From: Bacteroidaceae bacterium
Lineage (GTDB): Bacteria > Bacteroidota > Bacteroidia > Bacteroidales > Bacteroidaceae
NCBI GenBank assembly: GCA_024698925.1
Contig: JAILQO010000027.1
Location: 1-64,000 of the forward strand
Direction: 5' to 3'
DNA: 64,000 nt
The position numbers and the translations under genes were made by a program. Of this stretch, positions 1 to 64,000 are shown in pieces (position 1 is the first letter of the stretch; each line of letters opens with the position of its first letter). Under the pieces are notes generated by a model that had not been told where the DNA came from, ran no database searches, and worked only from the letters and a program-made list of their open reading frames with translations.

Positions 1-1
1 T

Positions 2-118
2 GCGACCAATGCTTCTGCAGAGTCCCTAAACTCAAAGATCAAGCAATTTCGTGCACAGCTTAGGGGAGTAATTGATGTGGACTTCTTTCTCTATAGGCTG
101 TCAATGATATACGGATAA
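2..118 (+). mobile_element. C-terminal fragment of a DDE transposase (ISL3-like), cut by window edge
   Basis: Frame 2 reads ATNASAESLNSKIKQFRAQLRGVIDVDFFLYRLSMIYG*, resembling ISL3-type transposase C-termini; not in the ORF track because it is short and lacks a start. Confidence 0.7.
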
Positions 119-342
119 ACACAGGAATTTACTGGTGAGCCAAATTTCTTGTGAAAAATTCGTAGACCGCAATGGGGATGTTGTACCTTTGCAGCGTCAA
201 CGGAAAGAGACAATTTTTGCGCCCTGCCCAGCGAGAAAAATCTGTTAGGCCTGCCAGTAAATTTTCGTCAGGCAGCGCACAAAACGCTCTCCAACCTGCG
301 ATGGTGAAACATGTTTACAACCAACCATTCATTAACCTTAAA

Positions 343-1191
343 TCATTGGCCCAGGTAGGCGAGAATGCGGGGGAGTTGGGCGGTGGCGAGGTCGCGACCG
401 AGCTGGTAGGCCTGACGCATGTGGCGACGGTTGTGCGAGATGCGGCCTACGGGAAGGGTGCTATCCGGACAGAGGATGAGGCAGCGGCCTGCGGCCTGCT
501 GTTCAGCGATGTAGCGAAGCTCCGCGTTGTACATCTCATGACGACGCAGCCAGGCATCGACAAAGCGGGGATAGCGGCTGAGAAGACGGCGCACGAGGCG
601 CGGATGGCGCAAAGGGGTCTTGTGGTAATTGGCGGGTTGCGTCAGGACAACGAGGTTGCGCTCGAAGCCTTGATCCTGAAAGTAACGCAAGGGTATGGAG
701 TCCGCGATGCCGCCATCAAGGAGCTGCTGGTCGCCGATGGTCACAACGCGTGATACAAGGGGCATCGACGACGAGGCGAGAATCCACTCGTACATATCCG
801 GACGGAAACGGTCGAAGCGGCGATAGACGGCCTCGCCGGTCTGAACGTCCGTAGCCACGAGGTGAAACTCCATCGGGTCGCTGTCGAAAGCGGAGATATC
901 AAAGGGATCGAGGCGCTGGGGCAGGGCATAGTACGCAAAGTGCGGACCGAAGATGCCGCCCGTAGTGAGCAAAGACCAGACGCTGCAGTAGCGCGGATCA
1001 TGGGCATAGCGCAGATTGTAGCGCAGGACGCGACCTGCCTGATGACTCTTGTAATTGCAACCGAAGCAGGCGCCGGCCGAAACACCAACAACGCCATCGA
1101 AACGCACACCATGTTCCATCAACACGTCCATCACGCCTGCTGAGAACAGGCCGCGTAGGGCTCCTCCCTCTAAGACCAATCCGCGTTTCAT
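343..1191 (-). CDS. Patatin-like phospholipase family protein
   Basis: GGALRGLFSAGVMDVL, GVSAGA (GxSxG) and DGG(I) motifs. Confidence 0.92.
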   Translation of the reverse strand: MKRGLVLEGGALRGLFSAGVMDVLMEHGVRFDGVVGVSAGACFGCNYKSHQAGRVLRYNLRYAHDPRYCSVWSLLTTGGIFGPHFAYYALPQRLDPFDISAFDSDPMEFHLVATDVQTGEAVYRRFDRFRPDMYEWILASSSMPLVSRVVTIGDQQLLDGGIADSIPLRYFQDQGFERNLVVLTQPANYHKTPLRHPRLVRRLLSRYPRFVDAWLRRHEMYNAELRYIAEQQAAGRCLILCPDSTLPVGRISHNRRHMRQAYQLGRDLATAQLPRILAYLGQ

Positions 1192-2705
1192 GGCAGCGAG
1201 GGTAAAGTGAGGGGGAAGAGTGCGGAGTCGGTGTGGTCCTCATAGATGAGGCGGACAAGGCGGCGCACAATATCGGGGTGCTGGGCGGCAAGGTCGTGGT
1301 CTTCATGAGGGTCGGTAGCCAGATTGTAGAGGGCAGGCTGCCCGCGATGGACAACCAGCTTCCAGTCGCCCTGGCGCACACCAATCATATCGGTCTCATG
1401 GAACTCCCAATAAAGATGATCGTGCTGGCGCTGGCGTGCAGGCTGGCCCAGCAGGGTGGGCAGGATGCTGATGCCGTCGAAATAGTCCGTACGACGCACG
1501 CTGACGGGGAAGGTGCCCTGAAGCTCCTGCAGGGGCTGCGGACGACGGTAGCGCCGCTCATAGTCACGGATGCCGGCTATGTCGCAGAAGGTGGTCATGA
1601 GGTCGTAGAAGGCAAAGGGCTGGTCGCTCTCGCTACCTGCGGCGATGTGCCCAGGCCAACGCACAATGAAGGGGATGCGGATGCCGCCCTCGTGGGTGCT
1701 GCGCTTGAGACCGCGGAAGCAGCCGTCGTGGTTGAAGTAGGCCGGATCGGCACCGCCTTCCTCATGCGGACCATTGTCGGATGTGAAGATGAGAACGGTA
1801 TTCTCTGCCAACCCACGCTCTGCGAGCAGTTGCATAATCTCGCCCACCTGCTGGTCCAGACGCGTAATCATTGCTGCGAACTGGGCATGAGCCTCGGGCG
1901 TGGGGTTGTAGCGCGAGGGGTTGTCGCCCCGATATTCGCGCTCTGGGATCAGTTTGCCGCGATAGGACTGCAGGAGGCTGTCATCCGGCTGGCGCAGCTC
2001 TGCGTGGGGAAGGGTATAGGTGAAGATGCCGAAGAAGGGTTTCCCTTTCTCCTGTTGCCGCAGCCAGTCCAAAGCGCGTTGATGAATCAGGTCGGCGCTG
2101 TACTGACGGCGGTTGTTGTAATCCTCGCCGAACATGGCGTGCTGGATGTTCTGGTCCAGCACCTCGCGAACGACGGCTGTGTCGCCCGCTGCACGCGAGA
2201 AACGGTTGAGGAAGTTGGGGAAGTAGAGGTGGGCCTGGAACTGACAGATATAGCCGTAGAACTCGTCCACACCGCGCTTGTCGGGCGTAGAGGCGCTACC
2301 CTCATAACCACCTGCCCACTTGCCGAACATGCCTGTGCGATAGCCCTCGGCCTTGAAGATCTCAGGAAGGATGACGTGGTCCGTGGAGCAGGGCTCCTGA
2401 CCTACGACGGCAAAGTCCTCGCAATTGCCATACTGTACACGCTGGCTCTGGGGCCAGTACTCGCGGTTGCCGCGTACGTGGGTGTGGCCTGAATGCTGAC
2501 CTGTCATGAAGCAGGCGCGCGAGGGAGCTGAGACGGGACTGCCGGCATAGGCCGATGTCATCCGCATCCCCTCGGCGGCGAGGCGGTCGATGTTGGGTGT
2601 GCGGAAGCGCTTCTGACCATAGCAGGACAGGTCGCCGTAACCCATATCATCGCACATGATATAGATGATGTTGGGGGGAGGTGGTGGAGGAGGGAGAACC
2701 ATCAT
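1188..2705 (-). CDS. Sulfatase (arylsulfatase-type, S-x-P-S-R active site)
   Basis: NIIYIMCDDMGYGDLSCYG, SAPSRACFMTGQHSGHTHVRGN; 4-bp overlap with the patatin gene. Confidence 0.93.
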   Translation of the reverse strand: MMVLPPPPPPPNIIYIMCDDMGYGDLSCYGQKRFRTPNIDRLAAEGMRMTSAYAGSPVSAPSRACFMTGQHSGHTHVRGNREYWPQSQRVQYGNCEDFAVVGQEPCSTDHVILPEIFKAEGYRTGMFGKWAGGYEGSASTPDKRGVDEFYGYICQFQAHLYFPNFLNRFSRAAGDTAVVREVLDQNIQHAMFGEDYNNRRQYSADLIHQRALDWLRQQEKGKPFFGIFTYTLPHAELRQPDDSLLQSYRGKLIPEREYRGDNPSRYNPTPEAHAQFAAMITRLDQQVGEIMQLLAERGLAENTVLIFTSDNGPHEEGGADPAYFNHDGCFRGLKRSTHEGGIRIPFIVRWPGHIAAGSESDQPFAFYDLMTTFCDIAGIRDYERRYRRPQPLQELQGTFPVSVRRTDYFDGISILPTLLGQPARQRQHDHLYWEFHETDMIGVRQGDWKLVVHRGQPALYNLATDPHEDHDLAAQHPDIVRRLVRLIYEDHTDSALFPLTLPSLP

Positions 2706-2719
2706 ATCAAGGTGTGTTC

Positions 2720-3979
2720 TTACAAAGTGATTTCGCGGCCGCGACAGAAGCGGTGGACGATGTGGCGATCATCGCCAAGATAAATGAAGCGCTCAAGGCG
2801 CTGCAGGAGCGGGTAGTCGTCGTGATTGAGGTCGCTGTCGTCAATCACAAGGGCATCAAACTCATAGCCAGGCTCGAAACTGCCTACGCGACCAAAGACG
2901 CTGCCGCCTGACTTGGTAGCCAGCCAGAACGCCTCGGAGAGCGTCAGGAACGAACGGTTGCGATCACGCTGATAGTGCATCTTGCTGGCCTGAATGGCAT
3001 AGACCATCGTGCGGAAGATGCTGAGGGTGTGGCCGCCGCTGATATCGCTGCCGAGGCCCACGCGGATGCCTGCATCGAGGAAGGCGCGGATGGGCGCCAT
3101 CCCAGAGGAGAGGTTGAAGTTGGAGGTGGGGCAGTGGGCCACAAGGATGTCATTCTGGCGCATCAGTTCCATCTCCTCGCCTGCACTCCAGACGCAATGG
3201 GCCATGATGGTGGGTGTCTGTCCGAAAAGGCCGTAGCGGTTGTACGCATCAGCGTAGTTGCGGCTATCGGGCTCCAGACTTCTTACAAGCTCAATCTCGC
3301 CTGTATTCTCGGAGAGGTGGGACTGAACGGGCAGCCCATGAAGCTGTGCCAGCTCGCCACAGAGGTGCAGCAAAGCGGGCGTGCAGGAGGGGATGAAGCG
3401 TGGCGTCATGATGGGGCGCACCAGCGGATCATTGCCATACGCCTGGACCAGCGCTGCGCAGGCCTCCTCGGCCTCTACGAGCGTCTCGCGGAGCGCCTCA
3501 GGACAGTCGCGATCCATATTGACTTTACCCACGAGGGCGCCCATTCCAGCCTCATGGAACAGGTCCATGAGCAGACGGGTAGCCTCGAGGTGAACAGTCG
3601 CAAAAGCGGCGCAACGCATTGTGCCGTTGCGCCACAGGTCATAGACGAAGCGACGATACATCCGCTCGGCATAGGCGAGGTCGGCGTAGCGTGCTTCCTC
3701 TGGGAAGGTGTAATTGGCCAGCCAGGGAAGCAGTTCCAGGTCCATCGCGATGCCGAGGTTGCGATACTGCGGCGCGTGGACATGAACGTCGTTCATGGCT
3801 GGAATGAGCAGGCGGTCGCCAAAGTCGATGACGTCCGATGCTGCACAGCCTAAGGCTTCTGGCGAAGAGGCAATGCCTACAACGCACCCATTCTCGACCG
3901 CGATGCAGCCGTTCTCGACAACGTCGAAATGGTCTTTCTCACGTGTGAAGAGAATATGTGCTTTGTAGGCTTTCCTCAT
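2720..3979 (-). CDS. guaD: Guanine deaminase / amidohydrolase family
   Basis: PAMNDVHVHAPQYRNLG, LPVQSHLSEN, AHCVW, GLGSDISGG metal-dependent hydrolase motifs. Confidence 0.85.
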   Translation of the reverse strand: MRKAYKAHILFTREKDHFDVVENGCIAVENGCVVGIASSPEALGCAASDVIDFGDRLLIPAMNDVHVHAPQYRNLGIAMDLELLPWLANYTFPEEARYADLAYAERMYRRFVYDLWRNGTMRCAAFATVHLEATRLLMDLFHEAGMGALVGKVNMDRDCPEALRETLVEAEEACAALVQAYGNDPLVRPIMTPRFIPSCTPALLHLCGELAQLHGLPVQSHLSENTGEIELVRSLEPDSRNYADAYNRYGLFGQTPTIMAHCVWSAGEEMELMRQNDILVAHCPTSNFNLSSGMAPIRAFLDAGIRVGLGSDISGGHTLSIFRTMVYAIQASKMHYQRDRNRSFLTLSEAFWLATKSGGSVFGRVGSFEPGYEFDALVIDDSDLNHDDYPLLQRLERFIYLGDDRHIVHRFCRGREITL

Positions 3980-3985
3980 GTCTTT

Positions 3986-6358
3986 TCAACGTCTCCGTCT
4001 CGAAGATTTCTTGGCTTTCTTGGCCGTTGTCTTGTTCGCTTTCTGGGGATGCTGCTTGAGGTCAAGGACGCGTATGTTGCGTAACTTCAGACCTTCGCCA
4101 TGTCCGCAGAAGCAGATGAGGCCGTCAGGATTGAAGAGGCCGGGATGGCTCTGGTGGTCAACGGTATAGGGATTGGGCTTACCTGCCTCGGGAGCCATAT
4201 TGTGGCCCTCACAGGCTTTGCGGATATCGCCGTCAACCAGCACCTCGCCGTTCAGGGTAACGGTGATGTGGTCGCCCTCTGCGCGGATCTCCTCGTAGTT
4301 CCATTCGCCTAGCGGCTTGTGCTTGATGCGCTTGGCAGGAATGATGCCATAGACGGAGCCGTGTACCTGATATTCGCGCAGGCCCTGATAGATGGGGTCG
4401 TCGTGGTCAAGAATCTGGATCTCCATACCCTCGTAGGCAGCGTCCACGCCTTCCTTGGTGCGGATGCCGACACCATTATTAATACCTGGGCGCACGAAGC
4501 AGAACTCAAAGCGGAACACGAAGTCGGAGTATTTCTTGGTGGTGTAGAGGTTACCCTCTGAACCGTATTGGGCGCTGACGTAGATGGCGCCGTCGATGGG
4601 CACATAGGTGTTCTTTGCACCGGTCCATTTGTCGAGGTTGGTGCCATCGAAGAGGAGCTCAAAGCCTGCCTTCTTCTCCTCTGCGGTGAGGAAGGTCTGC
4701 TTGGCGGTGACGGCGTTGGGGTCGTCAACAATCTTGGGCAGGATGGTGTTCACCTGGTCCACAGCGTAGCCGGCATCGGCATCCTCGGTGTGGCTCTTGA
4801 ACACCTTCTGTGCCTTCAGCAACATCTCGCGCACTTGGGCGCCGCGCTGTAAGGGCTCGTTCTTCTCAATCAGGTCTGTGACAGCGTGAGCGGCAGCGAG
4901 GTCGTTGGCCTTCACGTCCATATATTCAGCAGCAAGGTTCAGGGCGGGCTCGTTATTGAGTGTGCTAAGGGCTGCGAGGTAGTTGTTGGCTGTTGCGGCT
5001 GCGGGCTTCATCTCGAGGGCCAGTTTGTAGAGTTGGTACTTCTTCAGGCTCTCCCAGTTGGCTTTCTTGGTCACCACGAGGGCACGTGAGAGCATCACGT
5101 CGCGGCTGGAAGCATCGTTGGCAGCAATGTTCATGAGGGAAGGAACGACATCTGGGCTCGTCACTTTCAGCAAGGCGGCAGTAGCGGGCACCTTCGTATC
5201 TTCGTTGCCAACAGCGGCTACGAGTTTCTGGAGATCGTCGGCGTTGGCGCGCTGAGCCATCAGGCCATAATAGAACTCTGGATAGCCCTGACTGCGGAGC
5301 AGCAAGTCGGGATATTTCTCCTCCGTGACGATAGCGGCAAGGCTCTTGGAGGCCGCAGCATGCAGCTTGTTGTTGCCGATGAGGGAGGTGAGGGGAACGT
5401 AAGCGTCCTGAATCTTGCGCTCGCCAACGAGCTCGATGAGCTGGCTGCTGGCTGTCACACCCTTGCCTTTGACGGCTGTGAGCACACCTTGACGGATGTC
5501 GCCGTTGAAGGTGAGGAGAGCAGCCTTAGCGGCATTGGCATTGGGGCCGTCGAGGGCGGCAATGAGCGCCTTCAACGCGTTGTCGCCACCAATCTTGCCT
5601 GCGGCCTCAATCGCTACGGGTGCCAGCTGTTCGTCAGCAATGGCATTCTCCACAAGGTTGAAGTTGCTGGCATCATGACGATCGCCGAGCCAGCTGAGGA
5701 CATCTGCCTTAGCATCACTCTTCAAACGGGGATAGGCCTTCACGACCTGGCTGACGAAAGCGTCGTCGCTGCCACCCAGCTGAAGGGCGGTGGTGCGCAG
5801 CTGGAGGTCGTTGCCCTTGAGGGTCTTGATGAGGAGGGCGGTCTGCTTCTTGGCAGGCATCGCAGCATACTTGTCGCGGAAATCGGCAACGATGCGCGAA
5901 CCACCCAGCACTGCCGTGAGGTCTTCAACGGCATGCTTCACCTCGACGCTGCCAGGGGTGAGCTTGGCCAGCTGATCTTTGAGGAAGATGCGGTTGCCCT
6001 CGTCTGTGCACTTGGCGATGGCGGCCTCAAGACCTTGCTTGACAGCGGCACAAGCAGCCTCGCGACCCTTGACGGTGACGTAGCTGGTGAGGCCGTCGAT
6101 AGCGTATTCAAAGACGGCGTTCTTGCCCTGACCTGAAGGATAGAGCATGCCTGCAAGGGCCTGAATACCTTCGGCACCAGTTCCTGCAATCTCGCTCATG
6201 ACTTGCTCCAGCGCTTCGAGGTTCTGTGCCGGCAGCTGAGCCAGTCCGTCGGCGATGATGGTGGATGTGACGCGGTTGCGGCTATCCTGAGCTGTGGCGG
6301 TGAAGCTCATTCCGAGCATCATGGCCACCAATAGTATAATTGTTCTAATGTGTTTCAT
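3986..6358 (-). CDS. Secreted HEAT-repeat + DUF1080 (3-keto-disaccharide hydrolase-like) protein
   Basis: Signal peptide MKHIRTIILLVAMMLGMSFTATAQ (start re-set to 6358); C-terminal GFELLFDGTNLDKWTG...YSDFVFRFEF typical of DUF1080. Confidence 0.85.
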   Translation of the reverse strand: MKHIRTIILLVAMMLGMSFTATAQDSRNRVTSTIIADGLAQLPAQNLEALEQVMSEIAGTGAEGIQALAGMLYPSGQGKNAVFEYAIDGLTSYVTVKGREAACAAVKQGLEAAIAKCTDEGNRIFLKDQLAKLTPGSVEVKHAVEDLTAVLGGSRIVADFRDKYAAMPAKKQTALLIKTLKGNDLQLRTTALQLGGSDDAFVSQVVKAYPRLKSDAKADVLSWLGDRHDASNFNLVENAIADEQLAPVAIEAAGKIGGDNALKALIAALDGPNANAAKAALLTFNGDIRQGVLTAVKGKGVTASSQLIELVGERKIQDAYVPLTSLIGNNKLHAAASKSLAAIVTEEKYPDLLLRSQGYPEFYYGLMAQRANADDLQKLVAAVGNEDTKVPATAALLKVTSPDVVPSLMNIAANDASSRDVMLSRALVVTKKANWESLKKYQLYKLALEMKPAAATANNYLAALSTLNNEPALNLAAEYMDVKANDLAAAHAVTDLIEKNEPLQRGAQVREMLLKAQKVFKSHTEDADAGYAVDQVNTILPKIVDDPNAVTAKQTFLTAEEKKAGFELLFDGTNLDKWTGAKNTYVPIDGAIYVSAQYGSEGNLYTTKKYSDFVFRFEFCFVRPGINNGVGIRTKEGVDAAYEGMEIQILDHDDPIYQGLREYQVHGSVYGIIPAKRIKHKPLGEWNYEEIRAEGDHITVTLNGEVLVDGDIRKACEGHNMAPEAGKPNPYTVDHQSHPGLFNPDGLICFCGHGEGLKLRNIRVLDLKQHPQKANKTTAKKAKKSSRRRR

Positions 6359-6380
6359 TGTTTTGAGGATTAGGCGGTTA

Positions 6381-7661
6381 TCAGATTTTCCATTCTCCAC
6401 GCATTGGCTGGTCGATGAGTGCGTTAGCGGCATCATCGCCAATGAAGCGCTGGGTGGCGGGATCGAAGTTCAGCACTTTCCGGCCGAGGCGCAGACCTAC
6501 GGCGCCCATATTCACGAGCGTGCAGCTGTGGTGGCCGTTCTGCTCGTTGAGGGCAAACTTCTGGCGCGTGCGAACACACTCCAGGAAGTCTGTACGTTGC
6601 GGTTCGGGATCGGGAAGCTCGTTGAGCTTGTTCATCACATCGGGGATGGTGCACTCGAAGCCCTTAAAGACTTTGCCCTTGGGACCTTCGATGTAGGCGA
6701 GCTTGCCTTGTGACTCGTAGCCTTCGCCCTCGAGGACAATCTGGCAACCGTCGGCATAGGTATAGGTAATCTTATGCCAGATGCCTACGGCATCGTAGTG
6801 CTGTTGCGGAGCGTCGATTTCCACCTTGACGGGGAACTCGTTGTCTTTGCCCAGCATGTACTGTACGGGATCCAGATAGTGCTGACCCATATCCGTGAGT
6901 CCGCCGCCGTCGTAGTCCCAATAGCCGCGGAAGGTCTGGTGTGTACGGTGTGCGTTGTAGGGCTTGAAGGGAGCCGGGCCGAGCCACATGTCGTAGTTCA
7001 GCTCTGCAGGAACGGGCTGAGGCGTCAAGTTGTCTTTGCCCACCCAGAAGAATTTCCACGTGAAGCCCGTAGCGCCGGATACGGTTACCTTCAGCGGCCA
7101 TCCCAACATGCCGCTGTTAATGAGCTTCTTCAGCGGCTTCACGGGGGTGCCGAGGCCGTAGAATGTATCTGTGAAGCGGAACCACGTGTTGAGGCGTAGG
7201 ATGCGTCCGTAGCGTTCTACGGCAGCTGCAACAGCCTTGCCTTCGCCAATGGTGCGCGTCATAGGCTTCTCGAGCCAGATATCCTTGCCGGCTTTGGCAG
7301 CCTCAATAGCCATGAGGGCGTGCCAGTGGGGCGGGGTAGCGATATGAATGATGTCGGCGCCGGACTGATGAATGAGCTCGCGGAAATCATCGTAGGACTT
7401 CACGTCTTCCTTGAGTTGGCTCTTTGCGGCATCGACGGCGTTCTGCAGGTGTTTCTTGTCAACGTCGCAAACGGCCAAGAGGCGGCATGCTTCGCTGCTC
7501 GAGAAATGGTAGGACGAACGGCCGATACCGCCGACGCCGATAATGGCTTTGGTCAGTTGATCACTTGGAGCGACAAAGCCCTTTCCACCCAATACATTAC
7601 GGGGGATGATGGTAAACAGGCCTGCTGCTCCCATCGTTTTCATGAAATGTCTTCTATCCAT
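6381..7661 (-). CDS. Gfo/Idh/MocA family oxidoreductase (Tat-type leader)
   Basis: MDRRHFMKTMGAAGLF leader; AIIGVGGIGRSSYH; WLEKPMTRTIGEGKAV. Confidence 0.92.
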   Translation of the reverse strand: MDRRHFMKTMGAAGLFTIIPRNVLGGKGFVAPSDQLTKAIIGVGGIGRSSYHFSSSEACRLLAVCDVDKKHLQNAVDAAKSQLKEDVKSYDDFRELIHQSGADIIHIATPPHWHALMAIEAAKAGKDIWLEKPMTRTIGEGKAVAAAVERYGRILRLNTWFRFTDTFYGLGTPVKPLKKLINSGMLGWPLKVTVSGATGFTWKFFWVGKDNLTPQPVPAELNYDMWLGPAPFKPYNAHRTHQTFRGYWDYDGGGLTDMGQHYLDPVQYMLGKDNEFPVKVEIDAPQQHYDAVGIWHKITYTYADGCQIVLEGEGYESQGKLAYIEGPKGKVFKGFECTIPDVMNKLNELPDPEPQRTDFLECVRTRQKFALNEQNGHHSCTLVNMGAVGLRLGRKVLNFDPATQRFIGDDAANALIDQPMRGEWKI

Positions 7662-7703
7662 GTTTAAGGTTATTATGATTTGGTAAATGAATTGACAAGT
7701 GGC

Positions 7704-7859
7704 TCAGATCTCGTCTGGCTGTAGTTCTACGACGTGCCCGTTGCGCGTTACAACCAACGTGCTTTTGAACAGGCGGGAGCGTTCTACAAGCCTTCGCTGA
7801 GCAAGCACGATGCCTTCGTCAATGAGACGCTGCATCTCCAGAATCTCTTTCTCACTCAT
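7704..7859 (-). CDS. Small 51-aa protein overlapping/paired with the zeta-toxin-like gene
   Basis: MSEKEILEMQRLIDEGIVLAQRRLVERSRLFKSTLVVTRNGHVVELQPDEI; shorter start chosen inside ORF 7704..8060; 8-bp overlap with upstream gene. Confidence 0.65.
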   Translation of the reverse strand: MSEKEILEMQRLIDEGIVLAQRRLVERSRLFKSTLVVTRNGHVVELQPDEI

Positions 7860-8457
7860 GGTCGTCAGTTTTAGCGTACAGGTTGTAGAATCGTTCGTAC
7901 TTCGCATCGTCAACGATGCTGATGCGCTCGTCCTTCCATCCGTAGGCAATTTTCTCGCCTGGGATGTCAGAGTTGTCGTAGAGGGTCCAATAGTCAGCGA
8001 TGGGCGTATAGAGCTGGAAGAAGTTCTGCAGTCCGGCATCATAACGTCGCAGGATGACATCTTGGGGAATATTATGCCCGCCTAAGCTGACGCGCTTCGC
8101 TACGCGCGCAACGGCTTGTTCGGGCGTAGCCAGCGAGAAGAACAGAAGGGTCACGAAATAACCGCGACGCTGGGCACGCTGGATCAGGTTGACATACGAG
8201 CGTGTAGCCAGGGTGGTCTCAAAGGCAAAGGTCTCACCTTCCTTCAGTAAGTGAATCATGCGGTCAATCATGAGGCGTCCGGCCTGAATGGCAACGCCCT
8301 CAGGGTTGAACGGTGAAAGACCTTTCGCAATCTCGTCGGCATTGACGAATTCGCGGCAGTGCAACATCTCAGGCAAGACGGTAAAAGAAGCCGTCGTCTT
8401 ACCTGCGCCGTTGCAGCCTGCAATGATATACAGATGTAGTCTATCGTTGTCTACCAT
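7852..8457 (-). CDS. Zeta toxin family / P-loop kinase-like protein
   Basis: Walker A AGCNGAGKTT; FVNADEIAKGLSPF; FETTLATRSY. Confidence 0.85.
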   Translation of the reverse strand: MVDNDRLHLYIIAGCNGAGKTTASFTVLPEMLHCREFVNADEIAKGLSPFNPEGVAIQAGRLMIDRMIHLLKEGETFAFETTLATRSYVNLIQRAQRRGYFVTLLFFSLATPEQAVARVAKRVSLGGHNIPQDVILRRYDAGLQNFFQLYTPIADYWTLYDNSDIPGEKIAYGWKDERISIVDDAKYERFYNLYAKTDDHE

Positions 8458-8483
8458 AGCTGTTTTTTAGGCTTTAATTGGGG

Positions 8484-8491
8484 CAAAGATA
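8484..8491 (-). promoter_or_regulatory. Bacteroidetes -7 element TATCTTTG upstream of the zeta-like gene
   Basis: Reverse complement of caaagata, about 27 bp upstream of the start codon. Confidence 0.5.
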
Positions 8492-8617
8492 GGCTTTTTT
8501 TGCTGTATAGCAGAAAATGCGCGCAAGAAAGTTGCCAAGAAGCGGTGTTCTTGGACTTTTTTAACATTTCAGGGCGTGCGCTTTCCCTGCTATGCAGACT
8601 TTTAGGTGGTTTGAGGG

Positions 8618-9298
8618 CTATTTCTTTTTCAGCAAATCGGGGCGGAGGCGTTGGGTGCGCTCCATGGACTGCTGCAACTCCCATTCTTTGATCTTGGCCT
8701 CGTGGCCGGAAAGGAGGATTTCAGGCACCTTCCAGCCCTTGTAGTCGGCTGGTCGCGTATAGACGGGCGCTGCGAGCAGGTTGTCCTGGAAGCTGTCCGA
8801 GAGCGCGCTTTGCTCGTCGCCGATCACGCCTGGCACAATGCGCACGATGGCGTCGGCCATCACGGCAGCAGCCAGCTCGCCTCCCGTCAGGACGTAGTCT
8901 CCGATACTTACTTCCTTGGTAATCAAGTGCTCACGGATGCGGTAGTCGATGCCTTTGTAGTGGCCGCATAGGATGATGATATTCTCGCATAGCGACAGCT
9001 CGTTGGCCATCGGCTGGTCAAACTGCTCGCCATCGGGTGTCGTGAAGATAATCTGGTCATAGTGGCGCTCGGCGGTGAGGGCGCTGATGCAGCGGTCAAT
9101 GGGCTCGCACTGCATCACCATACCCGCAAAGCCGCCAAAGGGATAGTCGTCGATGCGGCGGTCCTTGCGCACAGCGTAATCGCGCAGGTTGTGGAGATGG
9201 ATTTCTACGAGCCCTTTCTTCTGGGCACGTCCGAGGATGCTCTCTTGCAGGAAGCCCTCGATGAGCTGGGGAATGACGGTGATGATGTCGATGCGCAT
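8618..9298 (-). CDS. trmD: tRNA (guanine-N1)-methyltransferase
   Basis: [58 protein letters not shown]. Confidence 0.97.
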
Positions 9299-9300
9299 AG

Positions 9301-12300
9301 TTACCATTGATTAGACAGCATTTCGAGCATGTCTTTTGCTGTGAGTTTATAGTTCTGGTCAGCACCTTCGAGGATGCTGTCTGAGAGGGCGCGCTTGCTC
9401 TCGTGGAGACGCATGATCTTCTCCTCGATGGTGTGGTGGCTGACGAGGTGATAGACGGTGACGGCCTGCTTCTGCCCGATGCGGTAGGCGCGGTCTGTGG
9501 CCTGCTGCTCAATCGCTGGGTTCCACCACGGATCGAGGTGGATGACGTAGTTGGCTGCCGTGAGGTTCAAGCCTACGCCGCCGGCCTTGAGGCTGATGAG
9601 GAAGATGGGACGCTTGCCTTTCTGGAAGTCGTTGACCAGCTGCTCACGCTGCTTGATGGGGGTGGTTCCGTCCAGATAGAGGAAGGGCAGGTGTGCCTCC
9701 TTCAACGCTCGAGAAACGATGGAAAGGAATGATGTGAACTGACTGAAAACAAGTACGCTATGACCGCCTTCAACAATGTTCTGAACGAGTTCCATGAACG
9801 CGTTGACCTTGGAGGAGCCATCGACCCATGTGGTGTCAATCAGCTCTGGCGTGCAGGCTGTACGGCGCAGGCGCGAGAGTTCTGCCAGCGCGCTGACGGT
9901 GAGCTGGTCGCCCTCTTCCTTGAAGCGCTGTTCGGCCTCTCGGCGGATGACCTCGTAGAACGCCATTTCGTCATCGGTGAGCTCCACGTCGATGGTAATT
10001 TCTGTCTTCTCGGGCAGTTCCTTGGCCACCGCTTGCTTGGTGCGGCGCAGCATGAACGGCGCTACGAGGGTCTGCAGTTGCTGTTGGCGATCCGTGTCCT
10101 GTAGGTTCTCGATGGGGATGATGAATTTCTGATTGAACTGCTCGTAGCTGCTGAGCAGACCCGGGTTGACGAACTGGAAGAGGTTCCAGAGCTCGCCCAG
10201 ATGGTTCTGCACGGGCGTACCTGTCAGAATGATGCGATAGTCGGCTTGCAGCTGCATGCAGACAGCGCTCGTCTTGGTGCCGCGATTCTTGATATTATGT
10301 GCTTCGTCGAGGACGGCTGTCTTCCATTGCTTCTTCGTGATCAGGTCTTGCGAGGGCATGAGCAGGCCATAGGTGGTAATAATCACGTCGCCAGGCCCTG
10401 CTTCCTCTACGACGCGACGGCGGTCAAAGAATTCGCTGAGGTTATAGACGTTCAGCGAGGGGGAAAAGCGCTGCAGCTCGTTGCGCCAGTTGGGCGTTAC
10501 GCTGGCTGGTGCTACGACCAGCGCAGGTCCTTCTGCGGCGTGTGCCAGCAGGAAGGCGATTGTCTGTACCGTCTTACCCAGGCCCATATCGTCCGCCAGG
10601 CAGGCGCCTGCGCCCCACGCCGCCAGACGCATCATCCATTGGAAACCTTCCAGCTGATAGGGGCGGAGGGTGGCCTGTAGCGTAGCTGGCACTTCCGGCT
10701 GTAGGGCGTCGGCTTGCTTGATGCGCTCTGTGAGATCCTCGAATTCCTGCGCGTGGTGGATGTTGATCTCGCCGTTCACCAGTTCTGCCAGTACTCCTGT
10801 CTGAAGCGCCGAGATAGCGGGCTTGTTGCTCTCCAGTGTGGTCAGGCTCTCAAAGGCGTCGAGCTGTTTGCGCAGCTTCTCGGAGAGCCACAGATAGTCG
10901 CCGTTCTGCAACTGTACGTAGCCGCCGTGACTGCTGGCCAGCGCCTGCAGCAGCTGTTGGGCTGTGAGCAGGGAGTTGTCGTCGAGGCGTACGTCGCCTT
11001 CCACTTCGAACCAGCGTCCGCGTTGCTGCAGCGAGATGTTCCAGTCGCCTTTCTTGGCCGAGTGCATCCTCAGGCGTTCGCCATCGGGCCACTCTACGGC
11101 GCTGATCTCTGGATGGCTGCTGACGAAGGCCAGAAGCTCCAGCACCTGCTGCGTGGAGAGGTGTGCGCTGAGGTTCTCCGTGAATTCGATATCGTGCGTG
11201 TGACAATATTGTAATAAGGTGGAGAGGTTGCGTCCCTCGCTGTCCATGTCGCGCTCGATGCGGACGCGTCCCGATGTCTCGTTCTGGTCAATGATGACGC
11301 GGTCGCCCTGAGCCGGTGTGAGTGCGATGCTGCCGCCGATGAGGGGGCGCACCAGCACGTAGGCGTCGAAGAGCGTTTGCGCTGTGGGGTCGGGGGTGAG
11401 ACGTATGAGGATGTTCGATTGTGCCTCCAGCGTGTCCAGCTCCTTCTCCTTGGGGATGAGGTCGCTGTGCACGTCTGTGACATTGGCGATGAGCGGCAAC
11501 AGCTTGGCCAGCTTCTCCTCCGCTTCAGGGGGGAAATCCGTCACGGATAGCAGCTCCTGCAGGATGGCCCGCTCGTGGTCCGACATCGGGAAGAAGATGT
11601 AGTGCATCGCCGTGTCGCGGTGATAGACGTTATTCTGCGAGAGCAGGTCCTGGAAGGCGACGTTGGACTGCAGGTGGAAGCCTCCTTTCTCTGTGCGCTC
11701 AACGATGACGTAGGGCTTCTGCTCCTCGATGGTGACGCGGCGGAAGGGCGACTGCTCGCCCGTGAAGACACGGTCTGAGCCTATCAGATGCGGCAGGATG
11801 ATTCCTACCGTGAGGCGTTGAGCTCCGAGGAATCGCACGTCGGCCACGACGGCCTGGTCCGTGCGGTCCATGAAGGGTTCTGTGCCTCCGATGAAGCGGT
11901 TCCAGGGTAATTGCTTGCCGCTGCCCCAGCGCCCGTCCTTCAGGCGGTTCTGTTCGCGCAGCTCTACGCTCTCGCCGTCGCTCATGATGATGTACATGAC
12001 GCGATGCTCGTCCTCGTCGGCCTTGTCCTTCTGCTGGATTTCGGTGTCGATGAGTCGGTCCAGCATCAGCTCCCACGGATCCTTGGCCTTGGCCAGCTTG
12101 GATACGGGTTTGCTGCCGAAGGCGTTGTCCAGCAGCTTCTTCTCGTACTTTTCCAGTTTGATATATGAGGCGGCCTCGTGGCGCAGGAATGCCGAGCGCG
12201 GCTGGAAATCGTTCTCCGTCAGCGGCATACCGATCAGGTTGGCCGCCATCAGGGTGGTGAGGCGTTGCTGCAGGATGAACTCGCGGTCCTGCACATTCTC

Positions 12301-13308
12301 TGGATTCAACAGTTCCTTAAGCAGGTCCATATCTACGCGCTGCAGCGGGTTGGCCAGCGTGTCGGCCAGCAGCGCCGCCGCACCTACGCGATGAAGGTTC
12401 CCCTCGCGGGCGTTGTCGGCAAAAGCCTTGAGGCGCTGGCGCATGTCGGTGGGCTTGCTTGTCCACAGGGCGATGACCCAGTAGAAGGCGGCGATGCCGT
12501 CGGTGATGAAGCCGTCCGGATTATTCTGTCTGGCGGCTTTGCCGCCCATCGCTTCTGTGAATGCCTTCATGGCCAGGTCGCTCTTACCCTGCGACATCGC
12601 ATGGACTGCTTTCAGCAGGTAGTCCGAGGGCGTGAGTCGGATGCCCTTCGGCGGCGTGTACTGTCCCTGACAGACGTATTGATAGTAGCCTACGAGCGCC
12701 TTCATCTCGCGCACGTCGGAATCGTTGGGGTCGAACTTGCGGAGTCCCAGCTGTCGCTGGATGGTCTCCTCGGGGTCGATATTGTCTTCCTTCATCCATT
12801 TGCGCAGGAGCGCTGATAGGAAACCGATGAAATCCACGTCGCGAATCATCGTCATCAGCGGCTCGTAGCGGCGCTCATCGACCAGACTGATCAGGTAGGG
12901 TGGGATAGCGCTGTCCAGCACAACGGGTAAGGGTCGCTTGCCAGCGTGGCAACGGCGCACTAACTGTTGCAACTCGTCAAAGGCACGATAGCGCGTGAGG
13001 GGCCACGAGTCGAACTCCTCGAACCACTCGGGGTGGTTGTCCAGCCCAAAGCGCATCACCTCGCCGTACATGCGCGGACGGATGAACTCGCGCTGCGGCG
13101 CAAAGTGGGTTGCGGCCTCGTGCACGACGATACCTTCTTTAATCAACTCATTGGTCAGCAACGGCAACTCGCCCAGCATGCAGGCGCCGTGCACGCTCAA
13201 CTGGGTGCGATCGTCGTCCGAGAGGTTCTGGCCGACGTAAGCGTACAGGCATGCCAGCTTCTGGAGTGCCGGCTTGAATGTCATCAGATATTGTTGGATG
13301 ATAGTCAT
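9301..13308 (-). CDS. SNF2-family DEAD/DEAH-box helicase
   Basis: [62 protein letters not shown]. Confidence 0.96.
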
Positions 13309-13428
13309 AGTGTTACAGGTCGTCTGCCGCAGCGGTCAAATGGTACGGACAGACATCGACGGCACAAAGGTACGGCTTTCTTTTCATATACGCAAGTCCT
13401 GCGGCGGCATTTTTTTTTGCTTTGTTGA

Positions 13429-15504
<2,076 letters not shown>

Positions 15505-15526
15505 AAACATCAATAACTAACGAATT

Positions 15527-17980
15527 ATGAAAACTACACCTGATCACTTCATGCTGTTTCGCACGGCTGGTCGTCGCATAGCCGAGGCCGCTATGTGTTT
15601 GTTCGTGGCATCGTTCGTTGCCTGTTCCGTCGATAACGTCTCGGACGAGGTGGCGACTCCCACTACTCCCACACCTTCTATCAACCCTGAGGACTACCAG
15701 AATGTGCCCACATCGGGCGCCACGCTGGAAAAGGGTGACATCACCATCACCTTCCCCGAGAACACCTTCTCTGCTGAAACGAAGATTGCCATCAGCGATG
15801 TGAAGGCGGGCGAGGTGGCTGGCGAGGATGAAGTGTCCAACTTCTACAAGCTGACCGTTCCGCCTCAGATTGACAAGCAGCTCACCTTGAGTATCGAATC
15901 CGATGAGGCAGGCCCGGGCGTCAACATCATTGCCCATGTGCCATGCTATCATATATCTGAGGACATCCTTGATTATCAGGACATCATCCTGGAATCGGAA
16001 TACGCCAACGGCAAGTACACGTTCCAACTGCCGGCAACCGACAACCACGACGCTGAAGCGGGCGAGCAGCTCTCTATCAGCCTCGGTCTTGCCAAGGTGG
16101 ACTATCTGGGCCAGGGCGGTGCGGCGACGGTGAAAGGTACTCGCGGCACGGATATTTTTGAAGACAAATTTACCGAAGGCAATGTATCGTGGCATTTCGT
16201 TTTCGGCTGGCGCCAGAGAGCTGCGCTGGCAGACAGACTTGATGCCAACTGGGAGGCCATCAACGAGTGCATCCGCGATGCTATCAAGAAGCTGCATGAC
16301 CTGGGCCTGAAGGTCACCGATCGCGATGTCACCTTCTCATTTGCCAAAATGGAAGAATATGGAACATTCAGTCAAAGTGCATATTGCAACGAATGGAGCT
16401 CCATCCAGGTAGGTGACCACATACTGGATGATTTTGCCAACTCAAGGGATAATTTCCGCAGCACCATCATTCATGAGCTGATGCACATGTATCAGGCTGA
16501 TTATGACCCGCGCAGCGCATTCCGTAAAGCTGACAAACTTGGTGCCATCACAGAAGCTACAGGCGGAAAATTAATTGACGGCCTTTCCATACACGACGGC
16601 AGCGAGCGTCTGTTGCTCTACGAGTCGGGCGCTGTTTGGGCAGAGCAGTTCATGATTGGTAAATTCAATTATTCCTATGCCCAGAATTATGTCGGCAATG
16701 CCATCAAGGGATTCTATGACATCGGCTCGATCTACACCTCGGGTACAACGCACAAAGCATATGAATCTCATGGCTACGGCATGTCGATACTCATGGAGTA
16801 CATTACCAAAAAGCTGACCAAATACAACCTCGACGACAAATCCATCGTGAAGCTCTACGAGATATGGCACAATTCGAATGGATGGTCACGCGACTGCATC
16901 AAGCAGCTCACACGCGAGGCCGGTCACGACATATTCTCGAACTACGATGATTTCATCCTGTCAGTGCTCAAGGGCGAGGTTTCTAATGGCATCAACATTT
17001 CGGGAATAGGTGGAGCCGGCAGCGGAGGTAAGATCACTGACGCGACCACCACCCGGCAGACTACGGGCCAGAGTTTCGTCCATGGAGGCCAGGTGGACCG
17101 TTTCAGCTTTGAAGTTTCAGACAACACGCCGCTTGACAACAAGCAACTGGTCATCAGTCAGCTCGAAGAGGGCTGCCGCACCTATGTTATCATACCAGAA
17201 ACAGATGAAACAGGTGAGAAGATATTTATAGAATATGGTTTCAGGGCAACGAAGGACGAACCAATCATCATCCCTTGCAAGGATCTGGTGCAGAAGTTCC
17301 ACATGTCTGAAAGACATAATACCCAATTCGTGTTCTTTACCGTTACCACAAACCGCGATAACAAAAAGACTTTGCCCTATAAGGTCCAGGTGGAACTGAA
17401 AGACAGCCCGAACCTCGCCCCCGTGACGCTGAAACGTGCAAGCGTAGAAATGAGCATCATGTGTGACGTCGTCACAGGCGGAAGCTTCCCGTCGGAGGGG
17501 CAGGATAAAAGGACAGTCAAAGTCGGCGGCACCAGCGAAGAAGGTACGCTGACGTCGTCCTACGTTGACGGAACCACCCTGCATGTAGAGTATTATAAAG
17601 AAGAGAAGCACGGGCAGTCGAAGGAGACAATCACCTTCGATGTCGTTAACTTCCCCGACATAGCCAATACCACTATCAAGAATGTCGTCGTGCGCTGCCA
17701 TTCGGAGAAGGACCCTGAAATCGACGAAGAATACAATGATTATCTAGGCGACAGCGAATATGTCTATGACCTTGAGGCCAAGTTCGAACCGCTCACCTAT
17801 AACAAGGCGTCATCTTCAGAGAAGCTTGCCGTCTTCTATGGCTATGAGCAGAAGGGCTTAACGATAACCTCGTATTCGTCCTCTTTACATTATGTTTATT
17901 ATGGTAGCACAGGCGGGGATACCCGTACTTGGAAGGCCAACGCCAACAACAACGCCTGGATATATCTCGAGTGGGAGTAG
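15527..17980 (+). CDS. Lipoprotein with putative zinc metallopeptidase (HExxH) domain
   Basis: Lipoprotein-like leader ending FVAC; STIIHELMHMYQ (HExxH) with downstream ESGAVWAEQF. Confidence 0.65.
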   Translation: MKTTPDHFMLFRTAGRRIAEAAMCLFVASFVACSVDNVSDEVATPTTPTPSINPEDYQNVPTSGATLEKGDITITFPENTFSAETKIAISDVKAGEVAGEDEVSNFYKLTVPPQIDKQLTLSIESDEAGPGVNIIAHVPCYHISEDILDYQDIILESEYANGKYTFQLPATDNHDAEAGEQLSISLGLAKVDYLGQGGAATVKGTRGTDIFEDKFTEGNVSWHFVFGWRQRAALADRLDANWEAINECIRDAIKKLHDLGLKVTDRDVTFSFAKMEEYGTFSQSAYCNEWSSIQVGDHILDDFANSRDNFRSTIIHELMHMYQADYDPRSAFRKADKLGAITEATGGKLIDGLSIHDGSERLLLYESGAVWAEQFMIGKFNYSYAQNYVGNAIKGFYDIGSIYTSGTTHKAYESHGYGMSILMEYITKKLTKYNLDDKSIVKLYEIWHNSNGWSRDCIKQLTREAGHDIFSNYDDFILSVLKGEVSNGINISGIGGAGSGGKITDATTTRQTTGQSFVHGGQVDRFSFEVSDNTPLDNKQLVISQLEEGCRTYVIIPETDETGEKIFIEYGFRATKDEPIIIPCKDLVQKFHMSERHNTQFVFFTVTTNRDNKKTLPYKVQVELKDSPNLAPVTLKRASVEMSIMCDVVTGGSFPSEGQDKRTVKVGGTSEEGTLTSSYVDGTTLHVEYYKEEKHGQSKETITFDVVNFPDIANTTIKNVVVRCHSEKDPEIDEEYNDYLGDSEYVYDLEAKFEPLTYNKASSSEKLAVFYGYEQKGLTITSYSSSLHYVYYGSTGGDTRTWKANANNNAWIYLEWE

Positions 17981-17981
17981 T

Positions 17982-18036
17982 AAAAAATCCCACAACTGGT
18001 GGCAGATGTGGGAAAGATATTAAGAAGAATTAGTAA
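17982..18036. repeat. Dispersed hairpin repeat, copy 1
   Basis: aaaaaaTCCCACAactggtggcagaTGTGGGAaagatattaagaagaattagtaaatca; matches copy 2 at 51965-52020. Confidence 0.6.
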
Positions 18037-18044
18037 ATCAATCG

Positions 18045-18233
18045 TCACGCATCATTAGATGATCGTGCATGGGACAAGGACCATTTATCTAATGTAAAAT
18101 GGACAATGGAAATGTCCTGCCTGCCCATATCGTCGGCCAGGAAGAAGATGATGTTGGGACGGTCGGTGGACTGCGCCATTGCCGTCGCAGCCGTGAACAA
18201 GGGGAGGGAACTCCTGAAAAACTTTCTGAACAT
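18045..18233 (-). pseudogene. Truncated sulfatase N-terminus
   Basis: MFRKFFRSSLPLFTAATAMAQSTDRPNIIFFLADDMG..., then diverges (RQDISIVHFTLDK) into a CCATTGTCCATT-type repeat; no catalytic S/C-x-P-S-R. Confidence 0.75.
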
Positions 18234-18427
18234 AAATGAGTATTATTTATAAGGTCTTTTGACGGCGCGAAGAAAAAAAAATTTGAAGCGTTGTGCAGAT
18301 AGGCTTGAATATTTTGTTTTCGGGATGTGAAAAAAGATTATTTTCGTATTGTAGTGTGCTAAAAACTCTATCGTGGTGGCCCATTTCTCCTACATTTTCC
18401 TTATCTTTGCAAGCAAATTGAAAATGC

Positions 18428-20962
18428 ATGCCGGCGCATAGGTTCTTCTCACTGAAATGGCTTTGGATAGCGGTGCTCCTCATGGGCTTCGCGCGGCCTG
18501 CTGCGGCCAGAGGCGAAAGCGATTCGCTGCTGGTGGTGGCGGACAGCATCCTGCTGCGGGAACTGACGGTCACGGCGCTGCAACCGGTATCCATGCGTGG
18601 CGATACGCTGGTCTATGACCTCCGCGCCTTCCCCGTGCCGGAGGGCTCCCGACTGGGCGAGCTGCTGCGGCGACTGCCGGGCGTAGATGTGGGCGCTGAC
18701 GGTGCCGTCCGTGCGCAGGGCATCCCCGTCACTTACCTGTTGCTGAACGGCCGCGAGTTCTTCTCGGCCAACCGCTCGGTGGTGCTGGAGAATCTGCCTG
18801 CCGATGCGCTGCTGGACGTCAAGGTCTATGAGCGCGTGGTGGAGAATGACGAGGATATGGGGCTCCGAGCACGTACGGAGCGTGTCATGGACCTGACGAC
18901 GCTACCCGGTAAGGAGAAGGGATGGCTCACGGACCTGACAGGGGCCGCCGGCTACCGCGACCGCTACTCTGGAAACGCCAGCGCCAGCCATTTTGATGAG
19001 GTGTGGCAGAATATGATTTCCGTGTCCTCGGACAACTTGCCGCAGGATTTCGGTATCGGCGAATCGTTCTACGAGAAGGTGGATCGCCAACAGCAGGACG
19101 GCGACGCCCGCCACCATACGCTCAGCATCATGACGAGCCGCAAGAAGGGCGCCTGGGAGACTACCGGATCGGCCTATTATACCGCTTCCCGCAATACGCG
19201 TGGCATAGAAAGTCTGACGGAGAACCTGCTGTCCACGGGTCAGCTCTATTCACGAACCTCCACCGACGGTGAGGACAGAACCCACAACGTGACGGGTAAT
19301 TTCCACTTCGAGCGGCGCGATTCCATGACGACGGTCACCATCGATCCGCAATTGATGTACACGAAGGGCAATTCCCATACGGACTACATCTCGGCAACCT
19401 CCAACCGCCCGCTGCAGGACGTGCTGGAATGGACAACGGGTACGGCATCGCCCTTCTTGCTGAACCGCCAGAGAGTGCATAGCATCAGCAACCAGCAGGC
19501 CTGGAACGCCTCGGTCAATGCCCATCTGCGGCGCCGCCTGAGCCGTCATGGACGTGCTTTCACGATTGATGCGGCATGGGAACTCAACGATGTCTCCACG
19601 TTCCAGTCCACGGCCTCGGCAACGGACTATTTCCGCCGTGACCAGTATGACAGCCAGCTACGCTACTCCGACGCTCCCGACCGCGACGAGCAGGTGCGCG
19701 TCAGAATGGCGTGGATAGAACCTTTGGGACGTTACCTGAAACTGAAAGCGGAGTGGGGGATGTCCAACCGTCATGAGAATTTCCGTCAGCCCGTCTTCAC
19801 GGAAGGTGCTATGCATCCTATCGACTCGCTGTCAAAGGATGCTACCTACGATTTCCTGAACCGTGATGCACGCCTGATGCTGCAATGGATGCCGTCGGAC
19901 AAGATGGTGCTCAGCATCGGTGGACTCTATAATCCCGTCAGGACACGTACCCGCTACATCTGCAACACCTTGAATATCGACACGCTGCGCTATGTGGATA
20001 ACTGGGCACCAGAGCTGAATTTCTACTACCGCTCGGACAACGGATGGAATGCCAGCCTCAAATATACGGGTATGAGCCGCCAGCCGGGACTGCTGGATCT
20101 GCTGCCTATCGTGGACGATACCGACCCGCTGCACCTGCGCAAGGGTAATCCGGGCCTGAAACCGTCCTTCGTACACCAACTCTCAGGTACCTATTTCTGG
20201 TTCGATGCCGATACGCAAACCCAGCTGAACCTGCAGGTGCAGGGTCAGGTGGAGCAGAATGCCATTACCGATGTGGTGGAGATTGATGCAACGGACGGTG
20301 TGCGTCGCACCTCTGTAGATAATGTCGATGGCTGTCGGCAGATAGCCGCTACGTGGACGGCGGCCTCAGGCTTCGAGCCGGAGTCCAAGTGGTTCTTTGA
20401 TTTCCAAGGCGATGTGAACATGACCCGTCGCGTGGGCTTGCAGGAACGTCACCTCATGGAGACGGCCTTTGCCGCTGATCAGGTACAGGAGATGACATTT
20501 ACCACGAATCAGTCGCTCATCCGACAGTATGTGGCCCTGCAGTGGCAGCCAGGCATCTTCTCCGTGAAACCTTATGGATTCTTTACCTATAACGGACTGC
20601 GGGCTCAGGACATCAACGTGACGCCGGCGGATCTGTGGCTCGTGGGCGTAGGACTCGTGGGGCGACTGGAGACGAATAACGGCTGGAGCATTGCCGTAGA
20701 CGCATCGCGGCAGAGTAGGCGAGGATACGTCGAGGCAGTGGACAATGACGACGAATGGCTCATAGACTTGGAAATGGCCTATGCTTTCCTGAAAGGTCGT
20801 GCGGCAGAGGTGCGTCTGCAGGCCTGCGACCTGTTGCGCCAGCGCAATCTCTCACGCAGCGTCACCTCCGCCACAACGCGTATTGAAGCCTCCTATCCGC
20901 ACAGTGTCACGCATTATCTGCTCCTCAGTTTCACCTATCGCTTCACACTTATGGGAAAATAA
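18428..20962 (+). CDS. Outer-membrane beta-barrel (TonB-dependent receptor-like) protein
   Basis: Plug-like [37 protein letters not shown] followed by long beta-barrel; aromatic end. Confidence 0.85.
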
Positions 20963-20998
20963 ATCGTTCCAGAGCACACGTTTTTCAGCCGAAATTCG

Positions 20999-21006
20999 TA
21001 CCTTTG
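20999..21006 (+). promoter_or_regulatory. Bacteroidetes -7 element TACCTTTG upstream of pfp
   Basis: tacctttg, about 75 bp before the pfp ATG. Confidence 0.5.
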
Positions 21007-21081
21007 TGCCCGAATTCAGACAACGAACTTCAACAACATTCAAATTATATAGTATTCATCACAAACTTAAACATTTGTTTT

Positions 21082-22716
21082 ATGACAAAGAGTGCATTGC
21101 AAATCGCAAGGGCTGCCTATCAGCCTAAGCTCCCCAAGGCGCTGCAGGGCCCTGTAGCTGTCAAGGAAGGTGCTGCTACACAGAGTGTCGGCAACCAGGA
21201 CGAAATCCGCAAACTGTTCCCTAACACATACGGTCTGCCCGTCGTGGAATTCGTTGAGGGACAGGCTCAGAAGCTCCCCGCTATCAACGTCGGTGTCATC
21301 CTCTCCGGTGGTCAGGCTCCTGGCGGTCACAACGTCATCAGCGGCTTGTTCGACGGTGTCAAGAGCATCAATCCCGAGAGCAAGCTCTACGGCTTCATCC
21401 TCGGCCCTGGCGGTCTCGTGGATCACAAGTACATGGAGCTCACCGCAGACATCATCGACGAATACCGCAACACGGGCGGCTTTGATATCATAGGTTCCGG
21501 CCGTACAAAGCTGGAGAAGGAAGAGCAGTTTGAGAAGGGTATCGAGATCCTGCGCGAGCTGAACATCAAGGCCCTCGTCATCATCGGCGGTGATGACTCC
21601 AACACCAACGCTTGCGTGCTCGCTGAGTACTACGCTGCCAAGAACTACGGCGTACAGGTCATCGGCTGTCCTAAGACCATCGACGGCGACCTGAAGAACG
21701 AGCAGATTGAGACCAGCTTCGGTTTCGATACCGCCTGCAAGACCTACAGCGAGCTGATTGGTAACATCCAGCGCGACTGCAACAGCGCCCGCAAATACTG
21801 GCACTTCATCAAGCTCATGGGCCGTTCCGCAAGCCACATCGCTCTTGAGTGCGCCCTCCAGACACAGCCCAACATCTGCCTCGTCAGCGAGGAGGTGGAG
21901 CAGAAGGAGATGAGCCTGGATGATGTCGTGAACTACATCGCAGACATCGTGGCCAAGCGTGCTGAGGACGGCAATCACTTCGGTACCGTGCTGATTCCCG
22001 AAGGCCTGATCGAGTTCATTCCCGCTATCAAGAAGCTCATCAAGGAGCTGAACGAAGTACTTACAGATCCCGCTACCGGTGAGCCGCGCGAGTTCGAAAG
22101 CGCTGACGCTCAGATTGCCTTTGTCAAGAAGAGCATCGCCAAGGAGAATCTGGCAGTCCTCGAGAGCCTGCCCGAAGACGTAGCTCGTCAGCTGTGTCTG
22201 GATCGTGATCCCCACGGCAACGTACAGGTTAGCCTCATTGAGACTGAGAAGCTGCTCAGCCGCATGGTTGCAAAGCGCCTGAAGGAGACAGGTCGTGCTC
22301 CTAAGTTCAGCACCCAGCACCACTTCTTCGGCTACGAAGGACGTTGCGCTGCTCCCTCCAACTACGACGCTGACTATTGCTACAGCCTCGGCTTCAATGC
22401 CAGTCGCCTGATTGCTTCCGGCAAGACGGGTTACATGAGCATCATCAAGAACACGACGGCTCCTGCTGCTGAGTGGATTGCCGGTGGTGTGCCCATTACG
22501 ATGATGATGAACATCGAGCGTCGTAATGGTGCCAACAAGCCTGTTATCCGCAAGGCTCTGGTGGAACTGGATGGCGCTCCCTTCAAGTTCTTCGCTGCTC
22601 ACCGCGACGAGTGGGCTCGCAACACCAGCTATGTCTATCCCGGTCCTATCCAGTACTTCGGTCCCACCGAGGTCTGCGACCAGACCACCAAGACGTTGCA
22701 GTTTGAACAAGCATAA
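21082..22716 (+). CDS. pfp: Diphosphate--fructose-6-phosphate 1-phosphotransferase
   Basis: [45 protein letters not shown]; start re-set to [13 protein letters not shown]. Confidence 0.95.
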
Positions 22717-22721
22717 TCATC

Positions 22722-23669
22722 TTGAACAAGCCTAAGAATACTTCGCATAGAGTTGTAGTACCCGCGTCATCCGGCGCGGGTTCTACCTCTGTGTCGAAGC
22801 GTTCTCCTCGCCGTACATCCTCTACGGCACCCCGCCGCCGTCGCAAGAAGTCCTCATCCCGTCGTCCCTTCTGGAGACGCATGCCGATGTGGGCGCTGCT
22901 GACAGGTATTGGCGCCATCGTAGCCCTTTACCTTTTTTCCCTCTACTACTTCTTCGTGAGCCCTCTCTCATTCCGCTGGAATGCCATCTATGGCGAACCT
23001 GATTACCCGGAAGGGTACGAGGTCAGAGGCATAGATATCAGTCATTATCAGGAACGCATCAACTGGGAACGCCTGCGTAACGCCAATATTCAAGGACAGC
23101 CCCTGAGCTTTGCCTTCATCAAGGCTACGGAAGGCGTCAGTATCATTGACGAAAACCTCAACGAGAATATCTATCAGGCTCATCAGAATGATATCGTCTG
23201 TGGCGCATACCATTTCTTCACGCCCGATGTGGATGCTGCCCTTCAGGCACGCTTCTTCTTGAAGCAAGTCCATTTGCAGGCAGGCGACTTGCCTCCCGTA
23301 CTGGATATTGAAAAAAGTGGCAAACTCTCCAAGGCTCAGGTCGTAAAAGCGGCCAAGACGTGGCTCGATATCGTAGAGAAACATTATGGCGTCAAGCCCA
23401 TTATCTATACGGGCTATCGCTTTAAGATGGATTTCCTGGGCGACAGCATCTTCAACCAGTATCCCTATTGGATAGCCCATTACTACGTGGACCGGCTGGC
23501 CTACAAAGGCCCGTGGCATTTCTGGCAATATACCGATGTAGGCCATATAGACGGCATTCCAGGCTACGTGGATTTCAATATCTTCAATGGCTCTCTCGAG
23601 CAACTTCATGCGCTCACCATCAAACCGGAAGAGGTTGATGAGATAGGACTGGATGGTGTGGACGATTAA
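22722..23669 (+). CDS. Membrane-anchored glycoside hydrolase family 25 (lysozyme-like)
   Basis: EVRGIDISHYQERINWERL, FAFIKATEGVSIID, HFFTPDVDAALQARFF, LPPVLDIE. Confidence 0.92.
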   Translation: MNKPKNTSHRVVVPASSGAGSTSVSKRSPRRTSSTAPRRRRKKSSSRRPFWRRMPMWALLTGIGAIVALYLFSLYYFFVSPLSFRWNAIYGEPDYPEGYEVRGIDISHYQERINWERLRNANIQGQPLSFAFIKATEGVSIIDENLNENIYQAHQNDIVCGAYHFFTPDVDAALQARFFLKQVHLQAGDLPPVLDIEKSGKLSKAQVVKAAKTWLDIVEKHYGVKPIIYTGYRFKMDFLGDSIFNQYPYWIAHYYVDRLAYKGPWHFWQYTDVGHIDGIPGYVDFNIFNGSLEQLHALTIKPEEVDEIGLDGVDD

Positions 23670-23693
23670 TGATTAACGGTAAACAAAGATATA

Positions 23694-24833
23694 GTGAGAA
23701 CTCCCTATTACCTCGTTGAAGAATCCTTGCTACGGCGCAATCTCGCGCTGATTAGCGAAGTGGCCCAGCGCTCCGGTGCTGAGATCATTCTCGCATTCAA
23801 GGCCTTTGCCCTGTGGAAGACCTTTCCGATCTTTCGCGAGTATATCTCGCACACGACAGCATCATCTCCGGATGAGGCGCGTCTCGCCTTCGAGGAATTC
23901 GGCTCTCCCGCACACACCTATAGCCCTGCATATACGGAGCACGATTTCCCCGTTATTCTCGGCAGCTCTTCCCATATCACCTACAACAGCCTCTCTCAGT
24001 TCTACCGTTTCCTGCCCGTGGTTGAAGCGTGGAATGCTGATGCTGCTGTTCCCGTTTCTCTTGGTCTGCGCGTAAATCCAGAGTACAGCGAGATAGAAAC
24101 TGAGCTCTATAATCCCTGTGCCCCAGGTTCCCGTTTCGGCGTTCTGGCCGAGGATCTCCCGTCTCCAGACGCTTTCCCCGCAGCGATCAAGGGTTTCCAT
24201 ATCCATTGCCACTGCGAGAGTGGTGCTGATGCCTTCGCGCGTACGCTCGAACATATTATAAATAAGTTCTCCCCTTGGTTCTCTCGCTTGAAGTGGATTA
24301 ATTTTGGCGGCGGTCACCTCATGACGCGTAAGGACTACGACGTAGAGTTGCTCATTCGCACACTCCAGTCCTTTCATGCCCGTTGGCCCCATCTGCGCAT
24401 GATTCTCGAGCCGGGCAGCGCTTTCGCCTGGCAGACAGGACCGCTGGTGGCTTCCGTCGTAGATGTCGTGGAGAATCATGGCATCAAGACGGCGATACTA
24501 GATGTCAGCTTCACGTGTCATATGCCTGATTGTCTGGAGATGCCGTATCAGCCAGTTATTACAGGCGCGATGATGGGAGCCCAAGGACCTTATGTCTATC
24601 GGATAGGGGGTAATTCCTGCTTGAGCGGAGATTATCTGGGTGATTGGAGCTTTGATCATGAATTGCAGATTGGCGAGGAAGTGATCTTTGAGGACATGAT
24701 TCATTACACGACGGTGAAGACTACTGTGTTCAATGGCGTCCATCATCCTTCCATCATCCTTCATCGCCTCGACGGATCGTTCGAGATGCTGCGTGAATTT
24801 GGCTACGAAGACTACCGAGATCGCATGGATTAG
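23694..24833 (+). CDS. nspC: Carboxynorspermidine decarboxylase
   Basis: TPYYLVEESLLRRNL, LAFKAFALW, GFHIHCHCESGADA, WINFGGGHLMTRKDYD, LEPGSAFAWQTG. Confidence 0.92.
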   Translation: MRTPYYLVEESLLRRNLALISEVAQRSGAEIILAFKAFALWKTFPIFREYISHTTASSPDEARLAFEEFGSPAHTYSPAYTEHDFPVILGSSSHITYNSLSQFYRFLPVVEAWNADAAVPVSLGLRVNPEYSEIETELYNPCAPGSRFGVLAEDLPSPDAFPAAIKGFHIHCHCESGADAFARTLEHIINKFSPWFSRLKWINFGGGHLMTRKDYDVELLIRTLQSFHARWPHLRMILEPGSAFAWQTGPLVASVVDVVENHGIKTAILDVSFTCHMPDCLEMPYQPVITGAMMGAQGPYVYRIGGNSCLSGDYLGDWSFDHELQIGEEVIFEDMIHYTTVKTTVFNGVHHPSIILHRLDGSFEMLREFGYEDYRDRMD

Positions 24834-24930
24834 CTGCTTTTGTCCCCTGAAAAGAGACGAAAAAGCAGAAAAAACGCGCTTTCGCTCAAAAAAACTATTC
24901 AAAACGCTTGCCATTTCATAAAAAAAGCAG

Positions 24931-24938
24931 TACCTTTG
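24931..24938 (+). promoter_or_regulatory. Bacteroidetes -7 element TACCTTTG for the tRNA cluster
   Basis: tacctttg about 54 bp upstream of tRNA-Gly. Confidence 0.55.
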
Positions 24939-24991
24939 CATCCGCAATCAGGGATTGCACACGATATTTGACTTGTTGAGCAACAGAAAAT

Positions 24992-25064
<73 letters not shown>

Positions 25065-25105
25065 CTATTTTCTGAAGTGTGATAGCATCGCTGGTCACTC
25101 AGCCT

Positions 25106-25186
25106 GCCCAGGTGGCGGAATGGTAGACGCGCTCGTTTCAGGTGCGAGTGTTGAGAGACGTGCAGGTTCGAGTCCTGTTCTGGGCA
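25106..25186 (+). tRNA. tRNA-Leu (CAG)
   Basis: gcccagg...tctgggc acceptor, anticodon loop ttCAGgt, long variable arm, gttcgagtc. Confidence 0.92.
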
Positions 25187-25219
25187 CAGAAGACAGCGAT
25201 GGTTGATACACCTCACCCT

Positions 25220-25306
25220 GGAGAGATGGCGGAATTGGTAGACGCGCTACTTTGAGGGGGTAGTGTCAATTATGACGTGGGAGTTCGAGTCTCCTTCTCT
25301 TCACCA
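25220..25306 (+). tRNA. tRNA-Leu (GAG), CCA encoded
   Basis: ggagaga...tctcttc acceptor + A + CCA, anticodon loop ttGAGgg, gttcgagtc. Confidence 0.92.
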
Positions 25307-25392
25307 ATTTTGTTGCTCACAAAAGTCAGAACAAGGAATCGAGACGATGCATGGCGCACCGCCTCGATTTTCTTTAGATACAGATTAATCCG

Positions 25393-26277
25393 ATGTCACG
25401 AGCCAGCGAAATATATAAGGTAACGCTTATCGGCAGTCTAGGTAATGTGCTGCTGATGATCTTCAAGTTTGTTGCCGGTATTGCAGGACACAGTTCGGCT
25501 ATGGTGGCCGACGCTGTACACTCGCTCTCGGATTTCTTGACGGATGTGGTGGTGCTTATCTTTGTGCACGTCAGCGCAAAACCACAGGACGAGTCACACG
25601 ACTACGGGCATGGTAAGTTTGAGACGATGGCGACGTTCCTCATCGCGCTGGCGCTGATAGGTGCTGCTATCGGCATTATTTTCTCTGGCAGTACGAAGTT
25701 AGTGGCTTGGTTGGATGGCGAGGAATTGGAAGCTCCGGGTATGTTGGCACTATGGGCCGCGTTGTTGTCCATTCTTGTCAAGGAAGTGCTATACCGCTAT
25801 ACAGCGCGACGCGGTAAGGAACTGGAATCACAGGCGATGATAGCGAATGCCTGGCATCACCGCAGTGATGCCCTGTCGTCCATTGGCGCTGCCATCGGTA
25901 TCGGTGGTGCTATCCTGCTGGGTCATCGTTGGACGGTACTTGATCCATTGGCGTCGATTGTAGTGTGTGGGATGTTGGTGAAGGTGGCTGTGAAACTCAT
26001 GAAAACAAGTGTGGACGAGCTCACAGAGTGCTCGTTGCCAGCCGAGATGGAGAATGAGATTATGGCGCTGATCCTGTCGCAATCAGATGTGCAGGAACCG
26101 CATAACCTGCGTACACGGCGTATCGGGAATCGTATAGCTATCGAGGTACACGTGCGCATGAGAGGCGACCACTCCTTGAATTTTGCCCATGAAAAAGCTA
26201 CGGCCCTTGAGCGCTTGTTGAAAGAACGCTTTGGGCCGCAGACTCATGTGACGGTTCACATGGAACCTATCAAGTGA
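25393..26277 (+). CDS. Cation diffusion facilitator family transporter
   Basis: HSSAMVADAVHSLSDFLTDVVVL, DYGHGKFET, HHRSDALSSIGA. Confidence 0.94.
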   Translation: MSRASEIYKVTLIGSLGNVLLMIFKFVAGIAGHSSAMVADAVHSLSDFLTDVVVLIFVHVSAKPQDESHDYGHGKFETMATFLIALALIGAAIGIIFSGSTKLVAWLDGEELEAPGMLALWAALLSILVKEVLYRYTARRGKELESQAMIANAWHHRSDALSSIGAAIGIGGAILLGHRWTVLDPLASIVVCGMLVKVAVKLMKTSVDELTECSLPAEMENEIMALILSQSDVQEPHNLRTRRIGNRIAIEVHVRMRGDHSLNFAHEKATALERLLKERFGPQTHVTVHMEPIK

Positions 26278-26289
26278 AAACGATTCTCT

Positions 26290-27810
26290 TTAGGGCTGGT
26301 GCTGATCACGCAACAGGTCGTTGACGGTCTTCACCGGGTTGAAGGTCTCCAGCGGAACCTGCACGAATATGGTGGACCAGTCGCTCATGGCGCCATTCCA
26401 CAGGCCTGGCAGTTCCAGCGCCTTTAAATCCTTGCCATTCTTGGACTTGTAGGAGATAAAGCCTGTTGCAGGATCCACATATTGTGGAAGGTTGAACTTA
26501 TTGCCTTGATAGTCACGAACAGCACAGACAAGATCTACAGGGTTGAAGTGGGTGCCTCCGGTGAACATGGCCATATAAGTGGGGTTGTGGCTGTCAATCT
26601 GTGAACTCTCCAGAATTTGAGGACTCACGCTACCATCTGCATTGAAAGCTAGGAACGGGCCACCACCGGGCTCGCCGACATTCTTGACGACACCACAGGC
26701 TCGCATCGGGCGGTTGAATTTCTGACGCAGCGTCTCCATGAGTTCCTGTTCGCTCAATTCGTTGATACCCGGAATCTCCGTGCAGAGGTCATGGCTCAGG
26801 AAACGGCACATCTCCTGTAACTCAGCTTGGCCGACGTTGCCCTCATCGAGGCGATGCAGGTAAGCAAATGCCTGACGCTGGGTATTCACGAGGATGCCGG
26901 CAAGGACTTGCTTCCACAGCGTTGTAGCAGGCTTCAAGCGATCGGGGACGACATTGTCAATATTCTTAATGAATACAATATCGCTATCTAAATCGGACAG
27001 ATTCTGGATTAAGGCACCATGTCCGCCCGGGCGGAATAACAGTTGACCATCCTCCGTGCGGAAAGGCTCGTTGTCCATTGTGGCGGCGAGTGTGTCGGTA
27101 GATGGCTTCTGCTCGCTGAACGAGACGTGGTATTTGATGCCGTATTTGGCCTCGTAGGTCGGAAGAACACGTTCTACCAGTTCCTCGAAAAGTTCGCGAT
27201 GTTCACTACTGACGGTGAAATGTACATCTGTTTCACCATTGGAAACGGCATAGAGCGCAGCCTCCACCAGGTGCTCTTCAAGCGGTGTGCGGGCGCAGTC
27301 TTTATAAGCGTGGAACTGGAGCAGTCCCTTCGGTAACTGGCCATAATTGAGGCCTTCCTCGTCGAGCATGGCGCTGACAACATCCTTATAACGTTCTTCT
27401 TCAATGAGTCCTTGCACGCCCTCGCCGTAGAGAACCTGACAGGCATCATCGAGGGCAGGGTAGAAGGCAAAGTCTTCGATGTTGTCGAAGAAGTGGCGCT
27501 CAAAGTCCGAGATGGGAGCGTCGTGGTTGCCGTCACGGAACTCAAACATATTCTTGAACATTCGTGAGGCTGCACCGCTGGCGGGCACAAACTTGGTAAT
27601 GCGGTGGCCCTCGGCCTTATAGTCGTTCCACGCTTCAACCAACGCCTGACATTCTGCATCTGTTGGTGCTACAATGCCGTTGCCGATAGCAGCTGCTGCA
27701 CGCAACTTGAGATACGGAAAGCCTTCGCGGAACTGTTCTAACTGATGGAGGATCTGTTGCTCGCTGATGCCTTTGTCAGCCAAAAGCTTCAAGTCGTCTG
27801 CTGTAAACAT
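26290..27810 (-). CDS. DUF4301 family protein
   Basis: RITKFVPASGAASRMFKNMFEF, LFRPGGHGALIQNLSDLDSDIVFIKNIDNVVPD. Confidence 0.88.
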   Translation of the reverse strand: MFTADDLKLLADKGISEQQILHQLEQFREGFPYLKLRAAAAIGNGIVAPTDAECQALVEAWNDYKAEGHRITKFVPASGAASRMFKNMFEFRDGNHDAPISDFERHFFDNIEDFAFYPALDDACQVLYGEGVQGLIEEERYKDVVSAMLDEEGLNYGQLPKGLLQFHAYKDCARTPLEEHLVEAALYAVSNGETDVHFTVSSEHRELFEELVERVLPTYEAKYGIKYHVSFSEQKPSTDTLAATMDNEPFRTEDGQLLFRPGGHGALIQNLSDLDSDIVFIKNIDNVVPDRLKPATTLWKQVLAGILVNTQRQAFAYLHRLDEGNVGQAELQEMCRFLSHDLCTEIPGINELSEQELMETLRQKFNRPMRACGVVKNVGEPGGGPFLAFNADGSVSPQILESSQIDSHNPTYMAMFTGGTHFNPVDLVCAVRDYQGNKFNLPQYVDPATGFISYKSKNGKDLKALELPGLWNGAMSDWSTIFVQVPLETFNPVKTVNDLLRDQHQP

Positions 27811-27929
27811 AGTAAAAAGTGTTATAGAGTTTCAAATTCGCGCCCAAAAGTAGTAAAAAAGGTTCAATTGCAAGTGGAATTTCAAGAAAAAGTGGTATCT
27901 TCGCCATGTTTTTATGAAGAATATCATAT

Positions 27930-30143
27930 ATGGAAACTCAATATTTGTTGACTGACAGCGAAAAGGAACTCTTTGGCGATTTGTACAAGCAATTGCTACA
28001 ACTGTCCAAGGATGAGATTCATACGAGCGATTACGAACGTGTGAAGGGTTACCTGTTAGATGCTGCCGCGACGCCCGCTATGCAGCGAGATGTCTTTGGT
28101 CTCCATCCCCTCATTACCTCTTTGCAGACTGCGCTCATTGTTGCCACAGAGATTGGAATGTCGAGAGCCGCCATCCTGAGTGTCATGCTCATTAAAGTAG
28201 TCCAGACAGGGCAACTAACGGAAGAACAGGTGCGCAAAGATCTGGGAGAAGATGTTGGCAAGATTATCCACGGGCTGATCCGCATCGAGGAACTGTATGA
28301 AAAGAATCCCATTGTGGAGAGTGAGAATTTCCGTCAACTCTTTCTCTCTTTTGCCGACGATATGCGAGTCATCCTCATCGTTATCGCAAATCGCGTATGT
28401 ATCATGCGACAGATTAAGGACGCGGAGAACGATGAAGCACGCCGCCGTGTGGCCATGGAATCCTCTTACCTATACGCTCCTTTAGCCCACAAACTGGGTC
28501 TCTATCGCCTAAAAAGCGAGTTGGAGGATCTCTCCATGAAATATCTGGAGCATGATGCCTATTATCATATCAAAGAGAAACTGAATGCGACGAAGAAAAG
28601 CCGCGATGCCTATATTGAGAACTTTATCCGTCCTGTAGAGGAAAAGCTGAAAGCTGCTGGGCTGACGTTTCACATGAAGGGACGTACGAAGAGCATCCAC
28701 AGCATCTGGCAGAAGATGAAGAAGCAGAAATGCCCCTTTGAAGGCGTCTATGACCTTTTTGCTATTCGCGTTATTCTCGATTCCCCCATTGAACGTGAGA
28801 AGCAGGATTGCTGGCAGGTATTCTCGATCATTACGGATATGTACCAGCCGAATCCCAAACGTATGCGTGACTGGTTGAGTATCCCCAAGAGCAATGGCTA
28901 CGAGAGCCTACATATCACAGTCATGGGGCCAGAGGGCAAATGGGTTGAGGTCCAGATTCGCACAGAACGAATGGACGAAATCGCAGAGCGCGGACTGGCT
29001 GCTCATTGGCGCTACAAAGGCGTCAAAGGTGGCGAAGCAGGGGTGGAGTCATGGCTGCAAAGCATACGCAACGCGTTGGAGGCAGGTGATGATCTGCAAC
29101 TCATGGACCAGTTCAAAATGGATCTTTATGAGGATGAGGTTTTTGTGTTTACTCCTCATGGTGACTTGTTTAAGTTGCCGCAGGGAGCGACAGTCTTGGA
29201 CTTCGCTTATGCCATACATACTAAGATTGGTAACCATTGTACAGGTGGACGTATCTCCCATAAAATGGTAACGATCAGGCAGGTACTACAGAGCGGGGAT
29301 CAGGTGGAAATCATGACGCATGCCAACCAGACCCCTAAACAGGACTGGCTCAACATTGCCAAGACAAGTCGGGCACGTGCCAAGATACGTCAAGCGTTGA
29401 AAGAGATGTCTGCTTCTCAGGCACAGTTTGCCAAGGAGGAACTGGAACGAAAGTTCAAAAACCGTAAGATAGATATTGACGAAGCTACGCTCATGCATAC
29501 GATGACGCGCCTTGGATACCGCGTCGTGACAGACTTCTATCAAGCTTTGGCCGAGGGCTCGTTGGAAATCAATCGTGTGTTGGATGCTTACGTGGTTCAG
29601 CAACGTCATGACCGTGGCGAAATAGCCTCGCAGACGATGAGCGCCGACAATTATCAGTTACCCACAGAAGCGGAGCAAGCCGCGACGGCTAAAGGAGGTG
29701 ACGTCCTGGTCATTGATCAGAACCTGAGTGGTATAGACTATTCGCTGGCCAAATGCTGCCATCCCGTTTATGGAGACGAGGTGTTTGGCTTTCTTACCGC
29801 TGGTGGCGGTATCAAGATACATCGCTGTGACTGCCCCAATGCGCCTGCGCTTCGCGACCGCTACGGATATCGCATCATCGATGCCCGCTGGGCAGGAAAG
29901 GATGGGAGCCAGTATGCCATTACGTTGCGTGTTGTGGGACAGGACGACTTAGGTATCGTTAACAACATCACGAGTATTATCTCCAAAGATGAGAAACTGC
30001 TGCTCAGGAGCATCTCTATCGACTCCAATGATGGACTGTTTCATGGCACGCTAACGATTATGCTAGAAGACACGAGCAGGCTTAAACAGCTGATACAAAA
30101 ACTTGAAGGTGTGAGAGGTGTCAAGACAGTTACGCGATTATAG
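27930..30143 (+). CDS. Bifunctional (p)ppGpp synthetase/hydrolase RelA/SpoT family
   Basis: Synthetase GRTKSIHSIWQKMKKQ...YDLFAIRVIL, TGS domain VFVFTPHGDLFKLPQGATVLDFAYAIH, ACT C-terminus; the N-terminal HD region has no obvious HD...ED catalytic set. Confidence 0.93.
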   Translation: METQYLLTDSEKELFGDLYKQLLQLSKDEIHTSDYERVKGYLLDAAATPAMQRDVFGLHPLITSLQTALIVATEIGMSRAAILSVMLIKVVQTGQLTEEQVRKDLGEDVGKIIHGLIRIEELYEKNPIVESENFRQLFLSFADDMRVILIVIANRVCIMRQIKDAENDEARRRVAMESSYLYAPLAHKLGLYRLKSELEDLSMKYLEHDAYYHIKEKLNATKKSRDAYIENFIRPVEEKLKAAGLTFHMKGRTKSIHSIWQKMKKQKCPFEGVYDLFAIRVILDSPIEREKQDCWQVFSIITDMYQPNPKRMRDWLSIPKSNGYESLHITVMGPEGKWVEVQIRTERMDEIAERGLAAHWRYKGVKGGEAGVESWLQSIRNALEAGDDLQLMDQFKMDLYEDEVFVFTPHGDLFKLPQGATVLDFAYAIHTKIGNHCTGGRISHKMVTIRQVLQSGDQVEIMTHANQTPKQDWLNIAKTSRARAKIRQALKEMSASQAQFAKEELERKFKNRKIDIDEATLMHTMTRLGYRVVTDFYQALAEGSLEINRVLDAYVVQQRHDRGEIASQTMSADNYQLPTEAEQAATAKGGDVLVIDQNLSGIDYSLAKCCHPVYGDEVFGFLTAGGGIKIHRCDCPNAPALRDRYGYRIIDARWAGKDGSQYAITLRVVGQDDLGIVNNITSIISKDEKLLLRSISIDSNDGLFHGTLTIMLEDTSRLKQLIQKLEGVRGVKTVTRL

Positions 30144-30187
30144 CGTTAAAAGCTCTTAATGAATTTCAGTACGTCGCAGAAATGTAT

Positions 30188-30195
30188 TATATTTG
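30188..30195 (+). promoter_or_regulatory. Bacteroidetes -7 element TATATTTG upstream of the MORN gene
   Basis: tatatttg 22 bp before ATG 30217; indicates the track start (TTG 30193) is too early. Confidence 0.5.
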
Positions 30196-30216
30196 TGCGA
30201 TGAAAAAGTAGATTTT

Positions 30217-31347
30217 ATGCACACAAGACCAAATATACTTCTTATTTTATGTTTTTTGACGTGTCTCTTGATGACACCTTTCGCGCTTACGGCTCAGGAT
30301 ATTGTTATCGGAACATACAAGTTCCGAGATGGTGGTGTCTATGAGGGCGAGATGTTCCGTGGGAAGCCTTACGGAAAAGGTAAGACTACATTCAAAAATG
30401 GCGACACTTATGAAGGTGATTACGTCAAAGGAAAACGTGAGGGTAATGGCGTCTATACCTTTGCTGACGGCGAGCGTTATGAAGGAGAATGGTTCCAAGA
30501 CCAACAGCATGGTATGGGTACTTTCCTCTTTAAGAACAATAATAAATATGTGGGCTTGTGGTTCCGCGATTTCCAGCAGGGAAAAGGTGTCATGTATTAT
30601 TACAATGGCGATGTTTATGATGGCGATTGGATCTCTGATAAACGAGTCGGCCAAGGCACTTATACCTATGCCAGTGGTGATGCTTATACAGGTATGTGGA
30701 AGAACGACTTAAAAGATGGCCCAGGAACATTCACTTGGTCTAACGGCGCACGTTACACAGGACAATGGCATGAGGGCAAGATGAATGGGCAAGGTACTTA
30801 TAATTATGCCAATGGCGATTCCTACACCGGCGGCTTCCTGAATGACTCGCTACAGGGTAGGGGAATTTATACCTTCAGTAACGGGGATCGTTACGAAGGA
30901 ATGTACCAAAAGAGTCAGCGTGAAGGTGAAGGCATTTTTATCTATGCGAACGGCGATAAGTATATAGGGCAGTTCAAGGCTGGCATCAAGCATGGTACAG
31001 GCTCGTTTACAAGCACAGACGGAGCAAGCTATGTAGGCCAGTGGCGTAACGATAAAAAGGAAGGACGTGGTAAGTATGTATGGGGCAATGGTGATGTCTA
31101 TGATGGCGAATGGAAGGATGGCATGATGGATGGTGAAGGTATTCTTCGTCAGTCTGATGGTAGCAAATTCCGTGGGCAGTTTCGTCAAGGCATGAAAAAT
31201 GGAAAATGTGTCATGGAGACATCCGATGGTATCCGTTTTGAAGGCTCCTACAAGGATAATGAACGCGATGGAGATTTCGTAGAGAGGGATAAAAATGGCA
31301 ATGTGATTCGCCGAGGACACTACACACGTGGAGTCGTCGATAAGTAG
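30217..31347 (+). CDS. Secreted MORN-repeat protein
   Basis: Signal peptide MHTRPNILLILCFLTCLLMTPFALTAQ; 12+ tandem YxGxWxxGxxxGxGxxxxxxG units. Confidence 0.93.
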   Translation: MHTRPNILLILCFLTCLLMTPFALTAQDIVIGTYKFRDGGVYEGEMFRGKPYGKGKTTFKNGDTYEGDYVKGKREGNGVYTFADGERYEGEWFQDQQHGMGTFLFKNNNKYVGLWFRDFQQGKGVMYYYNGDVYDGDWISDKRVGQGTYTYASGDAYTGMWKNDLKDGPGTFTWSNGARYTGQWHEGKMNGQGTYNYANGDSYTGGFLNDSLQGRGIYTFSNGDRYEGMYQKSQREGEGIFIYANGDKYIGQFKAGIKHGTGSFTSTDGASYVGQWRNDKKEGRGKYVWGNGDVYDGEWKDGMMDGEGILRQSDGSKFRGQFRQGMKNGKCVMETSDGIRFEGSYKDNERDGDFVERDKNGNVIRRGHYTRGVVDK

Positions 31348-31380
31348 AAGATATTGTCTTTTGACCAAATAATTCTCTGA

Positions 31381-31412
31381 CAAAGGGGGCTTTTCGAGCC
31401 TCCTTTGGCCTT
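31381..31412 (+). terminator. Rho-independent terminator after the MORN gene
   Basis: CAAAGGGGGCttttcgaGCCTCCTTTG followed by gccttttt. Confidence 0.75.
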
Positions 31413-31483
31413 TTTCATGCTTTTTTGTTTTTTTTATCAAAAAAAAGTAGTACTTTTGCGCCCGAAATAAACATATCATTGCA

Positions 31484-31948
31484 ATGATCCTAGATGAACT
31501 GAAGGCGTTTAATCGCTATCTCGATTTGAATCCATTGTTTCCAGCAGTGGCCGAATTCTTGTCAAAAACAGATTTATCAACTCTTCCAACAGGAATCACA
31601 AAAATCCAAGGTGATGACCTCTTTGTGAACATTCAGGATGCTCCTGTTAAAACACGTACACAAGCGCGTTTTGAGACTCATCGTCGCATGATTGATATCC
31701 AGATTCCTATTAGCGCAGCAGAGGTGCATGGTTGGGCTCCTGCGAGCCAGCTGCCTGTTGCGCCTTATAATGCCGAGTCTGATATGACGCTTCATGATCC
31801 GGAGACTCCGAAAACACCTGTTGACATTGCAACAACTTATTTCACGCTGTGCCCAGGGCAGTTTGCCATCTATTTTCCAACCGATGGGCATGCGCCTGCC
31901 ATTACAGATACCCCCCTGCGTAAGGCCATCTTCAAGGTAAGGGTCTAA
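31484..31948 (+). CDS. YhcH/YjgK/YiaL family protein
   Basis: RFETHRRMIDIQIPISAAEVHGW, FAIYFPTDGHAPAI. Confidence 0.88.
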   Translation: MILDELKAFNRYLDLNPLFPAVAEFLSKTDLSTLPTGITKIQGDDLFVNIQDAPVKTRTQARFETHRRMIDIQIPISAAEVHGWAPASQLPVAPYNAESDMTLHDPETPKTPVDIATTYFTLCPGQFAIYFPTDGHAPAITDTPLRKAIFKVRV

Positions 31949-31985
31949 CAATTCATATATATCAGAAAGATTTAAATACCTCATA

Positions 31986-34142
31986 ATGGCAAAGAAAGAA
32001 ACAACAAAGTCATCAACGGCTAAGACAAGCACCAAGAAGAGTGCGGCAAAAGCTAGTAAGACGACGAAAGCCGCAGCTTCTAAGAAAGCCGCAGACAAGA
32101 AAAAGGAAATAAATGCAGCTCCCAAGCAGTTGAAACTACTTCGCAACGATGAGTGGTTGCAGCCTTTTGCAGAAGCAATTGAAGGGCGTCACCAGCATGC
32201 TTTGGACAAGATCAACGAGCTTACGCAGGGTGGCAAACAGAAATTGGCAGATTTTGCTACGGGTTATCTTTATTATGGTCTTCATTATGAAGATAGAAAG
32301 TGGATTATCCGCGAGTGGGCTCCTAATGCGACGGAGATTTATGTCATTGGCGATTTCAACGATTGGAAAGAAGAGAAAGCTTATGCCATGAAGCGTATAG
32401 CCAAGAGTAATGGCAACTGGGAAATCAAGCTCCCGGCGCGTGCTATGAAACATGGCCAGCACTTCAAGCTTTCCGTGCATTGGGAAGGAGGACAGGGCGA
32501 GCGTATTCCTGCTTGGGCGTCACGCGTTGTTCAGGATGAGGAGACCAAAATCTTTTCTGCACAGGTCTGGGCACCAGAAGTCGCTTACGAATGGAAGAAC
32601 GAGAAGTTCCGCCCCAATACGTCCCCTCTGTTAATCTATGAGTGCCATATCGGTATGGCTCAGGATGCCGAGAAGGTGGGAACATATAATGAATTCCGCG
32701 AAAACGTGCTACCGCGTATTGCTAGGGATGGTTATAATTGCATTCAGATTATGGCTATTCAAGAACATCCCTATTATGGCAGTTTCGGTTACCACGTCAG
32801 TAGCTTCTTTGCTCCCAGTTCACGTTTCGGAACTCCTGAGGAATTGAAGGAACTGATTGACACGGCTCATGGTATGGGCATTGCTGTCATCATGGATATC
32901 GTTCACAGCCATGCTGTAAAGAATGAGAACGAAGGACTTGGCAACTTCGCCGGTGACCCCAACCAGTATTTCTATGCTGGCGGTCGTCGCGAACATCCAG
33001 CTTGGGACAGCCTGTGTTTCGACTACGGAAAGAACGAGGTTCTTCACTTCTTGCTTTCGAACTGCAAATATTGGCTTGAAGAGTTCAAATTCGATGGCTT
33101 CCGCTTTGATGGCGTGACCTCAATGCTTTATTATAGCCACGGCCTAGGTGAGGCTTTTGGTTCCTATGGTGACTATTATAATGGTCATGAGGACGACAAT
33201 GCAATTTGTTATCTCACGTTGGCTAATGAGGTCATACATCAGGTTAATTCCAAGGCAATCACTATAGCTGAGGAGGTTTCAGGTATGCCTGGTCTGGCTG
33301 TACCATTCAAGGATGGCGGTTATGGCTTTGATTATCGTATGGCCATGAATATCCCGGACTATTGGATTAAGACCATCAAAGAGGTTCGCGATGAGGATTG
33401 GAAGCCCAGCTCCATGTTCTGGGAGGTTAAGAATCGCCGTGCAGACGAGAAAACCATTAGTTACTGCGAGAGTCACGATCAGGCGCTCGTGGGTGATAAG
33501 ACCATCATCTTCCGTCTCATAGATAGTGACATGTATTGGCACTTCAAGAAGGGTGACGAGAACTATAATGTTGAACGCGGCATAGCTCTCCACAAGATGA
33601 TTCGATTGCTGACAGCAGCTTCCATCAATGGCGGTTACCTGAACTTTATGGGTAACGAATTCGGTCATCCCGAATGGATTGATTTCCCGCGTGAAGGTAA
33701 TGGCTGGAGTTACAAGTATGCACGCCGCCAGTGGAATCTCGTCGATAATCAGGAACTCTGCTACCACTATCTTGGTGACTTTGATAAGCAGATGTTGAAG
33801 ACAATCAAGTTGCAGAAAGATTTCCAGAAAACACCTGTTACAGAAATCTGGCATGATGATGGTGACCAGGTGTTGGCTTTCCAACGTGGTGAGTTGCTTT
33901 TTGTCTTCAATTTCTCCTACAATCGCAGCTATACTGGTTATGGTTTCCGTGTTCGCCAAGGTTCCTATTCCGTTCTTCTTAACACGGATGATATAGCCTT
34001 CGGTGGTCATGGCCTCAATGATGACAGCATGCGTCACTTCACCAACTATGATCCTATTCTTGCGCGCGAGAATAAAGGTTGGTTGAAGCTCTATCTCCCG
34101 GCTCGTTCGGCTGTTGTCCTCGCACGAGCCAAGGACGAATAA
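31986..34142 (+). CDS. glgB: 1,4-alpha-glucan branching enzyme-like GH13 with Lys/Ala-rich N-terminal tail
   Basis: REWAPNATEIYVIGDFNDW, DIVHSHA, GFRFDGVTSMLYY, SYCESHDQALVGDKT, LNFMGNEFGHPEWIDFPREGN. Confidence 0.93.
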   Translation: MAKKETTKSSTAKTSTKKSAAKASKTTKAAASKKAADKKKEINAAPKQLKLLRNDEWLQPFAEAIEGRHQHALDKINELTQGGKQKLADFATGYLYYGLHYEDRKWIIREWAPNATEIYVIGDFNDWKEEKAYAMKRIAKSNGNWEIKLPARAMKHGQHFKLSVHWEGGQGERIPAWASRVVQDEETKIFSAQVWAPEVAYEWKNEKFRPNTSPLLIYECHIGMAQDAEKVGTYNEFRENVLPRIARDGYNCIQIMAIQEHPYYGSFGYHVSSFFAPSSRFGTPEELKELIDTAHGMGIAVIMDIVHSHAVKNENEGLGNFAGDPNQYFYAGGRREHPAWDSLCFDYGKNEVLHFLLSNCKYWLEEFKFDGFRFDGVTSMLYYSHGLGEAFGSYGDYYNGHEDDNAICYLTLANEVIHQVNSKAITIAEEVSGMPGLAVPFKDGGYGFDYRMAMNIPDYWIKTIKEVRDEDWKPSSMFWEVKNRRADEKTISYCESHDQALVGDKTIIFRLIDSDMYWHFKKGDENYNVERGIALHKMIRLLTAASINGGYLNFMGNEFGHPEWIDFPREGNGWSYKYARRQWNLVDNQELCYHYLGDFDKQMLKTIKLQKDFQKTPVTEIWHDDGDQVLAFQRGELLFVFNFSYNRSYTGYGFRVRQGSYSVLLNTDDIAFGGHGLNDDSMRHFTNYDPILARENKGWLKLYLPARSAVVLARAKDE

Positions 34143-34178
34143 TCTTTCAATCCCGCATACGTTTAGGGAATTTCCCAT

Positions 34179-34222
34179 GAGCCTTTAGGCGTTTTCCTCT
34201 CAGAGGATTCGCTTAAAGGCTC
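34179..34222. terminator. Long hairpin between glgB and the next gene, abutting a -7 element
   Basis: GAGCCTTTAGGCGttttCCTCTcAGAGGattCGCTTAAAGGCTC immediately followed by TATCTTTG (34223-34230). Confidence 0.65.
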
Positions 34223-34276
34223 TATCTTTGCACCATCAAAACAATACGATTGTGCAACTCTTAAACAATTACGGAT

Positions 34277-35227
34277 ATGAAAAAGATGATTTTCTCCCTG
34301 GTGTTGAGCTTTAGCTCCATCCTTTCTCTCTCAGCTATGGATTATGCCGAGGCACGCGAACACGCTCGCTTCCTGACGGACAAAATGGCTTACGAGTTGA
34401 ATCTAAATGATCAGCAGTATAATGACTGTTACGAGATTAACCTTGATTATCTGCTGAGCGTAGATACTGAATATGATCTTTATGGTGATTATTTGGCCTA
34501 TCGTAATGCTGATATTCGCCATATTCTTTATGACTGGCAGTATGCGCTCTTTACCGCTGCCGACTATTTCTTCCGTCCGCTGGCTTGGCTTAATGGTGCA
34601 TGGTATTATCCCATTTATCGTTACTATAGACCTGCTTTCTACTATTATTCTCTGCCCGCGGTGTTCCGCTCTTATCGTGGAGGTCACGGACGTCACTACT
34701 ACCACTCCGGTTTCTACATCTCACGACGTCCCCACCATTGGAACGGAGGCTTCCGCGGAATGGATCGTGGCGCTATTGTCCATCATTCATCTCCTAGTCA
34801 TCGTGGCATCACTCATCGTGGTGGATCAGGTGCCGTCTCTGGACATCGTAGTCCTGGTTATTCTTTCTCTCGCGGTGGTCGTTCGGGTAATCCAACTCAC
34901 TCCAATAATCCTGGTTACTCTATCTCGCGTGGTAGTAGCGCAATCAGCGGTCGCGGTACTCATGGCGACAATGGCAGAAGTTATGGTCACCCCAGTTCTA
35001 CGCGTTCTACGGTAGCAGCTCCCAGCAACCATTCTTCTCATGTGAGTAGCTCACGTTCCTCCCACATGGGTGCTTCCCGCCTCAACGTATCCCACTCCAG
35101 CGGTATGAGTAGCCACGGTAGTCGTGGTGGTAGCTTCGGTGGGGTTTCTCGAGGCGGTTCCATGGGGACCCGAGCAGGAGCCAGTGTTTCCCGAGGTGGC
35201 TCAGGAAGTTCTCGTGGCAGACGATAA
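34277..35227 (+). CDS. Secreted protein with Ser/Gly/Arg/His-rich low-complexity C-terminus
   Basis: Signal peptide MKKMIFSLVLSFSSILSLSA; C-terminal SRGGSGSSRGRR-type repeats. Confidence 0.75.
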   Translation: MKKMIFSLVLSFSSILSLSAMDYAEAREHARFLTDKMAYELNLNDQQYNDCYEINLDYLLSVDTEYDLYGDYLAYRNADIRHILYDWQYALFTAADYFFRPLAWLNGAWYYPIYRYYRPAFYYYSLPAVFRSYRGGHGRHYYHSGFYISRRPHHWNGGFRGMDRGAIVHHSSPSHRGITHRGGSGAVSGHRSPGYSFSRGGRSGNPTHSNNPGYSISRGSSAISGRGTHGDNGRSYGHPSSTRSTVAAPSNHSSHVSSSRSSHMGASRLNVSHSSGMSSHGSRGGSFGGVSRGGSMGTRAGASVSRGGSGSSRGRR

Positions 35228-35248
35228 GTAAATGGTGAATGAATATGA

Positions 35249-35755
35249 TTATATGATTTGTTGCCACACAACGGCATCTACAAATCCCTCTTCTGCACGT
35301 AACCAATCTTTTAAATATGCAGAAGGTTCAAAGGCCAGTCGCTCGAACAATCGGGAGGCTGGCTTGTTTGTTGTCGCAATCGTGGCGTACAACTGGTGAA
35401 TATGCAGGCTTCGAGCATAGTCCAGAAGTGACTGGACTGCACGCTCACCGATGTGTTTTTCTTGATGTTCCGGTAGAATCGCAAGACCGATTTCAGCACG
35501 TAGGTGCAAAGCATCGAAGTTAGTCAGATCTGCGAATCCCACAGCTTCTTCACCAAGCATGATAACCAGCCGCACCTGCCCGTCGGCAAAGATGTCGTTT
35601 TGGACCGAAGCGATATATTCTCGCAGCGCATAGCGAGAGTAGGGAACGGTACTGGCACTATAGCGCCAGAAGGATGGATCATTCTCGATGCGATAGGCTA
35701 ATTCCAAATCTTCGGGTTCCAAAGCGCGCAGGTGGATGTCAGGTGTAGATGTCAT
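35249..35755 (-). CDS. GNAT family N-acetyltransferase
   Basis: IHLRALEPEDLELAYRIENDPSFWRYS, EIGLAILPEHQEKHIGERAVQSLLDYA; start set to MTSTPDIHLR. Confidence 0.9.
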   Translation of the reverse strand: MTSTPDIHLRALEPEDLELAYRIENDPSFWRYSASTVPYSRYALREYIASVQNDIFADGQVRLVIMLGEEAVGFADLTNFDALHLRAEIGLAILPEHQEKHIGERAVQSLLDYARSLHIHQLYATIATTNKPASRLFERLAFEPSAYLKDWLRAEEGFVDAVVWQQII

Positions 35756-36929
35756 TGGGCAGAATGAGTGTTTTGGTTTGAAGGTTGAAGGTGCCAATAC
35801 CGCTTCTATGCTTGGTACGTGCGTTGGCCATCAATTGCCAAAGAATCTGATAATAGGGCCTGCCGGTGGGCGTGACTTCAAAGCAGATGTAGGTGGCGTC
35901 TTCCGTTTTCTCTTCAATCGTGTTGATGCGGGATGCCTGAATGTTGGCGCGGTCGCAGATGGGTCTTAGGGCAACCCAAGCTTCTTCGCTGCCGATAAAG
36001 AGTAATTTTTCAATATAGGGCGCTTTCCGCTTCTGTAGCTTGGATATTCCTGTGATGTGTTTCAGGAAGCGCAGACTACGGTGTAACCATTTGCGCAGTA
36101 GACTCAATATGCCCATCGTCAATACTGCCAGTTCAACAAACAGCCATGCAAACCAATAGCGCTTAGCAAAATTCTTGCGGAAGAATATGAGCATTGCGTT
36201 GTAGAAATTATAGACATAGCGGAAACTTGTCTGTTGGGTGCTTTCGCCTTTATAGTGAAGCATCAGCGCCGGTGTGTACCAACATTCCCATCCGCCTTGT
36301 CCGATGCGGTAGCTCAAGTCTATGTCCTCGCCATACATGAAAAACGTCTCATCCAGCAGTCCCACCTGCTCAAGCGCCTCGCGACGCAACATCATGAAAG
36401 CTCCGGATATGGCATCGATCCGACCGTCTGCAAATTCTGGGAGATGTCCCATGTGATAGCGTGCAAAGCGTGGACTGCGTGGAAACAATCGACTCAGACC
36501 AATCACTTTGTAGAACGCGGTTGAAGGTGTGGGCAGTCCTCGACGGGATTCACGGGCGAAGGTACCATCGCGGTTAACCATGTGTATGCCGATAGCGCCA
36601 GCTTGTTGATGTTCCTCAAAAAAACGGATGCAATGTGTTAGCGTATCTTCGGCGATGAACGTATCTGGATTAAGTAGTAGAACCAATTCGCTTGTCGAAG
36701 CCTTGATAGCCTGATTGTTGGCTCGTGCAAAGCCCACATTGTCTTGATTTTCTATGACATGAACCTCGGGAAATAACAGGCGCACCATGGCTACAGAGTC
36801 GTCTGTTGACGCATTGTCAACGACCCAAGTCTCTACGTCCAACCCTTCCGCGCTTCTGCGGACAGAGTCTAGACACTGGCATAGGTAGTGTCTAACATTA
36901 TAATTGACAATGATGATGCTTAGCTTCAT
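35739..36929 (-). CDS. Glycosyltransferase family 2 (WbbL-like)
   Basis: LSIIIVNYNVRHYLCQCLDSV, VDNASTDDSV, GFARANNQAI, MYGEDIDLSYRI. Confidence 0.93.
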   Translation of the reverse strand: MKLSIIIVNYNVRHYLCQCLDSVRRSAEGLDVETWVVDNASTDDSVAMVRLLFPEVHVIENQDNVGFARANNQAIKASTSELVLLLNPDTFIAEDTLTHCIRFFEEHQQAGAIGIHMVNRDGTFARESRRGLPTPSTAFYKVIGLSRLFPRSPRFARYHMGHLPEFADGRIDAISGAFMMLRREALEQVGLLDETFFMYGEDIDLSYRIGQGGWECWYTPALMLHYKGESTQQTSFRYVYNFYNAMLIFFRKNFAKRYWFAWLFVELAVLTMGILSLLRKWLHRSLRFLKHITGISKLQKRKAPYIEKLLFIGSEEAWVALRPICDRANIQASRINTIEEKTEDATYICFEVTPTGRPYYQILWQLMANARTKHRSGIGTFNLQTKTLILPNDIYT

Positions 36930-37369
36930 GCCTCCTCTTGGTCATAGTTGAGCTCGCGCTCATAATTCATCTTATCAAATGATGGCCATACAAAAAGGTG
37001 TGCCACAACAATCATCAGCGCCATGTAGCCGAACTTAGGCTCACAACCGAGAAGGTAATAGGCCAGCGTGTTAAAGAGTAGGGGGCCTTCAAGTAGGGCG
37101 AGACGTATGTGGCTCCATGTCTGATAGGCTTTAGGGCTCTCTTTTATGGCGGCTTTGATGTGCTTGAAACTCATTAGCTTAAGAGCCAAGGGAATACAGA
37201 CGAGTAATAATCCTATTCCGCAGATGCCAAACCAATAGCTTGCCTCTTCATTACCAAAAAATAGCCCAGGCTCAAGTATGAGCATTTCGAATAGGAGTGC
37301 AATGATAATCGCGGTCGTAAGGTTCGCAAAATAGACACACCTTAATAATATAATAATATCTTTATCCAT
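36926..37369 (-). CDS. Predicted integral membrane protein, unknown
   Basis: Several hydrophobic segments; ATGA overlap with the GT2 gene. Confidence 0.7.
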   Translation of the reverse strand: MDKDIIILLRCVYFANLTTAIIIALLFEMLILEPGLFFGNEEASYWFGICGIGLLLVCIPLALKLMSFKHIKAAIKESPKAYQTWSHIRLALLEGPLLFNTLAYYLLGCEPKFGYMALMIVVAHLFVWPSFDKMNYERELNYDQEEA

Positions 37370-37384
37370 TTTCCTTCAAATATG

Positions 37385-37993
37385 CTATGCTTTAAAAGCT
37401 ACTCTATCCAAAATGCTCCTACCGAGTGTTGCCTCATCGGTATAATGCAACTGGTCGTTCTGTGCTACACCGCGAGCGATGGTCGTGATTTTCACATCCT
37501 TGCAGTCAGCCAGTTTGCGGTAGATATAGAAATCTGTCGTATCTCCTTCCATCGTAGGACTTAGTGCCAGAATCACTTCGTGTACAGTGCCTTTGCTGAC
37601 GCGTTCTACCAAGGACTGGATCTCCAGATCTTGAGGTCCTATGCCGTCCATTGGCGAGATGACGCCGCCCAGAACGTGATAGACACCGTTGTACTGCTGT
37701 GTGTTCTCTATGGCCATCACATCTTGCACGTCCTCCACAACACAGATGGTCGCATGATCGCGGTTGGGTGAGGCACAAATATGGCAGGTGTCTGCATCGC
37801 ACAAGTTATGGCATATCTGACAATAGCGCACATTTGTCACTAATTCATGCAGACTGTCGGCAAACGCTTCTACATCAGTTTTCTCGCGCCGCAGCAGGTG
37901 AAGCACCAGTCGCATCGCCGTCTTACGTCCGATGCCAGGCAGCCCCGCAAACTGACTTACGGCGCGTTCCAAGTATAGTGATGGTATTTCCAT
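37385..37993 (-). CDS. recR: Recombination mediator RecR
   Basis: [21 protein letters not shown], CxxC zinc finger, [19 protein letters not shown]; start re-set to [12 protein letters not shown]. Confidence 0.96.
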
Positions 37994-38094
37994 TTCGCCT
38001 GCAAAGGTACGCCTTTTTCTTCGGAAAAAACAAAAAAAACAGCGCAAATCATAAAAAACTTGCATGAGAGGCATCTTGAATGACAAATTTTTAT

Positions 38095-38102
38095 TACCTT
38101 TG
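38095..38102 (+). promoter_or_regulatory. Bacteroidetes -7 element TACCTTTG for tRNA-Pro
   Basis: tacctttg 11 bp upstream of tRNA-Pro. Confidence 0.5.
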
Positions 38103-38113
38103 CAGCCGTTTTG

Positions 38114-38186
38114 CGGGGCGTAGCGCAGTTGGTAGCGCACCTGGTTTGGGACCAGGGGGTCGCGTGTTCGAGTCACGTCGCCCCGA
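38114..38186 (+). tRNA. tRNA-Pro (TGG)
   Basis: cggggcg...cgccccg acceptor; anticodon loop ttTGGga; gttcgagtc T-arm. Confidence 0.93.
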
Positions 38187-38190
38187 CGCA

Positions 38191-38234
38191 ACGAGTAAGA
38201 GAATGTGTCTGGATGGATGCATTCTCTTACTCGT
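38191..38234 (+). terminator. Terminator hairpin after tRNA-Pro
   Basis: acgagtaagagaatg ... cattctcttactcgt, 15-bp perfect stem. Confidence 0.8.
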
Positions 38235-38361
38235 TTATGTTTATTCTTGTTCATTATGCAAAATGCAAAAGAATCCAAATTATTTGGTGGAAAGTAGGTA
38301 TTGTAAGAGAATTATAACTATTTTTGTGCGCAAAAAGTAATATTCATTGAACACAAACAGT

Positions 38362-39168
38362 ATGAAAAGGAGATTCTTGATTTTTCTTTTATGCCTTGCG
38401 AGCCTCGGGCTCAGCGCGCAGAGTTATCGCCAAGTGAATGATATTCGTTATACGGCCAAGCAAGATGCTTACGCCGTGGAGCGTTTGAAGCTGGATGTTT
38501 ATTATCCAGAGGGCAAGCAGGATTGTCCGGTGGTCGTTTGGTTTCATGGCGGCGGACTCGAAGCCGGGAGCAAAGAGATTCCACACCGCCTCAAGGAGAA
38601 GGGTTACGTGGTGGTTGGTGTCAACTACCGTCTGTTACCAAAGGTGAAGGTCGATGCCACCTTGGACGATGCGGCAGAGGCTGTTGCGTGGGTATTTCGC
38701 CATGCTGCTGAGTATGGCGGTGATGCACGCAAGATAGTTGTGTCAGGTCATTCTGCCGGCGGCTACATCTCGATGATGTTGTGCTTGAACAAGGCTTGGT
38801 TGAAAGCGTATGGCGTAGATGCGGATAACGTCATGCTCTATGTTCCTTTCAGCGGACAGGCGATAACGCACTATAATGTCCGCAAGATGCAGGGCATAGA
38901 TGCACTCAGACCAACAATAGACGAGTATGCGCCACTCTATTGGGTGCGTAAGGATTGCCCTCCTTTTGTGCTGATTTGTGGAGATCGGGAGCTGGAGCTC
39001 TATGGCCGTTATGACGAAAACCAATACTTGGCTCGCATGATGAGACTGGTAGGACACAAGCAGACCTACCTTTATGAACTTGACGGCTACGACCATGGCG
39101 CAATGGCAGAGCCCGCTTTCCATATTCTGGAGTCGCATCTGCAGCGCTTGTTAAAGGACAAAAAGTGA
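38362..39168 (+). CDS. Alpha/beta hydrolase (esterase-like), secreted
   Basis: Signal peptide; VVVWFHGGGLEAGSK, VVSGHSAGGYIS. Confidence 0.92.
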   Translation: MKRRFLIFLLCLASLGLSAQSYRQVNDIRYTAKQDAYAVERLKLDVYYPEGKQDCPVVVWFHGGGLEAGSKEIPHRLKEKGYVVVGVNYRLLPKVKVDATLDDAAEAVAWVFRHAAEYGGDARKIVVSGHSAGGYISMMLCLNKAWLKAYGVDADNVMLYVPFSGQAITHYNVRKMQGIDALRPTIDEYAPLYWVRKDCPPFVLICGDRELELYGRYDENQYLARMMRLVGHKQTYLYELDGYDHGAMAEPAFHILESHLQRLLKDKK

Positions 39169-39181
39169 TGGTTCAACGTTT

Positions 39182-40693
39182 ATGGCCGAAGACGCTCGTA
39201 TTTATTTAGCCATTGATTTGAAATCGTTCTACGCATCTGTTGAGTGTGTGGAACGAGGGCTGGATCCGTTAACGACAAACCTCGTTGTTGCCGATCGCAG
39301 CCGTACAAATAAGACCATCTGTTTGGCCGTATCACCATCCTTGAAAGCCTATGGTATTGGCGGTCGTGCGCGTCTTTTCGAGGTGGAGCGTCGTCTCAAG
39401 GCTGTAAATTTTGAACGTAGCCGTAAAGCCCGGGGGCAACTTACTGGAAAGTCTGTCTATGACGCTGAATTGAAGGAGCATCCAGATTGGGAAGTGGACT
39501 TTATAGCTGCTCCTCCGCGTATGTCACATTATATCAATGTCAGCGCACGAATCTACCAGATTTACCTAAAGTACGTTGCCGCTGAAGACATTCATGTCTA
39601 TAGTATTGATGAGGTATTTATGGATGTGACACAGTATCTGGACATCTATCATATGACGGCCCATGAGCTGGCTGTTCAGATGATTCGCGATGTGCTTTCT
39701 ACAACGGGTATTACGGCAACGGCAGGTATCGGAACAAATATGTATCTGGCAAAAGTGGCTATGGACATTGTGGCCAAGCACACTCCAGCCGATAAGGACG
39801 GCGTGCGTATTGCAGAGTTGGACGAGATCAGTTATCGGCGTCTTCTTTGGGGCCATCGGCCGTTGACCAGCTTTTGGCGTGTGGGGCGAGGCACCGCTGA
39901 ACGTCTGGAGCGCTATGGAATTACGACGATGGGCCAGATTGCACGCCTTTCGTTGCGTAGTGCCGATTTGTTCTACAAACTCTTTGGTGTTAACGCCGAG
40001 GTCCTTATTGATCACGCTTGGGGATGGGAGCCTTCTACTATTGCGCAAGTCAAAGCCTATCGGCCGGAGCACGCCTCTTTCAGCTGTGGGCAGGTGCTAA
40101 AGGAACCATATCCATTTGAGAAGGCTATGGTGGTGCTTAGTGAGATGGCTGATGCGATGTCTCTTAAACTTTTTTCTAAGCGCATGGTCACGAACCAGCT
40201 TGTACTTACGGTTAGTTATGATGCCGTAAATATCTCAGATCCAGTACTTCGCTTGAAATATGATGGGCCTGTGACCACCGACTATTATGGACGTCCTGCT
40301 CCGAAACATGCTCGTGGCACAGAGAACCTTGAACAGCACACATCATCCGCTGCCACAATCATGGCTGCCGCCCTCCGTCTCTATGATCGTATCACGCACC
40401 CCGAACTGCTGATTCGCCGTCTCTCGCTCTCGACCAATAACGTCATTCAGGAATCCCAGATTCAATCTTCTGTGGAGGCCTCTTCTCAATTGAATCTTTT
40501 TACGGATTACGAGGCTGAAGCTCAGCAAAAGCAACACGCTCAGGAGGTGCGTGCAAAGGAGCGCCGTTTGCAGAAAGCCCAACTGGATATCAAGGCTCGT
40601 TTTGGAAAGAATGCACTTCTTCGAGGCATTAGTTTCACCGAAGGTGCGACGGCCAGAGAACGTAATGGGCAGATTGGAGGACATAAGGCGTAG
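39182..40693 (+). CDS. Y-family DNA polymerase (DinB/UmuC-like)
   Basis: IYLAIDLKSFYASVECVERG, YSIDEVFMDVT, GIGTNMYLAKVAMD. Confidence 0.94.
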   Translation: MAEDARIYLAIDLKSFYASVECVERGLDPLTTNLVVADRSRTNKTICLAVSPSLKAYGIGGRARLFEVERRLKAVNFERSRKARGQLTGKSVYDAELKEHPDWEVDFIAAPPRMSHYINVSARIYQIYLKYVAAEDIHVYSIDEVFMDVTQYLDIYHMTAHELAVQMIRDVLSTTGITATAGIGTNMYLAKVAMDIVAKHTPADKDGVRIAELDEISYRRLLWGHRPLTSFWRVGRGTAERLERYGITTMGQIARLSLRSADLFYKLFGVNAEVLIDHAWGWEPSTIAQVKAYRPEHASFSCGQVLKEPYPFEKAMVVLSEMADAMSLKLFSKRMVTNQLVLTVSYDAVNISDPVLRLKYDGPVTTDYYGRPAPKHARGTENLEQHTSSAATIMAAALRLYDRITHPELLIRRLSLSTNNVIQESQIQSSVEASSQLNLFTDYEAEAQQKQHAQEVRAKERRLQKAQLDIKARFGKNALLRGISFTEGATARERNGQIGGHKA

Positions 40694-40792
40694 TTTTCTA
40701 TCACATTTTTGCCTTAAAGTTTTGCCATTAGCTGTGATTTTGCTAATTTTGCGCCGTTTTAGAAAAAGGTACATATATAGAAGATTAGAATA

Positions 40793-43700
40793 TTGCAAAG
40801 AATGGCAAAGAAATTTCCCGAACATGACCATCTCAACCTCACAGAGGTGAATCACGAGATCTTAGATAATTGGAACCGCGAAGACCTGTTCCATCGCAGC
40901 ATTAGCGAACGTGAAGGTTGTCCCTCTTTTGTATTCTTCGAGGGACCTCCATCTGCCAACGGACATCCTGGCATCCATCACGTGCTTGCCCGTTCTATCA
41001 AGGACACATTCTGCCGATTCAAGACGATGAAGGGCTTCCAGGTCCATCGCAAGGCCGGTTGGGATACGCATGGACTTCCTGTCGAACTCGGCGTGGAGAA
41101 GGAACTCGGCATCACTAAGGAGGATATCGGAAAGACCATTTCCATTGAGGACTATAATGATAAGTGCCGCAAGAATGTGATGATGTACACCGAGGAGTGG
41201 ACCGACCTCAGCGAACGTATGGGTTACTGGGTCGATATGGAACATCCCTACATCACTTATGACAACAAGTACATTGAGACGTTGTGGTGGCTCCTCAAGC
41301 AGCTTTATGAGAAAGACCTCCTCTACAAAGGTTATACCATCCAGCCTTATAGTCCCGCCGCAGGTACAGGCCTCAGCAGCCACGAGTTGAACCAGCCCGG
41401 TTGCTATCGTGATGTCAAGGATACGACTGTGACGGCACAGTTTAAGGTCGTGGATTCTATTGCTCAGTTGGGTGACGAGAAATTGCCCACATATATCCTC
41501 GCCTGGACGACAACGCCTTGGACACTTCCTTCGAATACAGCACTTTGCGTAGGTCCGAAGATTAAGTATGTGGCTGTGAAGGGACAGAATCCTTACACGA
41601 AGGAGGAAGCCATCTATATCGTTGCCGAGAGCCGCAAGGATGTCTATTTCCCTCAGCCGAAGGAAGAAGGCGCGATGGCTCCTGAAGTCGTAGCGGAGTT
41701 CATGGGTACAGATCTCCTCGGTCTTCATTATGAGCAGCTCTTCCCCTGGGTGAAGCCCTGTGCGCTTGAAGATGGTAAGGTGGTTGTGAAGGAACAGGAC
41801 GCCTTCCGCGTCATCCCTGGTGATTACGTAACGACAGAGGATGGTACGGGTATCGTTCATATTGCTCCTACCTTTGGTGCTGATGACGCCAAGGTGGCCA
41901 AGGATGCCGGTATTCCTTCGCTTTTTGTCATCGATAAGGCTGGTGATACGCGTCCCATGGTGGACTTCACGGGTAAGTATTTCGTGAAGGAAGACATGGA
42001 TGAGGCTTTTGTCAACGCCTGCGTCAACGACAGCTATTGGCACCACGCTGGCGACTTCGTGAAAAACGCATATGATCCCAAATATGCAGGCCTCGATGAG
42101 AAGGCACTTGCCAAGACTGAGGACTTGAATATTGTCCTCTGCATGGAGATGAAGCAGGAGGGGACGGCTTTCAAAATCGAGAAGCACGTCCACAACTATC
42201 CTCATTGCTGGCGTACCGATAAGCCTGTGCTTTATTACCCTCTCGACAGCTGGTTTATCCGCTCTACGGCTGCTAAGGAGCGCATGATGGAGTTGAACAA
42301 GACCATCCTGTGGAAACCCGAATCTACGGGTACTGGACGCTTTGGCAAATGGCTGGAGAATCTTAACGACTGGAATCTCAGCCGTAGCCGTTACTGGGGT
42401 ACACCACTTCCCATCTGGCGCAACCGCGACACGCGTGAGGAAATCTGCATCGGTAGCGTTGAAGAACTTTACAACGAAATCGAGAAAGCTGTCAAGGCAG
42501 GTGTGATGACAACAAACCCGCTGAAGGACAAGGGCTTCGTCCCTGGTGATATGAGCCAGGAGAACTACGACCGCATCGACCTCCATCGTCCCTATGTGGA
42601 TGATATCGTTCTGGTGGGCGCCAGCGGTCAGCCGCTGAAGCGTGAACTGGATCTGATTGATGTCTGGTTCGATAGTGGTGCGATGCCTTACGCTCAGATT
42701 CACTACCCATTCGAGAATCGCGAAGCGCTTGACAAGCGTGTTGTTTATCCTGCTGACTTCATTGCTGAAGGCGTGGATCAGACGCGTGGCTGGTTCTTCA
42801 CCCTGCATGCCATCGCCACAATGGTATTTGATAGCGTTGCCTATAAAGCAGTTATCTCCAACGGTCTTGTTCTTGACAAGAACGGCTTGAAGATGAGTAA
42901 GCGTCTGGGCAATGCCATCAACCCCTTCGATAATATCGAGAAGTTTGGTTCTGACGCAGTACGTTGGTATATGATAACCAACTCACAGCCTTGGGATAAC
43001 CTCAAGTATGATGAAGCAGGAGTTCAAGAGGTTAGCCGTTCTTTCTTTGGCAAGCTTTATCAGACTTATAGCTTCATGGCGATGTACGCCAACGTGGATG
43101 GTTGGACGAATGCCGAGCCCCAGGTTCCGATGAACGAACGTTCCGAGATAGACCGTTGGATTCTCAGTTCCTTGAACTCGTTGGTTCGCGACGTCGAGGC
43201 CAGCTATGAGAGCTATGAGCCTACACGTGCAGGCCGTCTGATTCAGTCCTTTGTGATTGATAATGTCTCCAACTGGTTTGTGCGCCTCTCCCGCAAGCGT
43301 TTCTGGGGTGGGGAAATGACCTCCGACAAACTCAGCGCCTACCAGACGCTTTTCACTTGTCTGGAGACCGTTAGCCGCTTGATGGCGCCCATTGCCCCCT
43401 TCTATGCAGATCAGCTCTATCGTGACTTGCATCAGGATGGCACTTCCGTCCATCTTGCCACCTTCCCCGTCGCCGACGAATCCCTGATTAACAAGGAGCA
43501 GGAAACGCGTATGGCGCTTGCTCAGGAAATCACCTCTATGGTATTGTCTCTCCGCAAGAAGGAGCAGATTATCGTGCGTCAGCCGTTGGCCCGCATCGCA
43601 ATCCCCGCCATCGACCGTGAGCAGCAGCAACGCATCGAGGCTGTGAAGCAGCTGATTCTTGACGAGGTGAATGTCAAGGCACTCGAGTTTGTGGAAGGTG

Positions 43701-44236
43701 CCGGCCTGCTCACTAAGAAAGTGAAATGTAATTTCCGCACGATGGGTAAGAAGTTCGGCAAGCTGATGAAAGATGTCAATGCAGCCGTGACAGCCCTCAC
43801 GCAGGAGCAGATTGCCGTCCTCGAGACAGGCTCGCTGCCGCTGACGTTGCCCACGGGCGATGCCATTACCGTGGAATTGGAGGATGTCGAAATCTTCTCC
43901 GAGGATATTCCCGGCTGGACGGTGGCTAACGATGGAGTCCTTACTGTTGCGCTCGACATTACCGTCACAGACGCTTTGCGCAACGAAGGCTATGCCCGCG
44001 AGCTCGTGAAACGCATTCAGAACCTGCGCAAGGAGAGCGGTTTTGAGATTACCGACCGCATCAGCATTGAGCTGGAACATGCTCCTGCAACAGATAAAGC
44101 CGTTGAGGACTTCAAGGGCTACATCTGTGGACAGGTTCTGGCAGACGAGCTGACATTGGTCGATCAGATTGACAATCCCGTAGCCCTCGACTTCGAGGAC
44201 TTCAAGGTAAATATCCGTTTACAAAAAAAATCCTAA
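40793..44236 (+). CDS. ileS: Isoleucyl-tRNA synthetase
   Basis: EGPPSANGHPGIHHVLARSIKD (HIGH), KMSKRLGNAINP (KMSKS), CGWDTHGLPVE-like region. Confidence 0.98.
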   Translation: MQRMAKKFPEHDHLNLTEVNHEILDNWNREDLFHRSISEREGCPSFVFFEGPPSANGHPGIHHVLARSIKDTFCRFKTMKGFQVHRKAGWDTHGLPVELGVEKELGITKEDIGKTISIEDYNDKCRKNVMMYTEEWTDLSERMGYWVDMEHPYITYDNKYIETLWWLLKQLYEKDLLYKGYTIQPYSPAAGTGLSSHELNQPGCYRDVKDTTVTAQFKVVDSIAQLGDEKLPTYILAWTTTPWTLPSNTALCVGPKIKYVAVKGQNPYTKEEAIYIVAESRKDVYFPQPKEEGAMAPEVVAEFMGTDLLGLHYEQLFPWVKPCALEDGKVVVKEQDAFRVIPGDYVTTEDGTGIVHIAPTFGADDAKVAKDAGIPSLFVIDKAGDTRPMVDFTGKYFVKEDMDEAFVNACVNDSYWHHAGDFVKNAYDPKYAGLDEKALAKTEDLNIVLCMEMKQEGTAFKIEKHVHNYPHCWRTDKPVLYYPLDSWFIRSTAAKERMMELNKTILWKPESTGTGRFGKWLENLNDWNLSRSRYWGTPLPIWRNRDTREEICIGSVEELYNEIEKAVKAGVMTTNPLKDKGFVPGDMSQENYDRIDLHRPYVDDIVLVGASGQPLKRELDLIDVWFDSGAMPYAQIHYPFENREALDKRVVYPADFIAEGVDQTRGWFFTLHAIATMVFDSVAYKAVISNGLVLDKNGLKMSKRLGNAINPFDNIEKFGSDAVRWYMITNSQPWDNLKYDEAGVQEVSRSFFGKLYQTYSFMAMYANVDGWTNAEPQVPMNERSEIDRWILSSLNSLVRDVEASYESYEPTRAGRLIQSFVIDNVSNWFVRLSRKRFWGGEMTSDKLSAYQTLFTCLETVSRLMAPIAPFYADQLYRDLHQDGTSVHLATFPVADESLINKEQETRMALAQEITSMVLSLRKKEQIIVRQPLARIAIPAIDREQQQRIEAVKQLILDEVNVKALEFVEGAGLLTKKVKCNFRTMGKKFGKLMKDVNAAVTALTQEQIAVLETGSLPLTLPTGDAITVELEDVEIFSEDIPGWTVANDGVLTVALDITVTDALRNEGYARELVKRIQNLRKESGFEITDRISIELEHAPATDKAVEDFKGYICGQVLADELTLVDQIDNPVALDFEDFKVNIRLQKKS

Positions 44237-44253
44237 CTACACCATTTAATATT

Positions 44254-44640
44254 ATGGCAGAGAAAACACGCTACACCGATGAGGAACTGGAGGAGTTCCG
44301 CGTTCTCATTAACGAAAAATTGGCTGTTGCTGAGGCTGATTACGAGAAGACCATGGACCGCATCATGAATCGTGACAGCAACGAGGCCGATGATACCGCT
44401 CCCACGTACCACGCGCTGGAGGAGGGTAGTGAGACACAAACCAAAGAGCAGCTCATGGCAATGGCTCTGCGCCAGCAGAAGTTCATTCTTGGCCTGAAAG
44501 CTGCGCTCGTTCGCATCGAGAACAAGACCTATGGCATCTGCCGTGAGACGGGCAAGCTGATTCCCAAGGAGCGCCTTCGCGCTGTGCCTCACGCTACGCT
44601 CAGCATCGAAGTCAAGAACGACCGCAAGCGATCTCACTAA
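44254..44640 (+). CDS. dksA: TraR/DksA family transcriptional regulator
   Basis: RIENKTYGICRETGKLIPKERLRAVPHATLSIE; conserved ileS-dksA-lspA order. Confidence 0.93.
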   Translation: MAEKTRYTDEELEEFRVLINEKLAVAEADYEKTMDRIMNRDSNEADDTAPTYHALEEGSETQTKEQLMAMALRQQKFILGLKAALVRIENKTYGICRETGKLIPKERLRAVPHATLSIEVKNDRKRSH

Positions 44641-44673
44641 TCATCTCTTTATAGCAGAACATACAGCTACTTC

Positions 44674-45300
44674 ATGAGTAGAAAACGACTGCAAGCTCTT
44701 ACCGTTGCGTCCATCTTTGTGGGCTTTCTCGGCCTTGATCAAGTTGTCAAGATCTGGGTAAAGACCCACATGGCACTGCATGAGAGTATTCGCATTACCG
44801 ACTGGTTCTATATCACTTTTATCGAGAACAACGGAATGGCTTTCGGGATGGAATTTTTTGACAAATTCTTCCTGACGGGCTTCCGCATGATTGCTACCGT
44901 AGCCGTCGGCTATTATATCTGGCGCCTCATTCGTCGTGGCGTCAGTTGGGGCTATCTTGTATGCCTTGCTTTCATCATGACAGGTGCTGCAGGCAACATT
45001 ATCGACTGCCTCTTCTATGGTCTCATCTTTAATGATCCTGCGTGGCCCCAAGTGGCTCATTTCGTGCCGTTTGGTGAAGGGTATAGTACATGGTTCTACG
45101 GTCGTGTTGTGGACATGTTCTCCTTCCCCCTTGCTGAGTGGGACTGGCCTTCATGGTTGCCTGTTATAGGTGGCCGTCACTACCTATTCTTCTCCTATAT
45201 TTTCAATGTCGCTGACGCCTGCATTTCCTGTTCTGTCATCGCTCTTCTTCTCTTCTTCCGTAAGACGTTGACCGTAGAGTTGGGTGGCGACGTGAGATAA
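44674..45300 (+). CDS. lspA: Lipoprotein signal peptidase
   Basis: LDQVVKIWVKTHM, FIENNGMAFGMEFF, GAAGNIIDCL, VDMFSFP, YIFNVADACIS. Confidence 0.96.
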   Translation: MSRKRLQALTVASIFVGFLGLDQVVKIWVKTHMALHESIRITDWFYITFIENNGMAFGMEFFDKFFLTGFRMIATVAVGYYIWRLIRRGVSWGYLVCLAFIMTGAAGNIIDCLFYGLIFNDPAWPQVAHFVPFGEGYSTWFYGRVVDMFSFPLAEWDWPSWLPVIGGRHYLFFSYIFNVADACISCSVIALLLFFRKTLTVELGGDVR

Positions 45301-45313
45301 ACCATAACAAGAC

Positions 45314-46381
45314 ATGAAGAATCCGCTTCTCAACAACATCTGGCTCTCCTCCATGATCAGGAGGGGCAGGGGAGTGGGTCTTCTTCTTCTGTTTCTCCTT
45401 GTCGCTTGCAAGCCGGCCCTTCCTCCTGGAGTCCTTTCGGAGTCCGAGATGGAGGCTGTACTTTATGACTATCATGTGGCGTTGGCGATGGCCGAGACTT
45501 CCAATGGTGACTACCGTGTGGACGAGCGCCGCTTCGAACTGCAGTCTGCGGTTTTTCGCAAGCATGATATCACGGAGGCTGAGTTTGACAGTTCCATGGT
45601 CTATTATAGTAGCGACTTGGAGAAGCTCAACCGTATCTATTCCCATCTGAATAAGCGCTTGGAGCGCGAAGCTGAAGCCATCGGCGCCAACACCTCGTCT
45701 GACATTTATGCCGACCTGACGTCTGAAGGTGATACGGCCAACGTCTGGATGGGCCGACCGCTATATGTCATCAAGAACAAGATGCAGGAGAATCTGCAGA
45801 TGTGGTCGCAGACGTGTGATTCCACATGGCTTATGGGTGATGATGTCCTTCTGCGTTTTACGCCCACCACCTTTACGCGCGATAATCTTGATGCCATGTT
45901 TGTCACGTTGGTGGTGGTCTATACGAATGATTCCATTCGCGGTAAGACGTTGACTTTAACCCATCGCCAGACACCCGAGATACTCATTTCCGATACCGAA
46001 GGATGGACGCCTCGGACGGTCAGCGGACAGTTCTACACGCCGGCGAAGGATGACCCGCAGCAAGCCATGATTAGCGTGATTAACAATTTCTCCTTGATTC
46101 GTTTCCATAAGTCACAGGAATGGCGTGCGGAGAAGTTGCAAGCGCTATCGGGTGACTCAATTCCTGCTGATTCTTTGGCTGTAGACACCCTTGTGTCAGC
46201 CCCCGTCTCTCGCGCCGATTCTCTCCATCATCGCCCCGCAGCGGACGAGAACCGTCTTTCGCCCAGCGAACTGCGTGACCAGCAGACCGTGGATCGCAAG
46301 ATCAATGTCGTCAAGGAAAAGCCTTATCAGCCCGTGCGCCGTAACAACAACCGCCGCGGCACCAATAACCGTCGTCGTTGA
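45314..46381 (+). CDS. DUF4296 domain-containing lipoprotein
   Basis: LLLFLLVACKP lipobox; SESEMEAVLYDYHVALAMAE. Confidence 0.85.
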   Translation: MKNPLLNNIWLSSMIRRGRGVGLLLLFLLVACKPALPPGVLSESEMEAVLYDYHVALAMAETSNGDYRVDERRFELQSAVFRKHDITEAEFDSSMVYYSSDLEKLNRIYSHLNKRLEREAEAIGANTSSDIYADLTSEGDTANVWMGRPLYVIKNKMQENLQMWSQTCDSTWLMGDDVLLRFTPTTFTRDNLDAMFVTLVVVYTNDSIRGKTLTLTHRQTPEILISDTEGWTPRTVSGQFYTPAKDDPQQAMISVINNFSLIRFHKSQEWRAEKLQALSGDSIPADSLAVDTLVSAPVSRADSLHHRPAADENRLSPSELRDQQTVDRKINVVKEKPYQPVRRNNNRRGTNNRRR

Positions 46382-46384
46382 GTG

Positions 46385-46543
46385 ATGAAGCGAGGCTACC
46401 ATACACTCGTTATGCCCGATGGCACGTGCCATCACCTCGTCGTTGTGGAGTTTTCCGATGACGGCCGTTTCCTTTCTTTTCATCCTCTCGTTGGCGAGGA
46501 ACCATTCGTAGAATGGGTGGGTGGCACGCTCGATCTCTCTTGA
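46385..46543 (+). CDS. Small 52-aa conserved-looking protein (absent from ORF track)
   Basis: MKRGYHTLVMPDGTCHHLVVVEFSDDGRFLSFHPLVGEEPFVEWVGGTLDLS*; 3 bp after the DUF4296 stop, codon usage consistent. Confidence 0.65.
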   Translation: MKRGYHTLVMPDGTCHHLVVVEFSDDGRFLSFHPLVGEEPFVEWVGGTLDLS

Positions 46544-46613
46544 TGTGTCTCTGAAAAGTCCTGTAATTCCGTAGAAAAACTGCATTTTTCTTGTTCTTCT
46601 TGTGTTTTCGTCG

Positions 46614-46621
46614 TATCTTTG
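46614..46621 (+). promoter_or_regulatory. Bacteroidetes -7 element TATCTTTG upstream of hisG
   Basis: tatctttg 24 bp before the hisG ATG. Confidence 0.55.
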
Positions 46622-46645
46622 CGCCAAACACGAATTAGAAGAAAA

Positions 46646-47497
46646 ATGATACGTATCGCAGTACAATCCAAGGGACGCCTCTTTGAGGATACCATGACGT
46701 TGCTGGCCGAGGCTGGCATTAAGATTCCTTCCAGCAAACGTACATTGCTGGTTCAATCCCCCAATTTCCCCATTGAGGTGCTTTACCTGCGTGATGATGA
46801 TATTCCGCAGAGTGTTGCCACAGGCGTTGCTGATCTCGGCATCGTGGGCGAAAATGAGTTTGTAGAACGTGCTGAAGAGGCCGACGTAGCCCGACGCCTC
46901 GGCTTCAGCAAGTGCCGCCTCTCGCTGGCCATCCCCAAGGCCATAGATTACCAGGGCGTAGAATGGTTCGAGGGCAAGAAGATTGCCACCAGCTATCCTG
47001 GCATCCTGCGTAATTTCTTGAAGGAGAAGGGCGTAAATGCAGAGATTCATGTGATTACCGGCTCCGTAGAAATCAGCCCGGGCATCGGTCTGGCTGACGC
47101 CATCTTCGATATTGTCTCTTCCGGTAGTACCCTCGTCAGCAACAACCTGCGTGAGGTGGAAGTTGTGATGCAGAGCGAGGCTTTGCTCATTGCCAACAAG
47201 AATCTGACGGACGAGAAGAAAGCCATCCTCAACGACCTCCTGTTCCGCATCGAGGCGGTCAAGGCTGCCGAGGATAAGAAGTATGTACTCATGAATGTAC
47301 CCACGGAGCGTCTGGACGATGTGATTGCCGTCCTGCCGGGTGCCAAGAGCCCCACGGTGATGCCGTTGGCTACGCCCGGATGGAATAGTGTCCACACGGT
47401 GATTGACGAGAAGCGCTTCTGGGAAGTCATCTCCCAGCTCAAAGCCCTTGGCGCACAAGGCATTCTTGTGATTCCCATTGAGAAAATGATACTGTAA
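46646..47497 (+). CDS. hisG: ATP phosphoribosyltransferase
   Basis: MIRIAVQSKGRLFEDTMTLL, GVADLGIVGENEF, ATSYPGILRNFL, VLPGAKSPTVMPLA. Confidence 0.97.
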   Translation: MIRIAVQSKGRLFEDTMTLLAEAGIKIPSSKRTLLVQSPNFPIEVLYLRDDDIPQSVATGVADLGIVGENEFVERAEEADVARRLGFSKCRLSLAIPKAIDYQGVEWFEGKKIATSYPGILRNFLKEKGVNAEIHVITGSVEISPGIGLADAIFDIVSSGSTLVSNNLREVEVVMQSEALLIANKNLTDEKKAILNDLLFRIEAVKAAEDKKYVLMNVPTERLDDVIAVLPGAKSPTVMPLATPGWNSVHTVIDEKRFWEVISQLKALGAQGILVIPIEKMIL

Positions 47498-47502
47498 GAT
47501 CT

Positions 47503-48783
47503 ATGATAGTATATAAGAACCCCGACGAGCAGGCATTACGCGAGATTGTCAAGCGCCCCACAAAGGATGCTGCTGATCTCACGGCTATCGTTTCTGCCGT
47601 TCTGGCGCGAATCCAGCGCGAGGGCGATGCCGCCGTCATCGACTACGAACGCCAGTTTGACAAAGTCCAGCTCAGCCAGTTGGCTGTTACGGAATCCGAG
47701 TTTGAGGCTGCCGAGCGCATGGTGAGTGCTGATTTGAAGGCAGCCCTCCAGCAGGCTCATGCGCAGATAGCCCGTTTCCACGAGGCGCAGCGCTACGCAG
47801 GCATCGACGTGGAGACCGCCCCTGGTGTCCGCTGCTGGCAACGTAGTGTTCCCATCGAGCGCGTAGGCTTGTATGTCCCTGGTGGCACGGCACCCCTGTT
47901 CTCAACGGTGCTGATGTTGGCTACGCCCGCTCGCATCGCCGGCTGTCGCGAGATCGTGCTTTGCACACCTCCCAGCAAGGATGGTAGCGTACATCCTGCC
48001 ATCCTCGTCGCTGCTCGTATAGCCGGTGTGTCTAAGGTCTTCAAGGCAGGTGGCGTTCAGGCTATCGGCGCGATGGCCTACGGCACGGAGTCTGTCCCCA
48101 AGGTTTTCAAGATTTTCGGCCCTGGCAACCAGTACGTCCAATGTGCCAAGCAACTCGTCTCGCTCGCCGATGTCGCTATCGACATGCCGGCAGGCCCCAG
48201 CGAGGTAGCTGTCGTAGCGGACGAGACCGCTAATCCCGCCTTTGTCGCCGCAGACCTGCTCTCGCAGGCCGAGCACGGTGTCGATTCGCAGGTGCTGTTA
48301 GTGACCACCTCCGCGTCGTTGTTGGATGCTGTTCAGGTGGAAGTGGAGAAGCAACTTGCCGCCCTTCCGCGCAAGGAGATCGCTACCGCAGCACTCGCCA
48401 ACAGCCGTTTGGTGCTGGTTGCTTCTACATCAGAAGCGATGGCTATCAGCAACCGCTACGCGCCTGAGCATCTGATTCTCGAGACCGCAGATGCTGATGC
48501 GTTGGCCGCACAGGTGGTGAATGCGGGTAGTGTCTTCATCGGTCACCTCACGCCCGAGAGTGCTGGCGACTACGCCTCAGGCACCAACCATACCCTGCCC
48601 ACCAACGGCTATGCTACAGCCTATAGCGGCGTGAATCTGGACAGCTTCTGCCGCAAGATCACCTACCAGCACATCACCCCCGAGGGTATTCGCAGCATCG
48701 GCCACACGGTAGAGCTGATGGCCGAGGCCGAGCAGCTTGATGCACACAAGAATGCCATGACGTTAAGAGTCCAAAGCCTATGA
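47503..48783 (+). CDS. hisD: Histidinol dehydrogenase
   Basis: [56 protein letters not shown]. Confidence 0.98.
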
Positions 48784-49817
48784 AATCGCTACAAGAACTG
48801 ACAAGAGAGAATATATGGAAACTCAAGCCGTACTCCTGTGCGCGCGACGAGTTCAAGGGCCGTGCCGCCGAGGTCTTTCTCGACGCCAACGAGAATCCTT
48901 ATAACCAGCACTTCAACCGTTATCCTGATCCCTTGCAGGAGGAACTGAAGGCGAAGCTCGCTACCGTCAAGCAGGTACCTGCCGCCAGCATCTTCCTCGG
49001 CAACGGCTCGGACGAGGCTATCGACCTCGTCTATCGCGTCTTCTGCGAACCGCGCCAGGACAACGTCGTGGCCATCGCGCCCACTTACGGCATGTATGCC
49101 GTTTGCGCCGACGTGAACGACGTGGAGTATCGTGCCGTAGAGCTGAATCCGGACTTCTCCTTGGATGCCGACCGCCTTTTGGCAGCTGTGGATGCCCAGA
49201 CCAAGGTCATCTGGCTCTGTTCGCCCAACAACCCGACGGGTAACAACCTCGACCGTCAGGCCATCGAGCGTGTCCTTACGGAGTTTCAGGGCATCGTGGT
49301 GGTGGATGAGGCTTATAGCGATTTCAACGACCAGCGTCCTTTCCGTTTCGACCTGGACCGCTTCCCCAACCTCATCGTGCTGAACACGTTCTCCAAGCTG
49401 TGGGCCTCTGCCGCCATCCGCTTGGGAATGGCCTTTGCTTCGCCTGAGATTATCGCGTTGTTCAATAAGGTCAAGTACCCCTACAACGTGAATGCCCTGA
49501 CCCAGCAGCAGGCCATGAAGACGCTGGACAATATGCAGCAAGTCCAGTATTGGCGCGCCACCATCCTCAAGGAGCGTGCGCAGCTCCTGCCTGCTGTGGC
49601 CGAGCTACCCATCTGCAAGGCCGTCTATCCCACGGATGCCAACTTCTTACTTGCCCGCATGACGGATGCCGACCGCATCTATCACTACCTTGTGGATCGC
49701 GGCATCGTCGTTCGCAACCGCTCCCGTGTCCAGCTCTGTGGCAACTGCCTGCGTATCACCATCGGCACGCCACAGGAGAATAATGCGCTCCTAGGAGCAT
49801 TAAGACAGTATAGATAG
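48780..49817 (+). CDS. hisC: Histidinol-phosphate aminotransferase
   Basis: [57 protein letters not shown]. Confidence 0.97.
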
Positions 49818-49820
49818 ACC

Positions 49821-50984
49821 ATGAGAGTTTTATTCATCGACCGCGACGGCACTATCCTTCGCGAACCAGCCGACGAGCAGATAGATTCCTTCGAGAAGTT
49901 CCACTTCGTGCCAGGTGCCATCAGCGCCCTGCGCTTCCTGCGTCAGCACACCGACTACCGCTTCGTGATGGTCAGCAATCAGGACGGCCTCGGCACCGCC
50001 AGCTATCCTGAGTCGGACTTCTGGCCTACGCACAACCTGATGCTGGAGATTCTCGAGGGTGAGGGCGTTACGTTTGACGACATCCTCATCGACCGCAGTT
50101 TCCCCGAGGACAACCTGCCTACACGCAAGCCCGGTACAGCGATGTTGACCGCCTACATGGACGGCTCCTACGACCTTGCCAACAGCTACGTCATCGGCGA
50201 TCGCGAGAGCGATGCCCAGTTGGCCAAGAACCTGGGGTGCAAGGCCATAATATTGGAGGCCCACTCCCAGCCCCTCCCCAAGGGAGGGGAGAAGATCAAT
50301 TCTCCATTGTCCATTGTCCATTGTCCATTGTCCATTGTCAATTCCTGGGAGAAGGTTGTCGAGCTCGTTTATGCCGGTCCGCGTTGCGCTTCCGTGACCC
50401 GCACCACCAAGGAGACGGATATCGCCATTAGCGTGAATCTGGACGGCACCGGAAAGAGCGACATCTCAACCGGCCTTGGTTTCTTCGACCACATGTTGGA
50501 GCAGATTGCCAAGCATGGCGCCATCGACCTTTCCATTCGCGTGAAGGGCGACCTCCATGTGGACGAGCACCACACCATCGAGGATACCGCGTTGGCGTTG
50601 GGCGAGGCCTTACTCAAAGCCCTTGGCGACAAGCGTGGCATCGAGCGCTATGGCTTCGCCTCCGAGGCGCCTGCAGCCGATTACACCCTTCCCATGGACG
50701 ATTGTCTCTGCTCCGTGGCCCTCGACTTCGGCGGCCGTCCTTGGCTCGTGTGGGATGCCGAGTTCCATCGCGAGCGGGTAGGGGAGATGCCTACTGAGAT
50801 GTTTCTCCATTTCTTCAAGAGTCTCAGCGATGCTGCCCGCATGAACCTCAATATCAAGGCCGAAGGTCAGAACGAACACCACAAGATTGAAGGCATTTTC
50901 AAGGCCTTGGCCCGTGCCCTGCGCATGGCCCTTCGCCGTGACATCCACCACATGCAGCTCCCCTCCAGCAAGGGCGTGCTGTAA
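49821..50984 (+). CDS. hisB: Bifunctional histidinol-phosphatase / imidazoleglycerol-phosphate dehydratase
   Basis: [13 protein letters not shown] (HAD), [50 protein letters not shown]. Confidence 0.97.
50269..50348 (+). repeat. In-frame palindrome plus (CCATTGT)5 heptamer array in the hisB interdomain linker
   Basis: cccctccccaagggagggg followed by five copies of ccattgt (50304-50338); translates [26 protein letters not shown]. Confidence 0.8.
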
Positions 50985-50993
50985 TCCTCGCTT

Positions 50994-51545
50994 TCACACA
51001 CTCTTCGCCACTCTGCGTGTTTCCTTGCGCGCTTCTTTCCACAACGGGAAGTATTTATCCATAAGCGCATAGAAACGGGCAGAGTGGTTTGGTTCTATCA
51101 GGTGGCACAGTTCATGCACCACCACGTGCTCTACGCACCACGTAGGCAGCAGCAATAAGTAGATGGAGAAACAGATGGTGCGCTTTCTGACATTACACAT
51201 GCCCCATTTGGACGTCATGATTTTGTAATCGATGCGCAAGGGGTACACCTCCATTTTGTCGGCATAACGTCTCACCATCGGCTCTACCAGCTCTATCAGA
51301 TCCTGTTCTGCCCGATACTTTTGCTCATAAGTATCAAGCCGCAGCCCTTTGAAGAACTCATCCTGCCGCTTCTGTCTTTCCGCCGTTTTCTGTCTGGCCT
51401 TGTCAATCCAATCACGATGTTGCTCCACGAAAGCCTCAATCTCCTGTTGGGGCATCCCATACGGCGCCGACACGTGCACATCACCATTCTTCACGATGCG
51501 CATCGACAACCTACTGGTTTTTCTATATGTCAACTTGATATCCAT
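50994..51545 (-). CDS. YgjP/SprT-like M48 metallopeptidase family protein
   Basis: SKWGMCNVRKRTICFSIYLLLLPTWCVEHVVVHELCHLIEPNHSARFYALM. Confidence 0.92.
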   Translation of the reverse strand: MDIKLTYRKTSRLSMRIVKNGDVHVSAPYGMPQQEIEAFVEQHRDWIDKARQKTAERQKRQDEFFKGLRLDTYEQKYRAEQDLIELVEPMVRRYADKMEVYPLRIDYKIMTSKWGMCNVRKRTICFSIYLLLLPTWCVEHVVVHELCHLIEPNHSARFYALMDKYFPLWKEARKETRRVAKSV

Positions 51546-51551
51546 ACAACC

Positions 51552-51956
51552 TTAAAGCTTCATAACCTTCTCTAAATCCTTTACCAGCTGCACATCTGCC
51601 GGCAGCCATTTCACGCTATCCAACTCGTTCGCAGATAGCCACTTCGCCGCCTCGTGCTCATTCAGATGCAGCGCCTCACCAACGAGTGTGCACAGATAGC
51701 AATGCATGGTCAGATGCCATGTTGGATAATTATACTCCACAGTAGTGAGCAACTCCCCCACACAGATCTCCGCCGACAGCTCCTCGCGGATCTCCCTCAC
51801 GAGCGCTTCCTCCGGCGTCTCCCCAGCCTCCATCTTGCCGCCGGGAAACTCCCACCAGTCCTTCCACTCGCCATACCCTCGCTGCGTGGCGAAGATGCGA
51901 CCCTCGTCATCGCGTATGATTGCTGCTACTACCTCTATCTGTTTCATATCGTCCAC
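51552..51956 (-). CDS. (deoxy)nucleoside triphosphate pyrophosphohydrolase, NUDIX (MutT-like)
   Basis: WEFPGGKMEAGETPEEALVREIREELSAEI Nudix box. Confidence 0.95.
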   Translation of the reverse strand: MDDMKQIEVVAAIIRDDEGRIFATQRGYGEWKDWWEFPGGKMEAGETPEEALVREIREELSAEICVGELLTTVEYNYPTWHLTMHCYLCTLVGEALHLNEHEAAKWLSANELDSVKWLPADVQLVKDLEKVMKL

Positions 51957-51964
51957 AAAAGTAC

Positions 51965-52020
51965 AAAAAATCTCACACCTACGGGTAGATGTGAGACAGA
52001 TATTAAGAAGAATTAGGAAA
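51965..52020. repeat. Dispersed hairpin repeat, copy 2
   Basis: aaaaaaTCTCACAcctacgggtagaTGTGAGAcagatattaagaagaattaggaaa; matches copy 1 at 17982-18036. Confidence 0.6.
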
Positions 52021-52064
52021 TTACTCTGTCACCTGTCATTTTCAAATGAAATGTATAGGTTTTA

Positions 52065-52152
52065 GTCAGGTCGGAGCGGATGGGGAGTCAGGTCGGAGCG
52101 GATGGGGAGTCAGGTCGGAGCGGATGGGGAGTCGGGTCGGAGCGGATAGAGG
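52065..52152. repeat. Four tandem copies of a 22-bp G-rich unit
   Basis: gtcaggtcggagcggatgggga at 52065, 52087, 52109, 52131 (last copy has three substitutions). Confidence 0.95.
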
Positions 52153-52180
52153 GTGTGCTTTTTTTAAAAAAATGGCAAAC

Positions 52181-52214
52181 TTTGCACGCAATTTAAAATA
52201 ATGTTGTACCTTTG
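52181..52214 (+). promoter_or_regulatory. Bacteroidetes promoter (TTTG-N22-TACCTTTG)
   Basis: tttg 52181-52184, tacctttg 52207-52214; implies about a 180-nt leader before ORF 52404. Confidence 0.55.
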
Positions 52215-52403
52215 CACCAAGCATCAAGAGCAGTCATCTTCGGATGGACTCGCCAACCGAGCATATGCATAATTGCCACGGTGGTCAGTACGATGCGGAA
52301 GATTTGACGAACCGAACGCAATATCAAACTCGTTTGAACATTGCTGAGGTGAGGATTAATCTCGACGAAAGTCAAGTTTTAACAAACTTCAAAAACAAAA
52401 GTT

Positions 52404-52661
52404 ATGCAGAATCACATTTATTACACCCAGTATGCCCTGCAGTTTGCAGGCATGCAGATTCCCGAGTTAGTAACAGTATTCAATCGTCAGGTCGGCAACA
52501 CCGGCTGGACCGGTATGCGTGCCTATCACGACCAAGCGCTCATCGACGAGTTCCTGCGGCGAGGTATTGATGTCTCAGCCATTTATGATGGTAAGACCAT
52601 TAGCTTCGCTTATCCCATCAGGTACGATTTTGCCGTCAATCGGCTGGCCATTATAGACTGA
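52404..52661 (+). CDS. Small hypothetical protein (85 aa)
   Basis: Intact ORF with upstream promoter and downstream terminator; no recognised domain. Confidence 0.65.
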   Translation: MQNHIYYTQYALQFAGMQIPELVTVFNRQVGNTGWTGMRAYHDQALIDEFLRRGIDVSAIYDGKTISFAYPIRYDFAVNRLAIID

Positions 52662-52680
52662 AAATCCTCTTATATCAAAG

Positions 52681-52718
52681 GCTCCACCCTTGCCGTCTGC
52701 TCTTGGTAAGGGTGGAGC
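52681..52718. terminator. Hairpin terminator between the 85-aa gene and the R-M operon
   Basis: gctccaccctt ... aagggtggagc, 11-bp perfect stem. Confidence 0.7.
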
Positions 52719-52756
52719 TCCTGTTTAGGCGAACGAATCTGCTATTTGGAAGATGC

Positions 52757-55597
52757 TTAATACTCCAATCCACCATCGGCGGCCTTTAGCACTTGATCGT
52801 TGATGTTAGTATCATATATCACGCCATTATTGAGTGGCCTCATTTGGGCTATGGTCTGCTTAACAGCTTTACGAACCTTTCTCATTGCCTTAAGGCTTGA
52901 TATTAGATTGTCATAATAATCTTCAATTCCAAAGGCGTTTAATACCACTCTTTCGAATTCTTGCCTGATGGGGTCGTCTATGTCCTGATTAATGTCTAAA
53001 ATACCACGTTCTACTAATTGAGAGAATTGAGTCATAATAGCCGTTTTCTGTTCTTCGGTTAACAGAGCTGGATTGAGCATATAACATTTTGAAATGGAGT
53101 CCTTATTGATGTCAAGCACACCAAGACCTCGGCCGAAGCCAACAGCCTCTATATAGAATAAGGAAAGCATGGAATTGAGCAAAGCATGAAGCAAGTCAAG
53201 ATTATCCGTTGTTCGTATTCTTTTCAAGCCGATGAGCCTTTGGTTAATGAATGTGGGTGAGTTGAACTTAGCGTAGAACATGCGGTCATCGGGATTCATC
53301 ATTGTGAATATCTCTGCTACCTCATCGGTTGTCAGTTCATACCATTTCATTCCTGCACGAGCCAAAACGATAGGGAGTGGTCTTCCTGTTTCATTTACTT
53401 CAAGCTCGAATTTCCTAATCCAAGCTTGCGCTCCTCGATATCCAAGACTTTCAAGTTCATCAGTTTCCATACCACAGCAGAAAGCTTTTCTATCTATTGT
53501 CGGAGATGCAATATAGCTATCTGTATCTCTTGCATTCATTAGCACGTCTTTCAAGAACTGCGGTTCAATAGGCGCATCGCTTTGCGGGAAAAACAATGGA
53601 TCCCAACCTCTACGACTACCTCTGAATACTTTCAGATAGTTGCTAACAGGCACTAACTTGTCTTTAATTTCTAGTAACCATTTGAGATTGCTGAAAAGAG
53701 AGTTATATGAAACGTTCAGTTTTATCAGCGATTCCAATTCTTCTGCATTGTAATTCACTCTTCCTATGACGTCATTGTCCAATTCTCTATCGAGTAACGA
53801 GGAGTTAATAATCGTTTTTTGGTATTCACGGTTATCCGAAATCACATTGAGATTCCGTTTCCATGTGAAGAATGAAATAGAAGTATTTTCTTCTGAGTCT
53901 TCACTTTTTCTTCTCATTATCAATAATGCAGTCACAATATCAGCATTTGTAAACCATCTACCGCTGCCACTAATATGAATGCGCATATCATCAAAATAAT
54001 CCCGAATAGCTGCAAGGAACTTGCTGCCGGCATCTGTCCCGAGAAAAGAGTTGGATAGAATAATTCCAACATAGCCGCCAGCCTTGACCAGATTCTTCAA
54101 ATGGAGGGTTATATAATAGCTGAAGTCAGACCTACCCGAGAGATTGTTTGCCCGTTTTATTGCATTAACAAATGATGTATCATCATCGGGTATTCCACTT
54201 GACTTGACAAATGGAAGGTTAGATACAATGCTATCGAAGAGAGGCAAACAAAAAGTTTCATGTTCTCCAGTTTGCGGATTTACTATTTCCACCTCGTCAC
54301 CAGGACTCATAGTTAGAATGTCTTTCTGGAACAGACGGCATGGCATATTGATGGAATCATAGTTGGTCATTGCCAGATTCGCAATCTGCAAAGGCAATCT
54401 GAATTTATCGCTGGCCCAGGTTGTAGCCATCGCTTGTGCAGCTCCGATACCCCTGTCTTTCTTGAAGTTAATGATAAAACCCGGTATCGTACCTGTTCCA
54501 CAACAACCATCGAAACATTCACCATTTACATCATGGATTGTCATACGTGAAAGAATGGCGGCTAATGTCGGTGGTGTGGGATACTGGCCATTCATCAGTC
54601 GCTTGGAAATATTGACAGACCCTTCAAGCACCTGTTGAAGAATCCTTTGACTTATATTGTTGATAGGAGAATTCTTTAGGAAAAGTGATAGCTCAACCAA
54701 CTGTGCCCAAGTATTATCAGGAATGCACTCATTGTAGAGAATCTTGCTGAAAACGTTATAGAAGTCACTCTTTTCGGTTATCTCCTGAAAGATTCTGTTA
54801 CCATCCATTGGCGTACTATCGTAATCGAGTTGGTCTATGGTAAAAGCACTTTGTTGTCTACGTTTTATAAGGTGGGCAAAAATGATACGGTTGGCCCAGT
54901 TGATTATGATGCTTTTTGAATAAGCAGTATATTTATCAACCTCATCGCCCCTATACTCTGATTCTATATCTTTCCACCAGGTTTCTATGTAGGCAGACAT
55001 TATAGCATCACGATTTGCGGCGTTTCTCAGACATCTTGCAATACTGTACTTGTTTTCGTTGACGAGATTAGAGATAGATGTTTTTGTGAGAACGTCACCA
55101 ATGAACCTCTTCTTCACTTCACCCGAAATAAGATACTCATTGACAGATGTCAGCACGCTTTGCAACGTCTTCTCCCATCTTGACTTGTACATCTGGACAT
55201 CATTTCGTGTCTTGATAGTATTGTTGTCCCAAGTTTTCTTCACTTCATAGTCATGACTATTATCGTCATAAACGTATAGCTTTACATGAGTGAAGTTCCA
55301 AATAATACAACTGTTCAGATTCAAAGCCCTTGCCTTGCGTTTGGCATCGTGAACAAAGTCTATATCAGTAATTGGGACATCAGGCATTTTTAGCTCCCAG
55401 CCTTGCAGAATACTTGACAAGTCATGATCGCCATAGAGTATTACATCTGGAAACATACTTTGTCCGCGATGTTCACTTACCGTTGACTCGCCGCCAGCTC
55501 GTTTAATGATCAAATCGTTATCAGCTGAAAACTGATTAATTTGCGATATTAGTTCTATCGCCCAACTGCGTTCATTTTTTCGGATAGTAGTTGCCAT
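52757..55597 (-). CDS. N-6 DNA methylase fused to N-terminal PD-(D/E)XK nuclease-like domain (Type IIG-like R-M protein)
   Basis: FPDVILYG...GWELKMPD (PD...ExK); FDGCCGTGTIPG motif I; IVSNLPF variant motif IV; start set to MATTIRKNERSW. Confidence 0.8.
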   Translation of the reverse strand: MATTIRKNERSWAIELISQINQFSADNDLIIKRAGGESTVSEHRGQSMFPDVILYGDHDLSSILQGWELKMPDVPITDIDFVHDAKRKARALNLNSCIIWNFTHVKLYVYDDNSHDYEVKKTWDNNTIKTRNDVQMYKSRWEKTLQSVLTSVNEYLISGEVKKRFIGDVLTKTSISNLVNENKYSIARCLRNAANRDAIMSAYIETWWKDIESEYRGDEVDKYTAYSKSIIINWANRIIFAHLIKRRQQSAFTIDQLDYDSTPMDGNRIFQEITEKSDFYNVFSKILYNECIPDNTWAQLVELSLFLKNSPINNISQRILQQVLEGSVNISKRLMNGQYPTPPTLAAILSRMTIHDVNGECFDGCCGTGTIPGFIINFKKDRGIGAAQAMATTWASDKFRLPLQIANLAMTNYDSINMPCRLFQKDILTMSPGDEVEIVNPQTGEHETFCLPLFDSIVSNLPFVKSSGIPDDDTSFVNAIKRANNLSGRSDFSYYITLHLKNLVKAGGYVGIILSNSFLGTDAGSKFLAAIRDYFDDMRIHISGSGRWFTNADIVTALLIMRRKSEDSEENTSISFFTWKRNLNVISDNREYQKTIINSSLLDRELDNDVIGRVNYNAEELESLIKLNVSYNSLFSNLKWLLEIKDKLVPVSNYLKVFRGSRRGWDPLFFPQSDAPIEPQFLKDVLMNARDTDSYIASPTIDRKAFCCGMETDELESLGYRGAQAWIRKFELEVNETGRPLPIVLARAGMKWYELTTDEVAEIFTMMNPDDRMFYAKFNSPTFINQRLIGLKRIRTTDNLDLLHALLNSMLSLFYIEAVGFGRGLGVLDINKDSISKCYMLNPALLTEEQKTAIMTQFSQLVERGILDINQDIDDPIRQEFERVVLNAFGIEDYYDNLISSLKAMRKVRKAVKQTIAQMRPLNNGVIYDTNINDQVLKAADGGLEY

Positions 55598-55610
55598 AGC
55601 CCCAATTTTG

Positions 55611-56459
55611 TTATTCGGCAAATTCCTCAATTAGATTAAGCACTCGTAGATGCTTTTTTTTCTCTTCATCAAGTTGCCGCCATACTTCTTGTAGCCGTTC
55701 GCGAGTTTTTTTGATGTAGTCTATCTTCTCACCTTTGAAAAGCTCGGTATCAGCATTCTTTTCTATTCCAACAAAGTTACGCCCTTCCATCAATGCAGCA
55801 ACAACGAAAGAGCCGCTGCCACTTGTGTTGTCAAGGATGATATCACCTGGATTTGAGTAGGTACGCACGAAATAGCGTCCCAACTCAACAGGTTTTTGGG
55901 TTGCATGAAAAACCTCACCTTCGCTTTCTGCCGTTTTGAAATAAACGACATCAGTCGGATAGCGTTTGCCATCGCTATGCACATGAACAGGCTGGAAATC
56001 TCCATAGCTGCCGCTCAACTGGTTCTTACGAATACCTTTATCGTAAGGTTCACCTTCTGTCATCTGAGGATTGTAAACTGGCTGTTTGTTGTAGAAGACA
56101 CAAACGTCTTCATGTTTTCTCAATGGTTGTTTCTTAGCATTTAAGAAGTTCGTTGGCTTTGATTTCTCCCATACCCACTTATACTTGAAGAGTTTAGGCT
56201 GACTCATAATTAACGCAGCAGTAAACAAACCTTGCGAGGTCAACACAATAGCGCCATTGGGCTTAACGATACGTTCGTATTCAGCCCATAATTTAACGAG
56301 TGGCACTATACTGTCCCACTTATTCTGTGTCGTGCCATAGGGCAAATCACACAGCACCATGTCAATACAGTTATTGGGCAGATGACGCATCACCTTGATG
56401 CAGTCTCCCTCAATGACACGATTAACAAACTTGTCTTCAGTCCAATAATTCTTTGGCAT
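55611..56459 (-). CDS. Site-specific DNA-methyltransferase (beta class)
   Basis: MVLCDLPYGTTQNKWD (motif IV), HATQKPVELGRYFVRTYSNPGDIILDNTSGSGSFVVAAL (motifs X/I). Confidence 0.93.
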   Translation of the reverse strand: MPKNYWTEDKFVNRVIEGDCIKVMRHLPNNCIDMVLCDLPYGTTQNKWDSIVPLVKLWAEYERIVKPNGAIVLTSQGLFTAALIMSQPKLFKYKWVWEKSKPTNFLNAKKQPLRKHEDVCVFYNKQPVYNPQMTEGEPYDKGIRKNQLSGSYGDFQPVHVHSDGKRYPTDVVYFKTAESEGEVFHATQKPVELGRYFVRTYSNPGDIILDNTSGSGSFVVAALMEGRNFVGIEKNADTELFKGEKIDYIKKTRERLQEVWRQLDEEKKKHLRVLNLIEEFAE

Positions 56460-56521
56460 TTGTTTGCTATTTCAAGCGCCTCTACTATCTCTCCTTGAAA
56501 TAGATGGATTCCTATAGGACA

Positions 56522-56680
56522 CAAAAAGAGTGGGAACAATACCTGTCCCACATTAAGGTCCTAGGAAAACCCGAGAAATAGACAAGTAAGCCCACTCATA
56601 TCGAGTGCGCTAGCAACTTGTCTACTACTTCTCGTATCTGTTGTTTAGAATTTCCTAGGTTCTAATGTGGATAGAACAGT
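56522..56680 (-). promoter_or_regulatory. Structured leader with terminator/antiterminator architecture upstream of the R-M operon
   Basis: Outer stem CCACATTA..CCTAGGAAA / TTTCCTAGG..TAATGTGG, inner stem CGAGAA..TAGACAAGT / ACTTGTCTA..TTCTCG, hairpin CACTCgatatGAGTG, then GTGGGA..TCCCAC + TCTTTTT. Confidence 0.65.
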
Positions 56681-56747
56681 AGCAAACGCATATTATATTC
56701 AAAAAATAAGAACGCATGCTCTCTGCGTATGCTGCAGATTGCAGCGG

Positions 56748-56755
56748 CAAAGATA
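56748..56755 (-). promoter_or_regulatory. Bacteroidetes -7 element TATCTTTG for the R-M leader
   Basis: Reverse complement of caaagata; clear -33 TTTG not found. Confidence 0.45.
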
Positions 56756-56814
56756 TGAAAAAGTTGGGAAAGTAATTCTCTTTTGGACGAAAAAGTGAAA
56801 AAATAAGCCAAAAG

Positions 56815-56846
56815 TTTGGAAGATAAGTGGAAAAGGCATACCTTTG
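56815..56846 (+). promoter_or_regulatory. Bacteroidetes promoter TTTG-N20-TACCTTTG, divergent from the R-M leader
   Basis: tttg 56815-56818; tacctttg 56839-56846. Confidence 0.6.
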
Positions 56847-56852
56847 CAGCGT

Positions 56853-56992
56853 CAGTAACCGACTTGTCGCTTTGTACCTTTAGGTCAAAGAACATTAGTT
56901 TTGACTACGCCGCTGAGTGCGGGGAGCAAGACTTGATCGACACTACTCCATTTAAAAGTCATCTCAAATGGTGGCTTTTATTTTTTCAGGGT
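56853..56992 (+). ncRNA. Putative ~140-nt terminated small RNA
   Basis: Promoter above; hairpins CGACttGTCG, CTTTGtACCTttAGGTCAAAG, CCGCtgagtGCGG; ends CCATTT..AAATGG then ggcttttatttttt; no convincing ORF. Confidence 0.45.
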
Positions 56993-57063
56993 CGCCTTCT
57001 GCATGATGGAACTCATCATAATAGCCCTATAGACTACTGATTCGGTTATTTTAATTTAAAATC

Positions 57064-57080
57064 TCGTGATTTTTTCACGA
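57064..57080 (+). terminator. Short hairpin TCGTGAtttttTCACGA followed by T-rich tract
   Basis: Perfect 6-bp inverted repeat followed by tttttgattttatatttt. Confidence 0.45.
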
Positions 57081-57095
57081 TTTTTGATTTTATAT

Positions 57096-57126
57096 TTTGC
57101 GATTTGGCTATTTTGATGTATCTTTG
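57096..57126 (+). promoter_or_regulatory. Bacteroidetes promoter TTTG-N19-TATCTTTG for the rloA-like gene
   Basis: tttg 57096-57099, N19, tatctttg 57119-57126. Confidence 0.7.
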
Positions 57127-57160
57127 CCGTCGAAAATCTATCTTTATAAATGCGACAACT

Positions 57161-58456
57161 ATGATACAGGAGTTTCAAGTACAGAATTTCTACAGCATCA
57201 GGGAGCAGCAAACAATCAGTTTTGTGCCGACGAATGACGACCGCATGCGTGATCAATATGTTCACGAAGTGGGCGATGGCGTTGAGCTCTTGAAGATTGG
57301 TATTGTGTATGGCAGCAATGCCAGCGGTAAGACCACCTTGCTCAATGCGCTGTCGTACTTCCGCAACGTGATGCTTGTCAAGCCTGAGTCGAAGAACGAA
57401 GGTATGGGCTACTTCCCTTTCCTGCTCGACAATCATAGCAGGAATGAGCATTCGCAGATGCAGATGACCTTCTGGATAAACCGGGAAAAGTACATCATGA
57501 GCTTGGAGTTTGACAGCAAGCGCATATACGAGGAGTCGCTGATTGTATATACCAGCGCTCGTCCAACCACGCTGTATAAGCGTGTATATCAGTCGGAGTC
57601 AGATCACACGGAGGTGGTATTTGGTACAAAATCTGGTATTGACAAGGCTGCCCAGCGTGCCATCGAGGGTAACACCACCAACAACTGTACGGTGATGGCC
57701 GCCTTTGGTCAATCCAACGCTCCTACTTCGAAACTAAATGATGTTTATGGGTTCTTCTTCGCTGGTTTGCAGAGCACCTTGAGCCCAAGGGATTCTCTGT
57801 CGTTCAATATTAAGAACGAACTACATAATGACAAGGATGGCAAGAAGAAACGATTCCTGCTCCAACTACTGAAGGCCAGCGACTTTAACATCGTTGACAT
57901 AATGCTCAACGAGCGCGAAGATTCTATCACGCCCGAATTGGAGATGACCATCAAGAGTGCTCCAATACCCGAGGAAGCCAAGATAGAGATGCTCAGGCGT
58001 GGTACCATCAAGCACGATGATATCATCTTCAGTCATACGGGCGAGGAGGGAGAATATGAGCTGCACGAAGAATTGGAGTCTGCTGGTACACATCGTTTTC
58101 TTGGCATGTCAATTGTGCTGTACTATGTGTTGCACGAGAACAACTTCATACCTGTTGACGAGGTCGAGACCAGTATCCACTATGAGTTGCTCTCGTATTT
58201 CATCAAGTTGTTTCTGGCCAACAGCGAGGGTTCGTCGCAGTTGCTAATGACCACTCACGACATCAATCTGCTGAACGAGGATTTTATCCGTCGCGATGTG
58301 GTGTGGTTTACGGATAAGAGCGAGGTAGGAGCTACCCAGATTAAGCGACTCTCGGCACTCGGCCTGCACAAGACGATGAATCCCTACAACGCCTACAAGC
58401 AGGGCAAGCTGGTGGATCTGCCTTTCCTCGGAAGTATTTACCTTGAAACGGAATAA
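57161..58456 (+). CDS. AAA family ATPase, RloA/AbiLi-like (ABC/OLD-type)
   Basis: YGSNASGKTTLLNAL (Walker A), SAGTHRFLGMSIVLY (signature), FIPVDEVETSIHYEL (Walker B), LLMTTHDINLL; start set to MIQEFQVQNFYS. Confidence 0.9.
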   Translation: MIQEFQVQNFYSIREQQTISFVPTNDDRMRDQYVHEVGDGVELLKIGIVYGSNASGKTTLLNALSYFRNVMLVKPESKNEGMGYFPFLLDNHSRNEHSQMQMTFWINREKYIMSLEFDSKRIYEESLIVYTSARPTTLYKRVYQSESDHTEVVFGTKSGIDKAAQRAIEGNTTNNCTVMAAFGQSNAPTSKLNDVYGFFFAGLQSTLSPRDSLSFNIKNELHNDKDGKKKRFLLQLLKASDFNIVDIMLNEREDSITPELEMTIKSAPIPEEAKIEMLRRGTIKHDDIIFSHTGEEGEYELHEELESAGTHRFLGMSIVLYYVLHENNFIPVDEVETSIHYELLSYFIKLFLANSEGSSQLLMTTHDINLLNEDFIRRDVVWFTDKSEVGATQIKRLSALGLHKTMNPYNAYKQGKLVDLPFLGSIYLETE

Positions 58457-58462
58457 CGACAC

Positions 58463-59293
58463 ATGGCAGTAAAGAAGAGTATAGCAATCATTGGCGAGGG
58501 AGAAACCGAGTGGTGGTACTTTGATACCCTTCGCGTAGCTTGCCGCTATAAGTTCAAGGTGGCACCCGACTTCCCCCAGCATTCAGATATTTCGCACATG
58601 GCGAAACTGGCTGAGGACTATGTGAAGCGCGAGACCGACTATGTGGTTTGTCTGGTGGATATGGACCGTCTGCTCAGGGTGCCCGCAGAAATGGCGACCT
58701 ATCAGAAGCTGAAGAAGAAAAGTAGCCGGAACGTGATTTGGATTGAGACCAACCCATGTACCGAGTTCTGGTTCCTGCTCCACTTCCTGCCGCAGATTTC
58801 CGTGAAGCATTATGATAGTTGCGAGGATGTCTTACCCGACCTGCAGCGCTATATGCCAGGCTACGAGAAGACGGCACGCTACTTCAGGCAGAACAATCTG
58901 TACAAGTATCTGACGGAGCACGGCGACCTCGAACGCGCCATCGGATATGCGAAGGAACTCAGCCGCCTGAGCGAGGCAACTCCCGAGGACAAGATTGCAT
59001 ATAGTCAGATGCACAAGGTGTTTGAACTGATAGCATCGATGGAGGCAGAGGAGTCTGAAGAGGGTGATAAAAATGAATCAAAAGCGGAAAATCAAAATCG
59101 AAATGATGAATATCGGCGACAAATCGCCAATTTTATCGCCGATGAGGGGATTTCAGATTCAAAATCCATTTCAAAAGCCATCGGACTCAAAGCCTCACGA
59201 ACCCGCGACTATCTGAAACAACTCGTGGACGAAGGTATCCTTGAGATAGAGGGTGAATATAAAAACAGGAAGTATAAGATTAAAAATGTATAA
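58463..59293 (+). CDS. RloB-like TOPRIM protein with C-terminal winged-helix-like extension
   Basis: AIIGEGETEWWYFDTL, VVCLVDMDRL, WIETNPCTEFWFLLHF; C-term IANFIADEGISDSKSISKAIGLKASRTRDYLKQLVDEGILEIEG. Confidence 0.85.
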   Translation: MAVKKSIAIIGEGETEWWYFDTLRVACRYKFKVAPDFPQHSDISHMAKLAEDYVKRETDYVVCLVDMDRLLRVPAEMATYQKLKKKSSRNVIWIETNPCTEFWFLLHFLPQISVKHYDSCEDVLPDLQRYMPGYEKTARYFRQNNLYKYLTEHGDLERAIGYAKELSRLSEATPEDKIAYSQMHKVFELIASMEAEESEEGDKNESKAENQNRNDEYRRQIANFIADEGISDSKSISKAIGLKASRTRDYLKQLVDEGILEIEGEYKNRKYKIKNV

Positions 59294-59300
59294 TATAGCT

Positions 59301-59864
59301 ATGGATAAAAAAAAGTCTTTGTATGCCATTTACAAATACGATTTCCATAAAGCCATACAGCGAACGGTCATGGCTGAAGCGGATGGCGTGGATGGCAGAA
59401 AGTACGTGAAGGTTGCGCAGACATGCTTTGCAAGTCTGTTCGACCAGAACTCTATTGATAACCTTGCCAAAATAAATAAAAAAGGCGAGGCTACCCGATT
59501 GCCAAACGATGTGATGGCTAAGTTGGGCGATATATTCATTTGGCGCGTGAACAACAGCCAAATAAAGGAATGGTGGAAACGAAACGGGAAGGACAGTAAG
59601 GGTATTGACAAGTATGAGAAAGAGGAAATTGAGTCGAACCCCTATTGCAACGTCTTGATAGACAATCGCCCTGGCATTTGCCTGATTGCCATTGAGAAAT
59701 CAACGGCTTGGGGAAACAAACCCGACATATTGCGCGACATGCTGCTGGAGAACTTCAACCGTATTCTGGCTGATAAGTTCGACCTTGAAATGCGCATCGA
59801 GGCGAGGATGAACCCGACGGACATCTGGGAATTCGTGCATGACCGTCTTTTCTCAACTGAATGA
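59301..59864 (+). CDS. Hypothetical protein, third gene of the RloAB cassette, probably 3'-truncated
   Basis: MDKKKSLYAIYKYDFHKAI...; 8 bp after rloB; terminal codons overlap the IS remnant. Confidence 0.6.
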   Translation: MDKKKSLYAIYKYDFHKAIQRTVMAEADGVDGRKYVKVAQTCFASLFDQNSIDNLAKINKKGEATRLPNDVMAKLGDIFIWRVNNSQIKEWWKRNGKDSKGIDKYEKEEIESNPYCNVLIDNRPGICLIAIEKSTAWGNKPDILRDMLLENFNRILADKFDLEMRIEARMNPTDIWEFVHDRLFSTE

Positions 59865-60012
59865 CCACCTCATGATGATACGCAACTATGCCAAGAAGCC
59901 AAACGGACTCTTCACCAGAATGGAAGCCAAGGTGGCTGCCTTCACCGTGTTGCAATACATCAATCTTCTCAATCATAAGCCTATAGGGCAAGTTAAGTAT
60001 GCATTATTTTAA
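59839..60012 (+). mobile_element. IS982-like transposase C-terminal remnant
   Basis: Alternate frame: MTVFSQLNDHLMMIRNYAKKPNGLFTRMEAKVAAFTVLQYINLLNHKPIGQVKYALF*. Confidence 0.65.
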
Positions 60013-60033
60013 TTCAACCAACAGGTAAGAACA

Positions 60034-63000
60034 ATGAAATTATTCACAATTATATTTGCTTTATTTGTAAGCACAGGTGCCTTCGCCTATGATTGCGAAG
60101 TTGATGGCATCTATTACAATAGATTGTCAACAGATGAACTTGGAGTTACTTATGGAACTAATAAATACACAGGTGACATCGTAATTCCTGAAACTGTTAC
60201 ATTTCGGAATAAGTTGTTCAAAGTAACTCAGATTACATCGAATGCGTTTAAGTCTTGTAACATTACATCGGTTTCTATTCCGCAAAGCGTAACTTTAATT
60301 GACTATTCTGCATTCTTTGGTTGTTCATCTCTTACCTCTGTTATAATTCCTCAAGGAGTAAAAGAACTTGGCTCATATGCCTTTTCAGAATGTACAAAGG
60401 CTACTTCAATTTCTTTACCGGAAAGTCTTACTTCTATAGGCTCTTCTGCGTTTGAAAATTGTAGCAATATAACATCTATTTCTATTCCTGAAGGAGTAAC
60501 TTTATTGCAAGAAGCAACATTTAAGGGATGTAGTAATCTTAATTCTGTATCGCTTCCGAAAAGTCTTACAGAGATTAAAAATAATGTCTTTCAGAATTGT
60601 AGCACGCTTCCTTCAATAACACTGCCGCAAGAATTGAAAAGTATCTCTAAATACGCATTTGCAGGGTGTAATAGTTTGGTTTCTGTAAATATTCAAGGAA
60701 CAATAGAGAAAATATATGAAAATGCGTTTCAAGATTGTACTAGCTTGACTTCCATTTCTCTACCAGAGGGACTAAATGAAATAGGAATTATGGCTTTCGC
60801 AAATTGCTCAAGTTTGAAAAGATTTTCAATGCCTACGAGTGTTACATCTATTCTCAACAACGCTTTTTCTAATTGTACAGGATTAGAAAAAGTTATAGCT
60901 AAAGACATTGCTTCATGGTGTGAAATTAGTTTTGGTTCATTTACTAGCAATCCTTTATATTTTGCCAAACACTTGTATAGTGATGAAGATACAGAGATAA
61001 CAGAATTGATAATTACTAATAAAGTTTCTCATATAAGTGATTATGCTTTTTACAATGCAGATAATCTTTCTAAAATTTATGTACTGCCTAATTACTATAA
61101 CACTAATCCTATAAAGATATCAAGCAATACGTTTAGTAATTCATGCTATACTTGGACTGATTTATTTGTTCCAGAAGGGAAAATAGATATTTATAAGAGA
61201 ACTAACTATTGGAATAAATTCAAATATATTTCTGAATATAGTACTACTATTGATGGAATTAAATACCGAATATTGCCTTCTTCCCAAGATGTAGCAGTAA
61301 CCCAAAAGGGGGATGATGATGTTTACTCAGGAGACATTATTATACCAGAAACCATTCCTTTATTCGGTAAAACATTTAATGTTATATCTATTGATGGGCA
61401 GGCATTTAAAGATTGCAACGGCCTGACTTCCATTACGATTCCCAACAGTGTGACGAGTATAGGACAATCTGCTTTTTCTGGCTGTTCAAATCTTTTATCA
61501 GTGACTCTCCCTAGCAGTATAACTAGCATAGAAATGTCTGCGTTCGAAAGTTGCTTTAAACTTACTTCCATCATAATTCCTAGCAGTGTGACGAGCATAA
61601 AAAGTGATGCTTTCGAAAATTGCAAAGGCTTGACTTCTATCACGATTCCAAACAGTGTGACGAACATCGGAATTGATGCTTTTTCTGGCTGCAGCAGTCT
61701 GAAATCCGTCACAATTGGTAACAGCGTAACAAGCATAGGAGACGAAGCTTTCGCGTATTGCAGCGGCTTGTCCTCCATCAAGATTCCAAACAGTGTGACG
61801 AGCATAGGAGACCGCGCTTTCTCTGGTTGCAGTGGTCTAACTTCCATCACAATCCCCAATAGTGTGAAGAGCATAGGATATTCTGCCTTTTCTGGCTGCA
61901 GTGGTTTGATCTCCATAGTTGTGGAATCTGACAATGTTTACTATGACTCACGTGATAATTGTAACGCGATTATTGAAACAGCTAGCAATACATTGATTTC
62001 GGGTTGTAAGAACACTATTATTCCAAATAGTGTGACGAGCATTGGAAACTATGCTTTCTCTTACTACCCCGGCCTGAGCTCCATCACTATCCCAAATAGT
62101 GTGACGAGCATAGGAGACCGCGCTTTCTCTGGTTGCAGTGGTCTAACTTCCATCACAATCCCCAATAGTGTGAAGAGCATAGGATATTCTGCCTTTTCTA
62201 GCTGCAGTGGTTTGACCTCCATTACCATTCCAAACAGTGTGACGAGCATAGGAAGCGGGTGTTTCACCAACTGCAGTGGTCTGACATCTATAGTTGTAGA
62301 ATCTGACAATGTTTACTATGACTCACGTGATAATTGTAACGCGATTATTGAAACAGCAAGCAATACGTTGGTTTCAGGTTGCAAGAATACAATTATTCCA
62401 AATAGTGTGACGAGCATTGGAAACTATGCTTTCTATTATTGCAAAGGCTTGACTTCCATCACTATTCCCAACAGTGTGACAAGCATTGGAACCGATGCTT
62501 TCGAAGACTGCAGTAGTCTGAAATCCGTCACAATTGGTAACAGCGTAACAAGCATAGGATACGAAGCTTTCGCGTATTGCAGCGGCTTGTCCTCCATCAC
62601 GATTCCAAACAGTGTGACGAACATTGGAGACCGTGCTTTCTATTACTGCTATAGTCTATCCATTGTGACGTCACTAAATCCTGTTCCTCCGACTATTGGA
62701 AATGTATTTTCCTTTTATACTGCAACATTGCAGGTTCCAACAGGAAGCAAGACTGCCTACCAAAATGCCGAAAATTGGAAGAACTTTACTAACATTATAG
62801 AGATTGAACAAACTCCAGAAATTGATAATATCATCTTTGCCGATGCAACTGTTAAAGCAATTTGTGTCGCCAATTGGGATACAAATGGCGATGGCGAATT
62901 GAGCAAAGCAGAAGCAACGGCTGTGACAGACCTTGGGGAGGTCTTTTCAAGCAAAGACATTCAATCATTTGATGAACTAAAATACTTTACAGGTTTGTCA

Positions 63001-63816
63001 AGCATAGGAATTGATGCTTTTAGGAATTGCAGAAGTTTAGAAACTATCTCGATTTCCAATAGTGTAACTAGCATCGGAAATTACGCTTTCTGTGGATGTA
63101 GCAGTCTGCCCTCTATCACAATTCCAAACAGTGTATCAAGCATAGGATTCGATACTTTCAGAGGGTGTAGCACCCTGACTAGCATTGTTGTAGAAGCGAG
63201 CAATGCAACATTTGACTCACGTGATAACTGCAATGCTATTATTGAAACGGCAACAAATACATTGATTTATGGTTGTAAGAGCACTATTATCCCTAGTAGT
63301 GTTTCGAGTATAGGACGAGGTGCTTTCTTAGATTGTCGAGGTCTGACCTCAATAAATATACCAAATAACGTAACAAGTATAGGTTTTGTAGCTTTCAGTA
63401 ATTGCGGTGATTTGACTTCCATTACGTTTGGTAAGAGTATGACTAAGATAGATAGTTTTGCTTTTGCTGAATGTAACGGCCTGACTACAGTAACTTCATT
63501 AAATCCGGTTCCTCCGACTATTGATAATTCTGTATTTCCTGCTTATTCTGCAACGTTACAGGTTCCTACAGGCAGCAAGACTGCATATCAAAACGCTGAA
63601 TACTGGAAGAACTTCACAAACATTGTGGAGATAGGAAAAGCAACTCTTGGCGATGCCAACGGCGACGGCGTAGTCGATGCAGCCGACGTGGTGGCTATTG
63701 TGAACTACATTCTGAACAAGCCGGGAGAGAACTTCAATGAGACGGCGGCTGATATGAATGGTGACGGTGTGATAAACGTAGCTGACGTGCTTGCTGTGGT
63801 GAACACCATCCGTTAG
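60034..63816 (+). CDS. BspA-like leucine-rich-repeat surface protein with dockerin/EF-hand-like C-terminus
   Basis: Signal peptide; about 30 LTSITIPNSVTSIGxxAFxxCSG units; DANGDGVVDAADVVAIVNYIL...DMNGDGVINVADVLAVVNTI. Confidence 0.95.
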   Translation: MKLFTIIFALFVSTGAFAYDCEVDGIYYNRLSTDELGVTYGTNKYTGDIVIPETVTFRNKLFKVTQITSNAFKSCNITSVSIPQSVTLIDYSAFFGCSSLTSVIIPQGVKELGSYAFSECTKATSISLPESLTSIGSSAFENCSNITSISIPEGVTLLQEATFKGCSNLNSVSLPKSLTEIKNNVFQNCSTLPSITLPQELKSISKYAFAGCNSLVSVNIQGTIEKIYENAFQDCTSLTSISLPEGLNEIGIMAFANCSSLKRFSMPTSVTSILNNAFSNCTGLEKVIAKDIASWCEISFGSFTSNPLYFAKHLYSDEDTEITELIITNKVSHISDYAFYNADNLSKIYVLPNYYNTNPIKISSNTFSNSCYTWTDLFVPEGKIDIYKRTNYWNKFKYISEYSTTIDGIKYRILPSSQDVAVTQKGDDDVYSGDIIIPETIPLFGKTFNVISIDGQAFKDCNGLTSITIPNSVTSIGQSAFSGCSNLLSVTLPSSITSIEMSAFESCFKLTSIIIPSSVTSIKSDAFENCKGLTSITIPNSVTNIGIDAFSGCSSLKSVTIGNSVTSIGDEAFAYCSGLSSIKIPNSVTSIGDRAFSGCSGLTSITIPNSVKSIGYSAFSGCSGLISIVVESDNVYYDSRDNCNAIIETASNTLISGCKNTIIPNSVTSIGNYAFSYYPGLSSITIPNSVTSIGDRAFSGCSGLTSITIPNSVKSIGYSAFSSCSGLTSITIPNSVTSIGSGCFTNCSGLTSIVVESDNVYYDSRDNCNAIIETASNTLVSGCKNTIIPNSVTSIGNYAFYYCKGLTSITIPNSVTSIGTDAFEDCSSLKSVTIGNSVTSIGYEAFAYCSGLSSITIPNSVTNIGDRAFYYCYSLSIVTSLNPVPPTIGNVFSFYTATLQVPTGSKTAYQNAENWKNFTNIIEIEQTPEIDNIIFADATVKAICVANWDTNGDGELSKAEATAVTDLGEVFSSKDIQSFDELKYFTGLSSIGIDAFRNCRSLETISISNSVTSIGNYAFCGCSSLPSITIPNSVSSIGFDTFRGCSTLTSIVVEASNATFDSRDNCNAIIETATNTLIYGCKSTIIPSSVSSIGRGAFLDCRGLTSINIPNNVTSIGFVAFSNCGDLTSITFGKSMTKIDSFAFAECNGLTTVTSLNPVPPTIDNSVFPAYSATLQVPTGSKTAYQNAEYWKNFTNIVEIGKATLGDANGDGVVDAADVVAIVNYILNKPGENFNETAADMNGDGVINVADVLAVVNTIR

Positions 63817-63834
63817 TTTTGACTATGTATATAC

Positions 63835-64000
63835 TTACACCTCAAACCCCATTTCTCGAGCCATCTGTCTGATGACCTTCACGTCAACTGTTGCAGCGTC
63901 CTGCTTGTCGTAAATGGTGAGCAGGGCTATGCGGCCCTCATGCTCGGCAACGATGGCATTGGCTGTGATGACGCGGGCACTGCCCGACTTGCCACGGCCT
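63835..64000 (-). CDS. RelE/HigB-like toxin, C-terminal part (truncated by window end)
   Basis: Minus strand reads GRGKSGSARVITANAIVAEHEGRIALLTIYDKQDAATVDVKVIRQMAREMGFEV*. Confidence 0.65.
   Translation of the reverse strand, partial: GRGKSGSARVITANAIVAEHEGRIALLTIYDKQDAATVDVKVIRQMAREMGFEV

Follow-up and report, generated by a model that had tools for sequence, protein, structure and literature searches.

A leader RNA widespread in Bacteroidia, probably laid out as an attenuator, precedes a restriction-modification operon

The leader in front of the restriction-modification (R-M) operon in the window, a 64,000-nucleotide stretch of a Bacteroidaceae contig, is probably one copy of a widely shared cis RNA of the Bacteroidia with the layout of a trp-type attenuator, in which pairing of its third and fourth segments would form the terminator. 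The best reading is that the leader belongs to a new, widely shared attenuator family and is not a riboswitch specific to R-M. Four segments can form three overlapping helices, 1:2, 2:3 (a long hairpin) and 3:4, the last of these followed by a U-rich tract. The pairings are supported by comparison of many family members, from which we infer the switch function.

The leader extends on the minus strand between a TATCTTTG box (56755-56748) and the start codon (ATG, 56459) of the methyltransferase (MTase) gene. The box likely places the 5' end just upstream of the folded leader, with transcription predicted to start just downstream of the box. The operon consists of a small N6/N4 MTase gene followed by a gene for a 957-aa Type IIG restriction enzyme-methyltransferase, as identified with Pfam and padloc. 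The features, with segments 1 to 4 also named S5, D5, D3 and X, are:

56748-56755, minus strand: promoter -7 box TATCTTTG, assigned by sequence (Bacteroidetes TAnnTTTG) and aligned in nine relatives
56670-56691, minus strand: segment 1 (S5, ATGCGTTTGCTACTGTTCTATC), partner of segment 2; window duplex -17.6 kcal/mol
56660-56670, minus strand: Pa 5' arm CCACATTAGAA; helix 1, 96.3% paired, 7/8 pairs changed on both sides
56651-56659, minus strand: Pb 5' arm CCTAGGAAA; all 9 pairs changed on both sides
56603-56633, minus strand: segment 2 (D5), 5' strand of the upper hairpin, partner of segment 1 or 3
56573-56597, minus strand: segment 3 (D3), 3' strand of the upper hairpin, partner of segment 2 (putative antiterminator form) or 4 (putative terminator form)
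56560-56568, minus strand: Pb 3' arm TTTCCTAGG, from Pb column pairing
56548-56559, minus strand: Pa 3' arm ACCTTAATGTGG, from column covariation
56528-56549, minus strand: segment 4 (X, GGGACAGGTATTGTTCCCACTC), a near-copy of segment 2 and partner of segment 3; window duplex -24.1 kcal/mol
56530-56551, minus strand: local stem GTGGGA (56551-56546)/TCCCAC (56535-56530), overlapping segment 4; GTGGG/CCCAC invariant in ten close sequences
56523-56527, minus strand: U-run TTTTT, directly after segment 4
56467-56503, minus strand: hairpin CTATTTCAAG..CTTGAAATAG abutting the MTase start; compensatory change visible among relatives by sequence comparison
55611-56459, minus strand: N6_N4 DNA methyltransferase, 282 aa (Pfam PF01555, 3.3e-23; padloc MTase_II, 5.6e-66)
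52757-55630, minus strand: Type IIG restriction enzyme-methyltransferase, 957 aa (padloc PDLC03606, 7.5e-252), overlapping the end of the MTase gene

Divergent from the operon, at 57104-59293 on the plus strand, lies an AbiL-like pair (an AAA ATPase, padloc AbiLi 5.8e-67, and an RloB-like protein), which together with the R-M operon makes up a small defence island.

The 121-nt hairpin of the window leader folds at -48.2 kcal/mol, compared with -24.6 +/- 3.1 in dinucleotide shuffles (z -7.6, 0/200). Across the family, the columns of 2:3, Pa and Pb are paired in 94.9% of cells, and 21 of 25 pairs have changed on both sides; Pb, for example, occurs as CCTAGG/CCTAGG, CCTGAG/CTCAGG and CGTAGG/CCTACG. 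At the Pb 3' arm, the flanking GGNN..NNCC could form a local hairpin within the 3:4 loop (helix 3, partial, 77% paired). The 3:4 helix was tested on a 95-row alignment that had been fitted to 2:3, not to 3:4. Together with this inner hairpin it is paired in 85.1% of cells, with 15 of 21 pairs changed on both sides and 129 double-changed cells against 55 in shuffles (0/500), and sliding the partner gave 40-52%. We also compared native with swapped segment partners among 80 dissimilar members, where native partners were favoured for 2:3 (-29.98 vs -18.61), 3:4 (-23.82 vs -17.86), 1:2 (-15.95 vs -11.88) and Pa (-8.45 vs -2.39); the segments and columns were picked after inspection of the data and, as the members are related, neither the swap nor the shuffle counts are strict probabilities. 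No difference between native and swapped partners appeared in these 80 members for 1:4, 2:4, 1:3 or Pa3:X, which fits a 1-2-3-4 relay. The stems are conserved in nine close relatives and in the wider family, and chance is thus ruled out.

The 1:2 helix is less secure than the other helices, since it served as a control in the swap test and its signal was noticed only in the outcome. A re-run gave -15.71 vs -11.82 in 75 members that largely overlap the first set, and by columns 1:2 reaches at least 70% in a 5-pair core only. Segment 1 is also able to form a small GC..GC hairpin.

We propose that the two forms of the leader would set operon expression in opposite directions. When 1:2 forms, segment 3 would be left free to pair with segment 4, and 3:4 with its U-rich tract would make an intrinsic terminator-like hairpin that turns the operon off. 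When segment 1 is held off segment 2, the long Pa-Pb-2:3 hairpin would form, 3:4 would be prevented, and polymerase would read through. Termination would be the work of 3:4, and the occupancy of segment 1 would decide between the folds. By duplex energy, 1:2 plus 3:4 outweighs 2:3 alone in 74 of 75 members, with Pa and Pb left off the 2:3 side. Against the model, the hairpin form is the more stable one in the window, where the 2:3 form is the MFE structure at -72.6 kcal/mol compared with -62.1 when 3:4 is forced and -70.0 when the local stem is forced. Directly after segment 4 there is a T-rich stretch with subfamily means of 4.5-6.5 T per 8 nt (background 2.1). It is strong in class-level and window-like members and moderate in the AAGCGUUAUGC subfamily (at least 5 T in 8 nt in 39/84), so this subfamily may terminate weakly or not at all.

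Alternatively, the bistable leader might control not termination but the initiation of translation or the stability of the mRNA, with segment 4 pairing either with segment 3 or with the loop of a start-proximal hairpin and in this way exposing or hiding the start region. Indeed, most members have an extra hairpin just before the ATG, with a loop, GGnACTG, complementary to CAGTTCC in segment 4, the window hairpin at 56503-56467 abuts the ATG, and one large subfamily has a weak U tract. Pairing of a segment-4 fragment with the downstream region scored -8.83 native vs -6.91 swapped, which is suggestive only, since one of the intended controls, segment 1 against the downstream region, shifted as well (-10.70 vs -9.43). 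These statistics are weaker than those for 3:4, and a purely translational model leaves the U-enrichment directly after segment 4 unexplained. We consider it unlikely, and attenuation by 3:4 remains the preferred reading, possibly with a translational output alongside. Start-proximal hairpins of the type GnCCTTTnGGgACTGGAGGnC, 10-25 nt before the ATG and with a loop complementary to CAGTTCC of segment 4, are seen for example at loci L191, L189 and L176.

In the attenuation model, an occupant of segment 1 would set the choice between the folds. In 78 members this segment reads ATG-YTN-NTN-TTG, mostly encoding Met-Leu-Ile/Val-Leu, and the rest of the family has no ATG there. In 72 of these 78 leaders a stop ends the frame after exactly 4 or 8 codons, the 8-codon stop lying within the Pb arm, and the other frames are mostly open. 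A stop right after the TTG occurs in 24/30 leaders with the Pb stop out of frame vs 14/48 with it in frame, in counts uncorrected for the relatedness of the members. This stop pattern is as expected of a short translated leader. Tentatively, a ribosome on the mini-ORF might be the occupant of segment 1 in the ATG-bearing subfamily, and could act there as the sensor. In the window copy the sole mini-ORF candidate is TTG-initiated (TTG CTA CTG TTC TAT CCA CAT TAG).

Attenuators that use upstream ORFs offer a comparison. The topAI leader of E. coli is a uORF attenuator that senses ribosome-targeting antibiotics (PMC12121999). Similarly to topAI and erm, a short translated leader in our family could signal translation stress and turn on the operons that follow, among them defence or toxin-antitoxin operons. 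In contrast, topAI and erm are single-gene systems, whereas our leader family is common to a class and its mini-ORF (ML[I/V]L) is not universal. A class-wide sensor of translation stress, in which ribosomes that stall on or miss the mini-ORF would cause the terminator to fail and defence, secreted and mobile cargo genes to come on together, is a speculation that we consider doubtful.

The family itself came to light in covariance searches. A first model (R1) gave matches in 42 of 139 genomes of the genus, and inspection showed the matches to be a clear family that shares the Pb motif and has arms that covary. A second model (R2), built from 34 members, found the leader in at least 129 of the 139 genus genomes, among them all 18 of the best quality, usually in several copies and with up to 18 reported copies per genome. 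Within the order it was present in at least 153 of the 393 genomes sampled (93/207 genera), and it was also found in at least 58 genomes labelled 'same class' only, among 295 sampled; the larger searches scored only a few candidates in each genome, and the counts are therefore lower bounds. The leader is thinner in the rest of the class than in the order. All positives in a phylum draw of 198 genomes came from the same class, in a draw for which the number of other-class genomes is not shown. The leaders form an uncatalogued family across the class Bacteroidia with gut, oral and environmental members. Among the carriers identified by name are Bacteroides uniformis, B. finegoldii, Parabacteroides distasonis, Phocaeicola massiliensis and Prevotella sp. 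oral taxon 299. Within the genome of the window, no repeat or mobile copy of the hairpin was found by DNA similarity; the copies are structural only.

In the records checked, the leaders are unannotated intergenic sequence. No leader among the window, 18 genus, 20 order and 16 class-level loci matched Rfam 15 at the gathering threshold, and Bacteroid-trp, Bacteroidales-1, Bacteroides-1 and Flavo-1 did not reach that threshold in the scanned leaders. The 16 class-level loci gave one tRNA and nothing else at this threshold. With lax E-values there was again no leader match, one such search returning AT-rich miRNA noise alone. The element is undescribed in the open-access literature that we searched. 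Flavo-1 RNA (RF01705) is a widespread Bacteroidetes motif found in sense or antisense orientation (PMC2864571, PMC9723704). Like Flavo-1, the leader family is widespread in Bacteroidetes; unlike it, the family is always in sense orientation, and the 16 class-level loci gave no Flavo-1 match.

The element is a cis leader. A same-strand ORF starts downstream in 150 of 152 members, at a median distance of 45 nt, and a TAnnTTTG box lies 20-140 nt upstream of the element in 127 of 146 (87%); further away there are 1-3 such boxes per 50 nt per ~140 loci. Most of the downstream genes are accessory ones, with R-M and other defence genes, secreted proteins and mobile-element cargo. The first genes at 75 loci, classified with Pfam and PADLOC, include those for BspA-type LRR proteins, EcoRI-type, D12, N6 and type I MTases, and SNF2/PLD-type defence helicases. 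By a simple heuristic, signal-peptide-like starts were found in 84/150 served genes vs 42/213 control ORFs from the same loci. On the B. uniformis plasmid pBUN1 a MobV relaxase gene is followed by the leader (L322:3515-3730) and then immediately by blaMUN-1; a different plasmid carries the leader before a DUF4433 gene, and a plasmid copy precedes an operon with a NERD nuclease. Small proteins served by leaders at L177, L199, L229, L211 and L221 are, as judged by eye, presumably HxsD-like (His-Xaa-Ser peptide-modification systems). A secreted BspA-type leucine-rich repeat protein of 1260 aa is also encoded in the window (60034-63816, plus strand). Other BspA-type genes of the genus carry the leader, but the covariance model reported none at this one.

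That the leader precedes unrelated and often mobile genes across the class would also suit a constitutive expression module, either a stability element or a processive antiterminator, which would serve cargo genes in any Bacteroidia host and whose alternative helices would be folding intermediates. Processive antiterminator leaders such as put, EAR and LoaP/dfn are likewise structured 5' RNAs upstream of operons that are reused at several loci. However, they bind polymerase or NusG paralogues without mutually exclusive terminator helices, and a constitutive module has no need for three mutually exclusive, separately maintained helices or for a U tract after one of them. We regard such a module as improbable.

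The sequence-only reading had described the layout as that of a riboswitch or attenuator, and nothing points to a metabolite riboswitch. Conserved unpaired positions do flank Pb, and the broad regulon resembles those of second-messenger riboswitches, which could suggest a metabolite or second-messenger aptamer in the conserved internal loop GAACC/GGACC. However, we see no multi-branched conserved aptamer core, the conservation of GGNN..NNCC is partly accounted for by the alternative hairpin, no Rfam family matches, and the genes have no metabolic theme, which makes a riboswitch very improbable.

We also examined the relatives of the MTase locus itself. The MTase scan gave ten close relatives with upstream sequence, from Prevotella-group genomes. 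The whole leader is present in nine of them (L035-L037, L039-L044), whereas L038, the tenth, keeps only its last segment; the contig of an eleventh, L084, ends before the leader. Leader conservation among the relatives exceeds what is expected for a UTR, with compensatory changes in Pb from CCTAGG/CCTAGG to CCTGAG/CTCAGG. As a false-positive check, R1 (E<=1) was run on 67 related MTase loci (L045-L110, L006) of other phyla and of viral contigs, and the leader was absent from all of them. At the L038 locus (300-745) foreign upstream sequence joins the truncated leader at segment 4, which makes this a natural leader deletion.

These results retain much of the sequence-only reading and move its competing fold. 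Its quoted sequences can be found at 56743-56513 of the minus strand. The GTGGGA/TCCCAC stem and U-run exist, GTGG is common to the stem and the long hairpin as claimed, and the U-run ends about 64 nt before 56459, close to the ~65 nt given for the terminator. Its expectation of conserved and covarying stems in homologous loci is borne out by the nine relatives and the family columns, and its suggested Rfam comparison linked the window leader to no known family. The claim of mutually exclusive folds, one of them terminator-like, in a 5' leader before an R-M operon holds, but not with the local stem as competitor. In the family, the local segment-4 hairpin that includes GTGGGA/TCCCAC scored -4.60 native vs -3.99 swapped. 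The better supported competitor, by column covariation, pairs the apical 3' strand GAGTGGGCTTACTTGTC (56597-56581) with the near-copy GACAGGTATTGTTCCCACTC (56547-56528); the long-range helix and the local stem share their 3' arm and U-run. A simple local attenuator specific to the R-M operon, long hairpin against GTGGGA/TCCCAC terminator, is barely credible: its stem is invariant in ten close relatives, has a U-run and folds at -70.0 kcal/mol in the window when forced, but without variation there is no covariation, family-wide support is small, and the same leader precedes unrelated accessory genes.

R-M operons are usually controlled by C proteins or by MTase autoregulation. The present operon shares with these the control of MTase and restriction enzyme expression, but would do so through an RNA leader, and there is no C protein gene among its own ORFs. 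The closest likeness in layout is to trp-type leader attenuators (Bacteroid-trp, RF01692; the E. coli trp leader), which have the same 1-2-3-4 order with 1:2, an antiterminator 2:3, and a terminator 3:4 with a U run, as well as a short ORF in segment 1, for which one subfamily here has a candidate. Unlike them, our leader family is not tied to a single biosynthetic pathway and occurs in hundreds of copies before unrelated accessory genes. It also differs in having longer helices, the Pa/Pb clamps and no Rfam match, and its sensing is putative. To our knowledge, each classical attenuator serves a single operon or pathway. In this family the same leader recurs, across a class that dominates the human gut, before R-M and other defence genes, secreted proteins, a beta-lactamase of a mobilizable plasmid and a DUF4433 gene of a second plasmid, and many accessory genes that bear it may share one control signal. 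We predict a common signal that opens accessory genes, which would make the expression of newly acquired genes in Bacteroidia a directly testable question. The covariance model also allows annotation of leaders that now appear as unannotated intergenic sequence.

Several other readings were rejected. Retron, transposon-end and attC interpretations were dropped on inspection of the relatives because the flanking GTTTGCTA/TAGCAAAC pair is found only in the window subfamily and every copy comes with a promoter box and a gene of its own. A phage-borne origin of the R-M leader was set aside after two window-type patterns found no match in viral contigs; the AAGCGTTATGCTYRTCTTG string occurs in 18 viral contigs, and at least 2 of these are coding-sequence matches, not leaders. 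A closing helix between 5' segment 1 and segment 4 seemed promising from the conserved columns, but the swap test did not support it, and by the same test Pa'' (the Pa 3' arm with downstream sequence), present in some defence leaders, is not family-wide.

At locus L190 two copies of the element (1501-1682 and 2950-3126) lie on the same strand, 1.4 kb apart. An ACATAT motif is found no more than 40 nt upstream of segment 1 in 44/169 members, vs 5/169 in the next 40 nt.
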